DNA from: Nitrosovibrio sp. Nv4
GTDB taxonomy: Bacteria; Pseudomonadota; Gammaproteobacteria; Burkholderiales; Nitrosomonadaceae
Length of the DNA stretch: 64,000 bases
Reading direction: 5' to 3'
Assembly (NCBI GenBank): GCA_945860135.1
Contig: CAMAPK010000002.1
Location: forward strand, 62,001 to 126,000
Under the pieces are notes generated by a model, which did not search any database, was not told the origin of the DNA, and worked only from the letters and a program-made list of their open reading frames with translations. The translations under genes and the position numbers were made by a program. Of this stretch, positions 1 to 64,000 are shown one piece after another (position 1 is the stretch's first letter; each line of letters opens with the position of its first letter).

Positions 1-679
1 TATCGCCCATCGTGAAATAATGCCCGGCGGGCACTGTGCAGGTAAATTCGGAATACTGATAGGTACAATTTTCCTGGAATGGGAATTGGCGTACTCCGGA
101 AAGCTGCAAGCCAGGTACCTCTGGATTGATAATAATGTCATGACCACGTTCATTCAGGGATTCTATAAATCTCTGGTTGTATACATAGCTTAATCCCGAC
201 TCGATATAGGTGTATTCACCCACCGCTTCCATTTTTACCGGAGTGTCGTTCACGACCAACTGTTTATTGCGGTAAGTGATGGAGTCACCTGGCAGGCCGA
301 CTATGCGTTTGATGTAATCCATGGACGGGTTCTCCGGGTAACGGAATACCATCACTTCACCACGCTTGGGTTCGTTCACATCCATTACCTTGAGATTGAT
401 GACCGGCAGCCTGACACCGTAAGTGTATTTATTCACCAGAATAAAATCCCCCACCAGCAAAGTCGGAATCATTGAGCCGGACGGAATCTTGAAAGGCTCC
501 ACCAGAAAGGAACGCAGGCCGAATACGATCAGGATTACCGGAAAAAAACTTTTGGGATATTCTACCCACCACGGTTCGTGCGCATCCGGTGCACGTTTGC
601 GGCGCAGCATGAAGTGATCAAGCAGCCAGATGCCACCGGTGACAACTAGTAGAATCAGCATGATGAGGGGAAAATTCAT
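1..679 (-). CDS. lepB: Signal peptidase I (partial, C-terminus beyond window)
   Basis: Membrane-bound type I signal peptidase that removes Sec and Tat signal peptides on the periplasmic side. The reading frame starts at the ATG at 679 and runs off the window, giving 226 codons; the family is usually 260-300 residues, so only the C-terminal tail is missing. Two hydrophobic segments lie at about residues 3-20 and 45-60. The catalytic serine is Ser69 in PSGSMIPTL, and the general-base lysine is Lys124 in YIKRIVGLPGD. The conserved box near the end, PAGHYFTMGD, is present just before the cut. It follows lepA on the same strand with an 86-bp gap, the usual lepA-lepB order, so the two are probably co-transcribed. 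Confidence 0.95.
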   Translation of the reverse strand, partial: MNFPLIMLILLVVTGGIWLLDHFMLRRKRAPDAHEPWWVEYPKSFFPVILIVFGLRSFLVEPFKIPSGSMIPTLLVGDFILVNKYTYGVRLPVINLKVMDVNEPKRGEVMVFRYPENPSMDYIKRIVGLPGDSITYRNKQLVVNDTPVKMEAVGEYTYIESGLSYVYNQRFIESLNERGHDIIINPEVPGLQLSGVRQFPFQENCTYQYSEFTCTVPAGHYFTMGD

Positions 680-765
680 TCCGTATCCTTCAGGTGAATA
701 ATGTCCGGGATCTAATAAATAATGGAGGTATCTGTCGCCATATTAACTACCCGATATTCGCTGTA

Positions 766-2559
766 CTATTTGTCGCCTGTCTGCAAAATCGCCAGAAATG
801 CTTCCTGTGGAATTTCCACATTACCTACCTGCTTCATCCGTTTTTTCCCTGCTTTCTGCTTCTCCAGCAGTTTGCGTTTGCGACTGATGTCGCCACCGTA
901 GCACTTGGCAAGTACATTTTTGCGCAGCGCCTTGATGCTTTCTCTGGCAATGATGTGCGCGCCGATGGCAGCCTGTACTGCGATATCGAACATTTGCCGC
1001 GGAATCAATTCACGCATTTTCTGCGCCAGCGCCCGCCCGCGGTACTGGCTGTTAGTACGGTGCACGATCAGCGACAGCGCGTCCACTTTTTCACCATTAA
1101 TAAGTATATCGAGCTTTACCAGATCGGAGGCACGAAATTCCTTGAACTCATAATCCAGCGAGGCATAGCCGCGACTGGTGGATTTGAGTTTATCAAAAAA
1201 ATCCATGACGACTTCGTTGAGTGGCATTTCGTAAGTGAGCATCACCTGTCTGCCCAGGTATTGTATATTTTTCTGCAACCCGCGCTTGCTGATGCAGAGC
1301 GTGATGACCGAGCCGACATATTCCTGCGGAACCAGTATGGTAGCGGTAATGATTGGTTCACGAATTTCCTCTATCTTGGAAGGATCGGGCATTCTTGACG
1401 GGTTCTCAATTTCGGTCACGGTGCCATCGCGCATCACTATCTGATACACCACCGTCGGCGCAGTAGTGATGAGATCCATATCGTATTCCCGTTCCAGTCG
1501 TTCCTGCACGATGTCCAGATGCAACAGGCCGAGAAAGCCGCAACGGAAACCAAATCCCAGCGCCTGGGATGTTTCTGGCTCGTAGTGTAGTGAGGAGTCA
1601 TTGAGTTTCAATTTCTCCAGCGCGTCACGCAAGGCATCGTACTGGTTGGACTCAATCGGGTAGAGTCCGGCAAAAACCTGCGGTTTGATTTCTTTGAAGC
1701 CAAGCAGCGGCTGAATGGCAGCGCGATCTGCCAGAGTTACGGTATCACCCACCTTGGCGGATTTCAGTTCCTTGATGCCGGAAATAATGAAGCCAACTTC
1801 GCCTGCGCTTAACGATTCTCGTGGCTGGGATTTGGGTGTGAACACGCCGACCTGCTCGCACAGGTGAACGGTTTTACTGGCCATGAGCAGGATTTTATCT
1901 TTTGGTTTGAGCATTCCATCTACCACTCGCACCAGCATCACCACCCCGACATAATTATCAAACCATGAGTCGATGATAAGCGCCTTGAGCGGAGCAGCAG
2001 GATCTCCCTTCGGTGCGGGAATACGGGTAATCACTGCTTCCAGAATATCCTGTACGCCTTCGCCAGTTTTGGCGCTGGCACGCAGTGCATCTTGCGCATC
2101 TATACCGATAATGTCTTCTATCTCTGCAATCACGCGCTCCGGTTCGGCTGCGGGCAGATCAATTTTGTTTAGTACCGGCACCACTTCCACGCCTTGCTCG
2201 ATGGCAGTGTAGCAATTGGCCACGGTCTGAGCTTCCACGCCTTGCGAGGCGTCTACTACCAGCAAGGCGCCTTCACAAGCTGCCAGAGAGCGCGACACTT
2301 CGTAAGAGAAATCGACGTGGCCGGGAGTATCGATCAGATTCAGTAAATAGGTATTGCCATCGCGCGCTGTATATTTCAGCGCAGCAGTCTGTGCCTTGAT
2401 GGTAATGCCGCGTTCCCGTTCCAGATCCATCGAATCCAGTACTTGCGCCCCCATTTCCCGCTCTGACAGGCCGCCGCATAGCTGAATAATACGATCCGCC
2501 AGAGTGGATTTGCCGTGATCGATGTGGGCGATAATGGAAAAATTACGGATGTGTTGCAT
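766..2559 (-). CDS. lepA: Elongation factor 4 (LepA), back-translocating GTPase
   Basis: Ribosome-binding translational GTPase that acts on stalled or mistranslocated ribosomes. The 597-residue length is exactly that of the family. Visible GTPase motifs are the P-loop AHIDHGKST at residues 11-19, the G3 box DTPGHVDF and the G4 box NKIDLP. The C-terminal end contains the LepA-specific lysine- and arginine-rich region ([20 protein letters not shown] is its core). It lies upstream of lepB on the same strand and is separated from the mucD operon by a strong hairpin terminator, so it probably starts its own transcript. Confidence 0.98.
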
Positions 2560-2617
2560 CAGGGTTCAGAAGCCGGTAATCAGGAAAGTGTTGATCGAGA
2601 GTTGCATCAGGGAAACT

Positions 2618-2644
2618 AAAAAAGGGCACCTGCTGTGCCCTTTT
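2618..2644 (-). terminator. Intrinsic terminator downstream of the rpoE-mucD operon
   Basis: Perfect inverted repeat with GGGCAC (2624-2629) and GTGCCC (2635-2640) around a CTGCT loop; the flanking A and T runs extend the stem to ten pairs. Read on the minus strand it is followed by six U residues. It lies between the glutaredoxin-like gene and lepA and should end the sigma-E operon transcript. Confidence 0.85.
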
Positions 2645-2715
2645 GAAAGTTTCTGGCTTGATCCCGCAAGTATCGCCAAAATTCAGCTATGGTGTTTACT
2701 CAAGAAGTGCGCATT

Positions 2716-2994
2716 CTAGCGAATTCTGGAGAAATAAGCATCTAGCGCGATAGGGTCAAGATGGTAATGGCAGATTTCTTCCCCGTTTGCTGCCAGTACT
2801 GGAACTCGCTCGCCGTAACGTGCCACCAGTTCAGCATTGCTGTCTATATCCACCACTTCGAGCCGAAAGAGAAGCCGTGCCTGCAATTCATCCAGCCTGG
2901 CAACCATGTCCTGGCACAGATGACAGTGTTCGCGGCCATACACAATCAGAACGACAGGCCCCGGCATGGCCGGCTTACTTGTTGTCATTGTCAT
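2716..2994 (-). CDS. Glutaredoxin-like protein (DUF836 family)
   Basis: Small 92-residue thioredoxin-fold protein. The beta strand VVLIVYG is followed by a CxxC redox motif, C24-H-L-C27. A further strand leads to VPVLAANGEEI, which holds the cis-proline typical of glutaredoxins. This matches the DUF836 glutaredoxin-like family, often found beside lepA/mucD in betaproteobacteria. No signal peptide is visible, so it is probably cytoplasmic. It overlaps the 3' end of mucD by 20 bp, so it is translationally coupled as the last gene of the operon. The start is uncertain; M3 or M10 would also leave the fold intact. Its partner substrate is unknown. Confidence 0.85.
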   Translation of the reverse strand: MTMTTSKPAMPGPVVLIVYGREHCHLCQDMVARLDELQARLLFRLEVVDIDSNAELVARYGERVPVLAANGEEICHYHLDPIALDAYFSRIR

Positions 2995-4393
2995 TGAGCT
3001 TCATGGTAATGAAGGTGGCGGTACCTCCACGCCGTACCAGCAACGCAATGTTGCGCCCTTTCTCGACTTTTCCGAGTAGCTGGTTGAATTGTTCAACAGT
3101 TTTCACGCCCTGATTATTGATGCTGAGAATCACATCGCCTGGGCGCATACCGGCACGGCTGGCAATACCCGGCTGCATGTCTTCCACCAACAGACCATTG
3201 TCTATTTCCAATTGTTTTTTCTGCTCAGCGTTAAGTTCGTTGAGCGCAAGCCCGATGCGATTGAATGTTTCGGGTGCTTTACTGCCCCGTTTACCACCGC
3301 GACTGGCAGCTTTCTCATCTGCTGGAATTTCGTCCACCGTCACGGTCATTTCCCTGGTGGAACCGTTGCGCCATACCTGTACCGGCACCTTGGACCCTGG
3401 TTTGGTGGCACCTACAATGCGTGGCAAGTCACTGGAGGTGGTTATGGTTTTGCCATCGAATTTCAGGATCACATCCCTTGCTTCTATCCCTGCTTTCTCT
3501 GCCGGGCCGTCTTTCTGCACCGCGGCCACCAGCGCGCCGCCGGGTTTGGCCAAGCCGAACGATTCGGCCAGTTCTTTGGTCATCTCCTGAATCATCACAC
3601 CGATCCTGCCACGACTTATCTTGCCATTGGCGATTAACTGATTGGAGATTTCGGTGGCCACATCGATGGGGATGGCAAATGACAATCCCATGAAGCCGCC
3701 GGTGCGACTGTATATCTGCGAATTGATGCCGACTACTTCGCCCTTCATGTTAAACAAGGGCCCACCGGAATTTCCTGGATTGATGGCCACATCTGTCTGG
3801 ATGAAGGGCACGAAATTTTCCTGCGTCAGTGAGCGCCCCTTGGCGCTGACGATACCGGCGGTCACGCTGTTATCAAATCCGAAGGGTGAACCAATTGCCA
3901 CCACCCATTCGCCAACCTTGAGTTTGTTGGGGTCACCCTGGGTCACTTTAGGTAAACCAGTGGCTTCGATCTTGAGAAGAGCGATATCGGTCCTGCGGTC
4001 GGTACCGATTACCTTGGCGCGGAATTCGCGCTTATCGGTCAATTTTACAGTAATTTCATCAGCAGATTCAATTACATGTGTGTTGGTCAGGATGTAGCCA
4101 TCGGTGCTGATGATAAACCCGGAGCCCAGTGATCTGGACTCGAACTCCCGTGGAGTGGTATTGGGCGGCATGTAGCGGCGGAAAAATTCAAAGAATGGAT
4201 CATCCTCCGGAATATTCGGCATCCCCGGGAAAGTCCGGTTAGTGAGTGTACTTTGTGTCTGGACAGTGCTGATGTTTACTACCGCAGCGCCTTGTTTCTC
4301 AACCAGATCGGTGAAATCGGGCAATTCTCTGGTTTGCGCAGAGGCGACCGAAGACAGTCCGAACAATATCATCAGAATAAGTTTATGCATCAT
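2975..4393 (-). CDS. mucD: Periplasmic serine protease Do-like (MucD/DegQ)
   Basis: HtrA-family periplasmic protease/chaperone that degrades misfolded envelope proteins. At 472 residues it has an N-terminal signal peptide ending near residue 19 (VASAQT), a trypsin-like domain with His106 (TNTHVI), Asp136 (TDIALLK) and Ser209 (NPGNSGGPL), and two C-terminal PDZ domains (about 255-345 and 370-465). Its start overlaps the rseB stop by 4 bp. In the sigma-E operon the MucD product normally lowers envelope stress and so dampens sigma-E activity. The order rpoE-rseA-rseB-mucD is the algU-mucA-mucB-mucD order known from Pseudomonas. Confidence 0.96.
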   Translation of the reverse strand: MMHKLILMILFGLSSVASAQTRELPDFTDLVEKQGAAVVNISTVQTQSTLTNRTFPGMPNIPEDDPFFEFFRRYMPPNTTPREFESRSLGSGFIISTDGYILTNTHVIESADEITVKLTDKREFRAKVIGTDRRTDIALLKIEATGLPKVTQGDPNKLKVGEWVVAIGSPFGFDNSVTAGIVSAKGRSLTQENFVPFIQTDVAINPGNSGGPLFNMKGEVVGINSQIYSRTGGFMGLSFAIPIDVATEISNQLIANGKISRGRIGVMIQEMTKELAESFGLAKPGGALVAAVQKDGPAEKAGIEARDVILKFDGKTITTSSDLPRIVGATKPGSKVPVQVWRNGSTREMTVTVDEIPADEKAASRGGKRGSKAPETFNRIGLALNELNAEQKKQLEIDNGLLVEDMQPGIASRAGMRPGDVILSINNQGVKTVEQFNQLLGKVEKGRNIALLVRRGGTATFITMKLNDNDNK

Positions 4394-5379
4394 TTGACTT
4401 TGTAGTTGATTACCGAGTTGCCGATTTGCATTACCGTTGCTGGCGGGACTTCACCCACAGTTGTCACCATATTGTCTGCCACTGTGCGGATATAAATATT
4501 GATCGCACCGTAGCCAGAGGAGAGTCCTTGAACTGGCGGTGCGGAATTTTTCTCCACGGGTTCGATAAATACTGACACCGCAGCGAGGCCATCTGACAGC
4601 GCAATGTGGCCGACCGGTATTGATTTTCCGGAAAGAGTACGTTTCATCTCAATGACTTTCTTGAACCCTGCTGGAGGATTGCTGATCTGCCAGCCGAGTT
4701 TGCCGCTTCCCATCGTGGAAGATACCAAATTGGTGATGCGCCACTCGCCGGTTTTCGCAGAATATTTTGATTTCAACATTTCCCTGTCTATTTCGCCACC
4801 AATCTTTAGCTGGGTAAAAACAAACTGCTCAACCACACGCCCCTTATCCATTACCGCAGCTTTAAGCAGCAGGCCAGTGTGGGCATCTACCCACAGTTTA
4901 TGGCCATAGCGCATGTCATCCTTGGGTTCTAGCATAATTACCTGGCATTCATAATCGCTGATGCGCTCCGATTCGCCTTTGCTGACAATGTAACTATCAT
5001 GGAGGCTGCTCAGTGGTTCAGGCAGAAGTGCGGGGAAAACTTTTCGCAGCCAGCGTTTCTCGGTCACAATGGTTTTACTCTCCGGCAAATAACACCGCAT
5101 CTCATCATTGTTGCGGATGATCTCGCGCGGCGAGCCGTCCAGCACCTCGATTTTTTCATGCTCGCCTTCCTGATCCAGCATGTGAATGATGCGGGATGTC
5201 TCAATATGGTTGCCGGAAGAATAGATGAAGGTACCGATATAGTTATGCTGACGGGGGGCAGCAGCTATTTTTTGCAGCAAGTTTAATACTTCTACAGAAG
5301 GATCAGATGAACTCTGCGCGAATATGGGCTGTACAACGCCGGATAGCAGCAAAAAAGCAGCCAGTGCAGCCCTTGTCAT
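4390..5379 (-). CDS. rseB: Sigma-E regulatory protein RseB/MucB
   Basis: Periplasmic protein that binds the RseA periplasmic domain and protects it from site-1 proteolysis, responding to lipoprotein/LPS intermediates. The 329-residue product has a clear signal peptide (hydrophobic residues 3-20, cleavage near FAQS), a MucB/RseB N-terminal lipoprotein-carrier-like domain (about 30-215) and a smaller C-terminal domain (about 230-325). It overlaps rseA by 4 bp at its start and mucD by 4 bp at its end, so translation is coupled throughout. Identity rests on the operon context and the RseB-like pattern of alternating hydrophobic strands; no catalytic residues are expected. Confidence 0.92.
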   Translation of the reverse strand: MTRAALAAFLLLSGVVQPIFAQSSSDPSVEVLNLLQKIAAAPRQHNYIGTFIYSSGNHIETSRIIHMLDQEGEHEKIEVLDGSPREIIRNNDEMRCYLPESKTIVTEKRWLRKVFPALLPEPLSSLHDSYIVSKGESERISDYECQVIMLEPKDDMRYGHKLWVDAHTGLLLKAAVMDKGRVVEQFVFTQLKIGGEIDREMLKSKYSAKTGEWRITNLVSSTMGSGKLGWQISNPPAGFKKVIEMKRTLSGKSIPVGHIALSDGLAAVSVFIEPVEKNSAPPVQGLSSGYGAINIYIRTVADNMVTTVGEVPPATVMQIGNSVINYKVK

Positions 5380-5915
5380 CTGGCGGGGTTTCCCCGCGAT
5401 TCTGCAACTGCGCGCATATAGGGTGTTACGCCACCATGTATCGCCGTAGTAGACGAAAACTCTCGGTGTGCCAGCAGGTAGTCATTAATCTGGGCAGGAG
5501 CTGAGGCTTGGGCTGAGACGGGGACAGAAATAACGACGGGGGTTGTTTGTACAGCTGGCTGAAGAACTGGTTTGTTGCTGGCAAGATTTTCTTGCGGCCG
5601 ATCCATGTTCTGCAGGCTCATCCAGCCAACTACGACTACTGCCGCTACCGAGGCTGCTGCTGAGAGAGCAAATATTTTAAATTTATGTTCCATCGGCGAC
5701 TGTGGTGCGAGTACGGTTGGTTCTGCAGCCAGCCTTGTGTTGACGCGCTGGGTGATGTCGATAGATGCCGTCGATTGTCGCAAGGCATCACCAATCAAAT
5801 GGTAAGTTGCCCACTCATCGCGTAATTCGTCTGTTTTTTTGAGTTGCGTGATCATGCCAGCGACATCTTCAGAGTCCAGTTCGCCATCCATCAACGCCGA
5901 TATTTTACTTTTCAT
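5376..5915 (-). CDS. rseA: Anti-sigma-E factor RseA/MucA
   Basis: Inner-membrane anti-sigma factor that sequesters RpoE until regulated proteolysis. The 179-residue product has an N-terminal cytoplasmic sigma-binding domain beginning MKSKISALMDGELD, which is the conserved start of the RseA family. One membrane span lies at about residues 81-98 (IFALSAAASVAAVVVVGW), followed by a periplasmic tail of about 80 residues rich in Pro, Val and Gln. It lies 1 bp downstream of rpoE and overlaps rseB by 4 bp. Confidence 0.93.
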   Translation of the reverse strand: MKSKISALMDGELDSEDVAGMITQLKKTDELRDEWATYHLIGDALRQSTASIDITQRVNTRLAAEPTVLAPQSPMEHKFKIFALSAAASVAAVVVVGWMSLQNMDRPQENLASNKPVLQPAVQTTPVVISVPVSAQASAPAQINDYLLAHREFSSTTAIHGGVTPYMRAVAESRGNPAR

Positions 5916-5916
5916 G

Positions 5917-6522
5917 CTACCACCTCTTGTCTTTACCGGTCCCCAGCATGGGCCGTAGTTTCTCTGCTATCGTTTCACGAGCGCGAAATATTCGCGATCG
6001 CACTGTGCCGATGGGGCAGTTCATGATGCTGGCAATTTCTTCATAACTCAGTCCCTCGATTTCTCTCAGGGTAATTGCCGTGCGTAATTCTTCAGGCAAT
6101 TCCTGTAAAGTCTGGTTCACCGTTTCGGCGATCTGCTTACTCATCAGCTCGCTTTCAGGCGTGTTCATTTCTCGTAACTGACTGCCTTCCTCGAAGTTCT
6201 CAGCGTCCTCGCTATCGAAGCCGTTGCTGGTAGTGGTGGGTGCCCGCCGCCCTTGAGTTACCAGGAAATTCTTTGCGGTATTAATGCCAATCCGGTACAG
6301 CCAGGTATAAAACGCACTCTCGCCCCGGAACGACGGTAATGCCCGGTAAGCTTTGATGAAAGCTTCCTGGGTGACATCTTCTACTTCGGCGGCATCGCGG
6401 ATAAACTGCGACAGCAACCGGGCCAGTTTGCGTTGGTACTTGATCACCAGTAGATCGAAGGCTTGTTTGTCCCCACGCTGTACGCGTTCTACCAGTTGCT
6501 GATCAATTTCCCGGTCACCCAT
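5917..6522 (-). CDS. rpoE: RNA polymerase sigma factor RpoE (ECF sigma-E/AlgU)
   Basis: Extracytoplasmic-function sigma factor for envelope stress. At 201 residues it has region 2 (YQRKLARLLSQFIRDAAEVE, then DVTQEAFIKAYRALPSFRGE) and region 4 with a helix-turn-helix (LREIEGLSYEEIASIMNCP, then GTVRSRIFRARE). The pattern is of the RpoE/AlgU group. It is the first gene of rpoE-rseA-rseB-mucD-grx. A 22-bp perfect palindrome lies 41 bp upstream of the start. I could not place a convincing sigma-E autoregulatory promoter in the 251 bp shared with nadB. Confidence 0.96.
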   Translation of the reverse strand: MGDREIDQQLVERVQRGDKQAFDLLVIKYQRKLARLLSQFIRDAAEVEDVTQEAFIKAYRALPSFRGESAFYTWLYRIGINTAKNFLVTQGRRAPTTTSNGFDSEDAENFEEGSQLREMNTPESELMSKQIAETVNQTLQELPEELRTAITLREIEGLSYEEIASIMNCPIGTVRSRIFRARETIAEKLRPMLGTGKDKRW

Positions 6523-6562
6523 GCTGCCGTTCCCTGAATATTATGGTTTGCACTTGTGAATA

Positions 6563-6584
6563 CCGCTGCTTCATGAAGCAGCGG
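6563..6584. promoter_or_regulatory. 22-bp perfect palindrome upstream of rpoE
   Basis: Perfect dyad with half-site CCGCTGCTTCA and its reverse complement, with no spacer, in the 251-bp divergent region between rpoE and nadB and 41 bp from the rpoE start codon. It could be an operator for a dimeric regulator or a 5'-UTR stem. It is not followed by a T-run in either direction, so a terminator is unlikely. Confidence 0.5.
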
Positions 6585-6773
6585 ATCAAGTATACCCGCT
6601 CAAGGGTTGATCCGGGAACTGCACGCGGTTTAACACGCATAGCCTGAACCAAGAGACAACGGATACCTTGGATTAGTTCACTCGATAAAGTGGGTATTCT
6701 AAAAAATCAGGCTGGGAATACCAAGTCTGTTATGATTTTCGCTTGATGGTGAATGTAATTAACCAGGAGCAGA

Positions 6774-8360
6774 ATGGCTCAGCTTGATTTTGACACACTT
6801 ATTATTGGCAGCGGTCTTGCTGGCCTTACGCTCGCACTTAACTTAGCACAAACCAAAAAAGTTTGTCTTGTCACCAAACGAGCTTTGCTTGACAGCGCCA
6901 GCGGCTGGGCGCAAGGCGGCATTGCCGCAGCGCTATCACAGGAAGATTCCCCCGATGCGCATATCCGCGACACCCTTGCCGCAGGTGCAGGATTGTGTGA
7001 TGAGGCGGTTACCCGCTACGTGGCGGAAAACGGCCCGCGAGCCATTCAATGGTTGATCACTCAGGGAGTCCCCTTCACCCGCGATCTGAACAACGCAACC
7101 GGTTACCATCTAACGCGGGAAGGCGGTCATAGCGTGCGCCGGGTGATACACGCAGCCGATACCACTGGGCAGGCGATACAGTTGACGCTGAGCGAAAAGG
7201 CCCGTATCCACCCGAATATTACCGTGCTTGAACGTCATATCGCGATTGATCTCATCACTGGCGTGAAACTGGGTCACCCTGACAAAAGTGACAATCGCTG
7301 CTATGGCGCTTATGTGCTGGACAGCACCGCGGGCAGGGTCGATACCATCGCCGCGCACAGTACGGTGCTGGCGACTGGCGGCGCTGGCAAAGTCTATCTC
7401 TACACCACCAATCCCGACACGGCTACCGGTGATGGTATCGCCATGGGTTGGCGCGCGGGTTGCCGCATCGCCAATATGGAGTTTATCCAGTTTCACCCTA
7501 CTTGCCTTTACCATCCCCACGCCAAATCGTTTCTGATTTCCGAGGCAGTACGTGGTGAAGGCGGTTTGCTGAAACTCCCGGATGGCGCGCGTTTCATGCC
7601 TTGGCACGATGAGCGCGCGGAGCTTGCGCCACGCGATATTGTCGCCCGCGCCATCGATTTTGAAATGAAAAAACGTGGCCTGGATTGCGTTTATCTGGAT
7701 ATTTCCCACAAGCCTGCAAATTTTCTGCAGGAACATTTCCCCAATATTTACGCCCGCTGCCTGGACCTGGGTATCGATATAACCAAACAGCCAATTCCGG
7801 TAGTGCCCGCAGCCCATTACACCTGTGGCGGTGTCGTCACCGACTGGAACGGCAAGACTGATCTGGACAGCCTCTATGCCATCGGCGAGACCGCCCACAC
7901 CGGGCTGCATGGTGCCAACCGTCTGGCGAGCAATTCGCTGCTGGAATGTCTGGTATTTGGGCAGGCAGCAGCCACAGACATCCTGCGGCTACCATCCATG
8001 CCCGCTGTACAACTGCCGCAGTGGGATGAAAGCCGTGTTACCGATGCCGATGAGGAGATCGTTATCTCGCATAACTGGGATGAATTGCGGCGTTTCATGT
8101 GGGACTATGTAGGCATAGTTCGCACCAACAAACGCCTGCAACGTGCTCAGCATCGCATCAAGCTGCTGCACGAAGAAATCAGCGAGTATTATGCCAATTT
8201 CCGTGTGACCAGTGATCTGCTGGAACTGCGTAACCTGGTGGATAGCGCCGATCTGATCGTACAAAGTGCCATGCTGCGCCACGAGAGCCGCGGTCTGCAC
8301 TTTAGCCGGGATTATCCCGCTCTCCTGCCGCAAGCGCGGAATACGGTATTGAAACGCTGA
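6774..8360 (+). CDS. nadB: L-aspartate oxidase (quinolinate synthesis)
   Basis: FAD-dependent oxidase converting L-aspartate to iminoaspartate, the first step of de novo NAD synthesis; NadA would be its partner. The 528-residue protein has the N-terminal dinucleotide-binding motif GSGLAG (residues 12-17), the succinate-dehydrogenase-like block around [13 protein letters not shown] and FIQFHPT, and the catalytic-domain segment HYTCGGV. The C-terminal helical domain is present ([18 protein letters not shown]). A Shine-Dalgarno AGGAG lies 7 bp before the ATG. No nadA or nadC is adjacent. It is transcribed divergently from rpoE. Confidence 0.97.
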
Positions 8361-8364
8361 TACT

Positions 8365-8805
8365 TCAAGCCGGATCTCTCCACTTCCAGCGTAACAGTAC
8401 CCGCAACTGCCTAAACTGCTCGGCATCTATGCTGTCTGCCAGAATCACTACGCTGCGGGTAAAGAATTTGCCAGACAGCTTAAAATTTAGCACTGTCAGA
8501 TAAGGCGCAACAAAGCTGCTGCCTTGCAACGTGCAGATAATGCGCTCACCGTGCTGCGTTTCAAGCGTGCAAGCCATTTCTTCCGACAGCTCAAGAGCTA
8601 CTACCGATCGCGGTGAGCGCAGTAATGCATAAGATCGCAAATAGAAAAACAGGCTGGTAGCGAGTAGGGCGGTACCCAGCAGTTTGACTGCTAGCGGCAA
8701 TGCCAGCGGCCACAACATGCCAATAGCAGCGAAATGGGCGCAACCCAGTATCATGGCAAGGTGCATGGAGGGTTCGAGACGGGCGGTGAGCAAAGGGATA
8801 GCCAT
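8365..8805 (-). CDS. ygfX: YgfX/CptA-like membrane protein
   Basis: Small inner-membrane protein of 146 residues with two closely spaced transmembrane helices (about residues 17-35 and 38-57) and a C-terminal soluble domain ending in LRVLLRWKWRDPA. Size, topology and the basic C-terminal Arg/Trp motif match the YgfX (CptA, DUF1434) family. In E. coli ygfX pairs with sdhE and lies near ygfZ; here it is divergent from ygfZ by 67 bp, while sdhE is not adjacent. It converges with nadB, the stops being 4 bp apart. Proposed roles in the family are disputed (toxin versus membrane factor), so function is left open. Confidence 0.75.
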   Translation of the reverse strand: MAIPLLTARLEPSMHLAMILGCAHFAAIGMLWPLALPLAVKLLGTALLATSLFFYLRSYALLRSPRSVVALELSEEMACTLETQHGERIICTLQGSSFVAPYLTVLNFKLSGKFFTRSVVILADSIDAEQFRQLRVLLRWKWRDPA

Positions 8806-8872
8806 GCTAATTATCTTACTCCCTTGATTGATCGTATAATTAACTTTCCTTACTGGCCATGTACTCTCCCGT

Positions 8873-9901
8873 ATGAATTCTACTTGGCAGGCCTACCTGC
8901 AAGCCCACAACGCGGTTTTTCAAGACGACTGCGTTACCCACTATGGCAATGCCGCTGCCGAACTCAAATGTACTCGTTCGGGTACGGTGCTGGTCGATCT
9001 CTCGCATTTTCGTCTGATCCATTTTTCCGGTGAGGATGCACAAGCTTTCCTGCAGGGGCAATTGAGTTGTGACGTCAGAAAAGTAGACTCATGCACTTCC
9101 CAGTATGGCAGTTATTGCACTCCCAAGGGCCGGATGCTGGCAAGCTTTCTGCTGTGGCATGATGGTGGCGGCTACACCATGCAATTGCCATCAGCACTGC
9201 AGGTGGCCATTCGCAAGCGTCTTGCCATGTTCGTATTGCGCGCCAAGGTCGAGTTGACCGACAACAGCGACACACTGGTGCGCATGGGAGTAGCGGGAAG
9301 TCGTGCTGCAGCGCTGCTGGCAGAGATTATGGGTACAGTTCCCGCAGCGCATCTGGGCGTGATTCATGGTGAGCAGGGCAGCGCTATTCGTCTTGGGCAG
9401 GATCGTTTTGAACTGGTCGCCTTACCGGAGCAGGCGCCTGTGCTATGGCAGCGTTTAAGCAAAGAGGCCATGCCGGTGGGGGCGTCCTGCTGGAACTGGC
9501 TGGAAATTAAAGCAGGCATTCCTGTCATCACACCTGCGACGCAGGAACAATTCGTCCCGCAAATGACGAATCTGCAAGCCATTGGCGGAGTGAGTTTTCA
9601 GAAAGGCTGTTATCCAGGGCAGGAAATTGTTGCACGCACCCAGTATCTGGGCAAGATCAAGCGTCGCATGTATCTGGCCAATATCCAGTCGGTCAAGCCT
9701 GTTGCAGCCGGGGACGAATTGTTCAGCGCTGATATGGCAGAGCAATCCAGCGGTATGGTGGTCAACGCAGCGCCCTCGCCTGATGGCGGCTTCGATGTGC
9801 TGGTGGTGATACAGACAAGCAGTGTCGAAGCCAGTAAAATTCACTGGCAGGCGCTGGATGGTCCCACGCTGGAGATTATGCCGTTACCCTATTCGCTCTG
9901 A
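8873..9901 (+). CDS. ygfZ: Folate-binding protein YgfZ (Fe-S cluster repair/assembly)
   Basis: GcvT-like tetrahydrofolate-binding protein needed for assembly or repair of certain Fe-S enzymes. At 342 residues it carries the family signature KGCYPGQEIVARTQY with the conserved cysteine at residue 246. The N-terminal half shows GcvT-like blocks (LVDLSHFRLIHFSGEDAQAF). It is divergent from ygfX and ends 14 bp from the stop of the convergent helicase gene, without a visible terminator between. Confidence 0.95.
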   Translation: MNSTWQAYLQAHNAVFQDDCVTHYGNAAAELKCTRSGTVLVDLSHFRLIHFSGEDAQAFLQGQLSCDVRKVDSCTSQYGSYCTPKGRMLASFLLWHDGGGYTMQLPSALQVAIRKRLAMFVLRAKVELTDNSDTLVRMGVAGSRAAALLAEIMGTVPAAHLGVIHGEQGSAIRLGQDRFELVALPEQAPVLWQRLSKEAMPVGASCWNWLEIKAGIPVITPATQEQFVPQMTNLQAIGGVSFQKGCYPGQEIVARTQYLGKIKRRMYLANIQSVKPVAAGDELFSADMAEQSSGMVVNAAPSPDGGFDVLVVIQTSSVEASKIHWQALDGPTLEIMPLPYSL

Positions 9902-9915
9902 GGCAGTGCGAGGAT

Positions 9916-11856
9916 TCAGGGGGATAGATCGGCAAAGAATCGCTCCACTTCGGCCAGATCACGCGTGCGCTTCATTGGCGGCAGGCTTTGCCAGATTTTC
10001 TTGCCGTAGGACTTGGTGATGAGGCGTGGGTCACAGATCATCAATACCCCGCGATCGGTTTCGTCGCGGATCAATCGCCCCGCGCCTTGTTTCAAGTTAA
10101 TGACTGCACGCGGCAGTTGATATTCCATGAAAGCATTGCGGCCCTCCTTATTGATTTTCTCGATGCGTGCCGACAGTACCGGGTCATCGGGTGGTGCGAA
10201 TGGCAGTTTGTCGATCACCACCAGCGACAATGCTTCGCCGCGCACATCCACTCCTTCCCAGAAAGATTGGCTACCAATCAGTACCGCATTGCCCAGTTTG
10301 CGGAAACGCTCCAGCATATCGGAACGCGAACTCTGCCCTTGCAGCAATAGGGGATAATCAAGTTGTTCGCGCTCGAATGCTTCCAGCAGTAATTCATGAA
10401 CTCGCCGTGTTGCCCGCAGACTGGTGCACAAGAAGAAAGCACGGCCACAACTGGCCTTCAACACGGGCAATGCGGCTTTCACCATTTCCTCGGTATATTC
10501 GCGACTGCCGGGTTCGGGCAAGCCGAGTGGTACGTAGAGCAGAGCCTGATTAGCGAAATCAAACGGGCTGTCCCAGCAGGCAGACTGTGCCGTAGCCAGA
10601 CCCATTTCATCGTTGTAATGCGAGAAATCACCTTTCACCGCCAATGTTGCAGAAGTGAATATCCATGCGCGCGGCGAGGCGCTCAATTGTTTGTTGAATA
10701 TCTCCGCAATGGACAATGGCGTGGCATTGAGCTGCAGCGCGTGGCTGAATACTTCCAGCCAGCGCACGAATCCTTCGGCCTCCGCCTGATCGCGCCAGTG
10801 CCTTATGCGGACAGCAATTTCGCATGCTCGCTGCCAGCAGTTTTCCAGTCCTTCAGAACGCTCTGCCTGACTCTCCAGCATCGCCGCCAGCGCATCAAGT
10901 TTCTCCAGCAGCTCATCCAGCGCACTGCCAAACTTTGGATTCTTCAATACCGCAGCCAGCGGCAGGCGGGTATTCTCGCCTTCGATGGTCAGACGTAAAT
11001 CTCGCGCCGCTTTCTCCATCGCCGCAATGGCATCAGGCAATGCAGTAAAATCCCTGGCACCCAGCAGTGCTTCGGTCTCAGTATCGCGTGCAAGTTCCAG
11101 CAATTGGCTGGTGCTCACTGACTCGCCAAAAAACAGGCTGGCGGTTTCCGGTAACTGATGGGCTTCGTCAAAAATCACCGTATTGCAGGCGGGTAACAGC
11201 TCCGACAGGCCTTCGTCGCGCAGCATCACATCAGCAAAAAACAAGTGATGATTGACCACCACCACATCCGCTGCCAGCGCCTGTTTGCGGGCTTCCATCA
11301 CGAAGCAATCCTTGTAGTTGGGGCAATTTGAACCGAGGCAATTTTCGCGCGTGGAAGTTACCTGCTGCCAGACCGCGGCGTTTTCCGGTACTTCACTCAG
11401 GCTACTTTTATCGCCACTTTTGCTGACGCCCGCGTAGCGCTCAACCAATTTCAGATACCTCACTTCGTCGCGACTGGCAAAGCTGGTACGTCCATCCTGC
11501 AGGGTGCGCTCCAGATGATAGTGGCATACATAATTGGCGCGCCCCTTCAGTAATGCCACCGTGACTGGTGCCTTGAGTGCGGCGCGCACGGTGGGGATAT
11601 CGCGGGTGAAAAGCTGGTCCTGCAGTGTCTTGGTGCCGGTGGAAATGATTACCTTGCCACCCGCCAGTAATGCCGGCACCAGATAAGCGAAGGTCTTGCC
11701 GGTGCCAGTACCCGCTTCTGCCACCAGAATGCGGTTGCCAGCGATGGTGTCGGCTATCGCCTGTGCCATTGCGAGTTGTTGTGCGCGCGCACGATAACCC
11801 GGCACGGCTTGTGCCAGTGTGCCGCTGCTGGAGAAAAAAGAGTCGAGATCGGGCAT
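9916..11856 (-). CDS. ATP-dependent DNA helicase, YoaA/DinG (XPD-like) family
   Basis: Superfamily 2 Fe-S helicase. The 646-residue length fits YoaA (about 636) better than DinG (about 716). Walker A is EAGTGTGKT at residues 47-55. Four cysteines that would bind a 4Fe-4S cluster are visible: one in ANYVCHYH near residue 111 and three in CLGSNCPNYKDC near 173-184. The Walker B box is DEAHQLPE, and the C-terminal motif VI region is QGAGRLIRDETDRG. In E. coli YoaA works with the polymerase chi subunit HolC, and a holC gene is present elsewhere in this window at 34.2 kb. ppk2 lies 15 bp upstream on the same strand. Confidence 0.9.
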   Translation of the reverse strand: MPDLDSFFSSSGTLAQAVPGYRARAQQLAMAQAIADTIAGNRILVAEAGTGTGKTFAYLVPALLAGGKVIISTGTKTLQDQLFTRDIPTVRAALKAPVTVALLKGRANYVCHYHLERTLQDGRTSFASRDEVRYLKLVERYAGVSKSGDKSSLSEVPENAAVWQQVTSTRENCLGSNCPNYKDCFVMEARKQALAADVVVVNHHLFFADVMLRDEGLSELLPACNTVIFDEAHQLPETASLFFGESVSTSQLLELARDTETEALLGARDFTALPDAIAAMEKAARDLRLTIEGENTRLPLAAVLKNPKFGSALDELLEKLDALAAMLESQAERSEGLENCWQRACEIAVRIRHWRDQAEAEGFVRWLEVFSHALQLNATPLSIAEIFNKQLSASPRAWIFTSATLAVKGDFSHYNDEMGLATAQSACWDSPFDFANQALLYVPLGLPEPGSREYTEEMVKAALPVLKASCGRAFFLCTSLRATRRVHELLLEAFEREQLDYPLLLQGQSSRSDMLERFRKLGNAVLIGSQSFWEGVDVRGEALSLVVIDKLPFAPPDDPVLSARIEKINKEGRNAFMEYQLPRAVINLKQGAGRLIRDETDRGVLMICDPRLITKSYGKKIWQSLPPMKRTRDLAEVERFFADLSP

Positions 11857-11871
11857 GGAGAAAGTTACCGG

Positions 11872-12678
11872 CTACGGTGCCAGTAAACCCTTCTCTGGCT
11901 GGGTGGCATCGTATGTCGATATAATTCGTGGGTCCGGCAGGATCAGCCGTTTGGCTTTGTCTGCGTAATCCAACCGGCTGAGCATGTCTTTGATGACATT
12001 GAGCCGTGCCAACTGCTTGTCATCGGCATGCACAATCGTCCAGGGAGCAGCGAGGCTGTGGGTATGTGCCAGCATTTCGTCGCGCGCCAAGCTGTACTGT
12101 TTCCATTTTTTGAGTGCATGGCTATCAAGTGCGCTGATTTTCCATTGCGTGAGCGGATCTGACTTGCGCTTATCCAAGCGTCTCTTCTGCTCGGTTTTAC
12201 TGATGTCGAGGTAGTACTTGAAGAGCTTGATACCGGAGTGAACCAGCATACGCTCGAACTCTGGCACCGAGTTGATGAATTCCTTGTATTCGACTTCGGT
12301 GCAAAACCCCATTACCCGCTCGACACCTGCGCGGTTGTACCAGCTGCGGTTGAACAGCACCAGCTCCTGCGCTATGGGCAGATACGGGACATAACGCTGA
12401 AAATACCACGAACTGCGATCCCGGTCAGAAGGCTTGCCGAGGGCCACAACCCGTGTTTCACGCGGACTTAAATGTTGAACAATGCGCTTGATCGTGCCGT
12501 CTTTGCCAGAGGCATCGCGGCCTTCAAAGATAACCAGAATTTTTTCATTGCACTTTATGAAATGCCGCTGCAGCTTGACCAGCTCAATCTGAAGCTTGTG
12601 CAGATTATTCTCGTAGACTTCACGGGATATGGCAGAGGGGGGTTTACACAAATTTCTTACACTGATTTTCCCGCGCAT
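11872..12678 (-). CDS. ppk2: Polyphosphate kinase 2 (PPK2)
   Basis: P-loop kinase that transfers phosphate between polyphosphate and nucleotides. The 268-residue single-domain protein has Walker A GRDASGKDG (residues 53-61), the PPK2 lid and active-site stretch ALGKPSDRDRSSWYFQRYVP, and the FNRSWYNRAGVERVMGF block typical of the family. Single-domain length and these motifs place it in class I, though substrate preference (ADP versus AMP) cannot be read reliably. It sits between pgl upstream and the helicase gene downstream, all on the minus strand with short gaps, so a shared transcript is plausible. Confidence 0.93.
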   Translation of the reverse strand: MRGKISVRNLCKPPSAISREVYENNLHKLQIELVKLQRHFIKCNEKILVIFEGRDASGKDGTIKRIVQHLSPRETRVVALGKPSDRDRSSWYFQRYVPYLPIAQELVLFNRSWYNRAGVERVMGFCTEVEYKEFINSVPEFERMLVHSGIKLFKYYLDISKTEQKRRLDKRKSDPLTQWKISALDSHALKKWKQYSLARDEMLAHTHSLAAPWTIVHADDKQLARLNVIKDMLSRLDYADKAKRLILPDPRIISTYDATQPEKGLLAP

Positions 12679-12701
12679 GGCTGAGTACCTATTCAGAGAT
12701 T

Positions 12702-13445
12702 CTAGACAGACAGCGGCATCAACAGTGCAGATTCTACCAACACATCGACGCCTGCTGCGGGTGCTATTGCTTGTGCCGGAATGTTTTTCCCGTTACGCCA
12801 CTCAGCCACTGCTTTACGTTTGGATTTGCCAGCAATTAGAAATATTACCTGCCGTGCGCGACTCAAGCGCATGGCACTCAGCGATACGCGTTGAGGCGGC
12901 GGTTTGGGTGCATCGAGTACTGCCAGCGTATCCGGTGCATCGGGTGCGCTACCCCACTCATGCTCGGGAAACAGGCTTGCAGTATGGCCATCCTCACCCA
13001 GCCCCAGCAGTACCAGATCGAATATGCCGACAGTGCGCAGCGTTTCGGCATATACGCGCGCTGCCTGGCTTGCCCCAAGTTCACCCGGGATTATGTGCAA
13101 CTGGACTGCGGGTATTGCTACGTGATCGAGCCAGGCTTCTGCAGCCATGCGCGAGTTTCTGTTGGCATCGGTGGGCGGCAGGCAGCGCTCATCGCTGAAG
13201 TAAACATGCCATGCGGACCAATCGCTGTGTGCGGTGCGCAATTGTCGATAGATCTCACGTGGCGTTTCTCCGCCGGAGATCACCAGATGAAACTGTCCGT
13301 GTTGCTGGATTGCCAGCGTCGCGCTGTCGAGGATTGCATTCAGTGCCGCGTGGTGCAGTGCCGACAGATCGGCGACTGCATGCCAGCGGCACTGTGCGGG
13401 AATAGTGGGGTTGGTCACTTCGGCGTGTGCTACGCAGTCATCCAT
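12702..13445 (-). CDS. pgl: 6-phosphogluconolactonase
   Basis: Hydrolyses 6-phosphogluconolactone in the oxidative pentose phosphate pathway. The 247-residue protein belongs to the DevB/NagB-fold type: substrate-loop block ISGGETPREIYRQL, VYFSDERCLPPTDANRNSRM, and the catalytic region LLGLGEDGHTASLFPEH, where the acidic and histidine residues of the active site lie. No zwf or gnd is adjacent. It is 23 bp upstream of ppk2 on the same strand and may be co-transcribed with it. Confidence 0.93.
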   Translation of the reverse strand: MDDCVAHAEVTNPTIPAQCRWHAVADLSALHHAALNAILDSATLAIQQHGQFHLVISGGETPREIYRQLRTAHSDWSAWHVYFSDERCLPPTDANRNSRMAAEAWLDHVAIPAVQLHIIPGELGASQAARVYAETLRTVGIFDLVLLGLGEDGHTASLFPEHEWGSAPDAPDTLAVLDAPKPPPQRVSLSAMRLSRARQVIFLIAGKSKRKAVAEWRNGKNIPAQAIAPAAGVDVLVESALLMPLSV

Positions 13446-13522
13446 GCACCATCTGCGGAAAATATCAGTGCCTCAGTCTCAGCTAGCTCAGTTATCCGAC
13501 GGATAATGAACTTGAGCTGGCT

Positions 13523-15214
13523 TCAGAAGCGCACGACATACTGGACATAAATGAGATCCGGTGAGACATTGCCTCTACCGCCGGAAGGGGTCGTCGTATG
13601 CTTAATAAAGTCGCCAGCCCACAGCTTGGAATAGCCGAGCAGGACATCCTGATGGCGGTTGACGTGAATATTAAAACGCAGATCCAGTTCATCGCCCACA
13701 TCCCTGCCTGCCTGCCCGGTGGCATCCCGCCGATAGGCTACGCCGCCAGCGTTGTAAAGAGCATCGTGTGAATTCGCCAGAAAGAACCTATGATACTGGG
13801 CAATGAATGTGAACCAGGGCTGCGGATGAAGCGTAAACTGGGCGTTGAAGTCGTGGATATTCTGCCGGCCTACCCGATCCAGAAAGCCCAGGTAATAGTG
13901 TCCGAACGGAAAAAGCTGGTTAAAGGTATTATTTTGTCCGTCATTCGCATTCTTATCGCCAGATGCGTAGTCGTAGCGTAGCCATAATTGTGGATTCATG
14001 GGCAACTTGAACTGATAGCCCAGACCATAAGCCACTGCGCCGGCAGAAATATCGGTGGGGACAGGATTCAGATTGTTGGCTGACCGGCCAAACTGGTACA
14101 TCGCTTCCAACTCATACAGGAACTGGTTGTGGTTGCCGGCATAGCGGCTACCCACGGTATGTACAAGAGTATTTCCCGTATTCAAAGTACCGATGACCGT
14201 GGGTGAAACAGTAGAGTTATTATTGTCCAGACTCAGGAAGTAGAGGTCAGAAAAATGGCCTCGTTGGGGCTTGTAAGTCGCCCATAAACCGTAAAAATTC
14301 CGATTTGTATCCCAGTTATCAAAGCTTGATGGTCCTGCTGCAATTACATTCATCGGTCGTACCCAGAACGCATCCAGATCCAGTTTCGGCGTGTGCCAAA
14401 AGGTTTTGACACCTTGGAAGGTGCGCCGGGTATTGGCCCAATCAAGGGTAGAGATCAATCTCTGTGAGCCATACAGCAACTCCTGGCGGCCAACGCGAAC
14501 ATAGGCTGGCCCATCCTTAACGTCCGCTAGCTTGATGTCCGCAAACAGGTTCAGCATGTCGGTATGATTTGCATCAATGGCAAGCGGAGTCTTGTCTTGG
14601 GAGAAGCTGCGGGCGTCTATCCCCTCGGCAAAGAGCCGAATCTTGTCCCGATACCACAGATCAGCGTGGAGTCGAGTCCGTATCAGGTTGTAAGTGTTGT
14701 CCCCCGGTTCAAGTCGGCTCCCAGACTCGCGCATATTTCGGAACCAGAAGCTGCCGCCAAAAGACAGGAGCCAGTCATTGCCCATATGGATGCGCTTGAC
14801 GGGGTCAAAGATATCTTTTTCATAGCCCGGCTTTTCCATATAACGGAAATCCACGTCAAATGAAGAGACGGGGAGAAGGCCAAAGGGGGCATACGGGGCG
14901 ACGGGCGGAGCTTTACGTTCATTGCCGGTGAGCAAGTCCCACAGGGAATAGTAGCCAGCTCCGGAGGGGGGTACGATGAATGATCCTGGGCGCGGCATGG
15001 GCGTCACCGGCGGAACTTTGGACCAATCAACTTTGCTTTCAGCCGCCGGGGCTGCTGCAGCGTCTTTGGGGGGGGCGGTTGGATTTGCCAGAACCTGAAA
15101 AGTCAAACCCAGGATTCCCGCACCCAGACAGAATTTCGGTAGCCAGCCATGCGCCCTTGTCGTGTGACACTCTAAGGGTTTCACACTGATCATGGTTGAA
15201 GAGGGCGGGTTCAT
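13523..15214 (-). CDS. Alginate-export (AlgE)-family outer-membrane porin
   Basis: The 563-residue protein is predicted to be an outer-membrane beta barrel. A signal peptide spans about residues 20-43 (LPKFCLGAGILGLTFQVLA). A Pro/Ala-rich linker follows, then about 440 residues of alternating amphipathic strands ending in an aromatic-terminated strand (DLIYVQYVVRF, C-terminal Phe as expected for BAM recognition). Blocks such as NLIRTRLHADLWYRDKIRLF and YVRVGRQELLYGSQRLIS match the alginate_exp (PF13372) family. No alginate biosynthesis genes surround it, so the transported compound is unknown. The start could instead be M8; neither start has a strong Shine-Dalgarno sequence. Confidence 0.85.
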   Translation of the reverse strand: MNPPSSTMISVKPLECHTTRAHGWLPKFCLGAGILGLTFQVLANPTAPPKDAAAAPAAESKVDWSKVPPVTPMPRPGSFIVPPSGAGYYSLWDLLTGNERKAPPVAPYAPFGLLPVSSFDVDFRYMEKPGYEKDIFDPVKRIHMGNDWLLSFGGSFWFRNMRESGSRLEPGDNTYNLIRTRLHADLWYRDKIRLFAEGIDARSFSQDKTPLAIDANHTDMLNLFADIKLADVKDGPAYVRVGRQELLYGSQRLISTLDWANTRRTFQGVKTFWHTPKLDLDAFWVRPMNVIAAGPSSFDNWDTNRNFYGLWATYKPQRGHFSDLYFLSLDNNNSTVSPTVIGTLNTGNTLVHTVGSRYAGNHNQFLYELEAMYQFGRSANNLNPVPTDISAGAVAYGLGYQFKLPMNPQLWLRYDYASGDKNANDGQNNTFNQLFPFGHYYLGFLDRVGRQNIHDFNAQFTLHPQPWFTFIAQYHRFFLANSHDALYNAGGVAYRRDATGQAGRDVGDELDLRFNIHVNRHQDVLLGYSKLWAGDFIKHTTTPSGGRGNVSPDLIYVQYVVRF

Positions 15215-15338
15215 GGCTAAGGTTCCAATGGAGTCGTCAGGTAGTTATGTTGCACGGCAGATTGAATATAAACAGGACAAGCAGGTATGTAAATACAAAA
15301 TTAAATTGGCAGAACAATAACGACTGAGCAGAGACATG

Positions 15339-15749
15339 TCAACCGGATTTCAACAGCGCATCTATCCCTGCTTGGGCGATTTGCGCATCCTGATTGGAAC
15401 GCACACCGCTAACGCCGATTGCGCCGATGAACTGGCCATCCACCACGATGGGCAGGCCTCCTTCGATCGGCAGGGTTCCGGGCAGGGCAAGATAGCGCAT
15501 GCGCCCCTCCGCAACATGTTCCTCCCATACTTTGGTAGGACGGCGGAAGGCGATGGCAGCGCGGGCTTTCTGCATTGCCACTTCGATACTGCCAAACTGG
15601 GTGTCATCCAAGCGTAGCAGATGGAGCAGGTGGGCGCCATCATCGACGATCGCAATCACCACCGGCCAGTCGTTGTGCCTGGCTTCCGCTTCGGCGGCAG
15701 CGGCGATTTTCTTTGCATCATCCAGCGTGAGAGTAATCTTGCTGTTCAT
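15339..15749 (-). CDS. HbpS/GlcG (DUF336)-family protein
   Basis: Compact 136-residue protein with the alternating alpha/beta pattern of the GlcG/HbpS family: ITLTLDDAKKIAAAAEAEA, VVIAIVDDGAHLLHLLRLDD, a Lys/Ala-rich helix QKARAAIAFRRPT, and a C-terminal GLPIVVDGQFIGAIGVSG strand-loop. Family members bind haem or corrinoids or occur in glycolate and diol operons; no such operon is visible here, so the ligand is unknown. No signal peptide is visible. It lies between the porin gene and hppA, all on the minus strand. Confidence 0.85.
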   Translation of the reverse strand: MNSKITLTLDDAKKIAAAAEAEARHNDWPVVIAIVDDGAHLLHLLRLDDTQFGSIEVAMQKARAAIAFRRPTKVWEEHVAEGRMRYLALPGTLPIEGGLPIVVDGQFIGAIGVSGVRSNQDAQIAQAGIDALLKSG

Positions 15750-15804
15750 CCGAAATATCCGGGAGACAAGTTAGTAATTGAGCAAATTCAATTTCCGCCA
15801 GCAA

Positions 15805-15836
15805 CGAAGCACGCCAGAGTTTCTCGGCGTGCTTCG
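15805..15836 (-). terminator. Hairpin downstream of hppA (possible terminator)
   Basis: Perfect 11-bp inverted repeat, CGAAGCACGCC and GGCGTGCTTCG, around a 10-base loop, 15 bp past the hppA stop. There is no clear T-run on the minus strand, so it may be a 3'-end stabilising stem rather than a classical terminator. Confidence 0.5.
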
Positions 15837-15850
15837 CGGAATGACACAGA

Positions 15851-17893
15851 TTACAGCAGTGGTACGATCAGCAACGCAGTAATATTCATGATCTTGATCA
15901 GCGGATTGACCGCAGGTCCGGCGGTATCCTTGTAGGGATCGCCCACGGTGTCACCGGTTACGGCGGCCTTGTGTGCTTCCGAACCCTTACCGCCGAAATG
16001 GCCGTCTTCAATGTATTTCTTGGCATTATCCCAAGCGCCGCCACCGGCAGTCATGGAAATGGCGACGAAAATACCGGTAATGATGGCACCGATCAGCACC
16101 CCACCCAAAGCCACCGGGCCAAGCAGCAGACCCACGAGTACCGGTACCGCCACCGGCAGCAACGAAGGAACGACCATTTCCTTGATGGCGGCTTTGGTCA
16201 CCATGTCTACTGCCTTGGAATAATCCGGCTTGGCCGTGCCTGCCATGATGCCCGGGATTTCCTTGAACTGGCGGCGCACTTCCACCACCACCGAACTGGC
16301 CGCACGACCGACAGCTTCCATCGCCATCGCTCCGAACAGGTAGGGCACCATGCCACCGATAAACAGGCCGATAATCACCATGTGATCGGACAAATCAAAG
16401 ACTACTAGCTTGCCGCCGCTGGAGAGGGCATGCGTGTAATCGGCGAACAGCACCAATGCAGCCAAGCCGGCTGAACCAATGGCGTAACCTTTGGTTACCG
16501 CTTTGGTGGTATTGCCCACGGCATCCAGAGGATCGGTGATGTCGCGGATCTCTTTTGGCAAGCCAGCCATTTGTGCAATACCACCGGCGTTATCGGTGAT
16601 CGGGCCATAAGCGTCCAGCGCCACGATGATGCCGGCCATGGACAGCATCGAAGTCGCGGCAATGGCAATGCCATACAGCCCTGCCAGTTCATGGGAACAC
16701 CAGATCGAAAGACATACGACCAGCACCGGGGCAGCGGTCGATTTCATGGAAACACCGAGACCGGCAATCACGTTGGTGCCGTGACCGGTACTGGATGCTT
16801 CCGCAATATGCTGCACTGGCCCATATTCGGTGGAGGTATAGTACTCGGTGATCCATACCATCGCGGCGGTCAGCGCCAGGCCGACCAGTCCAGCAAGGTA
16901 CAAATTCATCGCCGAGATATTCTTGCCGTCAATTACGATACCGTCGCCCAACATCGTGGTGGTAATCGGATAGTAGACGATTGCTGCCAATATGCCGGCG
17001 ACTGCCAGGCCGCGGTAAAGCGCATTCATGACCTTGCCATCCTCACGCGCTTTGACAAAGGCGCAACCGATGATGGAGGCGATGATAGAAAATCCACCCA
17101 GTACCAGTGGATAGATCACTGCGCTTGCACTCACAACTGGGTCTGTAATCAATAATCCGCCCAGCAGCATGGTGGCGATGATGGTCACAGCATAGGTTTC
17201 AAACAGGTCGGCTGCCATACCGGCACAGTCGCCCACGTTATCGCCCACGTTGTCAGCGATAACCGCCGGGTTGCGCGGATCATCCTCAGGAATTCCGGCC
17301 TCGACTTTACCGACCAGGTCAGCACCGACGTCGGCGCCTTTGGTAAAGATACCGCCACCCAGACGAGCAAAAATGGAAATCAGCGAACTGCCAAAGGCCA
17401 AGCCTACCAGCGCATGGGTCGCATCCGCTGCAGTGGCGCCCAGACCGACAGTAAGAAAAGCGTAGTAGCCCGCCACGCCCAGAAGACCTAGGCCAACTAC
17501 CAGCATGCCGGTGATCGCGCCACCCTTGAAGGCGACATTGAGCGCAGCGTTAAGGCCGTCTCTGGCAGCTTCTGCGGTACGCACATTGGCACGCACCGAC
17601 ACGTTCATGCCGATATAACCGGCAAGACCTGACAGAACTGCACCGAGAGCAAAACCAACAGCAGTTTGCCAGCCCAAGGCGACAAAAATAGCCACCAGCA
17701 GAATCACGCCGACGATGCTGATGGTGGTGTATTGCCTATTCAGGTAAGCGGAAGCGCCTTCTTGAATCGCAGTGGCGATCTCGCGCATGCGTTCGTTGCC
17801 ATCTGACAAACTCAGAATCCATTTAATCGAAAGCGCTCCATACAGAAGCGCGGCCATCGCGCAACTGATTGCGATGATTAGACCAGTACCCAT
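15851..17893 (-). CDS. hppA: Membrane-bound proton-translocating pyrophosphatase (K+-independent type)
   Basis: Integral membrane enzyme of about 16 helices that couples PPi hydrolysis to proton export or uses the gradient to make PPi. The 680-residue length fits. The catalytic PPi-binding motif [11 protein letters not shown] and the adjacent acidic stretch [20 protein letters not shown] are intact. In the subtype-determining segment [10 protein letters not shown], lysine is at residue 464 and threonine at 467; Lys and Thr there mark the K+-independent proton-pumping class, whereas K+-dependent enzymes have Ala and Gly (established knowledge). It is downstream of the PPi-dependent phosphofructokinase gene on the same strand, an association known from methylotrophs. 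Confidence 0.97.
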
Positions 17894-17998
17894 TAAAATC
17901 TCCAGTTAAAGTCAGACCGTCTGAGAATGCATGCAGAATTTCGGCCCAATAACTCCGCATAACAGCTTGTGCGTAAATCAAAACAAACCTGATAAGAC

Positions 17999-19258
17999 TC
18001 AAATCTTGAAATCACCCAATTTTTTCTTAACTGCCACGTTCTTCAGCCGCACGTAATTAGGCAGACCATCCTTGTAAGGCGGATAGTCTTCACCCTTGAT
18101 GAGCGGAGTCAGATATTCACGGCATTTGTCAGTAATGCCAAAACCATCCTTGGTGATAAAGTTGCCAGGCATCATTTTTTCCACATTGGCGACTTTGGAC
18201 AGTTGCGCCATGCCGACTTTCCACTTGTAAGGTTTATTGGACAGGCGCTCTATCGTAGGCATCACCGAGTTATGGCCCTTAACGGCGAACTCCACGGCAG
18301 CCTTGCCCATCGCATAAGCCTGTTCAACGTCGGTTTTGGACGCGATGTGGCGTGCAGCGCGCTGCAGATAGTCTGCTACACCCCAGTGATATTTGAGTCC
18401 CAAGCCATCCTTGATGATGTTTGCCACTACCGGTGCAACGCCACCTAATTGGGCATGGCCGAAAGCGTCGCGCAGTCCCTGGTCGGAGAGAAAGTTGCCA
18501 TCTGCGCCTTTCACGCCTTCCGACACCACCACTGAGCAGTAGCCGAATTTCTTGACGTAGCTGTCCACCTTGGCGAGAAATTTTGCCTTATCGAAGGCGA
18601 TTTCCGGAAACAGGATGACAATGGGAATTTCACAGTCCTTGCTCGATGCCAGTCCGCCTGCTGCTGCAATCCATCCGGCATGGCGCCCCATCACTTCCAG
18701 CACGAATACCTTGGTCGAGGTTTTCGACATGCTGGCTACGTCAAAGCTCGCTTCGCGTGTTGATACGGCGATGTATTTCGCCACCGAACCAAAACCGGGG
18801 CAGCAATCGGTAATCGGCAGATCATTATCCACAGTCTTGGGAACATGAATGGCCTGGATCGGATAACCCAGCGTGTCGGCCAGTTGCGATACTTTCAGGC
18901 AGGTATCGGCGGAATCGCCGCCGCCGTTATAAAAGAAATAACCGATGTTATGTGCCTTGAATACCTCGATCAGACGTTCATATTCGCGCCGGTTCTGCTC
19001 AAGGCTTTTCAATTTGTAGCGGCAGGAGCCGAATGCGCCGGAGGGTGTGTGACGCAGCGCTCTGATCGCCGCAATGGAATCCTTGCCGGTATCGATCAGG
19101 TCTTCGGTCAGGGCGCCGATAATGCCGTTACGGCCAGCATAAATTTTGCCGATTTTGCCCTTCTGTTTGCGCGCCGCTTCAATCAAACCAGCGGCAGATG
19201 CATTAATGACTGCGGTGACTCCGCCGGATTGGGCATAAAAAGCATTTTTTGCAACCAT
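17999..19258 (-). CDS. pfp: Pyrophosphate-dependent 6-phosphofructokinase
   Basis: Reversible PPi-using phosphofructokinase. A longer frame to 19330 exists, but the ATG at 19258 has an AGGAG Shine-Dalgarno seven bases upstream and gives a normal N-terminus (MVAKNAFYAQSGGVTAVINA), so 419 residues is preferred. Diagnostic residues: the GGGDSADT loop, with Asp-Ser in place of the Gly-Thr/Ser of ATP enzymes, and PKTVDNDL, with Lys where ATP enzymes have Gly. Both indicate PPi use. MGRHAGW is the fructose-6-phosphate-binding block. Upstream of hppA; its use of PPi in glycolysis and release in the reverse direction would link to the pyrophosphatase. Confidence 0.94.
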   Translation of the reverse strand: MVAKNAFYAQSGGVTAVINASAAGLIEAARKQKGKIGKIYAGRNGIIGALTEDLIDTGKDSIAAIRALRHTPSGAFGSCRYKLKSLEQNRREYERLIEVFKAHNIGYFFYNGGGDSADTCLKVSQLADTLGYPIQAIHVPKTVDNDLPITDCCPGFGSVAKYIAVSTREASFDVASMSKTSTKVFVLEVMGRHAGWIAAAGGLASSKDCEIPIVILFPEIAFDKAKFLAKVDSYVKKFGYCSVVVSEGVKGADGNFLSDQGLRDAFGHAQLGGVAPVVANIIKDGLGLKYHWGVADYLQRAARHIASKTDVEQAYAMGKAAVEFAVKGHNSVMPTIERLSNKPYKWKVGMAQLSKVANVEKMMPGNFITKDGFGITDKCREYLTPLIKGEDYPPYKDGLPNYVRLKNVAVKKKLGDFKI

Positions 19259-19381
19259 AATGTTTTCTCCTGATTTATCCAAATCTTTGGCAGTCTTGCC
19301 AGCACAAACGCCAGCATTGTATTGATCCATTTCCGAATCGAAATCCGGTTACGAAAAATCTGCGCGCAACCCTGATTGCAG

Positions 19382-20800
<1,419 letters not shown>

Positions 20801-20809
20801 GATTCTGGC

Positions 20810-21517
20810 ATGCGCCAGCTTGTGATCGACATTCAGAACCTGATTTTCCAATGGCCCGGCAGACAAGGCTTTCGGCTTTCGATTCCGAAGTTTCAGGTGG
20901 AACGTGGCGAGCGCGTTTTTTTGCAGGGCGCGAGCGGTAGCGGCAAGAGCACGCTGTTGAGCCTGCTGGGTGGCGTACTGGTGCCGCAGCAAGGGCAATT
21001 GCAGGTGCTCGATACCGACCTGACGGCGCTGTCGTCGAGCACGCGCGACCGCTTCCGCGTTGACCATGTGGGCTTGTTGTTCCAGCAATTCAATCTGGTG
21101 CCTTATTTATCGGTACGCGAGAATGTGCTGTTGCCCTGCCGCTTCTCGCAGCGCAGGCGCGAGCGGGCACTGGAAGCGGCCGATACACTTGAACAATCCG
21201 CCGACCGGCTGCTCGGTCAACTGGGGCTGGATCTGGCTTTGGCGCAGCAACCGGTAACGGCATTGTCGGTCGGGCAGCAACAGCGTGTGGCAGCGGCACG
21301 CGCCCTGATGGGGCATCCCGAGCTGATCATTGCCGATGAGCCGACCTCGGCACTGGATGCAGACCGGCAGGCGGAGTTTCTCGATGTGCTGCTGGGACGT
21401 TGCAATGATGAGGATGTCACCCTGATCTTCGTCAGCCATGACCAGCGTCTGGCGCAGCACTTCAACCGCAGCATCAACCTGCATGAATTATGCGCAGTCA
21501 CCGCGGAGGCGGCATGA
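20810..21517 (+). CDS. ABC transporter ATP-binding protein (LolD/MacB type)
   Basis: The 235-residue cytoplasmic ATPase has Walker A GASGSGKST, Q-loop LLFQQFNLVPYLSV, signature LSVGQQQR, Walker B LIIADEPTSALDAD and H-loop FVSHD. The sequence is of the LolD/MacB class that energises FtsX-type permeases. It starts 9 bp after the DUF2796 gene and overlaps the permease gene by 4 bp (ATGA), so the two subunits are co-translated. Its function in this operon is probably metal-related transport or mechanotransmission rather than lipoprotein release. Confidence 0.92.
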   Translation: MRQLVIDIQNLIFQWPGRQGFRLSIPKFQVERGERVFLQGASGSGKSTLLSLLGGVLVPQQGQLQVLDTDLTALSSSTRDRFRVDHVGLLFQQFNLVPYLSVRENVLLPCRFSQRRRERALEAADTLEQSADRLLGQLGLDLALAQQPVTALSVGQQQRVAAARALMGHPELIIADEPTSALDADRQAEFLDVLLGRCNDEDVTLIFVSHDQRLAQHFNRSINLHELCAVTAEAA

Positions 21518-22776
21518 GGCCGCTGCTGTTCCTCGCCTTCGCCAGCGCCTGGAACCGGCGCGCCACGCTGGGGTTGATGGCGGTCAGCATCGCACTTTCC
21601 GTCATGCTGCTGCTGGGGGTCGAGCAGTTGCGCACCCAGGCACGCGAGAGTTTTTCACAATCCATCTCGGGAACCGATCTGGTCATAGGTGCGCGCACCA
21701 GTCCGATCCAGCTCATGCTTTATGCCGTATTTCGCCTGGGGGATGCAACCCATAACATTCGCTGGTCAAGTTTTCAGATGATGGCGCAGCATCCGGCCGT
21801 GGCATGGGCGGTGCCGATTTCATTGGGAGACTCGCATCGCGGCTTTGCCGTGGTCGGCACCACAACTGATTATTTCGAGCATTTCAGGTATGCCGATCGC
21901 CGCTTGCTGGCGTTTGCTTCCGGCAAACCGTTTGCCGATATTTTTGACGCAGTGGTGGGCGCGGATGTGGCCGAGCAGCTTGGCTACCAACTGGGTGACA
22001 GCATTGTTCTCAATCATGGCGCAGGCGGCATCGGCTTGGCCGAGCATGCCGACAAACCATTCAAGGTGAGCGGCATTCTCAAGCGCACCGGCCTGGCGGT
22101 AGATCGCAGCGTCCACATCAGCCTGGAGGCGATCGAAGCGATTCATCTCGATTGGCAGGGCGGGGCGCCGATGCCAGGGTTATCGATCCCGGCCGAATAC
22201 GTGCGCAAGTTTGATTTGGCTCCCAAGGAAATTACCGCAGCTTTTATCGGGCTGAAAAGCCGGGCAGGGGTGTTCCAGATGCAGCGCCATATCAACCAGT
22301 ACAAGGCCGAGCCGCTGCTGGCAGTTCTGCCCGGAGTGGCACTGGATGAGCTCTGGTCCATCGTCAGCATCGTCGAAAAATCGCTGCTGGCGATTTCCGC
22401 GCTGGTGGTGGCAGTCGGTCTCAGCGGCCTGGTGGCCGTGGTGCTGGCCGGACTCGGTGAACGCCGACGTGAACTCGCGGTTCTGCGTTCGGTAGGCGCC
22501 GGTCCGCGCGTGGTGTTCCTGCTGCTGGCGATTGAAGGATTGATGGTGGTGGTGGCAGGTTCGCTGCTCGGCTTGCTGGGTCTGATCGCACTCGGCGTGG
22601 TTGTCACGCCGATGCTGGAAACACACTTGGGGATTTCTCTGGCAACATGGACATTATCCGCCGAAGCCTGGCAACTGCTGCTGCTGGTGATGGCAACGGG
22701 TTTCCTGGTCAGCCTGATACCGGGCTATCGCGCTTACCGCATGTCCCTGGCCGATGGCTTGACGCCGAGATTATGA
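21514..22776 (+). CDS. ABC transporter permease (FtsX/MacB fold)
   Basis: 420-residue membrane protein. The start at 21514 is preferred because it gives an ATGA overlap with the ATPase gene and is preceded by GGAGG. Topology is that of type VII ABC proteins: one N-terminal helix (about residues 15-35), a periplasmic domain of about 230 residues, then three C-terminal helices with the conserved FtsX-domain motif RRRELAVLRSVGA, which contacts the ATPase. Partner of the preceding ATPase and of the flanking DUF2796 and DUF3299 proteins. Confidence 0.9.
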   Translation: MRPLLFLAFASAWNRRATLGLMAVSIALSVMLLLGVEQLRTQARESFSQSISGTDLVIGARTSPIQLMLYAVFRLGDATHNIRWSSFQMMAQHPAVAWAVPISLGDSHRGFAVVGTTTDYFEHFRYADRRLLAFASGKPFADIFDAVVGADVAEQLGYQLGDSIVLNHGAGGIGLAEHADKPFKVSGILKRTGLAVDRSVHISLEAIEAIHLDWQGGAPMPGLSIPAEYVRKFDLAPKEITAAFIGLKSRAGVFQMQRHINQYKAEPLLAVLPGVALDELWSIVSIVEKSLLAISALVVAVGLSGLVAVVLAGLGERRRELAVLRSVGAGPRVVFLLLAIEGLMVVVAGSLLGLLGLIALGVVVTPMLETHLGISLATWTLSAEAWQLLLLVMATGFLVSLIPGYRAYRMSLADGLTPRL

Positions 22777-23405
22777 AAAACATGACCATCCCTTCATGCC
22801 TCAAGCAAACGCTGCTGCTGGCCGGTTTGTTGATTTTTACCGCCCCGGTAACAGTTGCGCGCGACTACAGTGTGGGCGAGCGGCTGCCGTCTGCTCCTGC
22901 GAAGAGCGCTGACAAAACAACGCCTGCAGCAACTCCCCCAGCAACCCCGGCAATCACTTACAAAGAAATGACCTGGGACAATCTGATGCCCAAGAACTGG
23001 GATCCAATGGCTCCGTTAAAAGGGTTGAAGCTCGACAATCTCAGGGACGGTGATCCGCGCGCGATCGAGGCGCTGGAGAAAATACGCGAGGCCTGGAATA
23101 ACGCGCCGATTGAGCCTGCCCTGAATGGCGCGCGCATTCGTCTGCCGGGGTTCGTGATTCCTCTGGAGAAAGTGGGCGACAAAGTCAGCGAGTTTCTGCT
23201 CGTGCCTTATTTTGGCGCCTGCATCCATACGCCGCCGCCGCCATCCAACCAGATCATTCATGTGACCGCATCGAAGCCCATCAGCGGCATGCGCACGATG
23301 GACGCCATGTGGGTCAGCGGCGTCATGCATGCCGGCAAGATCGATACTGAAATGGGGCAGGCCGGTTACCAGTTGAAAGCCGAAGTGGTGGTACCTTATA
23401 AATGA
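22773..23405 (+). CDS. DUF3299 periplasmic protein of the ZrgA-like operon
   Basis: 210-residue exported protein. The start at 22773 overlaps the permease stop (ATGA) and gives a signal peptide of about 28 residues (LLLAGLLIFTAPVTVA). A Pro/Ala-rich linker follows, and then the DUF3299 core with IRLPGFVIPLEK, EFLLVPYFGACIHTPPPPSN and the terminal VSGVMHAGK block. The Cys-x-His within the GACIHTPPPP loop is a plausible metal ligand; this is inference. DUF3299 proteins regularly accompany ZrgA-type ABC systems. Last gene of the operon; no clear terminator was found in the following 170 bp. Confidence 0.85.
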   Translation: MKNMTIPSCLKQTLLLAGLLIFTAPVTVARDYSVGERLPSAPAKSADKTTPAATPPATPAITYKEMTWDNLMPKNWDPMAPLKGLKLDNLRDGDPRAIEALEKIREAWNNAPIEPALNGARIRLPGFVIPLEKVGDKVSEFLLVPYFGACIHTPPPPSNQIIHVTASKPISGMRTMDAMWVSGVMHAGKIDTEMGQAGYQLKAEVVVPYK

Positions 23406-23582
23406 CTTCAATGAGCAAGCAGGCGTTGCGAACGCTTGAGGTGGTTATTTCCGGTTTTTACCAATGCCAGTTTGGTGCCAGGAGCCGTCGTTACACGGCG
23501 TAAATTTTGTCAATCTGAGCGGCAGGTCTGCGCTTGTAAGCGACCTATCAACCGATAGCATCACACTTCAGCGATGAGTGTC

Positions 23583-24686
23583 TCAGCCGTTGCCCTGCGG
23601 GAACTCCAGAGTTACCAGCAGTCCGCTAGGGATTCTGTTTGCCGCGACAATGGTCCCACCGTGTGTATCCATGACTCTCCGGGAAATCGCCAATCCGAGT
23701 CCATAGCCGTCTGACGAATTTGAAGGGGAAATGCGAACGAAGGGTTCGAAGATCTGATTCAGCGAATCCTCGGGCACACCCGGACCACAATCGGAAACGG
23801 TGACGCGTACCAAACCACTCCTCACCGACGTGGAAATCACTACGGCAGTGTCCGACGGAGCAAAGCGAATAGCATTCCGCACAACATTTTCGATCGCTCG
23901 ATGTATGAATTCGTGACTGCCATTCATAACGATTGAATCTGGTCCATTGACAACAATTGAACATTGTTTTTTGTCCGCCACCAACCGTGTATCTTCGACA
24001 ATTTCTCCGATGATCTCGCCTAAATCCAATGCGCTTCCTTGATTCCCCGCTACACCAGCGTCGAGTCTTGCCAGTGTCAACAGTTCTCCCAACAAGGTAT
24101 CCATCCTGACCGTGTCTCGCTGAATTCGCTCCACAAATTCCGCGGTGCGGTCCGGTTGCTGCTGCATCAAGTTGGCCGCCGCTTGCAAACGTGCCAAGGG
24201 CGATCGTAGCTCGTGCGAGACATCGTGCAACAGTCGGTACTGTGTATCGATCAACCTCTCTAAGCGGCTAACCATGTGATCGAAGTACTTGGCCAGATCG
24301 ACAAGTTCGTCGTTGCGACTGCCCATTGATACCCCGATGCGGGTCGCCAATTGTCCTTCTGCCACTGACTCCAGAGCCGTTCGAAGAATACGGATCGGCC
24401 GTGCAAAATACCAGGCGAGAAGCCACGCAAAGAGGAGGCTAACCAAAGCGCCCGCGATGATAGGAATCAACGGAGGCGGAAGATGCTGGGGCGGTTCGCC
24501 GAATGGTGGCGGCCACCTCGGTTCGCCCTCCATCAAATTCGGGGGATGCGGCGGCCCTTCGAACGCAAATGGTACCCCGGGTCTTCCGTTAGGATGCATC
24601 GACCAGATCGCTAGACCAACACCCGCCGCCGTAGCGAATTGTGCCAGCCAAAAAATTAGAAAGAATTTCCAGAATAAGCGTCCCAT
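23583..24686 (-). CDS. CpxA-like sensor histidine kinase
   Basis: 367-residue inner-membrane kinase. Transmembrane helices lie at about residues 8-28 and 75-93, with a short periplasmic domain between them that is very rich in proline (PHPPNLMEGEPRWPPPFGEP is part). HAMP domain about 94-147; H-box HDVSHELRSPLARL with the phospho-acceptor His158; N-box ENVVRNAIRFAP; G-boxes DCGPGVPE and GYGLGLAISRRV. The HAMP/H-box region resembles CpxA. The start overlaps the stop of the response-regulator gene (TAATG), so the pair is co-translated. The periplasmic domain is shorter than that of E. coli CpxA, so the sensed cue may differ. Confidence 0.9.
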   Translation of the reverse strand: MGRLFWKFFLIFWLAQFATAAGVGLAIWSMHPNGRPGVPFAFEGPPHPPNLMEGEPRWPPPFGEPPQHLPPPLIPIIAGALVSLLFAWLLAWYFARPIRILRTALESVAEGQLATRIGVSMGSRNDELVDLAKYFDHMVSRLERLIDTQYRLLHDVSHELRSPLARLQAAANLMQQQPDRTAEFVERIQRDTVRMDTLLGELLTLARLDAGVAGNQGSALDLGEIIGEIVEDTRLVADKKQCSIVVNGPDSIVMNGSHEFIHRAIENVVRNAIRFAPSDTAVVISTSVRSGLVRVTVSDCGPGVPEDSLNQIFEPFVRISPSNSSDGYGLGLAISRRVMDTHGGTIVAANRIPSGLLVTLEFPQGNG

Positions 24687-25372
24687 TATTCGATAACCAG
24701 TTGGTAACCCTTGCGGGTCACGGTTTGAATTAACGAGCGGCCGTCGGCAAGTGTCCCAAGCTTTTGGCGAATGTTGCTCATATGGACGTCAATGCTACGA
24801 TCGAAGCGGGTCAAGGGTCTTCCGAGTCCTTCAAACGAAAGCTCTGCTTTGGATACAGGCAATCCGGCTTTGCGAACCAGCAACTCCACGAGGCTGAATT
24901 CAGTACTCGTGAGATCAATGGGCACACCGGCACGCTCGACACGCCGCTGCGACGGCAAAATCGTAAGGCTACCTGCGGTCATTGCGGTACCAGATGGAAC
25001 TCTATTTGATCCAGTGCGTTTAAGAATGGCGCGGATTCGCGCAGCTAACTCACGTGGAGTGCATGGCTTCGACACGTAGTCGTCAGCCCCTAGCTCTAAT
25101 CCGATGATCCGGTCAATATCATCGCTACGGGCCGTAAGCATAATGACCGGAATCGTGCTTGTGGCCCGAATTTGCCTGAGTGTCTCAAGCCCGCCGCTGC
25201 CGGGCAACATGATATCGAGGACGACAATATCCGCTGTGCCGGAAAGTGCGAGCTTCAGGCCAGATGCCCCATCAGGAGCAGTGACCAGGCCGAACCCATC
25301 TTCCTGAAGATAGTCCCGGACCAATTCCACAAGCTCAACATCGTCGTCCACCAAGAGCACCGTGCTAGTCAT
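24686..25372 (-). CDS. CpxR-like OmpR-family response regulator
   Basis: 228 residues: receiver domain with acidic triad D9/D10/D11 region, phospho-acceptor Asp53 (VVLDIMLPG), switch residue in MLTARSDD and Lys in SKPCTPREL; C-terminal winged helix (about 130-226). The recognition segment RPLTRFDRSIDVHMSNIRQK is close to the CpxR pattern LTPFDRAIDMHISNLRRK. GTAAA-N5-GTAAA repeats, the known CpxR box, lie 63-99 bp upstream in the sense orientation, implying autoregulation. Downstream partner is the CpxA-like kinase. The motif match supports a CpxR orthologue; binding has not been shown. Confidence 0.9.
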   Translation of the reverse strand: MTSTVLLVDDDVELVELVRDYLQEDGFGLVTAPDGASGLKLALSGTADIVVLDIMLPGSGGLETLRQIRATSTIPVIMLTARSDDIDRIIGLELGADDYVSKPCTPRELAARIRAILKRTGSNRVPSGTAMTAGSLTILPSQRRVERAGVPIDLTSTEFSLVELLVRKAGLPVSKAELSFEGLGRPLTRFDRSIDVHMSNIRQKLGTLADGRSLIQTVTRKGYQLVIE

Positions 25373-25434
25373 TTCTCTTCCATTCAGTTAGCCGTGTGGA
25401 ATCTTAGATCAAGCTCCGTCGACTCAAGCACTTC

Positions 25435-25471
25435 TTTACCAAGATTTACCTGTCTCTTAACAGCATTTTAC
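25435..25471. promoter_or_regulatory. Double CpxR-type box between cpxRA-like genes and small-peptide gene
   Basis: Plus-strand TTTAC units begin at 25435, 25445 and 25467, with a variant TTAAC at 25457. They form two pairs, each with 5 bp between units, the pairs offset by 22 bp (about two helical turns). Read on the minus strand this is GTAAA-N5-GTAAA, the CpxR consensus. A -10-like TATGAT at 25485-25490 faces the small-peptide gene. The site could control both divergent transcripts. Confidence 0.65.
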
Positions 25472-25544
25472 GCAGACGGCCCCCTATGATTTTGATCATG
25501 CTCGATCCGTCAATCCCGGTGGTCGGTAAATTTAGGAACCAGCC

Positions 25545-25646
25545 ATGAAACTTACCCGAGTGTCTCTGAGCAAACGACTTGCAATCGCTGCGGTGACAAT
25601 AATCCTACCCCTTTTAATAATGGTTTGGCTGTCTACTTTCGAGTAA
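25545..25646 (+). CDS. 33-residue single-span membrane peptide
   Basis: Short frame of 33 codons starting at ATG 25545, with AGGA eight bases upstream. The product begins MKLTRVSLSKRLAI and contains one hydrophobic stretch of about 18 residues (about 12-30) flanked by Lys/Arg on the N-side, so an N-in topology is expected. No cleavage motif is visible, so it is likely a small integral membrane protein rather than a signal peptide. It lies divergent from the CpxR-like gene behind a double CpxR-type box, the position held by cpxP in E. coli. A role in modulating the sensor kinase is an inference from location. Confidence 0.55.
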   Translation: MKLTRVSLSKRLAIAAVTIILPLLIMVWLSTFE

Positions 25647-25902
25647 CGGGGTTAGCACTGCGTACCTGAGCTGGAATTTCTGAGGCACTTATCCGGTGTT
25701 GGTTGGGTAAAAGGCATCCGGCGGCGGCAATTATTGCCAACAGATCCCCGGCAGGGCGGCCGCCAAATGCCATCATCTTGATTTGCCAAAGAATTAACAC
25801 AGATTTATATACAAACAATTTTGCCGGTTTAGGCTTGTCTCGATTTCGGCAGAAGATATTTGTCGTTTCGCGGCGATTCAAAGGCTCGTCGGCGGCGGTT
25901 TC

Positions 25903-25928
25903 TTAACTGGCTTTTACACGGCTTTACA
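25903..25928 (+). promoter_or_regulatory. CpxR-type box upstream of first EF-hand gene
   Basis: TTTACACGGCTTTACA at 25913-25928, two TTTAC units with exactly 5 bp between, preceded one turn upstream by TTAAC at 25903. A -10-like TATAAC lies at 25961, 38 bp from the last unit. The gene start is 103 bp downstream. Confidence 0.6.
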
Positions 25929-26031
25929 TCGGATACCGCAATTCTCAAGGGGTTCAGGCCTATAACTTGCGTAGGTAACGACATGTGCAATTCCGCACAT
26001 GCTGATTCACCATTCATGAAAGGAGCACATT

Positions 26032-26808
26032 ATGAGCAGCAACATTAGCAGTATCGGGGGCAACAACACTATGACGATGCAGAGCATGCGTGACATGAAG
26101 CGCCCCGACCCGACTCAGATGGCCGACCAGTTGTTTTCGAAGCTCGACACTTCCGGACAGGGCTATCTAACAAAAGTGGACCTGCAATCGGCCCTCGACA
26201 ATGTCTCATCCTCCTCAACCAATTCGTTATCGAGAACGTCTTCGAGCGCTGATCAGCTCTTCTCGAAGCTCGATACTAACGGCGATGGCAAAGTTACAAA
26301 GCAGGAGTTCTCCGACACGCTCAAGAAGGTTGCCGATCAACTCGACAACCAGTTCATGAGTATGCGAATGAACGGCGGTATGCAGGAAGGGGGGATGGGC
26401 AGCGGCATGCGCGGCATGATGATGGAGGGTACGCCGCCTCCGAGCGCCGATAACGGGGGCATGACGAAAGACCAACTGACAAGTTTGGTGAACAACATCG
26501 GTTCGTCTGATAGCACCGCATCTTCCAAGATATCCGATCTTCTCAAGAATTTCGACAAATCCGATACGAACGGTGATGGTAAAGTAAACATGCAGGAAGC
26601 GATGACTTACAATCAGGCGAATTCATCCAGTGGCTCTTCCTCCACCTCTTCAATGAGCAATTCTTCCTCGGCGAATTCAACCAGCGATGTTGAGAAGAAG
26701 TTGCTGCAACAGATTGCTCAATTGATGCAGGCCTACGGCATCGGTAATGACCAGTCTAGTCAATCCGGCATAAGCAGCTTGCTTTCGACGATTTCCGTTT
26801 CTGCGTGA
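26032..26808 (+). CDS. EF-hand calcium-binding protein, Ser/Met/Gly-rich
   Basis: 258-residue protein with two canonical EF-hand loops, DTNGDGKVTKQE (81-92) and DTNGDGKVNMQE (178-189), plus a degenerate one, DTSGQGYLTKVD (39-50). The loops sit in DQLFSKLD-type helices; the third lies in KISDLLKNFDKSDTNGD. Between them is a Met/Gly-rich segment (115-135), and after loop three a Ser/Asn-rich linker. A Shine-Dalgarno AAAGGAG precedes the ATG by about 8 bases. No Sec signal peptide or membrane span is seen, so it is cytoplasmic or exported by a non-Sec route. A CpxR-type box lies upstream and a strong hairpin downstream. Ca2+ binding is inferred from the loops; function is unknown. Confidence 0.88.
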   Translation: MSSNISSIGGNNTMTMQSMRDMKRPDPTQMADQLFSKLDTSGQGYLTKVDLQSALDNVSSSSTNSLSRTSSSADQLFSKLDTNGDGKVTKQEFSDTLKKVADQLDNQFMSMRMNGGMQEGGMGSGMRGMMMEGTPPPSADNGGMTKDQLTSLVNNIGSSDSTASSKISDLLKNFDKSDTNGDGKVNMQEAMTYNQANSSSGSSSTSSMSNSSSANSTSDVEKKLLQQIAQLMQAYGIGNDQSSQSGISSLLSTISVSA

Positions 26809-26820
26809 GCAATCTGAATT

Positions 26821-26848
26821 ACCGATGGGGCATCAATGCCCCATCGGT
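26821..26848 (+). terminator. Hairpin after first EF-hand gene
   Basis: Perfect 12-bp stem ACCGATGGGGCA / TGCCCCATCGGT around a TCAA tetraloop, 12 bp past the stop codon. No T-run follows, so it is either a weak terminator or an mRNA 3'-end stem separating two independently boxed genes. Confidence 0.6.
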
Positions 26849-26906
26849 GGTGCCCATACGAATAAGCCTCGCTGCCCGGCAATCCCAGAGTGCCAGTCGT
26901 TCATTC

Positions 26907-26922
26907 TTTACAGGGTTTTACA
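26907..26922 (+). promoter_or_regulatory. CpxR-type box upstream of second EF-hand gene
   Basis: TTTACAGGGTTTTACA: two TTTAC units (26907 and 26917) with 5 bp between. A -10-like GATAAC starts at 26955, 38 bp from the last unit, the same spacing as at the first EF-hand gene. The start codon is 90 bp downstream. Confidence 0.6.
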
Positions 26923-27012
26923 CGAAATCGAATTCAGAGTACGGGCTGTCTGCCGATAACAATACTAAGAACCCAAAGTTTCAGGGTCGCTAACCAACCT
27001 AAGGAGATTAGT

Positions 27013-27552
27013 ATGTCTATGTCAATCAACGCCGCCGGAAGTGGCAACGTGCAAGGATTTGACCCATCTAAAATGGCTTCCAATATAGCCTCAAAAATGA
27101 TGCGTGATCTTGACCCCAGTAATTCCGGTAGCGTAACCAAAGATAAGTTTGTCTCGGCGTTGACTGCCAAAGGGGTATCTTCAGCCGACGCCACCAAGAT
27201 GTACGATTCCATCGATACAAAAAGCACCGGCAGCATCACAAAATCCGATATTGAGTCAGCGATCAAGAGTGGCAGTCTCAAACCCCCATCTGGCGGTCCT
27301 TCTGGAGGATCTGAGCGACCGCATGGACCTGGCGGTGCTGGAGCTCCCGGTGGATCAGGTGGTTCGACAGGCGCTAGCCAGGCAGGTTCAAGCACATCTT
27401 CCAAGAACTACGAAGCCGCAGATACAAATCACGACGGAACGGTATCGTCTGAAGAAGCGGTGCTCTATACCTTGAAGCACCCTTCCGACGAATCATCTGC
27501 AAGCAAGCCGGCAACGAATGTACTTGGTAAAACCATCGATACGAAAGTGTGA
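27013..27552 (+). CDS. EF-hand protein with Gly/Ser/Pro-rich linker
   Basis: 179 residues from ATG 27013, preceded by a strong AAGGAG. Three EF-hand-like loops are seen: DPSNSGSVTKDK (34-45), DTKSTGSITKSD (68-79) and canonical DTNHDGTVSSEE (137-148). The first two lack the usual position-12 glutamate and are probably weak binders. Residues 91-130 form a Gly/Ser/Pro-rich disordered linker. No signal peptide or membrane span is visible. Related in plan to the preceding gene and probably co-regulated with it through its own CpxR-type box. Likely a paralogue; function unknown. Confidence 0.85.
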   Translation: MSMSINAAGSGNVQGFDPSKMASNIASKMMRDLDPSNSGSVTKDKFVSALTAKGVSSADATKMYDSIDTKSTGSITKSDIESAIKSGSLKPPSGGPSGGSERPHGPGGAGAPGGSGGSTGASQAGSSTSSKNYEAADTNHDGTVSSEEAVLYTLKHPSDESSASKPATNVLGKTIDTKV

Positions 27553-27696
27553 AATAGATCGAAGGACTTGTGTACCAGGTCATCGTCGACTCGACGTTCT
27601 GGATTTGAGGCCCTATGGGCGCGGCTTGATGACCGCAATCGCACCAGAAGAGGCCCGAACGTATTCGACTAACTTATGACCGCTGGGAGTCAATTG

Positions 27697-29279
27697 TGTT
27701 GAAAAACTCTCTTTTATTTCGAGCGTGGCGTTGGGTTAAGAATTGACTTCGAGGATTTTTAGCAGATTTCTCTGATCAATTTGGATGCGGACTGGAAGTT
27801 TGTCACCCATCTCGCCCTTAAGCGGGTATCAACTCTCCCTCCTGTGCTATCGGAGCCAACCATTTCGCCATTCGTCGTAAATTCTGTGCTGTTGCTGCCA
27901 ATAGAAACTCATCCTGTGCACCACTGAGTCCGCGTAATCGCAATCGATCAAGTTTCAGGATGCGTTTCATGTGCGCAAACAGCATCTCCACTTTCTTTCT
28001 GTCCTTGCATGATTGTTGGTAGGCAGCAGTCTTGGCGATGTTGCGTGCCACGTCACGTGCACTTTCATGAATGCTGCGGACGATCTTGCGAAATGGGGTG
28101 TTCGGACAGCAGCGATCTTTCATCAGACAGCCTGCGCAGGCTGGCTGACTTGAGCGATAGATGATCGTGTCGGCTTTCGTAATGTACGAGCGGGGGTTCT
28201 TGAGTGGGCGCCAATTGCTGCGCAGCGCATGGCCCTCAGGACATCGATATTCGTTGGCCTTTGCATTCCATTGGAAATCGCTACGCGAAAGGGTCCCGTC
28301 ATCACGCTCCGTCTTATCCCAAACGGGCACATGGGGTGCAATCCCTTTGTCATTGACCATCCAGTCCAGCATGGACGCAGTGCCATAGGCCGTATCTCCC
28401 ACCAAGCGCTCAGGTTTCATGTCGAACCGATCTTCCACGCGGTCAACCATGGTCTTGGTCGAATTCACTTCGTCCGTACGGTAGGCTGGAGTGGCTTCTG
28501 CATCAACGATGATGCCGGCCTTTAGATCGATCAGATAGTTGGTCGAGTACGCGTAGAAAGCCGGGCCTCCTGGCGCACCAGTCAAGCGTGCTGCCGGGTC
28601 AGTCGGTGAGATTGATTTGGGTAAGGTGCCGGTAGGATTGTTTTCATCCAAGGCGATCAGATACTCGCGTACTGCACGCGGTGAGGTTACCGGGTTGCCC
28701 CAGTCGATAAATTCATCGCCGGACATGCTGCGCAGACGGTTTGCATCAGCTTTGACAATACTGGCATCCACTGCAAACCCTTCGCCACCTACCAACCCCT
28801 CGAACATGCAGCGACGTAGAACCGTTTCAAACAGATGCCGGAATGCATCGCTATCGCGGAACCTGCCATGACGGTTCTTGGAGAAACTGGAGTGATCCGG
28901 TACAGCATCTTCCAGACCGAGTCGGCAGAACCAGCGATAGGCCAAGTTTAGATGTACTTCTTCACACAGACGACGTTCTGAGCGGATGCCAAAACTGTAA
29001 CCGATGATCAGCATCCGGATCATCAGTTCCGGGGCAATGGAGGGTCTGCCGGTATGGCTGTAGAACTCGGCCAGATGTTGGCGCAGGTCACTCAGGTCAA
29101 GGAAACGATCAATGCCGCGGAGAAGGTGATTCTGGGGAACGTGTTCTTCAAGGTCAAAAGAGTAGAAAAGGCGCTTTTGCTTATCCGTCTGAAACCCAAT
29201 CATATCAAGGCTCCCAGCTCAATTAGACATGCAAAATTATAACATTCTCAGCATCAAAATTCGACAGGGGTTTTCAACA
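27697..29279 (-). mobile_element. IS1182-family insertion sequence
   Basis: About 1.58 kb with a single transposase gene. Candidate terminal inverted repeats are TGTTGAAAAAC at 27697-27707 and its imperfect reverse complement GTTTTCAACA at 29270-29279. Flanks contain AATT on both sides, so the repeat may extend outward or AATT may be part of a target duplication; I cannot decide. The right end lies 30 bp from the duplicated valS tail. Confidence 0.75.
27818..29203 (-). CDS. IS1182-family DDE transposase
   Basis: 461-residue transposase. It has the N-terminal DUF772-type domain (LIRGIDRF-like block, then GRPSIAPELMIRMLIIGYSFG, SERRLCEEVHLNLAYRWFCR), catalytic acidic residues in FAVDASIVKADANR, LVGDTAYGTASMLDWM and the C-terminal glutamate region DRKKVEMLFAHMKRILKLDRLR. 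A Cys cluster CAGCLMKDRCCP lies at about 370-381. The frame is complete with no internal stop, so the element may be active. Confidence 0.93.
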   Translation of the reverse strand: MIGFQTDKQKRLFYSFDLEEHVPQNHLLRGIDRFLDLSDLRQHLAEFYSHTGRPSIAPELMIRMLIIGYSFGIRSERRLCEEVHLNLAYRWFCRLGLEDAVPDHSSFSKNRHGRFRDSDAFRHLFETVLRRCMFEGLVGGEGFAVDASIVKADANRLRSMSGDEFIDWGNPVTSPRAVREYLIALDENNPTGTLPKSISPTDPAARLTGAPGGPAFYAYSTNYLIDLKAGIIVDAEATPAYRTDEVNSTKTMVDRVEDRFDMKPERLVGDTAYGTASMLDWMVNDKGIAPHVPVWDKTERDDGTLSRSDFQWNAKANEYRCPEGHALRSNWRPLKNPRSYITKADTIIYRSSQPACAGCLMKDRCCPNTPFRKIVRSIHESARDVARNIAKTAAYQQSCKDRKKVEMLFAHMKRILKLDRLRLRGLSGAQDEFLLAATAQNLRRMAKWLAPIAQEGELIPA

Positions 29280-29309
29280 GAATTAGTCGGGAACAGACCA
29301 TCGCGACTT

Positions 29310-29831
29310 AAAGAGTTGCTCAACCTAGTTTCTGCAACTGTTCCTGCAATTTTTCCAGCGTCGCAGCGAAATTGGCGAGGCGCTCTTTTTCCTGCTGCAC
29401 TACCTTGGCCGGGGCGCGTTCGACGAAACTGGGGTTGGCGAGTTTGATTTTAGCCTTGGTGGTTTCACCTTCGATGCGGGCAATTTCTTTGGACAGACGC
29501 TCACGTTCAGCGACTACATCCACTTCGATTTTCAGCATCAATCTGAATTCGCCAGCGATCGCTACCGGCGCATCGGCATCGGGCAGTTTGTCCTGCATGA
29601 TTTCCACCCCGGATAACTTGGCCAGAGCCACCAGATAGGGAGAGAAGTCAGTCAGTATCTGCTGGTCTCCCGCCACCAGCAGCGGGACTCTTGCCGCCGG
29701 CGACAGGTTCATTTCGCTGCGCAGGGTACGGCAGGCATTGATTATTTCCTTGAGTGCGGCGATACGCTGGCTGGCATTCTCGTCAATGCGCGTCGCATCG
29801 GCCTGGGGGTAGGGTTGGAGCATGATGCTTG
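29310..29831 (-). pseudogene. valS: Duplicated 3' end of valS (copy 1 of a 522-bp direct repeat)
   Basis: The minus strand encodes the last 167 residues of valyl-tRNA synthetase ([18 protein letters not shown] onward to [12 protein letters not shown]), the C-terminal coiled-coil arm, with no catalytic domain. It aligns without gaps to 30826..31347, the end of the intact valS; by eye about 47 of 522 bases differ (about 91% identity) and about 15 of 167 residues. The copies bracket a toxin-antitoxin pair. The fragment has an ATG but no likely independent function. It probably represents the displaced original tail, or a donor tail brought in with the insert. Confidence 0.9.
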
Positions 29832-29840
29832 TGAAGAATT

Positions 29841-29902
29841 AAAGGGGTCAGGTTCAGATTAAATTGTTGGCGAAATTAAAGAGGTCGGGTTCGGATTGAA
29901 TT
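29841..29902. repeat. Two imperfect 25-bp tandem repeats at the edge of the inserted segment
   Basis: AAAGGGGTCAGGTTCAGATT... (29841-29865) and AAAGAGGTCGGGTTCGGATT... (29878-29902) match at 21 of 25 positions. A partly similar GAGGTGGATTCGGAATTCGC occurs at 30789-30808, on the other side of the toxin-antitoxin genes. These may mark the ends of the inserted unit. Confidence 0.55.
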
Positions 29903-29978
29903 CGCACTCCGCAGGCGGACCCCAGAGGCAGCTTCACATTTGTTTCAGTGCGATTAAGCCCCAGCAATTGCTATGCCA

Positions 29979-30344
29979 TCATGCAATTGCCTTGCCCCGT
30001 GTGCCGGCTGGTTTGGTAGAAGCGGCGCGAACTTTTGCTGCCGGTTTTTGAGCGATGTGATCGAGCAAGACAGGCGGACGGTTGGGGAAGCGTGCGACCA
30101 GATCGAGTTCACCGCCCATTGCCTGGATATAGCGGCGCAGGGTGGAGAGCAGCAAGTCGCTGCGGTGTTCAATGCGTGAAATGGTGTCCTGTCCTACCCC
30201 AAGGCTCGCGGCGAGATCTTGTTGGGTGTGCTCAACGGCCAGGCGCAAGTCCTTGAGCGTTGCCAGTTCACCTGCGCGCTGTTCCACTTTTGCACGACGC
30301 TTGGGCGGCAACGCAGCCAATACATCATTTAGATTTTTTGCCAT
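29979..30344 (-). CDS. XRE-family antitoxin (HigA-like)
   Basis: 121-residue protein with a Cro/C1-type helix-turn-helix: QQDLAASLGVGQDTISRIEH, then RSDLLLSTLRRYIQAMGGEL, followed by a basic Ala/Lys-rich C-terminal tail. It follows the toxin gene with a 20-bp overlap, the toxin-first order typical of HigBA modules. It probably binds its own promoter upstream of the toxin and neutralises the toxin. Base composition resembles the surrounding genes. Confidence 0.87.
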   Translation of the reverse strand: MAKNLNDVLAALPPKRRAKVEQRAGELATLKDLRLAVEHTQQDLAASLGVGQDTISRIEHRSDLLLSTLRRYIQAMGGELDLVARFPNRPPVLLDHIAQKPAAKVRAASTKPAGTRGKAIA

Positions 30345-30729
30345 GATTCTTCTCCTTTACCTGCTTTGAAATACTGGCCGCTTTGAGCGTAGCCAGATGT
30401 TCGTCAAATCTTGCGTCGGCACTGGTAATCAGATTCTTATAGAATCGTCGCTGATCTGCACCACCCTTGTCGCCGCTCACCAGCAGAATTGCTGTGCGTG
30501 CTGTATCGAATGCAAAAGCCACCCGCCATACCCCGCCTGCACAATCGAAACGCAGCTCTTTCATATTCGCGTGCTTCGAGCCTTTGAGCGTATCCACCGT
30601 TGGCCTGCCCAAGTGGGGGCCGAATTCCTGAAGGAGCCGGGCATGGGCGAGCAATTCATCCTGGAGCACACCTCCCATCGCCTGAAACTCGGTGTAAAAA
30701 TCATCGTGAAAGAGCACGTTCCAGAACAT
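30325..30729 (-). CDS. RelE/HigB-like toxin (phage Gp49-like family)
   Basis: 134-residue protein. The core VDTLKGSKHANMKELRFDCAG... then WRVAFAFDTARTAILLVSGDKGG and RRFYKNLI fits the Gp49-like/HigB group of RelE-fold mRNA interferases, with conserved Lys, Arg and a C-terminal Tyr positioned for ribosome-dependent mRNA cleavage. A lysine-rich tail (KEKNHGKKSK) overlaps the antitoxin start. The module lies between two copies of the valS 3' end. Confidence 0.87.
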   Translation of the reverse strand: MFWNVLFHDDFYTEFQAMGGVLQDELLAHARLLQEFGPHLGRPTVDTLKGSKHANMKELRFDCAGGVWRVAFAFDTARTAILLVSGDKGGADQRRFYKNLITSADARFDEHLATLKAASISKQVKEKNHGKKSK

Positions 30730-30825
30730 GGACAGATTATGGACTTAAAGACATATTATTTCAAGGGGGTCGTGTACAAAAATCAGAAGAGGTGGATTCG
30801 GAATTCGCTTGTTCTGGATACAACC

Positions 30826-31347
30826 AAAGAACTGCTCAGCCCAGTTTCCGCAACTGTTCCTGCAGCTTCTCCAGCGTCGCAGCGAAATTGGCGAGGCGTT
30901 CTTTTTCCTGCTCCACCACCTTGGGCGGGGCGCGCTCGACGAAACTGGGGTTGGCAAGCTTGATTTCGGCCTTGGCCATTTCATTTCCGATGCGGGCAAT
31001 TTCCTTGGACAGACGCTCACGTTCAGCGACCACATCCACTTCGATTTTCAGCATCAATCTGAATTCGCCAACGATCGCTACCGGCGCATCGGCATCGGGC
31101 AGCTTGTCCGGCATGATTTCCACCCCGGATAACTTGGCCAGCGCCGTCAGGTAGGGGGAGAAGTCGCTCAGCATCTGCTGATCTCCTGCTGCCAGCAGCG
31201 GGACTCTTGCCGCTGGCGACAGGTTCATTTCGCTGCGCAGGGTACGGCAGGCGTTGATTATTTCCTTAAGTGCGGCGATACGTTGGCTGGCATTTTCGTC
31301 AATGCGCGCCGCATCGGCCTGGGGGTAGGGCTGGAGCATGATGCTTG
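30826..31347 (-). repeat. Copy 2 of the 522-bp direct repeat (3' end of intact valS)
   Basis: Covers the last 171 codons of valS and 10 bp beyond its stop. It matches 29310..29831 in the same orientation without indels. The end of similarity inside valS is abrupt after GCATGATGCTTG. Confidence 0.9.
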
Positions 31348-34159
31348 CGCCTTGCTTGCCCGCCAGCGGCGCGATTCTCTGCCAAAGTTCTTCGGTGATG
31401 AACGGAATGATGGGATGGGCCAGCCGCAGCGTGGTTTCCAGCACCCGTACCAGGGTGTGGCGGGTGGCGCGCTGCACGGCGTCGCTGCCGCCGGTTAGCT
31501 GTACCTTGGCAAGTTCCAGATACCAGTCGCAATATTCGTCCCAGACGAATTCATAGATTTCGCGTGCTGCGGTATCGAAGCGATAATCGTGAAATGCCTG
31601 TGCTACCGCACTTTCTGCTTGCTGCAAGCGACCGATGATCCAGCGGTCGGCATCGGAGAATTCCAGCGGCAGCGCATCAGTTGCACCCGCATCCAGAGCC
31701 GTGTCCTTGCCGTCGCAATTCATCAGCACGTAGCGTGTGGCATTCCACAGCTTGTTGCAGAAATTGCGGTAGCCTTCACAACGCTGCATATCGAATTTGA
31801 TGTCGCGACCATGCGAGGCGAGGCTGGCGAAAGTGAAGCGCAATGCATCGGTGCCGAATGCGGGAATGCCTTCTGGGAAATGCTTGCGGGTGATTTTTTC
31901 GATCGACTCGGCTTGCGCGGGATTCATCAGCCCGGTGGTGCGCTTGGCAATCAGATCCGGCAGCGCGATGCCGTCGATGAGATCCAGCGGGTCCAGCACA
32001 TTGCCTTTGGATTTGCTCATCTTATGGCCTTCCGAATCGCGGATCAGGCCGGTCACATAGACTTCGCGGAAAGGCACCTTGCCGGTGAAATGCAGCGACA
32101 TCATCACCATGCGCGCCACCCAGAAGAAGATGATGTCGAAGCCCGTGACCAGCACCGACGTCGGCAGGAAAGTCTTGAGCTCCGGCGTTTCTTCCGGCCA
32201 GCCCAGAGTCGAGAACGGCCACAATGCGGAAGAAAACCAGGTATCGAGCACATCCTCGTCCTGCATGAGCTTGCGCTCACCGGCCTGCTGCTGCGCTTCT
32301 TCCAGACTGTGGGCAACGTAGATTCTGCCGCTCTCGTCATACCATGCCGGAATCCGGTGCCCCCACCATAATTGGCGCGAAATGCACCAGTCCTGGATAT
32401 TTTCCAGCCACTGGTTATAAACGTGACTCCAGTTTTCCGGGACGAATTTTACCTCGCCGCTCGCCACCACTTCCAGTCCGCGTTTGGCCAGATCCTCCAT
32501 CGCCACGTACCACTGATCAGTGAGCATTGGTTCGATCACTGCATGAGTTCGGTCACCGCGCGGCACCATCAGCTTGTGCGGCTTGATCTCAGCCAGCAGC
32601 TCCAGTGCGCCGAGGTCGGCGATGATTTTAGTGCGCGCCGCGAAGCGATCCATGCCTTGATACTCAACCGGTGCGTGGTCATTTATCTTCCCATCCAGTG
32701 TGAGAATATTGAGCGGAACCAGCTTGTGCCGCAGACCCATCTGGTAGTCGTTGAAATCGTGCGCCGGGGTGATTTTTACGCAGCCAGTGCCGAATTTCGG
32801 GTCCACATAGGTATCGGCGATGATCGGAATACTGTGCCAGGCCGCTGGGGTGCTGGCCGATAACGGCAGACGCACAGCGCGACCAATCAGGTGGCGGTAG
32901 CGCTGGTCATCCGGATGCACGGCAACCGCCATATCTCCCAGCATGGTCTCGGGACGGGTGGTGGCGACAACAAGATAGGTCAAGCCATTTTGCAGATCCG
33001 GTTCGGTCAGCGGATAACGGATATGCCAGAGAGAGCCGTCTTCTTCGGTCGATGCCACTTCCAGATCGGATACCGCAGTTTGCAGCACCGGGTCCCAGTT
33101 CACCAGTCGCTTGCCGCGGTAGATCGCGCCTTCGCGATAAAGCCGTACGAACACTTCGGTGACGGCGCGGGACAAACCTTCGTCCATGGTGAAACGCTCG
33201 CGTGACCAGTCGCAGGAAGTCCCTAGTCGCCGCATCTGGCGGGTGATGGTGGAGCCGGATTCCTCTTTCCACTGCCACACGCGGCTGAGAAATTCCTCGC
33301 GTCCCAGGTCACGACGATTGATGTTCTGCTGATCCAGTTGTCGCTCCACCACGATCTGGGTGGCGATGCCGGCGTGATCGGTTCCCGGTTGCCACAAGGT
33401 GTTGTCGCCGAGCATACGGTGGTAGCGCGAGAGTGCATCCATCAGCGTGTGCTGGAATGCGTGCCCCATATGCAGTGTGCCAGTAACGTTGGGCGGCGGC
33501 AGCATGATGCAGTAGGCAGACGCTGTGGCAGCAACCCCTTCAGCGGCGATGGGCTTGAAATAACCGGCGGAATCCCAGACGGAATACCAGTGGTTCTCAA
33601 TAGGTTGAGGATCAAAACTTTTTGTGAGGTCCATGGAGATCGGGTTTGAATCCGCTGCTGCTGGAAAGCCGGTCATTATAGAGGAAGGAACGGGTACCGG
33701 CGTCACGGCTGGTTGAGATGCGCTCGGCAAGAAGTCTGCATCGGTGCCCGCATTGTAGTTTTCAGCGCGATTCGGATCGGGCGTCACCAGAGATCCTTGT
33801 AAATGACGTTCCAGCGCCTGAACCAGCGCTGCTTGTGCTGTGCTATCCAGATCTATCCCCGTTTCCTTCAGCGCAGCATCCACAATCTGTCGTAGCGGCG
33901 GTGTGGCTTCAGGTTGGGATGCTGTAGGGAGAAATACTACTTCCGTAAGGGTCGGGATGCCGTCGGTTACTGGAGGTATGATTTGCTCCAGGGTGGAGTC
34001 GAAGACCTGGGTGAGAACCGGAACAGATGCCACCTTGTCCTCCACTGCCGGCTCAGTCACTACCGCGGGCTTGCCCTGGTGTTTGCTCAGCAACGCATCA
34101 AGCTTGTCCAGAACTTCATCATGATCGGGTTCTGGTGAAATTTCGTTGTCGTCTGTCAT
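30836..34159 (-). CDS. valS: Valyl-tRNA synthetase with N-terminal extension
   Basis: Class Ia synthetase charging tRNA-Val. The 1107-residue frame has HMGH at 230-233 (HIGH motif), KMSKS at 713-717, an editing domain between, and the C-terminal coiled-coil arm. Normal ValRS is about 930-950 residues and begins with a block like [18 protein letters not shown], which here starts at M176. Residues 1-175 are an in-frame acidic, Pro/Thr-rich extension with two motifs VPVLTQVF (46-53) and IPTLTEVV (68-75) and a helical [15 protein letters not shown] segment. No stop separates it and M176 lacks a Shine-Dalgarno sequence, so a fusion with the small gene usually expected between holC and valS is likely. 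The last 171 codons are duplicated downstream. Confidence 0.95.
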
Positions 34160-34204
34160 GGCGGGGAAAAGTGATCGGAGGGCGGTGGATGCGACTGTTC
34201 GATG

Positions 34205-34627
34205 CTATGCGCCCCCAAGCTTGTGATGGCGAATTTCATATCCCCGGTCATGGTAAAAACGGTAGCGCCTGCGTGCCGCCTGCATGTCTTCCGGCGTGGT
34301 TCCAGTGATTTCGATCAAGCGCTGGAAACGGCTGAAGAAAGGCGGATATTCGATGTGCAGGTTGAGCAGCACATCATCGTGCGGGAGCTGCTCGGCCTGA
34401 TGGCCTAATATCACCGGGGTTACGTCAGCCAGTTTGTCGTCAGTATGGCAGTGGGGAATGAAGCCGATGGGAGAGAATGTCCACAGCAGTTTGTCGAGGC
34501 GCTCGACGATAGTGCTATCAGGCGTATAGATCATCACTTTGCGACCTTGCTGCACCGCTTTGGCACTCAAACGGCAAGCGGTGTGCAGCTTGTCGTCGGT
34601 GTCGGAATAGAAGTCGATCTGGGTCAT
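34205..34627 (-). CDS. holC: DNA polymerase III chi subunit
   Basis: 140-residue clamp-loader accessory subunit that contacts SSB. It has the family start TQIDFYSDTDDKLHTACRLSAKA, the segment KVMIYTPDSTIVERLDKLLWTF, and a C-terminal RRRYRFYHDRGYEIRHHKL tail. It lies 7 bp after pepA and 45 bp before the valS frame on the same strand, the conserved pepA-holC-valS order of proteobacteria. Confidence 0.93.
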   Translation of the reverse strand: MTQIDFYSDTDDKLHTACRLSAKAVQQGRKVMIYTPDSTIVERLDKLLWTFSPIGFIPHCHTDDKLADVTPVILGHQAEQLPHDDVLLNLHIEYPPFFSRFQRLIEITGTTPEDMQAARRRYRFYHDRGYEIRHHKLGGA

Positions 34628-34634
34628 ATTGACG

Positions 34635-36152
34635 TCATGAAGCTTCTTTCGCCTTTTTGACCGATTGCGCCGCGCGACTGATCAGAAACTGCGTCAGCAG
34701 CGGCACCGGCCGGCCGGTTGCACCCTTGTCCTTGCCGGATTTCCACGCAGTGCCGGCAATGTCCAGGTGTGCCCAACGATACTTTTTGGTGAAGCGTGAC
34801 AGGAAACAGGCGGCAGTGATGGTCCCCGCAGCGCGTCCGCCGATGTTGGCCATATCGGCAAAATTGCTTTTCAGTTGCTCCTGGTACTCGTCCCACAGCG
34901 GCAGATGCCAGGCACGGTCTACGGCTTGCTCGGAGGCCCGCAGCAGCTCCTGCGCGAGGTCATCGTCATTGCTGAGCAGACCGGATGCCACATGTCCCAG
35001 CGCGATGACACAGGCGCCGGTGAGGGTAGCGATATCGATCACCGCTTCCGGCTCATAGCGTTCGGCATAAGTCAGCGCGTCGCACAGGATCAGCCGCCCT
35101 TCAGCATCAGTGTTGAGGATTTCGATGGTCTGCCCGGACATGCTGGTGACGACGTCACCAGGTTTGGTGGCGTTGCCGTCCGGCATGTTCTCAGTGGTGG
35201 GGATGATGCCAACCACGTTGATCGGCAGTTGCATTTGTGCAATCGCTGCGAGGGTGCCCAGCACGCTGGCAGCTCCGCACATGTCGTACTTCATTTCATC
35301 CATTTCCGCTGCGGGCTTCAAAGAAATGCCGCCGGTATCAAAGGTGACGCCTTTGCCCACCAGCACGATGGGTTTCTCCATTTTTTCCCGGCCACGGTAT
35401 TCCAGCGCGATCAGTTTAGCAGGCTGACGGCTGCCGCGCGCGACCGACAGCAACGAGCCCATGCCCAGCTTTTCCATGTCCTTCTGCTCGAGAATGGTAG
35501 CCTTGAGCTTATAGGTCTTGGCCAGATCCACGGCCTGTTGCGCCAGATAGGTGGGAGTGCAGATGTTGGGTGGAAGGTTGCCCAGATCCTTGGCCAGATT
35601 CATGCCGTGGGCGATGGCGAGTCCTTGTTGCAGGGCTGCTTCACCGCTGGCAGACTCCGCCGGACTGGTCATGCCCAGCGTAACCTTGCGCAGATGCGGC
35701 TTGGCATCCCCAGGTTTACTTTTGAGGCGGTCGGAGCGATAGGTACTTTCCAGCGCCACAATCGCGGTCTGGGAAATTTTCCATGCAGCGTCGCGTTTTT
35801 TCAGCGGAATTTCAGCCAGATACAGGGTGGCATCCGCCGCGCCGGTTTCCTGCAGCGCCTTGAAAGCGGCACGCACTGCATCGCGATATTCCTTGTCATG
35901 AAATTCCCGTTCTTTGCCCAACCCCACCAGCAACACCCGCTCGCACAGGGCATGCGGCACATTGTGCAGCAGCAGGGTCGAACCTGCCTTACCCTCCATG
36001 TCGCCGTGGCGCAGAATGCCGCTGATATATCCCTTGGCGATTTTATCCATGGCTTCCGCCGCTTCGGTCAGTTTGCGCGGCTCGAACACACCCACTACCA
36101 CACAGGCACTGCGCTGCTTCTCCGGGTTCCCACTTTTTATGCTAAATTTCAC
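34635..36152 (-). CDS. pepA: Leucyl aminopeptidase (cytosol aminopeptidase)
   Basis: Di-metal M17 aminopeptidase. The start is set at GTG 36152, preceded by AAGGAG with ideal spacing; this yields 505 residues, the normal length (E. coli 503), and the family N-terminus (V/M)KFSIKSG. An upstream ATG would add 32 unsupported residues. Metal-binding and catalytic signatures are [29 protein letters not shown] and the family motif [10 protein letters not shown]. First gene of pepA-holC-valS. In E. coli PepA also binds DNA in XerCD recombination; a xerD gene is close by but in the opposite direction. Confidence 0.95.
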
Positions 36153-36310
36153 TTCTTGCTCCTTAAATCGTTGTGTTGCTATCAGACTGCTCAAGCCGGG
36201 TAACAACCGATTATCGCCGGACTGTTCGCACAAAGTCAAAGCAGACAAAAAATAATCCGATCGGCAGCAGCGCTTCCCTGGATATATCGAGGATATTGAT
36301 CAGTGCCAGC

Positions 36311-36814
36311 ATGACTACAACCAAAACTATTTTGAAAGCCAGGCCGGCAAATGATTACCAGGCGAAACTTGCCACACCGTTCGCGCTGCTCGGCATTCGC
36401 ACCGAAGAAGACTGGTTGACCGATATCGAGTATCTGCCTCTCGATACCCCCCCGCTGGTACCGCAGAATCCGTTGGCCATGGAAGTCTGTCAGCAGTTGC
36501 AGGCATATCTGGCCGACCCCGGTTTCATTTTCGATCTGTCGCTGCACATCGGCGGCACCATTCACCAGCGCCGGGTATGGCAGACCATACGGACGATACC
36601 CTGTGGTGCCACCAGCAGTTATGCCGATATTGCCACACAACTGCATTCAGCTCCCCGCGCAGTGGGGCAAGCATGTGGCGCCAATCGGCTGCCGATCGTG
36701 ATTCCCTGTCATCGCGTTATCGCCAAAAATGGTGGCTTGGGTGGATTCATGCATGCCAGCGACGGAGTTCCGCTTGCCATCAAACGCTGGCTGTTGCGCC
36801 ATGAGTGCACCTGA
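36311..36814 (+). CDS. Methylated-DNA--protein-cysteine methyltransferase (Ogt-like)
   Basis: Suicidal O6-alkylguanine repair protein. The C-terminal domain has the recognition helix block WQTIRTIPCGATSSYADIA and the active-site IPCHRVIAKNGGLGGF with the acceptor Cys. The N-terminal part is short and divergent. ATG 36311 gives 167 residues, the normal length; the frame is open to 36173 but those codons overlap the upstream region of pepA. No Shine-Dalgarno is strong. It overlaps xerD by 14 bp. Confidence 0.88.
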   Translation: MTTTKTILKARPANDYQAKLATPFALLGIRTEEDWLTDIEYLPLDTPPLVPQNPLAMEVCQQLQAYLADPGFIFDLSLHIGGTIHQRRVWQTIRTIPCGATSSYADIATQLHSAPRAVGQACGANRLPIVIPCHRVIAKNGGLGGFMHASDGVPLAIKRWLLRHECT

Positions 36815-37712
36815 GCCCAATGCGGGATTGCTGGATGAATTCTCTGATGCCTTGTGGCTGGAAGATGGCCTGTCGCGCAATACTCTGGAAAGCTATCGCA
36901 GCGATCTGCAAAAATTTGCCGAATGGCTGGAAAAGCAGAGTCGCAGCGACGGAGCGCTGCTGAACGCAACGCATACTGACCTGCTTGAGTTCCTCGCCTA
37001 TAAAGTTTCGACCAGGGTCAAAGCCAGCACCACCAGCCGCGAGTTGTCGAGTCTGAAGCGGTTTTACCGCTTTCTGTTGCGCCAGGGGAAGATCCAGACT
37101 GATCCCAGTCTCAACATCGATACCCCGAAACTTCCGCGCAATCTGCCCAAGAGTCTGACCGAAGTGGAGGTGGAAGCTTTGCTTGCGGTGCCTGATGTGG
37201 AACGGCCATTGGGCTTGCGCGACCGCGCCATGCTGGAAGTACTCTACGCCAGTGGGTTGCGGGTATCGGAACTGGTTGCTCTGAAAGTTGCCCAGGTAAG
37301 TTCGAATATGGGCGTAGTACGCGTAATGGGCAAGGGCAGCAAGGAGCGACTGGCACCGCTGGGGGAAGAAGCACTGGATTGGATAAACCGCTATACCACG
37401 GAAGCCCGGCCTGCATTGTTGGGAGGGAAAATCAGTGATGCATTATTTGTTACCGCACGCGGTGCAGTCATGACGCGCCAGGCGTTCTGGCACCTGATCA
37501 AACGCCACGCGCGGTGCGCAGGTATCGACAAGCCGCTGTCGCCGCATACCTTACGCCACGCTTTTGCCACCCACTTGCTCAACCACGGCGCTGATTTGCG
37601 CGTGGTGCAGCTGCTGCTGGGTCATGCCGATATTTCTACCACCCAGATCTATACCCATGTGGCGCGCGAGCGACTGAAGCAGCTCCATGCCAGACATCAT
37701 CCGCGGGGATAG
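36801..37712 (+). CDS. xerD: Tyrosine recombinase XerD
   Basis: Site-specific recombinase acting with XerC at dif to resolve chromosome dimers. ATG 36801 gives 303 residues, the normal length, with an N-terminal SAM-like core-binding domain (LSRNTLESYRSDLQKFAEWL) and catalytic residues in ASGLRVSELVAL, SPHTLRHAFATHLL, LLGHADISTTQIYTH (Arg, His-x-x-Arg, His, Tyr). Overlaps the Ogt-like gene and abuts the convergent TPR gene with no gap. Confidence 0.93.
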   Translation: MSAPEPNAGLLDEFSDALWLEDGLSRNTLESYRSDLQKFAEWLEKQSRSDGALLNATHTDLLEFLAYKVSTRVKASTTSRELSSLKRFYRFLLRQGKIQTDPSLNIDTPKLPRNLPKSLTEVEVEALLAVPDVERPLGLRDRAMLEVLYASGLRVSELVALKVAQVSSNMGVVRVMGKGSKERLAPLGEEALDWINRYTTEARPALLGGKISDALFVTARGAVMTRQAFWHLIKRHARCAGIDKPLSPHTLRHAFATHLLNHGADLRVVQLLLGHADISTTQIYTHVARERLKQLHARHHPRG

Positions 37713-38507
37713 CTAAGCCTGCTTTTCCAGCAGGAAATACATGGCCTCCCGGACGGCATCCTGAGCGGATTCATGATCTGGATTGAGCTTGAGTGCTTCG
37801 CTAAATGCGGTTGTGGCTTGCTTGAGATCGCCTGCTCCCATGTAGGCCAGGCCAAGGCTGTAGAAAGCTTCCGCATCCTGATTCGAGATACCGATCGCTT
37901 CCTTGTAGCAGTTGATGGCCACTTCATAGTTTTCGATTGAGTGACAGACCAAGCCGAGATTGATCCACGCCGGGTAGGACTCTGGGTTGAATGTCAGCGC
38001 CTTCTGGTAGGCAAAAGCGGCATTTACATTGTCGCCCGTGCTCTGCAGCGCCACGCCCAATCCATAGTAGGCAGGGGCGAACAGTCCATCGAGCTTGATC
38101 GCTTTCTTGAAATGCTCGCCAGCCTCGTCGAAACGGCTGCTCTGGATAAGCAGCATACCGATGTTGTTGTGTGCCTGCACCAGTCTTGGAGCGGCCAGCA
38201 GTGCCTTGCTGTAGTGTTCCAGCGCCTCATCGTTCTTGTCGAGCATGGCATAGGCGCGCGCCGCATTATAGTGACAAATCGCAACCCGCTTATCTCCTAC
38301 AGTCCTGCAGTTGTTCAGAAGCTCCATCGCCTTGAGGAAGCAATTCAGCGCCTCCTGGGGGTTGCCTTGGTCGCAGAGCAGATTGCCCGCGCTGGTGAGC
38401 TCGGCAATCACATGTCTGGCGCCTTGACTGGCGAGTGCAACGGATTGGGCGCTATTGTTTTGTGTTTGCGGACGTTTGAGTCTGGGAGCGATGGCTTGAG
38501 CTAGCAT
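37713..38507 (-). CDS. Tetratricopeptide-repeat protein
   Basis: 264-residue protein made of about six TPR units, for example AICHYNAARAYAMLDKNDEA, AHNNIGMLLIQSSRFDEAGE, AYYGLGVALQSTGDNVNAAF and AFYSLGLAYMGAGDLKQATT. Such solenoids mediate protein contacts. No signal peptide is clear. The ATG at 38507 is preferred over an open extension to 38576, but no good Shine-Dalgarno sequence distinguishes them. Partner unknown; its stop is immediately next to the xerD stop. Confidence 0.8.
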   Translation of the reverse strand: MLAQAIAPRLKRPQTQNNSAQSVALASQGARHVIAELTSAGNLLCDQGNPQEALNCFLKAMELLNNCRTVGDKRVAICHYNAARAYAMLDKNDEALEHYSKALLAAPRLVQAHNNIGMLLIQSSRFDEAGEHFKKAIKLDGLFAPAYYGLGVALQSTGDNVNAAFAYQKALTFNPESYPAWINLGLVCHSIENYEVAINCYKEAIGISNQDAEAFYSLGLAYMGAGDLKQATTAFSEALKLNPDHESAQDAVREAMYFLLEKQA

Positions 38508-38946
38508 TTTAGGAGATCCTGAGTAATTTAAAGGGATGGTGCGCAAGGGATTTCTCTGTGCGAGATATAGTAGCAACTGGGTGGAATATTTCGGGTTTCA
38601 TGCTCGTTGTAAAGCATTTACCATGCCATGCTCCCTTTAAAGCTAGCGAACAAGAAAATGCGGCCTGAAATCTGTGCCATTTTCTGGTTTAAGCACAGCC
38701 ATCGCTCGATACCCGGAAAGTCATGCGGCAATTCTTGCCGTATGCGGCAAAAATCAGCAACACAGCAATACCTTTTTGCTCTTGCAGGAATCAGGATCTG
38801 TAAAAACATTAGCATCACCACGATTATCGGCAACACTCCGGAGACCTTTAGTCCTCAGGAGGTGACTTTCCCAGCCCGATGGACGACGCAAGCGCGATCT
38901 TATCGATGGGCTGAATGAGAATAGGCCCACTAATTAGAGTGGCTCC
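38508..38946. other. Intergenic region, no gene recognised
   Basis: About 440 bp. A short frame on the plus strand (38628-38918) has no family resemblance and no Shine-Dalgarno sequence. I see no RNA gene, hairpin terminator or repeat here. Confidence 0.5.
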
Positions 38947-39408
38947 CTAGGGGCATTTCTTGTGGATAGCGTACTGCCGGCCGTCCCAACGCCAGACTGG
39001 AAAGCAGTTTCCTGCTCCACTGATTTCGATGTCAGGGTAACCATTGTTCCTGGTTTTCAACAGGCTGTATTGACCGGGGAAACCAAATTGAGATTTCCAC
39101 TGACCGCTGCGATTCTTGATGTACAGGTTCATGTAAATACCCGCCATTCCGCCCATGCAGTTACCATAGACTCTGGTAAACACCTCAGGTTGGCCGTCGC
39201 CATTCAGATCGTCCAACTCGGCGTCGAAATCGACAGACTCATTGCAGGTCTTCTCGAAGTATTTTCCTTTGGTTGCCTTGAGCTTGCCGGCTGTGGCTTC
39301 GGCGATGATTTTGGCATCCGCTGGATAAACAGGCGGTGCAGCAGTGGTGTTAGAGGCATGTGTAAGAGTCAGAGTGAATAGCGCGGCGTAAAGTCGATAG
39401 AGATGCAT
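38947..39408 (-). CDS. Exported hypothetical protein with DxNGDG motif
   Basis: 153 residues from ATG 39408, preceded by GAGGAGG. A signal peptide ends near THASNTTAAPP. The mature part contains DAELDDLNGDGQPEVFTRVYG, a VCBS/FG-GAP-like calcium-loop motif, plus Cys in KTCNES, GNCMGG, GNCFPV and HKKCP, which could form two disulphides. Resembles periplasmic VCBS-type small proteins; function unknown. Confidence 0.75.
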   Translation of the reverse strand: MHLYRLYAALFTLTLTHASNTTAAPPVYPADAKIIAEATAGKLKATKGKYFEKTCNESVDFDAELDDLNGDGQPEVFTRVYGNCMGGMAGIYMNLYIKNRSGQWKSQFGFPGQYSLLKTRNNGYPDIEISGAGNCFPVWRWDGRQYAIHKKCP

Positions 39409-39521
39409 AGTGTCCTCCTCGTTGAAGTGAAAGCTAGTATGTTTTTTTGATAGAGCAGATTCGGTCGCGTTATGGAACTCAGCGGTGCAATATCGGCGGC
39501 ACCGCAGTGCCAAGCGCATAA

Positions 39522-40199
39522 TCAAGTAATTCCAAGTTCGTGGATTGCCATGTAGGCCAGCGGACCGGCGATGCATGTTGAATATGAGTGGATATCAATG
39601 CTGCGCGTGAATCCCGGCCCATCAGTGACCAGCGTGTGATATTCGCCTTCTTCACCGCACAGATCCAGACCGCTCTGTTCACGAATGCTGCGCAGTTCGG
39701 CAAGCGCCGATGCATCCAATTCCCGGCCAATCCAGCTCTTATCAAGCCAGCGTGTCTTGACACAGGAAAAACGCGCCTTGAAGCCCCTGTCCAGCAATTG
39801 TTGCAGCAAGATATTTTGATCGCGCCCCCACAAAGGTGTATGCACGCTCATCCCGACGGGACGGCTCCGCTCGCGTATCCAATTCGGGTTGCCGCTCACT
39901 GCCGCGAGGTCGCCGGTGATCACGCAGTCTATGCCCATTTCATCGCGCAGCCTACGCAAGCTGGTCTCGTAACTCTGCGCGAACGGTGCGCTGATAGGCA
40001 AAACGTGGTGCGGCAGCGCCAACGCCTGAGCCTGTATTTTGATGAAGCTCAGCGGATGTGCCAGAAAATCCGGTTCCGGTGGTGCGAATGTGACCAAGCA
40101 ACGAACGCAGTAACCGTTCTGGCCAGCTTCATACAACGCCATCGCGGAATCTTTGCCACCCGTCCAGAGCATGGCTGCATTTTGCATGGGATCAGCCAT
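39522..40199 (-). CDS. DUF71 / diphthine-ammonia-ligase-like ATP pyrophosphatase
   Basis: 225-residue PP-loop ATPase of the family that includes eukaryotic diphthine-ammonia ligase (Dph6). The PP-loop TGGKDSA lies at residues 13-19, and the family signature GEEGEYHTLVTDGP near 180-193. Bacteria lack diphthamide, so the substrate is unknown; bacterial members are linked to amide-forming steps in cofactor or tRNA modification only by analogy. Translation could start at M5. A short gap follows before the methyltransferase upstream. Confidence 0.85.
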   Translation of the reverse strand: MADPMQNAAMLWTGGKDSAMALYEAGQNGYCVRCLVTFAPPEPDFLAHPLSFIKIQAQALALPHHVLPISAPFAQSYETSLRRLRDEMGIDCVITGDLAAVSGNPNWIRERSRPVGMSVHTPLWGRDQNILLQQLLDRGFKARFSCVKTRWLDKSWIGRELDASALAELRSIREQSGLDLCGEEGEYHTLVTDGPGFTRSIDIHSYSTCIAGPLAYMAIHELGIT

Positions 40200-40336
40200 A
40201 TACCGGCTAGCGGGGCCACGTCGCCGATAAACTGAGCATTTCCTCGGCGAACTGCGCCTCCTTGTTTAGTGCCTTGAATGTTTCGCTGAGCATGAGCGTT
40301 GCCATCGGTGGGTTGCGGGGTCTCGATTGAGCGGTG

Positions 40337-41053
40337 TCAGATTTCCACCACAGCGGAGCGTGAGAATAACAGCGTGTAATGCTGCGCGTGGCGGCTGATC
40401 AGACGGGTGGAGTTCAGCCCCGCTGCTGTGGCCATCTCCCGCAGGGTGGAGAGGCACTCAGGGTAATCGTAATCATGCACATGCGTGCAGGCTTCCTCCA
40501 GTTGATCCGGCGGCACCTTGCTCCAATTCTCCCGCATGAGTTTCAGATAACCGTCCAGATAGCTTTCCCGGCTCTGGTTTTCCTCGCGCACTACATCCAC
40601 CATGATCAACCAGCCATTTGCTGACAGACAGCGCCCGACCGCACGAAAAAAACGCGCTTTATCTTCGGGCTGCAGATGATGAATCGCAAAGCCGGTGAAG
40701 AGAGCATCCCAGGTTTGATCGGTTGACTCGACCGCCGCCAGCAGGTCCCCATGGGTCAAAATGATCTGACCGGACAATCCTGCCAGATAGCCGTGCGCTT
40801 CCGCCAGTGCAGTCTCGGACAAATCCACCCCTTGATAGATCGCAGGCGGCCAACGCTGCAGGCAAGGTGCCAGATAGCGTGCATTGCCGCAGCCCAGATC
40901 GAGCAGGCGATAGTGTCCCTGCTCAGTGCGCAGCCGCAGTAATTCTTCTACTCCGGCATAAATCTCCTGATGAGACATGTAATTGTGCTCCGTGATCAAG
41001 TCATACAGCGACCAGGAGTGGGTGAAGATGGCGGTGGAGTCGGCGGAGGTCAT
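40337..41053 (-). CDS. Class I SAM-dependent methyltransferase
   Basis: 238 residues. SAM-binding motif I is LLDLGCGNARYL (about 50-61), motif II region IYQGVDLSETALAEA, motif III/IV region DALFTGFAIHHLQPEDKARF, with WLIMVDVVREENQSRESYLD after it. The target cannot be determined. A stretch of about 40 residues after motif IV, rich in acidic and aromatic residues, may form the substrate lid. No operon partner of clear function. Confidence 0.85.
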   Translation of the reverse strand: MTSADSTAIFTHSWSLYDLITEHNYMSHQEIYAGVEELLRLRTEQGHYRLLDLGCGNARYLAPCLQRWPPAIYQGVDLSETALAEAHGYLAGLSGQIILTHGDLLAAVESTDQTWDALFTGFAIHHLQPEDKARFFRAVGRCLSANGWLIMVDVVREENQSRESYLDGYLKLMRENWSKVPPDQLEEACTHVHDYDYPECLSTLREMATAAGLNSTRLISRHAQHYTLLFSRSAVVEI

Positions 41054-41095
41054 GAGCTATGGCAGAAGATACAATGTTAATGGGGGTGGAGAGGG

Positions 41096-43045
41096 CTAGT
41101 TTTCGTCATGCTTATTGTGGACTTCTTCCTTGGGGCGCTTGATCGCCGGCATGCCGCCAATGTAGCCAACGGCACCGCGCTGATCGATTCTGGCGCGGAA
41201 GGCATCAAAGCCCGGGATCTTGTGCTGATAACTACGCAGGTCTGCAGCGGCACCAGGATGCTGGACGTTGGACATGAGATAGGCAAAGCCATTCAGGTTG
41301 TCCACGGCTTGCAGGCCAGTCCACTCCGCACCGGCGCGATTAGTGGCGATACGCGTGACTTTCTTGTTGTCGACGTTGTATGCCCACAGGAAGTTGTTCA
41401 GGTGATTGCCGCTGTCTTCGCCAATGAACAGGGTGCGCATGGCATCGGAGTACTTGAGGTTGTCCGGGTTGGCCATTTTGTCGGTATCGCATTTGTCATA
41501 GTGGCCGTAAGCAGTTTGCGCGGCCGGTTTCCGGGCGCCCATGAGCAGAGCTTGCAGATCCGCAGCCACCCACTGGCTGCGGATCGGACTGCCGGATGTA
41601 TCCACTTGACCGCCTTGCAGATCGGATTGGTAGACGATACCGCATTCCAGATCCATGGGATCGTCTGCAAGGTAGATATCATCCTGCGGACGTTCGCCGT
41701 TCCGACCATCCAGCATGCCTTTCTGCACGTAGGACATGGCGAGGTACAGTTTCTTGTCGGTTTTGTTGGAGGTTACACCTTCCATCCGGGTGAACTCGGT
41801 GGTTGCGCCCAAGTAAGCGGCGAAACGGCGGGTTTCCAGAAAAGCGGCAGCTTGTTCCATGCCGTCTCGAAGCTTCAGATATTCCAGAGCGGTGCTGCCG
41901 CCAGTGCCGGTGTAGGTGTAAACCGGTTTGAAGCCGGCATGGGCGGCTGGGTCAGCCCGGTATTCGGCGTTGCCGGCAACTGCAAAGATATCGGAAAACC
42001 TGATGCCGCCGGCTATCAGCGCGTCGATTTCGCTGTTGGCAGCGTGCCCGAGCTTGATCCACCGGATGTCGAACCGGCCGCCGCCGCTGGCATCATACTG
42101 CTGCAATTTGGCGGCATACAGGCTGCCGCTGGTCAGATCCGTGGGTTTGTCAGCAACAAACATGGTCAGCACCACATCATTGCCGTCATCGCCCTTGTAG
42201 GCAGTTCTGCTATCTGGCATGACATGCGCCAGCTCATTGGACAGACGGCCCATGGCATAATGCTTAATAACTTCGCTCTTCCCGCTCGAATTGACGCTAA
42301 CTTCTGTTATCATCCCATATCTGTATGGATTGGCGCCGTCGGGCGAGATCTGTCCGGGAGTCATGCGGTACAGGTTCATGGCAGTTAACGGCTTGTTTTC
42401 AAACACGCGTGCGTCGGGCTCGTATTCCTCGCCACCGATATGCGTGTTCCATGGGGTCAGTTCACCGGCACAAGGAGTCCACAAGCCCTCCACACCGCTC
42501 ATGTCGACGTTCTGCAAATCGAAAGCGGTCAGTCTGCCGGTGCGAGAATCTTGCTTGAGGGAAGCCAAATTCATCACCATGGGCAGAGCGCCGTACATAT
42601 CGAGCATGGGTTTGCCAGGACCGGTATTGGCTGCTTCGGTGTCGTATTCCAGATGCGTTAGCAGGAAAATGTTGTCGCCCTGTTGCATGAGGGAATTGGC
42701 GTCGGGACTATGCGCATGGAACGGGCCTTGTGCCGTGGCGCCGGTTTCGCCGATCCGGGCGGTTTGCAATATGTTGCCGTTTTTATCGACGATGGCGCCA
42801 GCTTTCCAATTGCCAATCTGCTCGCCTGAACTGTACAGCACGTTGTAGGTCAGCGGGTAAGCGATTTTGCGCCCATCGGCATAGGTCACGATTGCGCTGG
42901 ATTCGGTATAGGCCCTTTGCTGCTGCATGACGCTCAGCGGTGCCTTGGTTTCAGTGAATTCCACGCTCAGCACGGGCACATCTGCCATCACCCATGGGGC
43001 ATACAGACTGAATAATGCGATACTGACAATCAATTTGCGCTGCAT
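41096..43045 (-). CDS. PhoX-family (DUF839) secreted phosphatase
   Basis: 649-residue exported protein with the PhoX/DUF839 beta-propeller pattern: GGEEYEPDARVFENKP, YGMITEVSVNSSGK, VLTMFVADKPTDLTSGSLYAAK and the late block LFIGEDSGNHLNNFLWAYN. PhoX enzymes are Ca2+/Fe3+-dependent alkaline phosphatases. The start at 43045 gives a clear Sec signal peptide (KLIVSIALFSLYAPWVMA); unlike most PhoX proteins it has no twin-arginine motif. No Pho box was recognised in the 150 bp shared with tadA. Confidence 0.85.
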   Translation of the reverse strand: MQRKLIVSIALFSLYAPWVMADVPVLSVEFTETKAPLSVMQQQRAYTESSAIVTYADGRKIAYPLTYNVLYSSGEQIGNWKAGAIVDKNGNILQTARIGETGATAQGPFHAHSPDANSLMQQGDNIFLLTHLEYDTEAANTGPGKPMLDMYGALPMVMNLASLKQDSRTGRLTAFDLQNVDMSGVEGLWTPCAGELTPWNTHIGGEEYEPDARVFENKPLTAMNLYRMTPGQISPDGANPYRYGMITEVSVNSSGKSEVIKHYAMGRLSNELAHVMPDSRTAYKGDDGNDVVLTMFVADKPTDLTSGSLYAAKLQQYDASGGGRFDIRWIKLGHAANSEIDALIAGGIRFSDIFAVAGNAEYRADPAAHAGFKPVYTYTGTGGSTALEYLKLRDGMEQAAAFLETRRFAAYLGATTEFTRMEGVTSNKTDKKLYLAMSYVQKGMLDGRNGERPQDDIYLADDPMDLECGIVYQSDLQGGQVDTSGSPIRSQWVAADLQALLMGARKPAAQTAYGHYDKCDTDKMANPDNLKYSDAMRTLFIGEDSGNHLNNFLWAYNVDNKKVTRIATNRAGAEWTGLQAVDNLNGFAYLMSNVQHPGAAADLRSYQHKIPGFDAFRARIDQRGAVGYIGGMPAIKRPKEEVHNKHDEN

Positions 43046-43190
43046 AAGGACAGAGAGAATCAGACTCGTATCATTGTTCAAAATCTCACCAGGGCAGTGC
43101 AACTGAGGATAATCCTTTTTCACGTAAAAACAAATCACGTGGCCATACTCATCTCGACTCTATACAGTAGCATTAGATTATCTGGGTTAA

Positions 43191-44197
<1,007 letters not shown>

Positions 44198-44336
44198 TCT
44201 TGATTGACCAGGACATTACGTAGAGATCTGGCAGGAGTGGTTTCAACCGCGAATGTGGTGAGGAACACGAGTCTACGGGCTAATCGCGACTGAAACCGCA
44301 CCTACCACCCGTTCTGCTCTGACAACGGTGAGCTAA

Positions 44337-46106
<1,770 letters not shown>

Positions 46107-46147
46107 CCGCCTGCTGCATAACACCTCACCATTTATACATAACTTAA

Positions 46148-47452
<1,305 letters not shown>

Positions 47453-47578
47453 AGCTCGGGGCTCCAGACAGGAGGGAGGAGTGGTGCGAGATTTATTTAG
47501 GCAGTGCTGCGTTGTAACGTAACGTGGTGGACAATCCACAAAGCAGGTGCAAATTGTGGGCTACATAGAGATGTCCAA

Positions 47579-47899
47579 ATGAAGCTGCTGACGCTGGTGC
47601 TCGTTGCCTTGATTGCGTTGTTACAATACCCGCTATGGCTGGGCAAGGGCAGTTGGCTCAGCGTGTGGGAAGTCAATCAGCAAGTCATCGCACAGCATGA
47701 AACCAATCAGCAATGGAAAATCCGCAATGCTGCACTGGATGCGGAAGTACGCGACCTCAAGCAGGGTCACGATGCCATCGAAGAACGTGCCCGCAGCGAA
47801 TTGGGCATGATCAAACAGGATGAGATCTTTTTTCAGGTAGTGGAAAGCAATGAAAATAATACCACCCAGCCGGACAAGAGTACGGCAGAGACTCCCTGA
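47579..47899 (+). CDS. ftsB: Cell-division protein FtsB
   Basis: 106-residue bitopic protein of the divisome FtsBLQ complex. One N-terminal transmembrane helix (about residues 3-22), followed by a coiled coil ([20 protein letters not shown] onward to [20 protein letters not shown]) and the typical DEIFFQVVE block. Length and position after eno match. The start at 47579 is supported by length; the Shine-Dalgarno is weak. Confidence 0.92.
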
Positions 47900-47937
47900 A
47901 ACAGCCAGAAAATGAAGGATGAAGTGGAATGACGAAA

Positions 47938-47960
47938 CCCGCAATACTGCGGGCTTTTTT
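47938..47960 (+). terminator. Intrinsic terminator after ftsB
   Basis: CCCGCA-ATAC-TGCGGG stem-loop followed by C and six T residues, 39 bp after the ftsB stop and just before the convergent yaeQ stop. Confidence 0.85.
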
Positions 47961-47968
47961 CATGGATG

Positions 47969-48505
47969 TTACGCAGTTGTTACCAGTTCGACCTGCACCG
48001 ACTCGTTTTTGTCAGCAAGCCAGATCTGTCCTTCCTGGATAGTGCAATTCAACTGCATGTTGCGTTGAGCCTGTCGGGCAATGGCCTGGCTGGTTTGTGG
48101 CGGCAGATTGATTATACTCAGATTCTTGATTCGCTCCAGCTTGCTGCGGCATTGATCCCACCATCGGTCAGCGACACGGCCACCATAGGTATAGATGAAC
48201 ACCTGTCTGGCGCGGCCACAGGCTTTGCGGATCAGTTTTTCATCGGGCAGACCCACATCAATCCAGAGATCAATCGCACCGGTCAAATCTTTCTGCCATA
48301 GATCGGGTTCATCATCGGTACTCAATCCATTGCCAAATGTCAGCGCTGCATGCGCATGCAGCGCGAAAGCCAGTAACCGCACCATCATGCGTTCATCGGT
48401 TTCCGAGGGATGGCGGGCAAGAGTCAACGCGTGGTTCTGGTAGTAGTTGCGGTCTATATCGGCTATTTGCAGCTCGGCTTTGAAAATAGTTGCTTTAAGT
48501 GCCAT
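47969..48505 (-). CDS. yaeQ: YaeQ-family protein
   Basis: 178-residue protein of the YaeQ family, which has a PD-(D/E)XK-nuclease-like fold. Recognisable blocks: LKATIFKAELQIADIDRNYY, HPSETDERMMVRLLAFALHA, DLWQKDLTGAIDLWIDVGLP and QVFIYTYGGRVADRWWDQ. The biochemical role of YaeQ is uncertain. Convergent with ftsB across a shared terminator. Confidence 0.92.
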   Translation of the reverse strand: MALKATIFKAELQIADIDRNYYQNHALTLARHPSETDERMMVRLLAFALHAHAALTFGNGLSTDDEPDLWQKDLTGAIDLWIDVGLPDEKLIRKACGRARQVFIYTYGGRVADRWWDQCRSKLERIKNLSIINLPPQTSQAIARQAQRNMQLNCTIQEGQIWLADKNESVQVELVTTA

Positions 48506-48757
48506 ATGGCTGCCTGTTTGTTATTTATCAATACAATCAACATGTAAAGCTTCAATCCAAAAATCAAGAAGGAGGTTTGCAGGATATTTTCATGCTGCTT
48601 ATTGCGACAATAACTGATTGAAAGAAATCATTATTATATGAATTTTCCAGATAATGATAATTTATTTTCATTTTACCCTTAAGGAAGTGCAACAGAGGCC
48701 GATAATCAATGTAGGCGGTCAGATTGCCCGCTATTTCTAAAACTGCAGGAGGTGTTC

Positions 48758-48970
48758 ATGGCAATTGATTCCGTTTACTCCGTTTCCGCAACAGGATCTC
48801 CACCAGTTAACAGTACTCAGAGAAGCGCAGAAGACCGCACTGTGGAGAAGCCAGAGAGCAACAAAGACAAAAGCAGCAATACTGGCGCTTCATCCGAAGC
48901 GCATACCACCGCTCCCACGGTTAACACTGAGGGTCAGAAAACTGGTACCACTATCAGCACCAAGGCCTGA
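48758..48970 (+). CDS. Small disordered Ser/Thr-rich hypothetical protein
   Basis: 70 residues from ATG 48758, preceded by CAGGAGG. Sequence MAIDSVYSVSATGSPPVNST..., rich in Ser, Thr, Glu and Lys, without a signal peptide or predicted helix. A hairpin follows. I do not recognise a family. The strong ribosome-binding site and termination structure support a real gene. Confidence 0.6.
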   Translation: MAIDSVYSVSATGSPPVNSTQRSAEDRTVEKPESNKDKSSNTGASSEAHTTAPTVNTEGQKTGTTISTKA

Positions 48971-48985
48971 ACCAGATAATATTCG

Positions 48986-49014
48986 CAACCAGGGGAGCAG
49001 CGCCCCTTTGGTTG
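48986..49014 (+). terminator. Hairpin after the small Ser/Thr-rich gene
   Basis: CAACC...GGGG / CCCC...GGTTG stem with a small internal mismatch and a seven-base loop, 16 bp past the stop. The T-run is weak, so it may be a poor terminator. Confidence 0.4.
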
Positions 49015-49044
49015 TGTCTATTGGAGTAATTAGGCAATGAGTGT

Positions 49045-49407
49045 CTAGAACCTTGGTTGGACGGGTGAGCATTGGCCTGTAAAGGTGACTGCTCCGCCTC
49101 GCCTGCCTTCAGAAATATCAGTCACAATTCCCGATAATCTATCAATGCTGGTTTGGGTAACAGTAAACGAAGTGCCGCTTTTTACTTTCTCGGCGTCACA
49201 AATAATCATCTCATCTGACCAGTGGCAAGGTATGAAGCCGTGTAGCTTCCCACCAATAAAGGAAAAGGTCTGGGTCATCGATTCTTTATTCGGATCTCCA
49301 TCTGACCCTGTATATACGCTCTCGCCAACACAAATTAGCTCAAGATCTTGCTGCCCATGGCACACCATGGGTACACAAGCAATTAACGCAATGATTAGTT
49401 TTCTCAC
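49045..49407 (-). CDS. Exported hypothetical protein
   Basis: 120 residues from a GTG start at 49407. A signal peptide MRKLIIALIACVPMVCHG is clear. The mature protein has four Cys (ELICVG, IPCHWS, IICDAE, GQCSP) that could form disulphides, and a beta-rich pattern. No family recognised. Monocistronic by position. Confidence 0.65.
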   Translation of the reverse strand: MRKLIIALIACVPMVCHGQQDLELICVGESVYTGSDGDPNKESMTQTFSFIGGKLHGFIPCHWSDEMIICDAEKVKSGTSFTVTQTSIDRLSGIVTDISEGRRGGAVTFTGQCSPVQPRF

Positions 49408-49426
49408 GGGCTATTTTCGAGAGTAA

Positions 49427-49937
49427 ATAAAATTAGGTGGTCCGGTCTTGCATGGCTCGATTTTATGGGGGGATGTATTTCCTTGGGAAATCTGCGAATT
49501 GTTGCCCGCATGTTTTATTACTGCCTGTAATCGTCAAGCTTGTCACATTCTCCCTTGAACCGGCCTTGCCGTGTGCATTTTACTAGAGTTTCTTACATGA
49601 AGATATTTCATGCTGATTTGAGTCACCTAGATCAGGTGACGACAGTTTGCCCGGACAGTTCATTGTATTTGTGTTGTACGTGGTGTTGTAAGCGCGGAGT
49701 TTGACGGATACGTGCTGGTCTGGAAAGATGGCAACTCCACCTTTCTTGTTCCTGCCCGGTATTCTCCTGTGGCTGAAGGAAATATGAGACAGACTGTCTC
49801 CGGAAAGAAGTCAGTCAGCGAATCCGTGCTGCACGGCGTAGCGCATCATGTCCTCAATATCCTGCAGACTCATCTTTTTCGTTAATGGTCATTATACCTG
49901 GCAGAAAATTGATTGACTTAATCGAAGAAATCGGCTA
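49427..49937. other. Noncoding stretch upstream of the riboswitch
   Basis: About 510 bp without a supported gene. It contains the inverted repeat GTCACCT-AGATC-AGGTGAC at 49622-49640, a possible operator. The remainder may include decayed sequence; nothing else was recognised. Confidence 0.5.
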
Positions 49938-50020
49938 GCGTGCAGTAACTCGGCAAACTTATCGAAAGATAAGGGCGCAAAGTCACCGGCCTAAGGGAAA
50001 CTAGGGTAGCGGGACTGCCT
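49938..50020 (+). promoter_or_regulatory. Cyclic di-GMP-I (GEMM-I) riboswitch
   Basis: Conserved elements in order: closing stem GCAGT (49942-49946) with ACTGC (50014-50018); GGCAAAC; stem CTTATC-GAAA-GATAAG with a GNRA tetraloop; GGCGCAAAG; CACCGGCCTAAG; a short CCTA/TAGG stem; and GGGTAGCGGGACTGCC. This is the GEMM-I aptamer. Immediately downstream the stem CATGGA-TATTCG-TCCATG (50021-50038) contains candidate start codons, suggesting translational control. It precedes a GGDEF/EAL gene, so the ligand is the product or substrate of the controlled enzyme. Confidence 0.88.
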
Positions 50021-50037
50021 CATGGATATTCGTCCAT

Positions 50038-52461
50038 GTGCAGAACTACTTATCCCTCCCTGAAACGCCCGGACATCGAGAATGGTCACGTCGTGAAAAC
50101 ACGTGCGCTCAATCCTTGAGCATCGGACAGAACGAAATGCGTCTTGACTTGCTCCATATAGAAGGCGGAATGATCACGGACCCATCAGATCGGGAGCAGA
50201 GTAGCTCTAGGCTTCCGTCGGAAGCCGGGAAATTCACTTGCGCTCAACTGACTGACACCTCTTCGCGCCCGATTGAGGAGCTGCTGCATGAACTTCAGGT
50301 GAAACAGATCAAACTGGAGATGCAGAACGAGACCCTGCGTCAATCCAAGATTGCCTTGGAGAAATTCCACGATCGCTATGTCGATTTCTACGAATTTGCC
50401 CCAGTCGGCTATCTCACCCTCACATCCGACGGTCTGATCTCGGAGATAAACTTCACCAGTGCCCAGCTCTTGGGAGTAGAGCGAGAGAAATCGCTGCACA
50501 AGCACTTCACTTCTTTCGTCATTGCTGAAGATCAGGATCGCTGGACCCAGCATTTCTTGAGCACGAAAACACATGACGAGCAAAGCAATGTGGAGCTGGC
50601 GCTGCATCGTGGCGATGGCACGGTTTTTTATGCGCAGTTGCACTGCATGCACCAGAGAATTGATGTTGGCAATTCGGTGATTCGCATTGTCCTGAGCGAC
50701 ATCACTGAGCGCAAATTAGTGGAAGAGAAGCATCGTGAGCAGGAAGAGTTTTTTCGCATGATTACCGAGAATGTCGACGACTTTATCGCGGTCCTCGATT
50801 TGGAAGGACGGCGGCTTTATAACAATCCCTCATATGCCAGACTCTTTGGCGACACTGAGGCTTTGAAGGGCACGGATTCCTTTGTCGAGATTTATCCAGA
50901 TGACCGGGAGCGTATCAAACAGGCATTCAAGGAAACTGTGCAATCCGGTACCGGTCGTCGGATGGAATTCCGGTTAGCGCTGGCGAATGGCGACATTCGC
51001 TATATGGAATCCAATAGCGGACTGATCAAAAACGGCCAGGACGAAGCGTCGTATGTGGTCGTCGTATCTCACGACATCACCGAACGCAAACAGACGGAGC
51101 AACGCATCGTGGAGATGGCGACCCATGATGTATTGACTGGTCTGCCCAATCGCACTTTATTCAGGGACCGCATCACGCAAGCTCTCGCTCATGACCGCCG
51201 CAGCCAGGAGCAGGCAGCGGTGCTGTTCATTGACCTGGATCATTTCAAGGTCATCAACGATTCGCTGGGACATGATATGGGCGATTCGCTGCTGAAGGAA
51301 GTGGCATTAAGGCTTACCACTACCGTACGCAATGAAGATACGGTAGCGCGCCAGGGCGGAGATGAGTTCATCGTGCTGCTACCTAATATCGCCGGTGCCT
51401 TTAATGCGGAAGCGGTGGCGCAGAAGATACTGGATGTATTGATCGAGCCTTTTCAGATCAATGGCAAGGAGCTGCACATTGGCGCCAGCATCGGCATTGC
51501 CCTGTTCCCGTCTGATGGGGATGACGTGGAGGCACTTCTGAGAAACAGCGACATCGCCATGTACCATGCCAAGGAGAGCGGACGTAATAGCTATCATTTC
51601 TTTGCGCCGGAGATGAACAAATTGACGTTGGAGCGGCACTTGTTGGGGATTGATTTGCGCCACGCATTGGAGCGCAATGAACTGCTGCTGCATTTTCAAC
51701 CGGTGATCGACATGCCTGGCGGTAAATTGACCGGCATAGAGGTACTGCTGCGCTGGCAGCATCCAGAACAAGGGTTGATTCCTCCGTCCACCTTCATTCC
51801 GCTGGCTGAGGAGACCGGAATGATCGTGTCGATCGGCGAATGGGTACTGCGGCAATCATGTTTGCAGATAAAGGGGTGGCAGGGGCTAGGCTATGAAGTA
51901 CCGAAACTGGCAATCAATATCTCGGCCAGGCAATTCCGGCACAAGATGCTGGTGGTGGATATTGCACGGATCCTGGCGGATACCGGGGTGGATGGGTGTT
52001 GCCTGACCCTGGAGATCACCGAGAGTATGCTGGTGGAGAATATCGAGAAAACGGCCGAGATGTTGCGGCAATTAAATACAATGGGACTAGAGATTTCAGT
52101 GGATGATTTTGGTACCGGCTACTCCAGTTTGAGTTATCTGAAGCGCTATCCGATCGACACGTTGAAAATTGACCGCTCGTTTGTACGCGATATTGCCACT
52201 GATCCAAATGATGTTGCCATTATCAAGGCCATCATTGCCATGGCCCGCAGTTTGAAGATAGAAGTGATCGCCGAAGGCGTGGAAACCGAGGAACAGCTTG
52301 TTTTTCTGAGTCGGCAGGGATGCAAGCGCTACCAGGGATATTATTTCAGCAAGCCGCTGTCAGCCGCGGAAATTGAATGCGATCTGTTGAAATGCCAGGC
52401 GATAGGCCCGCAAGCCATGACCTGTCAAAATAGCGGACCAGCACAACTGCTTTTGTTGTAA
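50038..52461 (+). CDS. PAS-PAS-GGDEF-EAL c-di-GMP signalling protein
   Basis: Up to 807 residues. N-terminal coiled region (about 75-110), PAS (about 110-228) and PAS/PAC (about 235-355), diguanylate-cyclase domain (about 360-520) with GGDEF intact at 440-444, phosphodiesterase domain (about 535-790) with EVL at 568-570 in place of EAL, and conserved [25 protein letters not shown] and AEGVETEEQ. Both domains look catalytically competent, so net activity is unclear. The GTG at 50038 lies in the riboswitch expression hairpin; starts at 50137 or 50170 are also possible. No transmembrane segment is seen, so it is probably a soluble sensor. Confidence 0.93.
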
Positions 52462-52749
52462 TCTGAACTGAATACACGGTGTTGGCAATGCTGTGGCAGA
52501 AACAAAAACAGGTACTCCTGGAAGAGTGTTCAGATTTTTATTGAAATTATTCCAAATGGTACTCGTTAATACTTGCCAACACTCGTCAGTTTTATCAATT
52601 TTCTAAATCAAACGCTTGTTTTTCACTTAGACTGGAAGACCGGTGTACCCGAGAAGATGAGTCCGGTTACTGGAAAGAATTCACTTTCCTGTCCTGGTTC
52701 TGCTGTCCTCAAAGCAGTATCGTTCCCACACGGAGTCCGACAGAGACAT

Positions 52750-53754
52750 ATGAACCAAGTCACGATCGTGACCGGTGGCGCTGGTTTCATTGGCAGTCAT
52801 CTGGTGGGGCAGTTGATCGAATCCGGTCAATCGGTTCGTGTGATTGAGCTTCCGGGGGTCAACGTGGAACATTTACCGGCAGAAGTCGAAGTGATTTTTG
52901 CTGATATTCGGGACCGCGACACGGTAGCCCAAGCTTTACGAGGGGGGCGATGGGTCTATCATCTGGCAGCCAATCCCAACCTGTGGGTTCGCGACCGTGG
53001 AGAATTCGACGCAGTGAATCACATCGGGACGGTCAATGTTCTGGAAGCCGCGATCGAGGCCGGAGCGGAACGGATCTTGCACACCAGCACCGAGAGCATA
53101 TTGACCAGAGCGGGTGCGACTGAACTTATCAATGAATACATAGAGATTTCTGAGAGTGATGCGGTTGGCCCCTACTGTTTGTCCAAACTGCGGGCGGAAA
53201 ACGTGGCCATGGAAAAAGCCCGGGCCGGATACCCGGTTGTTGTGGCCAACCCGACCATGCCAGTGGGGCCGGGAGATCGCAGGCTCTCTCCGCCGACACG
53301 CTTGATCCTGGATTTCTGTCAGGGCAGGCTACCTGCCATGATGGAATGTACCCTCAACATGATCGACGTGCGTGATGTGGCGACCGGTCTGATTCGCGTG
53401 CTGGAGCGTGGCCGTCCCGGCCGGCGTTATCTTTTGGGGGGAGAGAATCTCACACTTGAGGGGCTTCTGAGAATTCTGTCGGAGTTGACCGGCGTTCCCA
53501 TACCTCGATGGAGAGTTCCTTACCCGGTTGGTTTGGCTGCCGCATATCTGAACGAATTCTGGGCTGATCATGTGAGCGGTCAACCCCCCGAGGCCACCGT
53601 GACCGGCGTCCGCCTGGCTCGCCGGCTCATGCATTTTGATCATTCCGACAGCCTCGCGGAATTGGGTCTCACCCCCCGCCCGATCCGAGAGTCAGCGGCC
53701 GATGCTGTGGAGTGGCTACGTCAGACGGGGCAGCTTCGCTTGGATCTCCCCTGA
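52750..53754 (+). CDS. NAD-dependent epimerase/dehydratase, HpnA-like
   Basis: Extended SDR of 334 residues from ATG 52750 (the frame is open to 52573, but family length favours 52750). Rossmann motif TGGAGFIGSH (8-17), HTSTES with the catalytic Ser/Thr, and the Tyr-x-x-x-Lys in PYCLSKLRAEN. The stretches VANPTMPVGPGDRRLSPPTR, IDVRDVATGLIRVLERGRPG and RYLLGGENLTLEGLL are close to hopanoid-associated HpnA. No other hpn or squalene-cyclase gene is in the window, so a hopanoid role is only inferred. Confidence 0.83.
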   Translation: MNQVTIVTGGAGFIGSHLVGQLIESGQSVRVIELPGVNVEHLPAEVEVIFADIRDRDTVAQALRGGRWVYHLAANPNLWVRDRGEFDAVNHIGTVNVLEAAIEAGAERILHTSTESILTRAGATELINEYIEISESDAVGPYCLSKLRAENVAMEKARAGYPVVVANPTMPVGPGDRRLSPPTRLILDFCQGRLPAMMECTLNMIDVRDVATGLIRVLERGRPGRRYLLGGENLTLEGLLRILSELTGVPIPRWRVPYPVGLAAAYLNEFWADHVSGQPPEATVTGVRLARRLMHFDHSDSLAELGLTPRPIRESAADAVEWLRQTGQLRLDLP

Positions 53755-53835
53755 TTTGTTAGACACTTTCTAGACTTCCTCCGCTGTTGACATTACGTTC
53801 AACAGGATGACGGGACGACGCGACCGGTGAGATTT

Positions 53836-53868
53836 CCCTATTCATATAGGGTATTCATGTATACATGA
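53836..53868. promoter_or_regulatory. Two adjacent palindromes upstream of the SDR gene
   Basis: CCCTAT-TCAT-ATAGGG at 53836-53851 and the perfect 14-bp palindrome TCATGTATACATGA at 53855-53868. They lie 51-83 bp before the start of the dehydrogenase gene. Suitable as operators for a TetR- or GntR-type repressor; no regulator gene is adjacent. Confidence 0.45.
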
Positions 53869-53918
53869 CCACGTGTAGTAGAAAATTGAGCGAACACCAA
53901 CCGTCAAAGGCATGAAAT

Positions 53919-54734
53919 ATGAGGCAGAAAATTGCATTGGTTACAGGGGCATCCAGTGGCATGGGAAAGGTCACGGCTGAGCTGCTTGCTGCCAATGGTT
54001 ACTATGTATTTGCCATGGCGCGGCGCATGGAGCGACTGGAACAGATGCGTTGCGAGCAGATAGAGCCCGTTCGGCTGGATGTTACCGATACCGAGAGTGT
54101 TCGAGCGGCAGTAGATCATGTGATCGCAACCAAGGGTTGGATTGATGTGCTGGTAAACGGTGCCGGGTATGGCCAGTTGGGTGCGATCGAATGTGTCTCA
54201 ATGGAGGCGGCCCATCAGCAATTTGAAGTCAACTTCTTCGGCTATGCACGCTTAATACAAGCAGTCCTGCCGCATATGCGGCGGCAGAAGTCTGGGCGCA
54301 TCATCAACATCGCTTCAATCCTGGGGAAAATATCAATTCCGGGGTTTGGCTGGTACGCTGCTTCCAAGCATGCGGTGGAGGCCTTGTCCGAAGCCTTGCG
54401 CGGCGAAGTGATGGAGTTTGGGATCGATGTGGTAGTGATCGCCCCGGGGTTCATCAAGACGGAGTTTGGCGCCAGGCAGTCTGTATTACTTGAGGCCGTG
54501 GCGCACCCGCCAGCCTACCAGAAACTTCTCGACGGTGTTCATAGCTTTGTGGCGGGTGAACCCAAAGCACCTGGCCCGGAGATCATCGCCAGGGCGATAC
54601 TCGACGCGGCTACAGCAGTGAATCCCCCAGTACGTCATGCATTGCCCATGGACTCCAAAATGGCCACTATGGGCAGGTGGCTGCTAGGCGGCCCCATTTT
54701 CTCCTGGGCGATCCGGAGCTTGATGAAAATCTAG
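53919..54734 (+). CDS. Short-chain dehydrogenase/reductase
   Basis: Classical SDR of 271 residues: NAD(P)-binding TGASSGMGK (9-17), NGAG motif region LVNGAGYG, catalytic Ser in IINIASILGK, Tyr146 and Lys150 in GWYAASK. The Arg-Arg after the second strand (MARRMERL) suggests NADP(H). Substrate unknown. The start is preceded by AAAGGCATGAAAT, a weak Shine-Dalgarno. It is 165 bp from the HpnA-like gene and next to the IS110 element. Confidence 0.9.
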   Translation: MRQKIALVTGASSGMGKVTAELLAANGYYVFAMARRMERLEQMRCEQIEPVRLDVTDTESVRAAVDHVIATKGWIDVLVNGAGYGQLGAIECVSMEAAHQQFEVNFFGYARLIQAVLPHMRRQKSGRIINIASILGKISIPGFGWYAASKHAVEALSEALRGEVMEFGIDVVVIAPGFIKTEFGARQSVLLEAVAHPPAYQKLLDGVHSFVAGEPKAPGPEIIARAILDAATAVNPPVRHALPMDSKMATMGRWLLGGPIFSWAIRSLMKI

Positions 54735-54899
54735 TCTTGCGGTGGTTGCGGACCAAGAGGCATTTTGGAAAGCCGATCAAGTGATTGATTCCGCTGATGC
54801 AGCCAACCCCATCGCTCTTAATACTTTTGCCGGGGTCGGTGTTCGATGTAAATGGTAGATACTCTGTTCGCCGTCAACACTATTTTCTGATTTTCTGCA

Positions 54900-55919
54900 T
54901 CATGCGGGAAGCGCATAAAATCGTGAATTATCGAACGGCTGGTTGTGGGCGAACATGCCATGAATCGCATGCAGCAATTTACGCATGACGGCGCACACCC
55001 CCTGCATCGGTGTTTTGCCGCTGGCAGTCAGATGTACGAAGAAACCTTTCACATGCGGATCATGCGCTTTGGCGCTCAAGGCGGGCATATACAGCGCTTG
55101 GCGGATATAGCGGTTGCCGGCCTTGGAGATGCGCGTGCGCTTGTCCACACTGCTTCCAGACTTGAAATGGCGCGGATCGAGTCCGGCAAACTTGACCCAT
55201 TGCTTGTGAGTCAGCCCGGTTGGCAACAGCATCAACTCGCCCAGCAAGGCGATGGCACTGGTCTCACCGATGCCCTTGACCGTGAGCAGCAAGGCGAACG
55301 GGCGCGCTAACATGGGATACGCCTGGATGAATGTTTTGGCTTCCATCGCAAGGCGCTCAATGCGCTTCTCCAGCTGCGCGATGGACAGCTTCAAGTCATG
55401 CTGCACCGCCTTGGGCGTCTCTGGGCTGAAGCTGAGCGCGTGTTGCTGATTCTTGACCATTACCTTCTCTTTGGTCAGGGCGTTGATACGGCGCGAGAGG
55501 CTGCGCAGCGCTAGCGCCTCAGCGGCGGGTCGCGTCCAAGGCTGGTAAGGCATGCGCTCGGCGTACTGCGCCAGCGTGTCGGCATCCACTGCATCGGTCT
55601 TGCTGTTGCGCAGCAGCACCTTGGCGAAGTTATGCGCAGCCTTGGGATTGAGCACGATCAGCCGCACCCCGGCATCCGCCAGTGCCAGCGCTAAATCAAG
55701 GTAATACACGCCGGTGGCCTCCAGACACACGGTCACGCCCGGGAACTGGGACAGCCGCTTGACCAGGCGCAGCCGATCCGCCGGGGTATTGGCAAACTTC
55801 TGTGCCTTCATGGAGATGCCGTTTTTGCGTATCACCACCACCAGCTCTGCGGCACCCACATCAATGCCCGCAAAGACCGGTGTGGGGGTTCCTGTTGGTA
55901 CGATCGTTTTAGTTGTCAT
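54900..55919 (-). CDS. IS110-family transposase (DEDD recombinase)
   Basis: About 339 residues from ATG 55919. N-terminal RuvC-like domain with catalytic D in FAGIDVGAAEL, E in VCLEATGVYY and two D in SKTDAVDADTLAQ (DEDD set complete). Helical linker with MVKNQQHALSF. C-terminal Tnp domain ending with FKSGSSVDKRTRISKAGNRY and LYMPALSAKAHDP, which contains the conserved serine of the family. The frame is intact, so the element may be active. Confidence 0.93.
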   Translation of the reverse strand: MTTKTIVPTGTPTPVFAGIDVGAAELVVVIRKNGISMKAQKFANTPADRLRLVKRLSQFPGVTVCLEATGVYYLDLALALADAGVRLIVLNPKAAHNFAKVLLRNSKTDAVDADTLAQYAERMPYQPWTRPAAEALALRSLSRRINALTKEKVMVKNQQHALSFSPETPKAVQHDLKLSIAQLEKRIERLAMEAKTFIQAYPMLARPFALLLTVKGIGETSAIALLGELMLLPTGLTHKQWVKFAGLDPRHFKSGSSVDKRTRISKAGNRYIRQALYMPALSAKAHDPHVKGFFVHLTASGKTPMQGVCAVMRKLLHAIHGMFAHNQPFDNSRFYALPA

Positions 55920-56165
55920 GATGAATCCCGGAATGAGGTTGAGATACAATGATCACCGGTTCCCCGACCCTGCATAAGCGCCTACCATCCTTGCGAATAC
56001 AGGCTCGAAGCCTGGGATACTCCGCGGTATTGGCGAATAGGGCGGGGAGCCAATCTACACACAAGCTCAGACGGTCAGTCTGTCTTCAGGAGCGCACGGC
56101 TTCCCCAGTGAACCAATGATCTTACTTGCACCTTCAACTAAAATCTGAACAATTCCGATCATACA
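55920..56165 (-). ncRNA. Candidate bridge RNA in IS110 5' noncoding end
   Basis: About 245 bp of noncoding DNA upstream of the transposase, as in IS110 elements whose left end is transcribed into a bridge RNA (established for IS621). Two clear hairpins are seen: CAGGCT-CGA-AGCCTG (56000-56014) and CAGAC-GGTCA-GTCTG (56068-56082). I cannot define the loops pairing with target and donor. Confidence 0.45.
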
Positions 56166-58081
56166 AGAGATAGGTGCAGGGAGGCGCATCGAAGCCGGTG
56201 AGCAGCTTGTCCACCACCACCAGCAACTTCATGTTCGCCGGTTCCTTGGTGAACAGCTCTTTGGCCAACTCCTCGTAAGTTTCGGTCTTGGTCATACCCG
56301 GCTTGGCATCGACATCCTTCAGCAGCTCGTTGTAGGTGTTGTAGATGAACTGTTTGTCGGTCTCGGTGTTCGCGCCGGTTTCCTCCAGTGTCACGTCTCT
56401 GGCTAGCGGGTTGTAGGAAGTTACTACCGCGCACCTGCCCTTGAAGGGCGTCTTCTGAAACAGGATGAAATACTTGCATGCCTCGTAGATACTGGAAGCC
56501 ACCAGAATAGCGTTGCCGCGTCCATCGCTGAGGCGACGACGTTTCTTGAAGTCAAAAATGATGTCCTGAATAACCTTTCGCATGCGTGATTCGGAACTCA
56601 GCACGTTCTGCATGGTGCCCCACTGACTTTTGAGTTCCTCCTTCTGCCAGTCATTCAAATCTTTGGTAACCACCGCGAACCACTCATCCACACTTTGTTG
56701 AGACGTCAGCCGCTGGTCAATGTCCCGCGCTTCATAAACCAAATCGAGTACCACTCCGTCTTCGACACCTTCGCTGAACTTGTAGGTGTGAATGTAACCG
56801 CCGAACACCTCCAGGCTGGTCTGTGCATCCTTCTTGAGCAGAGGAGTGCCGGTAAAGCCGATGAACACCGCATTAGGCATCATCGCCTTCATCACGCGGT
56901 AGCAGTTTGCCGCTCTGCGTGCGATGACATTCATCCACGAACACGAACACCTCACCCACTGTCGAGCTGGGCTGGGCTTCCAGTTCCTTGATGAAGGCAT
57001 CAAAGTCGTCCACATCATTGCGGCCAAACTTGTGTACCAGCGAGCACAGCAAGCGCGGCTTGGCCTGACCGAGCTGGCTCATCAGATCGCGACCACTACG
57101 GGTGCGCTGAATGGCCTCACCCGCCTCGATGAAAACGCGCTCGATCTGTTTATCCAACTCGTCACGATCGGTGATGATCGCGACGCGGGCGTTGGGGTTG
57201 TTCTCCAGTATCCACTTGGCCAGCAGCACCATCACGATACTCTTGCCGCTGCCCTGGGTGTGCCAGATGATGCCGCCCTTCTTCTGCCACACCTGCGCCT
57301 GCGCAGCCTTGACGCCGAAATACTGGTGCGCGCGCGGCAGCTTTTTCACGCCACCGTCGAACAGCACGAAGTCGTGCATCAGCTCGATCAGCCGCTCCTT
57401 GCGGCACATCTTCAGCAAGTATTTGTCCAGCTTGAAGCGGCTGTTGTCCTGCTCGTCTTCCTTCCACTTGAGGAAATACTTCTCCGGCGTGCCAATGCTG
57501 CCATATTGCAGCCCCTCGGAATCATTGCCGGCGAACACGATCTGCACGGTGGAAAAGAACCACTCGTTGAACTCTTTCTGCTGATTGGAAAGCAACTGGC
57601 GGATGCCGTCGCCGATGGAGACGCGGCTGTTCTTCAGCTCCAGCACGCCCACGGCGATGCCATTGACATACAGCACCAGATCCGGCCGCCGCTCGTGGTT
57701 GCCGTGCAGCGTGACTTCCTCGGCGATGGCGAAGTCGTTCTGCTCCGGTTCCTGCCAGTTGATAAGATGCACGGTTTCCGTAACCTTGCCTGCCTCGACC
57801 TTCACCGGCACGCCGTAGCGCAGCAGATTGTAGACCGCCTGATTGTTGCTGTAGAGCGTGCGGTTGTGGTGGTCCGCCTCGGTGCGCAGCTTGTGCAGTG
57901 CCACGCCGATCTGTACCTGAGAATGGCGCTTGCTTAGCCACGCGGTGAGTAATTCTTCCTCGATATTGCTGTTGCCGTCGCGGTCAGTCCAGTCACCCAG
58001 ATAGCGATATTTCAGTTCGTCGCGGAACAGGGCGATGACGCGATTCTGGGTGGTGCGTTCGGGCTGGCCGACAGGGTTCAT
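56166..58081 (-). pseudogene. hsdR: Type I restriction enzyme R subunit, frameshifted and truncated
   Basis: The first 402-codon frame (56873-58081) encodes the N-terminal nuclease (RRPDLVLYVNGIAVGVLELK, a PD-ExK pattern) and the start of the motor with Walker A HTQGSGKS (Lys280) and DECHRTQSGK. At about 56901-56905 one extra base (reading CTGCTAC) shifts the frame. The continuation (VMKAMMPNAVFIGFTGTPLL onward) runs in another frame to the IS110 junction at DAPPCTYL, about half-way through a normal HsdR of 1000 residues. The C-terminal half is absent from the window. It overlaps the AlbA-type gene by 4 bp. Restriction activity should be lost. Confidence 0.92.
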
Positions 58082-59436
58082 TTCAACACTTCCCAGTGGC
58101 CGCCCTTTTGCGGGCCAACGTACCTCAATTTGCCCTCTTTCACCAGCTTGGTGCTGGCCCGTTCGACAGCGCTCGGCGATTTCTGAATTGCGGCGGCAAC
58201 CTCGGCCAGCGTCATGGTCGGGTTGGCCACCAAGAGCCGCAGGATTTCCACCGGCGTTTTCACCGGCGTTTTCACCGGCGTTTTCACCGAAGTTTTCACC
58301 GAAGTTTTCACCGAAGTTTTTTCACCCGCGCTCAGCTCCGGAAACGGGAACTCCACCCAAAACCCCGCGCTATCGCAATCAAAGCGCGGCGCCGGGCTGC
58401 CATGTTCAAGACACGCGCTGCGAATCAGATCAATACCACGGCCCCAAGACTCAATCTTGCCGGCCAAAAACAAAGCCCGGGCAATGTCCGGGTTGGCGGG
58501 CTGCGACGGATGCTTGCCCATCAGCCGCGCCAGCGACCAATCCGCCGGCAATTGACCCGCGTTCCAGATGATCAGCTTGTGCGCATGGACGCTGATTTGA
58601 ATCGGTATCAAAGCGCCATAGTCCTTGTGCGCAATGGCGTTGATCACAGCCTCGCGCAAGGCCGCCTCAGGCACCGGCAAGCGCTCCAGCCGCTGCGTGC
58701 CTTGGTACGAAAGGCCCGCGCGCAGGTACTTGGTCAACATCAGGTCCAGCGTTTTTTCCACCTGGGTGAACAGGTCGCCCTGAATCACGTCGTGGTAAAG
58801 AAGATCAGAGTCGGTGCGAAAAAACCCGATCTTCACACAGGCCCCGGTGGTGTACTTCTCGGGGTCGGCATGAAACAGCAGCGTGGCCGCCCGCTTGAGA
58901 AAGTTCCCCTCGGTCAAATGCAGTTTTTCAACCAGCACCGCATCGCTTTCAGCCAAAGCTTCAGCGCTCAAGCGACCGCTTTTCGCCGCCAGCTTGCGAA
59001 ACAGCTCAATGGCACGCGCGTCCAAGTCTTGCATGGACACATGGGGCACCGGCACGCCATCCCAGTGCCGCCCCAGCTTGCCCAGCAAAAAGCGGTCAAG
59101 CGCCGCGCCCTTCAGTTGCTGCTTGGTGCTGCCGCTGCGAACATGGTATTCACCCTTGTAACTGATCGGGCTGGGGTATGGCTCCACCACGATTTCCAGC
59201 AGGTCCTTGCCGTTTTCGCTGCGTAGATTCACCGCCACCACCATGCCCAGGATATCCCGCACTTTGTTGGGAATATCTTCCAGCAACTTTCTCGCATTGG
59301 CGACGCCCACCACCTCGCCGCGGTCGTTCTTGCCGATCACCAGCGTGCCGCCCTCGGCATTGGCGAAACCGCAGATCCATTTCAGGTACTCGTCGCGCCA
59401 CGAGGATTTCCATTCGATGTGCTGATGCTCTTTCAT
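58078..59436 (-). CDS. AlbA/Schlafen-type ATP-binding protein in the R-M operon
   Basis: 452 residues. N-terminal AlbA_2 (Schlafen-like) domain (HIEWKSSWRDEYLKWICGFA, GGTLVIGKNDRGEVVG), a middle segment, then a HATPase_c_4-type region (ALREAVINAIAHKDYG, GRGIDLIRSACLEHG), and a C-terminal winged-helix (VEILRLLVANPTMTLAEVAA). A KTSV/KTPV tetrapeptide repeat of six units links the last two. Overlaps hsdS and hsdR by 4 bp each, so it is translated as part of hsdM-hsdS-X-hsdR. Such genes sit in type I loci and are proposed transcriptional regulators; function unproven. Confidence 0.85.
   Translation of the reverse strand: MKEHQHIEWKSSWRDEYLKWICGFANAEGGTLVIGKNDRGEVVGVANARKLLEDIPNKVRDILGMVVAVNLRSENGKDLLEIVVEPYPSPISYKGEYHVRSGSTKQQLKGAALDRFLLGKLGRHWDGVPVPHVSMQDLDARAIELFRKLAAKSGRLSAEALAESDAVLVEKLHLTEGNFLKRAATLLFHADPEKYTTGACVKIGFFRTDSDLLYHDVIQGDLFTQVEKTLDLMLTKYLRAGLSYQGTQRLERLPVPEAALREAVINAIAHKDYGALIPIQISVHAHKLIIWNAGQLPADWSLARLMGKHPSQPANPDIARALFLAGKIESWGRGIDLIRSACLEHGSPAPRFDCDSAGFWVEFPFPELSAGEKTSVKTSVKTSVKTPVKTPVKTPVEILRLLVANPTMTLAEVAAAIQKSPSAVERASTKLVKEGKLRYVGPQKGGHWEVLK
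58249..58320. repeat. Six 12-bp coding repeats
   Basis: Plus-strand units CACCGGCGTTTT (three copies, 58249-58284) followed by CACCGAAGTTTT (three copies, 58285-58320), giving KTPV and KTSV tetrapeptides on the minus strand. The unit length is a multiple of three, so copy-number change would alter linker length without frameshift. Confidence 0.95.
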
Positions 59437-60626
59437 ACCAGCCGTATCCTCCCGGTGAGCAGTTCCTGCATCATGCCCTGTTTTAGATCGCGGGCTTTGG
59501 CGAGCTTGGCTTCCAGCGCGGCGATCTCGGCATCCATGTCGGAGAGGATGGCAGCGATGGCAGTTTGTTCGGCCTCATCTTGCGGGCTCTTGAACTCAAA
59601 GCCGGCAAGGTTCTCCTTTTTGATGTAGGGGATTGATGATCCAATTTTTCCAAGGCCCAGCGAGTCAGCCAGATACGCACTCAGCTGCTGCCATAAGTAA
59701 CCGACATGCGCGGAAAACTGCGACAAGACGTAGGTCCGTTGGTAAGCCTCGAACTTGCCCTTAAAGTAGTGGAGATTTCCAACTTCACCATTCCCGGCAA
59801 TTAAGATCGCTTCCGCGTCGAACGAGTATGAATCACTGAAAGTATGAGACCTTGAACATGTGAAGAACGGGAACTGGCCTTCGGGATTCCCTTCGTTAAC
59901 ATCTTTCTTGCCGGTCGTGATTCGACAGACATCCCCCAACCGCTTCACTTCCCACTCCCCGCTGAAGCCCGGCAGGCGCTTCCTGCCGGTGAGCAGTTGC
60001 TGCATGGCGCCTTGTTTGAGCTGGCGTTTCTTGGCGAGGAGTTGATCCAAGGATTCGATCAGGGCATCCACATCGCTCAACGCCTCGGCGATGGCTTCTT
60101 GTTCGGCTTTGGTGGATGGCCAGATCACCTTGAATGCCGCCATATCTTTATTTGTGATTTGATTGATGGTCGCACCCATCACCTCATCGATTTGCCGTTT
60201 TTGTATACTGGATTGGAATTGAAAGAATAGGAACTTGGCTGAATCACTGCGAAGCACCGACATAAATGCGCCAAAGGCACTGCCAGCAGTCTTGTCATCG
60301 ATCAGCGCACATTTCCCAATTAGTTGACGACTACCGTTCCGTACGCAAATCAAGATATCGTTCTTTCGCGTGATAGCTCGCGTGGGAACATCCATATCAA
60401 CAAAAACGTTGTCATCAAACGCCAGTTTTCCGTTCTGAATATTCGAAGAACGCAAAACAAGAGTTCCGAAGTCGCGGACATCAAACGGGCTATAAGTCAG
60501 GCCGATTAGGCATTCACTAACTTGTCCCATCGGCACTACGTTCCAGTCTCGTGGTATAACTCCCAGATCGGTCTGCTTATAACCGGGACGCGCAAGATAC
60601 TTCGCGCTCGGCTCCCTCACTTCCAT
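59433..60626 (-). CDS. hsdS: Type I restriction-modification specificity subunit
   Basis: 397-residue DNA-recognition subunit with two target-recognition domains. TRD1 lies within about residues 20-170, followed by a central conserved helix pair (EQEAIAEALSDVDALIESLD, then KRQLKQGAMQQLLTG). TRD2 begins at LPGFSGEWEVKRLGDVCRI, and the C-terminal conserved region is EQTAIAAILSDMDAEIAALE, then DLKQGMMQELLTGRIRL. Intact. The target sequence cannot be predicted by eye. Its start lies inside the ancestral 3' end of hsdM. Confidence 0.95.
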   Translation of the reverse strand: MEVREPSAKYLARPGYKQTDLGVIPRDWNVVPMGQVSECLIGLTYSPFDVRDFGTLVLRSSNIQNGKLAFDDNVFVDMDVPTRAITRKNDILICVRNGSRQLIGKCALIDDKTAGSAFGAFMSVLRSDSAKFLFFQFQSSIQKRQIDEVMGATINQITNKDMAAFKVIWPSTKAEQEAIAEALSDVDALIESLDQLLAKKRQLKQGAMQQLLTGRKRLPGFSGEWEVKRLGDVCRITTGKKDVNEGNPEGQFPFFTCSRSHTFSDSYSFDAEAILIAGNGEVGNLHYFKGKFEAYQRTYVLSQFSAHVGYLWQQLSAYLADSLGLGKIGSSIPYIKKENLAGFEFKSPQDEAEQTAIAAILSDMDAEIAALEAKLAKARDLKQGMMQELLTGRIRLV

Positions 60627-60654
60627 GCGAACCCCATCTTCTCCAGGTGACGGC

Positions 60655-63057
60655 TCACCTTCGCTTCCAGGTCGGCCACATGGCTGACCATGCGCGGCAG
60701 CGGGGTTTCGTAGCGTTCGGCCAATTTTTCACCCGCCGGGTCAGAGCCTGGCTGATGCGGTCCATCTCGCCGTGAATATCCCTATCCAGCGCGGCGAGCC
60801 ATTTGTCGTCCACCACCAGCGCCTTGATCTCGGGCTCGGTGAGCTTTGGATACTTGGCATAGGCTAGGGCGTCGAGCGCTGCCTCGGCTTCCTTGAGGCG
60901 CTTCTTGAGGTCGGTCTCCTCATTGTTGAGCTTGAGCCAGTCATTCAGCACGGCGGCTTCGTCTTTCATATCTTTATCGTTTTTTATTTCTTTCAAGCGC
61001 GCCGTGACATTGGCCTTGTTCACCTTGTCGAGTTCGGCAAACGCTCCCTCCTCACTGCCGTGTTCTTCCTCCAGCTCGGCAAGTTTGGCGCTGACAGTTT
61101 CGAGTTCCACGGCAAGTTGGTCGATAGCCGCCTGCTCTTTGGCGAAATAGCAGGCAACGATGAGGGCCTTGGGAATGAGGTCGCAGACCCAACCCTTGTC
61201 TACCTGTTTCCCCGGTTTGTCATCCTTGCCTTTCTTCGTTTCGATGACGCGATAGGTCTCGGCTTTCCAGCCGTCCACAGCGATCAGATAGCAGTCGTCC
61301 TGCATGGTCTGCGCCCAGTAGTCCATCAGGTGCTGATACACGTCGTATTTATCGATCAGCGGCTTGCCGGTGTAGTAGCTGAGCAGGCTCTCGGACATTT
61401 GCGCGATGAGGTCTTTCGGATGGAATCCGGGTTGCAGCGTTTTGAGTGCAACTGCGCTCTGCCCGCGCCAGGCAGCAAAGTGGGTATTCATGCCGGCGAT
61501 GAAAGTGGTGAACTCCGGGTGCTGGTAGATGGCGGTCTTGATGGCGGCCTTGTCCACTGCAAGATCGAGGTAGCCGGGACGCGCATTGGTCGAGGTGGGT
61601 TTGAAGAGCGTGGCCCTCAGTTTCGGGCAGATGTCCCAGTACGACTTGAGCGCTTCAACATCCGCCACGGGAATGCCGCCTTTGAGATGGCCTTCGATGT
61701 CCTGCCGGTCTTCCGGCATTTGGCTATCGATGTAGCGCGGCAGGTTAAGGTTGAACTCGTTCTTCTCGATTTCCGCGAACGAAACCATGCGCGCATATTT
61801 AGGTTCGCTGTCGTCCTGACGCGCAAAGGCATCGACAATCTTGTGGATATCCATGGCGCGCAGGCGGTTCTTGGGACCATCCTTCATGAAACCCTGGCTG
61901 GCATCGATCATGAAGACACCCTTGCGGGCAGCCACGTCTTGTTTGTCGACGACGACGATGCAAGCTGGAATGCCGGTGCCATAAAACAGGTTGGCGGGCA
62001 GGCCGATGATGCCCTTGATGTAGCCCTTGCGCGCCAGCGCTTTGCGGATGTCGGCCTCGGCATTACCGCGGAACAGCACGCCGTGCGGCAGGATGCACGC
62101 ACCCTTGCCGGTGCTCTTGAGCGAGCGGACGATGTGCAGCAGGTAGGCGTAGTCTCCTTGTTTATTGGGTGGCACACCGAAGTGCTGGAAGCGCTCGTAA
62201 GGGTCGTGCAGCGCGTCGAGGCCGGTGCTCCAGCGCTTGTCGGAAAACGGCGGATTGGCGACAACGTAGTCGAAGGTCTTGAGCGAATCATTTCCACCTT
62301 GGCCGTCCTTGAACTTGGGATCGGCCAGCGTATTGCCCTGCACGATGAGCGCAGTGGGGTTGTTGTGCAGGATCATGTTCATGCGGGCCAGTCCGCTGGT
62401 GGCGGCATCCTTCTCCTGCCCGTAAAGCGTGACCGCTGTGCCGGCCTCGTCGCTCACCTTCAGCAGCAGTGAGCCCGATCCGCAGGCTGGATCGTACACC
62501 GTGGTGGCGGCACTGGTCTTAGCATCGCGGATGCCGATGATTTGCGCGATGATGCGGCTGACCTCGGCAGGCGTATAGAACTGGCCTTTGCTCTTGCCGC
62601 TCTCGGTGGCGAAGTGCCGCATGAGATATTCGTAGGCATCGCCGATGATGTCATCGCCTTCGGCGCGGTTCCTGGAAAAATCGAGCGCAGGGTTCTCGAA
62701 AATCGCAATAAGGTTGGTGAGCTTTTCAACTTTCTCCTTCGCATCGCCGAGCTTGGTAGAGTCGTTGAAGTCCGGCATGTCGGACAATTTGTTGGCACTC
62801 GCCAGCGGCGCGATGATCTTCTTGTTGATCTGATCGCCGATGTCGCTCTTGCCCTTGAATGCGACCATGTCCTTGAAGCTCGCGCCTGCGGGAATGGTAA
62901 TCGGGGCGTAAGGCTGGCCTGCGTATTTGTCGCTGACGTACTTGATGAACAGCAGCACCAGGACATAATCCTTGTACTGGCTGGCATCCATGCCGCCACG
63001 CAGTTCATCGCAACTGGACCAGAGGGAGCTATAGAGTTCGGATTTCTTGATGGCCAT
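60655..63057 (-). CDS. hsdM: Type I N6-adenine DNA methyltransferase subunit (C-terminal frameshift)
   Basis: 800-residue HsdM of the long class. N-terminal domain KSELYSSLWSSCDELRGGMD, SAM-binding DPACGSGSLLLK (189-200), catalytic NPPF at 268-271, C-terminal coiled-coil arm. After SQALTRRVK the sequence turns to NWPNATKPRCRAW and stops, but a frame shift at the A5 run (plus-strand T5 at 60725-60729) restores LAERYETPLPRMVSHVADLE... to a stop at 60617, overlapping the hsdS start by 10 bp as expected. A sequencing error or real -1 change is implied. The catalytic part is unaffected. Confidence 0.93.
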   Translation of the reverse strand: MAIKKSELYSSLWSSCDELRGGMDASQYKDYVLVLLFIKYVSDKYAGQPYAPITIPAGASFKDMVAFKGKSDIGDQINKKIIAPLASANKLSDMPDFNDSTKLGDAKEKVEKLTNLIAIFENPALDFSRNRAEGDDIIGDAYEYLMRHFATESGKSKGQFYTPAEVSRIIAQIIGIRDAKTSAATTVYDPACGSGSLLLKVSDEAGTAVTLYGQEKDAATSGLARMNMILHNNPTALIVQGNTLADPKFKDGQGGNDSLKTFDYVVANPPFSDKRWSTGLDALHDPYERFQHFGVPPNKQGDYAYLLHIVRSLKSTGKGACILPHGVLFRGNAEADIRKALARKGYIKGIIGLPANLFYGTGIPACIVVVDKQDVAARKGVFMIDASQGFMKDGPKNRLRAMDIHKIVDAFARQDDSEPKYARMVSFAEIEKNEFNLNLPRYIDSQMPEDRQDIEGHLKGGIPVADVEALKSYWDICPKLRATLFKPTSTNARPGYLDLAVDKAAIKTAIYQHPEFTTFIAGMNTHFAAWRGQSAVALKTLQPGFHPKDLIAQMSESLLSYYTGKPLIDKYDVYQHLMDYWAQTMQDDCYLIAVDGWKAETYRVIETKKGKDDKPGKQVDKGWVCDLIPKALIVACYFAKEQAAIDQLAVELETVSAKLAELEEEHGSEEGAFAELDKVNKANVTARLKEIKNDKDMKDEAAVLNDWLKLNNEETDLKKRLKEAEAALDALAYAKYPKLTEPEIKALVVDDKWLAALDRDIHGEMDRISQALTRRVKNWPNATKPRCRAWSAMWPTWKRR

Positions 63058-63182
63058 GTTGTCGCGTATGCCTCTGCTTTTGCATCATTGAAATTGTCCT
63101 GCGCATCGTAGCATATGCAATGCTGGTGGCCTTAAATTCCCCCTGGCACATGCAACAATTGACCCTGCCGTCCAGATTCTTA

Positions 63183-63210
63183 TTGATAACTATTATCATT
63201 CGTATATAAT
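63183..63210 (+). promoter_or_regulatory. Promoter with Fur box for the iron-binding protein gene
   Basis: TTGATA (63183-63188) and TATAAT (63205-63210) are 16 bp apart. GATAACTATTATCATTCGT (63185-63203) between and over them matches the 19-bp Fur consensus at about 13 positions. Iron-dependent repression of the downstream gene is expected. Confidence 0.75.
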
Positions 63211-63259
63211 CAAATCAGGGCTTGCGCCGTTGATTTCGTTGTTGATTCGCTCTGGAGTA

Positions 63260-64000
63260 AATGCAAATGCTGACACCTCGCTTTAGCCGTTATCTTGCCG
63301 CAACGCTGTGCTGCGCCGTGCTGCTCGCCGCCCCTGCCGCCCATGCGGAGCAGGTGGTGGTCTATACCGCGCGCATCGAGCAACTCATCAAGCCGATGTT
63401 CGATGTTTTCACCAAGGACACCGGCATTGCGGTGAAATTCGTCACCGACAATGAAGGCGCTCTGCTCGCGCGCCTCAAGGCGGAAGGCAAGAATACCCCG
63501 GCCGACATGCTGATCACGGTGGATGCGGGCAACCTGTGGGAAGCCGCGCGCGCAGGGCTGCTGCAGCCGGTGGAATCGAAGACGCTCGATGCGAATGTCC
63601 CGGCCCATCTGCGCGACCCTCAGAAACAGTGGTTCGGGCTGTCAGTGCGTGCTCGCACCGTGGTCTACAACACGCAGAAAGTGAAGCCCGGCGAGCTTTC
63701 CACTTACGAGGATCTGGCCGAGCCGAAGTGGAAAGGGCGGCTGTGCCTGCGCTCTTCCAAGAAGGTGTACAACCAGTCGCTGGTGGCGATGATGATCGCC
63801 GAGCACGGCGAAGCCAAAGCCGAGCAGATCGTGCGCGGCTGGGTCGCCAATCTCGCCACCGATCCGCTGTCCGACGATACCCGCGCGATGGAATTTGTCG
63901 CCGCCGGGAAATGCGACGTGACGCTGGTCAATACCTATTATTACGGGCGCCTGCTGGCAAAGAATCCCGCGTCGCCGCTGGCAATTTTCTGGCCCAATCA
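63260..64000 (+). CDS. Ferric-iron ABC transporter substrate-binding protein (partial)
   Basis: FbpA/FutA-type periplasmic binding protein cut by the window end after 247 codons (family about 330-350). A signal peptide runs to about residue 29 (CAVLLAAPAAHAEQ). Mature blocks: VVVYTARIEQLIKPMFDVFT, PADMLITVDAGNLWEAARAG, GLSVRARTVVYNTQKVK and KGRLCLRSSKKVYNQSL. The tyrosine-rich NTYYYGRLLAKNP supplies iron ligands. ATG 63260 or 63266 may be used; GGAG precedes them. The Fur-box promoter supports an iron role. Divergent from hsdM. Confidence 0.92.

What the first reader, a model, noticed from the sequence alone, without database searches (positions are those of the whole stretch)
25435..26922. 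A CpxR-box regulon linking a CpxAR-like system, a membrane peptide and two EF-hand proteins
TTTAC-N5-TTTAC direct repeats occur three times in 1.5 kb: in the cpxR-like intergenic region (two pairs, one with a TTAAC variant), and 103 and 90 bp before the two EF-hand genes. The reverse complement is the CpxR consensus GTAAA-N5-GTAAA. The EF-hand promoters share a 38-bp spacing from box to an ATAAC -10-like element. Seen in sequence: the boxes and spacing. Inferred: a dedicated regulon that connects envelope stress to EF-hand calcium proteins, which I do not know as a described system.
Basis: partly seen in the sequence, partly recalled or inferred. Interest (0 to 1): 0.75.

Follow-up and report, generated by a model that had tools for sequence, protein, structure and literature searches.

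The report
Cpx-type switch controlling calcium-binding protein genes
A stress-sensing switch of the Cpx type stands back to back with genes for calcium-binding (EF-hand) proteins, and its DNA landing sites in front of those genes are kept in many related bacteria, which points to a real and apparently undescribed link between envelope stress and calcium-binding proteins.

Summary
Observation confirmed, interpretation strengthened. Three exact TTTAC-N5-TTTAC boxes lie within 1.5 kb (0.01 expected per window), around a short-sensor CpxA-like kinase, a CpxR-like regulator and two EF-hand genes. Conservation: of 44 EF-hand loci compared, the 19 lying within 3 kb of a Cpx-type regulator all carry TT(T/A)AC-N5-TT(T/A)AC boxes within 200 bp upstream (shuffle mean 0.07); none of the 17 beside other OmpR-type regulators does. 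Cpx-type regulators carry the box in their own promoter (24 of 28; 22 of 26 without two fetched by the box; 0 of 21 others). A gene-blind scan of 399 genomes for the three-half-site array gave 22 places (reversed control 10): 13 before EF-hand genes, 2 in cpxR promoters. Four related loci also hold a CpxP-like (LTXXQ) gene. In the window organism the unit sits in a 7.4-kb stretch that a genus relative lacks. Best reading: a mobile Cpx-type system that autoregulates and activates EF-hand proteins, perhaps exported without Sec. The membrane peptide has no support. Not shown: binding, sign of regulation, calcium binding, location. I found no paper joining CpxR and EF-hand genes, in an open-licence library only.

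The parts
23583..24686 (-). CpxA-like histidine kinase, 367 aa, short Pro-rich sensor loop
   Evidence: Pfam HAMP, HisKA, HATPase_c; best NCBIfam models CpxA, 256 and 213 bits, under cut-offs 800 and 486; loop of about 40 residues between two hydrophobic stretches, read by eye
24686..25372 (-). CpxR-like OmpR-family response regulator, 228 aa
   Evidence: Pfam Response_reg and Trans_reg_C; best NCBIfam model CpxR, 201 bits against a cut-off of 341; in one clade with the Cpx-type regulators of relatives
25435..25449 (-). CpxR-type box of the regulator's own promoter (GTAAA-N5-GTAAA in regulator sense)
25457..25471 (-). second, variant box of the regulator's promoter (GTAAA-N5-GTTAA in regulator sense)
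25545..25647 (+). 33-aa hydrophobic peptide frame; no support as a regulon member
   Evidence: frame; no family; no match in 15 loci
25903..25927 (+). array of three half-sites upstream of EF-hand gene 1, TTAAC-N5-TTTAC-N5-TTTAC
25961..25966 (+). -10-like element TATAAC of EF-hand gene 1
   Evidence: conserved position after the array in relatives
26032..26808 (+). EF-hand protein 1, 258 aa
   Evidence: Pfam EF-hand models above cut-off; three loops by pattern
26907..26921 (+). box upstream of EF-hand gene 2
26955..26960 (+). -10-like element GATAAC of EF-hand gene 2, same distance from the box as in gene 1
27013..27552 (+). EF-hand protein 2, 179 aa
   Evidence: Pfam EF-hand models above cut-off; weak match to the EF1 profile; C-terminal part matches a box-preceded 80-aa EF-hand protein of another family
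23402..30839 (.). stretch absent from genus relative G001; holds the module, an IS1182-family transposase gene (27818-29203, -), a second copy of a valS 3' end and a small gene pair

Best explanation
The region is a self-contained, probably horizontally acquired Cpx-type two-component module. The kinase activates the CpxR-like regulator, which binds tandem TTTAC/TTAAC half-sites (GTAAA-N5-GTAAA on the other strand). From the boxes next to its own gene it autoregulates; from the sites that end 33-34 nt before a -10-like element it activates the divergent EF-hand genes. The EF-hand proteins are its dedicated output: acidic, cysteine-free, with no evident Sec signal, a Ser-rich N-terminus and a conserved tail, so probably calcium-binding proteins that leave the cytoplasm by a route other than Sec and act at or outside the envelope. 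Shown by sequence: gene order, boxes, their conservation and their restriction to loci with Cpx-type regulators. Inferred: binding, activation rather than repression, calcium binding, export (about 0.45 for itself), and envelope stress as signal.
For: Boxes far above chance. 19 of 19 EF-hand genes within 3 kb of a Cpx-type regulator have boxes within 200 bp upstream, 17 of the 19 as three-half-site arrays; 0 of 17 beside other regulators, in families f1, f5, f14, f15, f20, f24, f25, f51 and L008, with f5, f15 and f20 on both sides of the contrast. Own-promoter boxes in 24 of 28 Cpx-type regulators (22 of 26 without L220 and L221, which were fetched by the box) and 0 of 21 others. Gene-blind array scan: 13 of 22 places before EF-hand genes, 2 in cpxR promoters. 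L207: an EF-hand gene not beside a regulator has the array, in a genome with a Cpx-type locus elsewhere. Fixed box-to-minus-10 layout. Cpx-type regulators form one clade, 99/95. CpxP-like LTXXQ genes in L119, L121, L123, L130. Module absent from the genus relatives although its flank is 89-97% identical in seven of them. Protein features.
Against: No experiment. Regulator and kinase score below the curated CpxR and CpxA cut-offs. Loci overlap in ancestry, so 19 and 17 are not independent events; the class threshold (50% identity, 3 kb) was chosen after looking. L122 and L199 have one pair only, not an array. L128 and L129 have Cpx-type regulators without a box. G390 has a Cpx-type locus but its EF-hand gene (L197) has no box, and in L212 the boxes lie on the opposite strand. 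The kinase search matched G169 and G428 too, whose EF-hand genes stand beside other regulators and have no box. Five of 22 gene-blind places look like background and the reversed control gave 10. Calcium binding and export are untested; the structure model is weak (mean pLDDT 58).
Confidence: 0.75

Rival explanations
1. Repression: the regulator sits on the arrays to keep the EF-hand genes off, and loss of phosphorylation frees them.
For: CpxR represses as well as activates in the literature (S. meliloti paper PMC2912261, passages); sequence alone does not give the sign.
Against: The sites end 33-34 nt before the -10-like element and do not cover it, as expected for activation.
Confidence: 0.12
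2. The EF promoters are read by sigma-28 (FliA), with the Cpx-type regulator as modulator, so that EF-hand proteins belong to a motility or flagellar-export programme.
For: Conserved GCCGATAA-like block at a fixed place, within one mismatch in 13 of 20 Cpx-class EF promoters, 4 of 17 of the other class and 1 of 6 without regulator (reversed control 4 of 20, 1 of 17, 1 of 6). FliA over the cut-off in 18 of 19 genomes of the set. The sigma-28 consensus is recalled.
Against: The exception is the window genome; 7 of its 9 genus genomes, three of them over 90% complete, have no FliA. EF1 of the window has TATAAC there. The FliA base rate of the order was not measured.
Confidence: 0.15
3. The boxes serve the regulator only; the EF-hand genes are neighbours by chance or for other reasons.
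For: The regulator promoter box is conserved by itself in loci without an EF-hand gene (for example L119, L120, L127).
Against: Separate arrays before the EF-hand genes in 19 of 19 loci, also before an unlinked EF-hand gene (L207) and an EF2-like gene of family f34.
Confidence: 0.04
4. The repeats in the window are chance.
For: The motif is short; the own genome has three other exact boxes, as many as the reversed control.
Against: Shuffles in the window and conservation.
Confidence: 0.01

Closest known systems
CpxP-CpxR-CpxA envelope stress system (E. coli; homologue SMb21562-21560 of Sinorhizobium meliloti)
   Same: Best family match of both proteins; same box GTAAA-N5-GTAAA (PMC9600279, passages; PMC2912261, passages); box in the own promoter; CpxP-like LTXXQ gene in four related loci
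   Different: Scores under the curated cut-offs; sensor loop short in the window; no CpxP-like gene in the window; EF-hand genes as targets, which neither paper names in the passages seen
CaBP-SigV circuit of Caulobacter vibrioides (PMC13171946; abstract, outline and passages)
   Same: EF-hand protein tied into a stress regulator circuit
   Different: ECF sigma factor, not a two-component system; CaBP has a Sec signal and is periplasmic
EfhP and CarSR of Pseudomonas aeruginosa (PMC9132961, passages)
   Same: EF-hand protein, and a calcium-induced two-component system, in one organism
   Different: The passages seen treat EfhP and CarSR as separate pathways and describe no EF-hand gene as CarSR target
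XopAW family, NF041410 (calcium-binding type III effectors of plant pathogens)
   Same: Best NCBIfam match of the nine EF-hand proteins scanned, over the EF-hand part
   Different: 33-63 bits against a cut-off of 120; no sign of injection

Membership tests
CpxAR system | Regulator passes the CpxR equivalog cut-off | tested here: not met
   201 bits against 341; CpxR is still the best model
CpxAR system | Kinase passes a CpxA equivalog cut-off, sensor domain included | tested here: not met
   256 of 800 and 213 of 486 bits, match starts after the sensor part
CpxAR system | GTAAA-N5-GTAAA box in the regulator's own promoter | tested here: met
CpxAR system | CpxP next to the regulator gene | tested here: not met
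   none among the window neighbours given to Pfam; LTXXQ genes in relatives L119, L121, L123, L130
CpxAR system | Response to envelope stress | not testable with these tools
   needs an experiment
XopAW (NF041410) | Curated score cut-off | tested here: not met
   32.7 to 62.8 bits against 120 for nine EF-hand proteins
EF-hand proteins | EF-hand domain by curated model | tested here: met
   several Pfam EF-hand models above cut-off for both window proteins
EF-hand proteins | Calcium binding | not testable with these tools
   needs an experiment
Sigma-28 promoters | FliA encoded in the genome | tested here: not met
   not over the cut-off in the window genome, which is 89% complete

The most novel reading that the evidence does not exclude
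A mobile Cpx-type module whose main purpose is to send out calcium-binding proteins: regulator subunits lined up on a three-half-site array switch on cysteine-free EF-hand proteins that leave the cell without Sec, so that Cpx signalling in these bacteria acts outward, on calcium at the cell surface, and not only through folding factors. The same EF-hand family has been taken up as output by other OmpR-type systems with repeats of their own, which would make it a general output of envelope two-component systems.
Probability: 0.25. Interest if true: 0.8.

Novelty: new variant of a known kind. Interest (0 to 1): 0.62.

Why it matters
Cpx is a model envelope stress response, and bacterial calcium signalling has few defined circuits. 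A conserved link between Cpx-type regulators and EF-hand genes, absent where the neighbouring regulator is of another type, connects the two in a directly testable way, gives a regulon that can be predicted from sequence in unstudied bacteria, and offers a compact unit (kinase, regulator, box, target) that can be moved into a laboratory strain.

Tried and rejected
Sigma-28 control of the EF promoters is kept only as a rival. Sigma-54 (GG-N10-GC, recalled) fits many promoters by eye but not EF2, L118, L192, L202 or L203; rejected. EF-hand protein as stand-in for CpxP: rejected as a general rule, since L121 and, by its LTxxQ motifs read by eye, L266 have both. Membrane peptide: no support. XopAW membership: under the cut-off. 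The L124 EF-hand protein against plasmids: no match. EF1 model: mean pLDDT 58, so no fold search was made.

Rows left out: of 45 genomes with an EF-profile match among 399 I read 43 (not G213 and G392, the two weakest apart from second hits); with L008 that makes the 44 loci: 19 Cpx class, 17 other regulator, 8 without a regulator match. Of those 8, L207 has the array, L212 has boxes on the opposite strand only, L190 had 9 bases upstream. Of 62 genomes with a kinase match I fetched 13 loci round the kinase, chosen mainly for a full-length match. L009 has an EF-hand relative but neither box nor regulator match. The other 78 loci were only scanned for boxes (one exact box in L049, one variant in L077). 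In one search the start codons chosen by the script for L191 and L204 look wrong, and these are the two rows with cysteines. Class-wide search: 266 genomes, two matches besides the window, L266 with and L267 without a Cpx-type locus.

Literature, searches only in open-licence PMC papers: CpxR with EF-hand, two-component and calcium gave 0; CpxR with EF-hand gave 2 papers, listing only, not opened; CpxR with 'EF hand' 0; CpxR with calcium-binding protein 2, one opened; envelope stress with EF-hand 14, one opened. Also.

Full report
Observation. TTTAC-N5-TTTAC occurs exactly three times in 64 kb, at 25435, 25913 and 26907, within 1.5 kb, where 0.01 is expected. One-mismatch matches at 25457 and 25903 make a double site before the regulator and an array of three half-sites before EF-hand gene 1. 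The genome as held (2.04 Mb, 39 contigs, 89% complete) has three more exact boxes; the reversed control has three in all. They lie inside a 752-aa open frame, at the end of a 500-aa frame, and in a repeat-rich stretch between genes.

Genes. The pair at 23583-25372 is a histidine kinase with HAMP, HisKA and HATPase_c and an OmpR-family regulator. The best NCBIfam models are CpxA and CpxR, under their curated cut-offs, and the kinase match begins after the sensor part. Both divergent genes have Pfam EF-hands. The nearest named family, XopAW, is far under its cut-off. The 33-aa peptide has no match.

First relative. A scan of named genomes with EF1 gave L008, Rhodocyclales bacterium RIFCSPLOWO2_02_FULL_63_24, 56% identical, with the same order kinase, regulator, boxes, EF-hand gene. 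The aligned DNA keeps the array before the EF-hand gene, and a box starts 62 nt from the regulator start. A second named relative, L009, has neither box nor regulator.

Breadth. The kinase as query in 399 genomes of the order gave 62 with a match at 1e-60; I fetched 13 such loci. The EF-hand profile gave 45 of 399; I read 43 of them. Of 44 EF loci (with L008), 19 lie within 3 kb of a regulator at least 50% identical to the window's; all 19 have boxes in sense orientation within 200 bp of the EF start, 17 of them as three-half-site arrays. Of 17 beside a less similar regulator none has one; one of these regulators passes the OmpR cut-off (L206). The 19 come from families f1, f5, f14, f15, f20, f24, f25 and f51 and from L008; f5, f15 and f20 occur in both classes, so lineage alone does not explain the contrast. 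Shuffled upstream regions give 0.07 on average, at most 1, in 300 rounds. The Cpx-type regulators form one clade (99/95), with the window beside L008 (99/93). Of the 8 EF loci without a regulator match, L207 has the array, in a genome whose Cpx-type locus lies elsewhere (L130); the rest have no box in sense orientation.

Autoregulation. 24 of 28 Cpx-type regulators have GT(A/T)AA-N5-GT(A/T)AA in regulator sense, 63 to 148 nt before the start, and 0 of 21 others. L220 and L221 were fetched because of the array, so 22 of 26 is the fairer count. The misses are L128 and L129, and L200 and L201, where the EF-hand gene precedes the regulator on the same strand and has the box.

Gene-blind scan. TTAAC-N5-TTTAC-N5-TTWAC hit 22 places in 21 of 399 genomes; the reversed control hit 10 by my count of the table. 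Twelve lie before EF1-type genes. One (L180, family f34) lies 96 bp before an 80-aa EF-hand protein that matches the C-terminal part of window EF2, 19 of 46 residues. One lies before a Ser-rich protein without a Pfam match (L123), two in cpxR promoters (G234 and G387), one (L218) keeps the promoter block with another gene behind, and five look like background.

Promoter anatomy. Aligned on the last half-site, EF promoters share a block at +29 to +42, consensus GGCCGATAACTTGC, at nearly constant distance. The window has TATAAC (EF1) and GATAAC (EF2) there. cpxR promoters show TATCAT-like elements instead, by eye. The GCCGATAA core resembles a sigma-28 element (recalled); it occurs within one mismatch in 13 of 20 Cpx-class EF promoters, 4 of 17 of the other class and 1 of 6 of the rest, against 4, 1 and 1 for the reversed control. 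FliA is over the cut-off in 18 of 19 of these genomes but not in the window's, and in only 2 of 9 of the genus, although the window genome has 20 sigma-28-like sites against 3 control sites. I leave this open.

Neighbours. In L119, L123 and L130 an LTXXQ (CpxP/Spy-type) gene stands beside the regulator, in L121 behind the EF-hand gene. In L118 and L121 genes that look like a TolC-MacA-MacB exporter follow, by eye. Outside the order, L266 has boxes, then a gene with LTxxQ motifs by eye, then the EF-hand gene, opposite to a regulator 64% identical to the window's; L267 has no such locus.

Mobility. The other eight genomes of the genus have no kinase match over 29% identity, while the permease gene at 21490 is 89-97% identical in seven of them. 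G001 aligns to 23401 and resumes at the valS 3' end, which the window has twice (29322 and 30840), so 23402-30839 is extra in the window; G009 has 1.7 kb of other DNA at that site. The kinase, the regulator, both EF-hand genes and every box before them lie in this stretch, as expected of a self-contained circuit. Transfer is inferred from absence and from the placement beside L008.

Protein features. Of 21 Cpx-class EF proteins, 20 lack acidic residues in positions 2-12, 19 have no cysteine and 20 end in alanine; of 17 in the other class 17, 17 and 16 (ends read by eye). With no evident Sec signal this suggests export by another route; that is inference.

Verdict. It is a short-sensor Cpx-type system with EF-hand outputs. 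Binding, sign, signal, calcium binding and location are not shown.

Noticed in passing
L188, L189, L193, L194, L196, L208, L210, L211; L206, L209 (upstream of the EF-hand genes): EF-hand genes of the same family beside other OmpR-type regulators show other repeats upstream, such as GTATC/GATAC pairs or CTTAC repeats, read by eye. The family may be a recurrent output of two-component systems.
   Followed up: no
window 29320-29831 and 30840-31349: The valS 3' end is present twice; between the copies lies a small gene pair, a Gp49-like protein (30325-30729) and a helix-turn-helix protein (29979-30344), like a toxin-antitoxin pair.
   Followed up: partly
own genome G000: C2:7888, C10:32025, C19:30021, C39:3524: Sites with TAAAGTTT and GCCGATA at sigma-28 spacing in a genome without a FliA match over the cut-off: relics, a missing contig, or another reader.
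   Followed up: partly
L123 8548-9177: The three-half-site array stands before a Ser-rich protein with an EF-family-like N-terminus but no Pfam EF-hand.
   Followed up: partly
L218 (G432): The array and a -10 block like that of the family f15 EF promoters are kept, but the gene behind is a different one.
   Followed up: no
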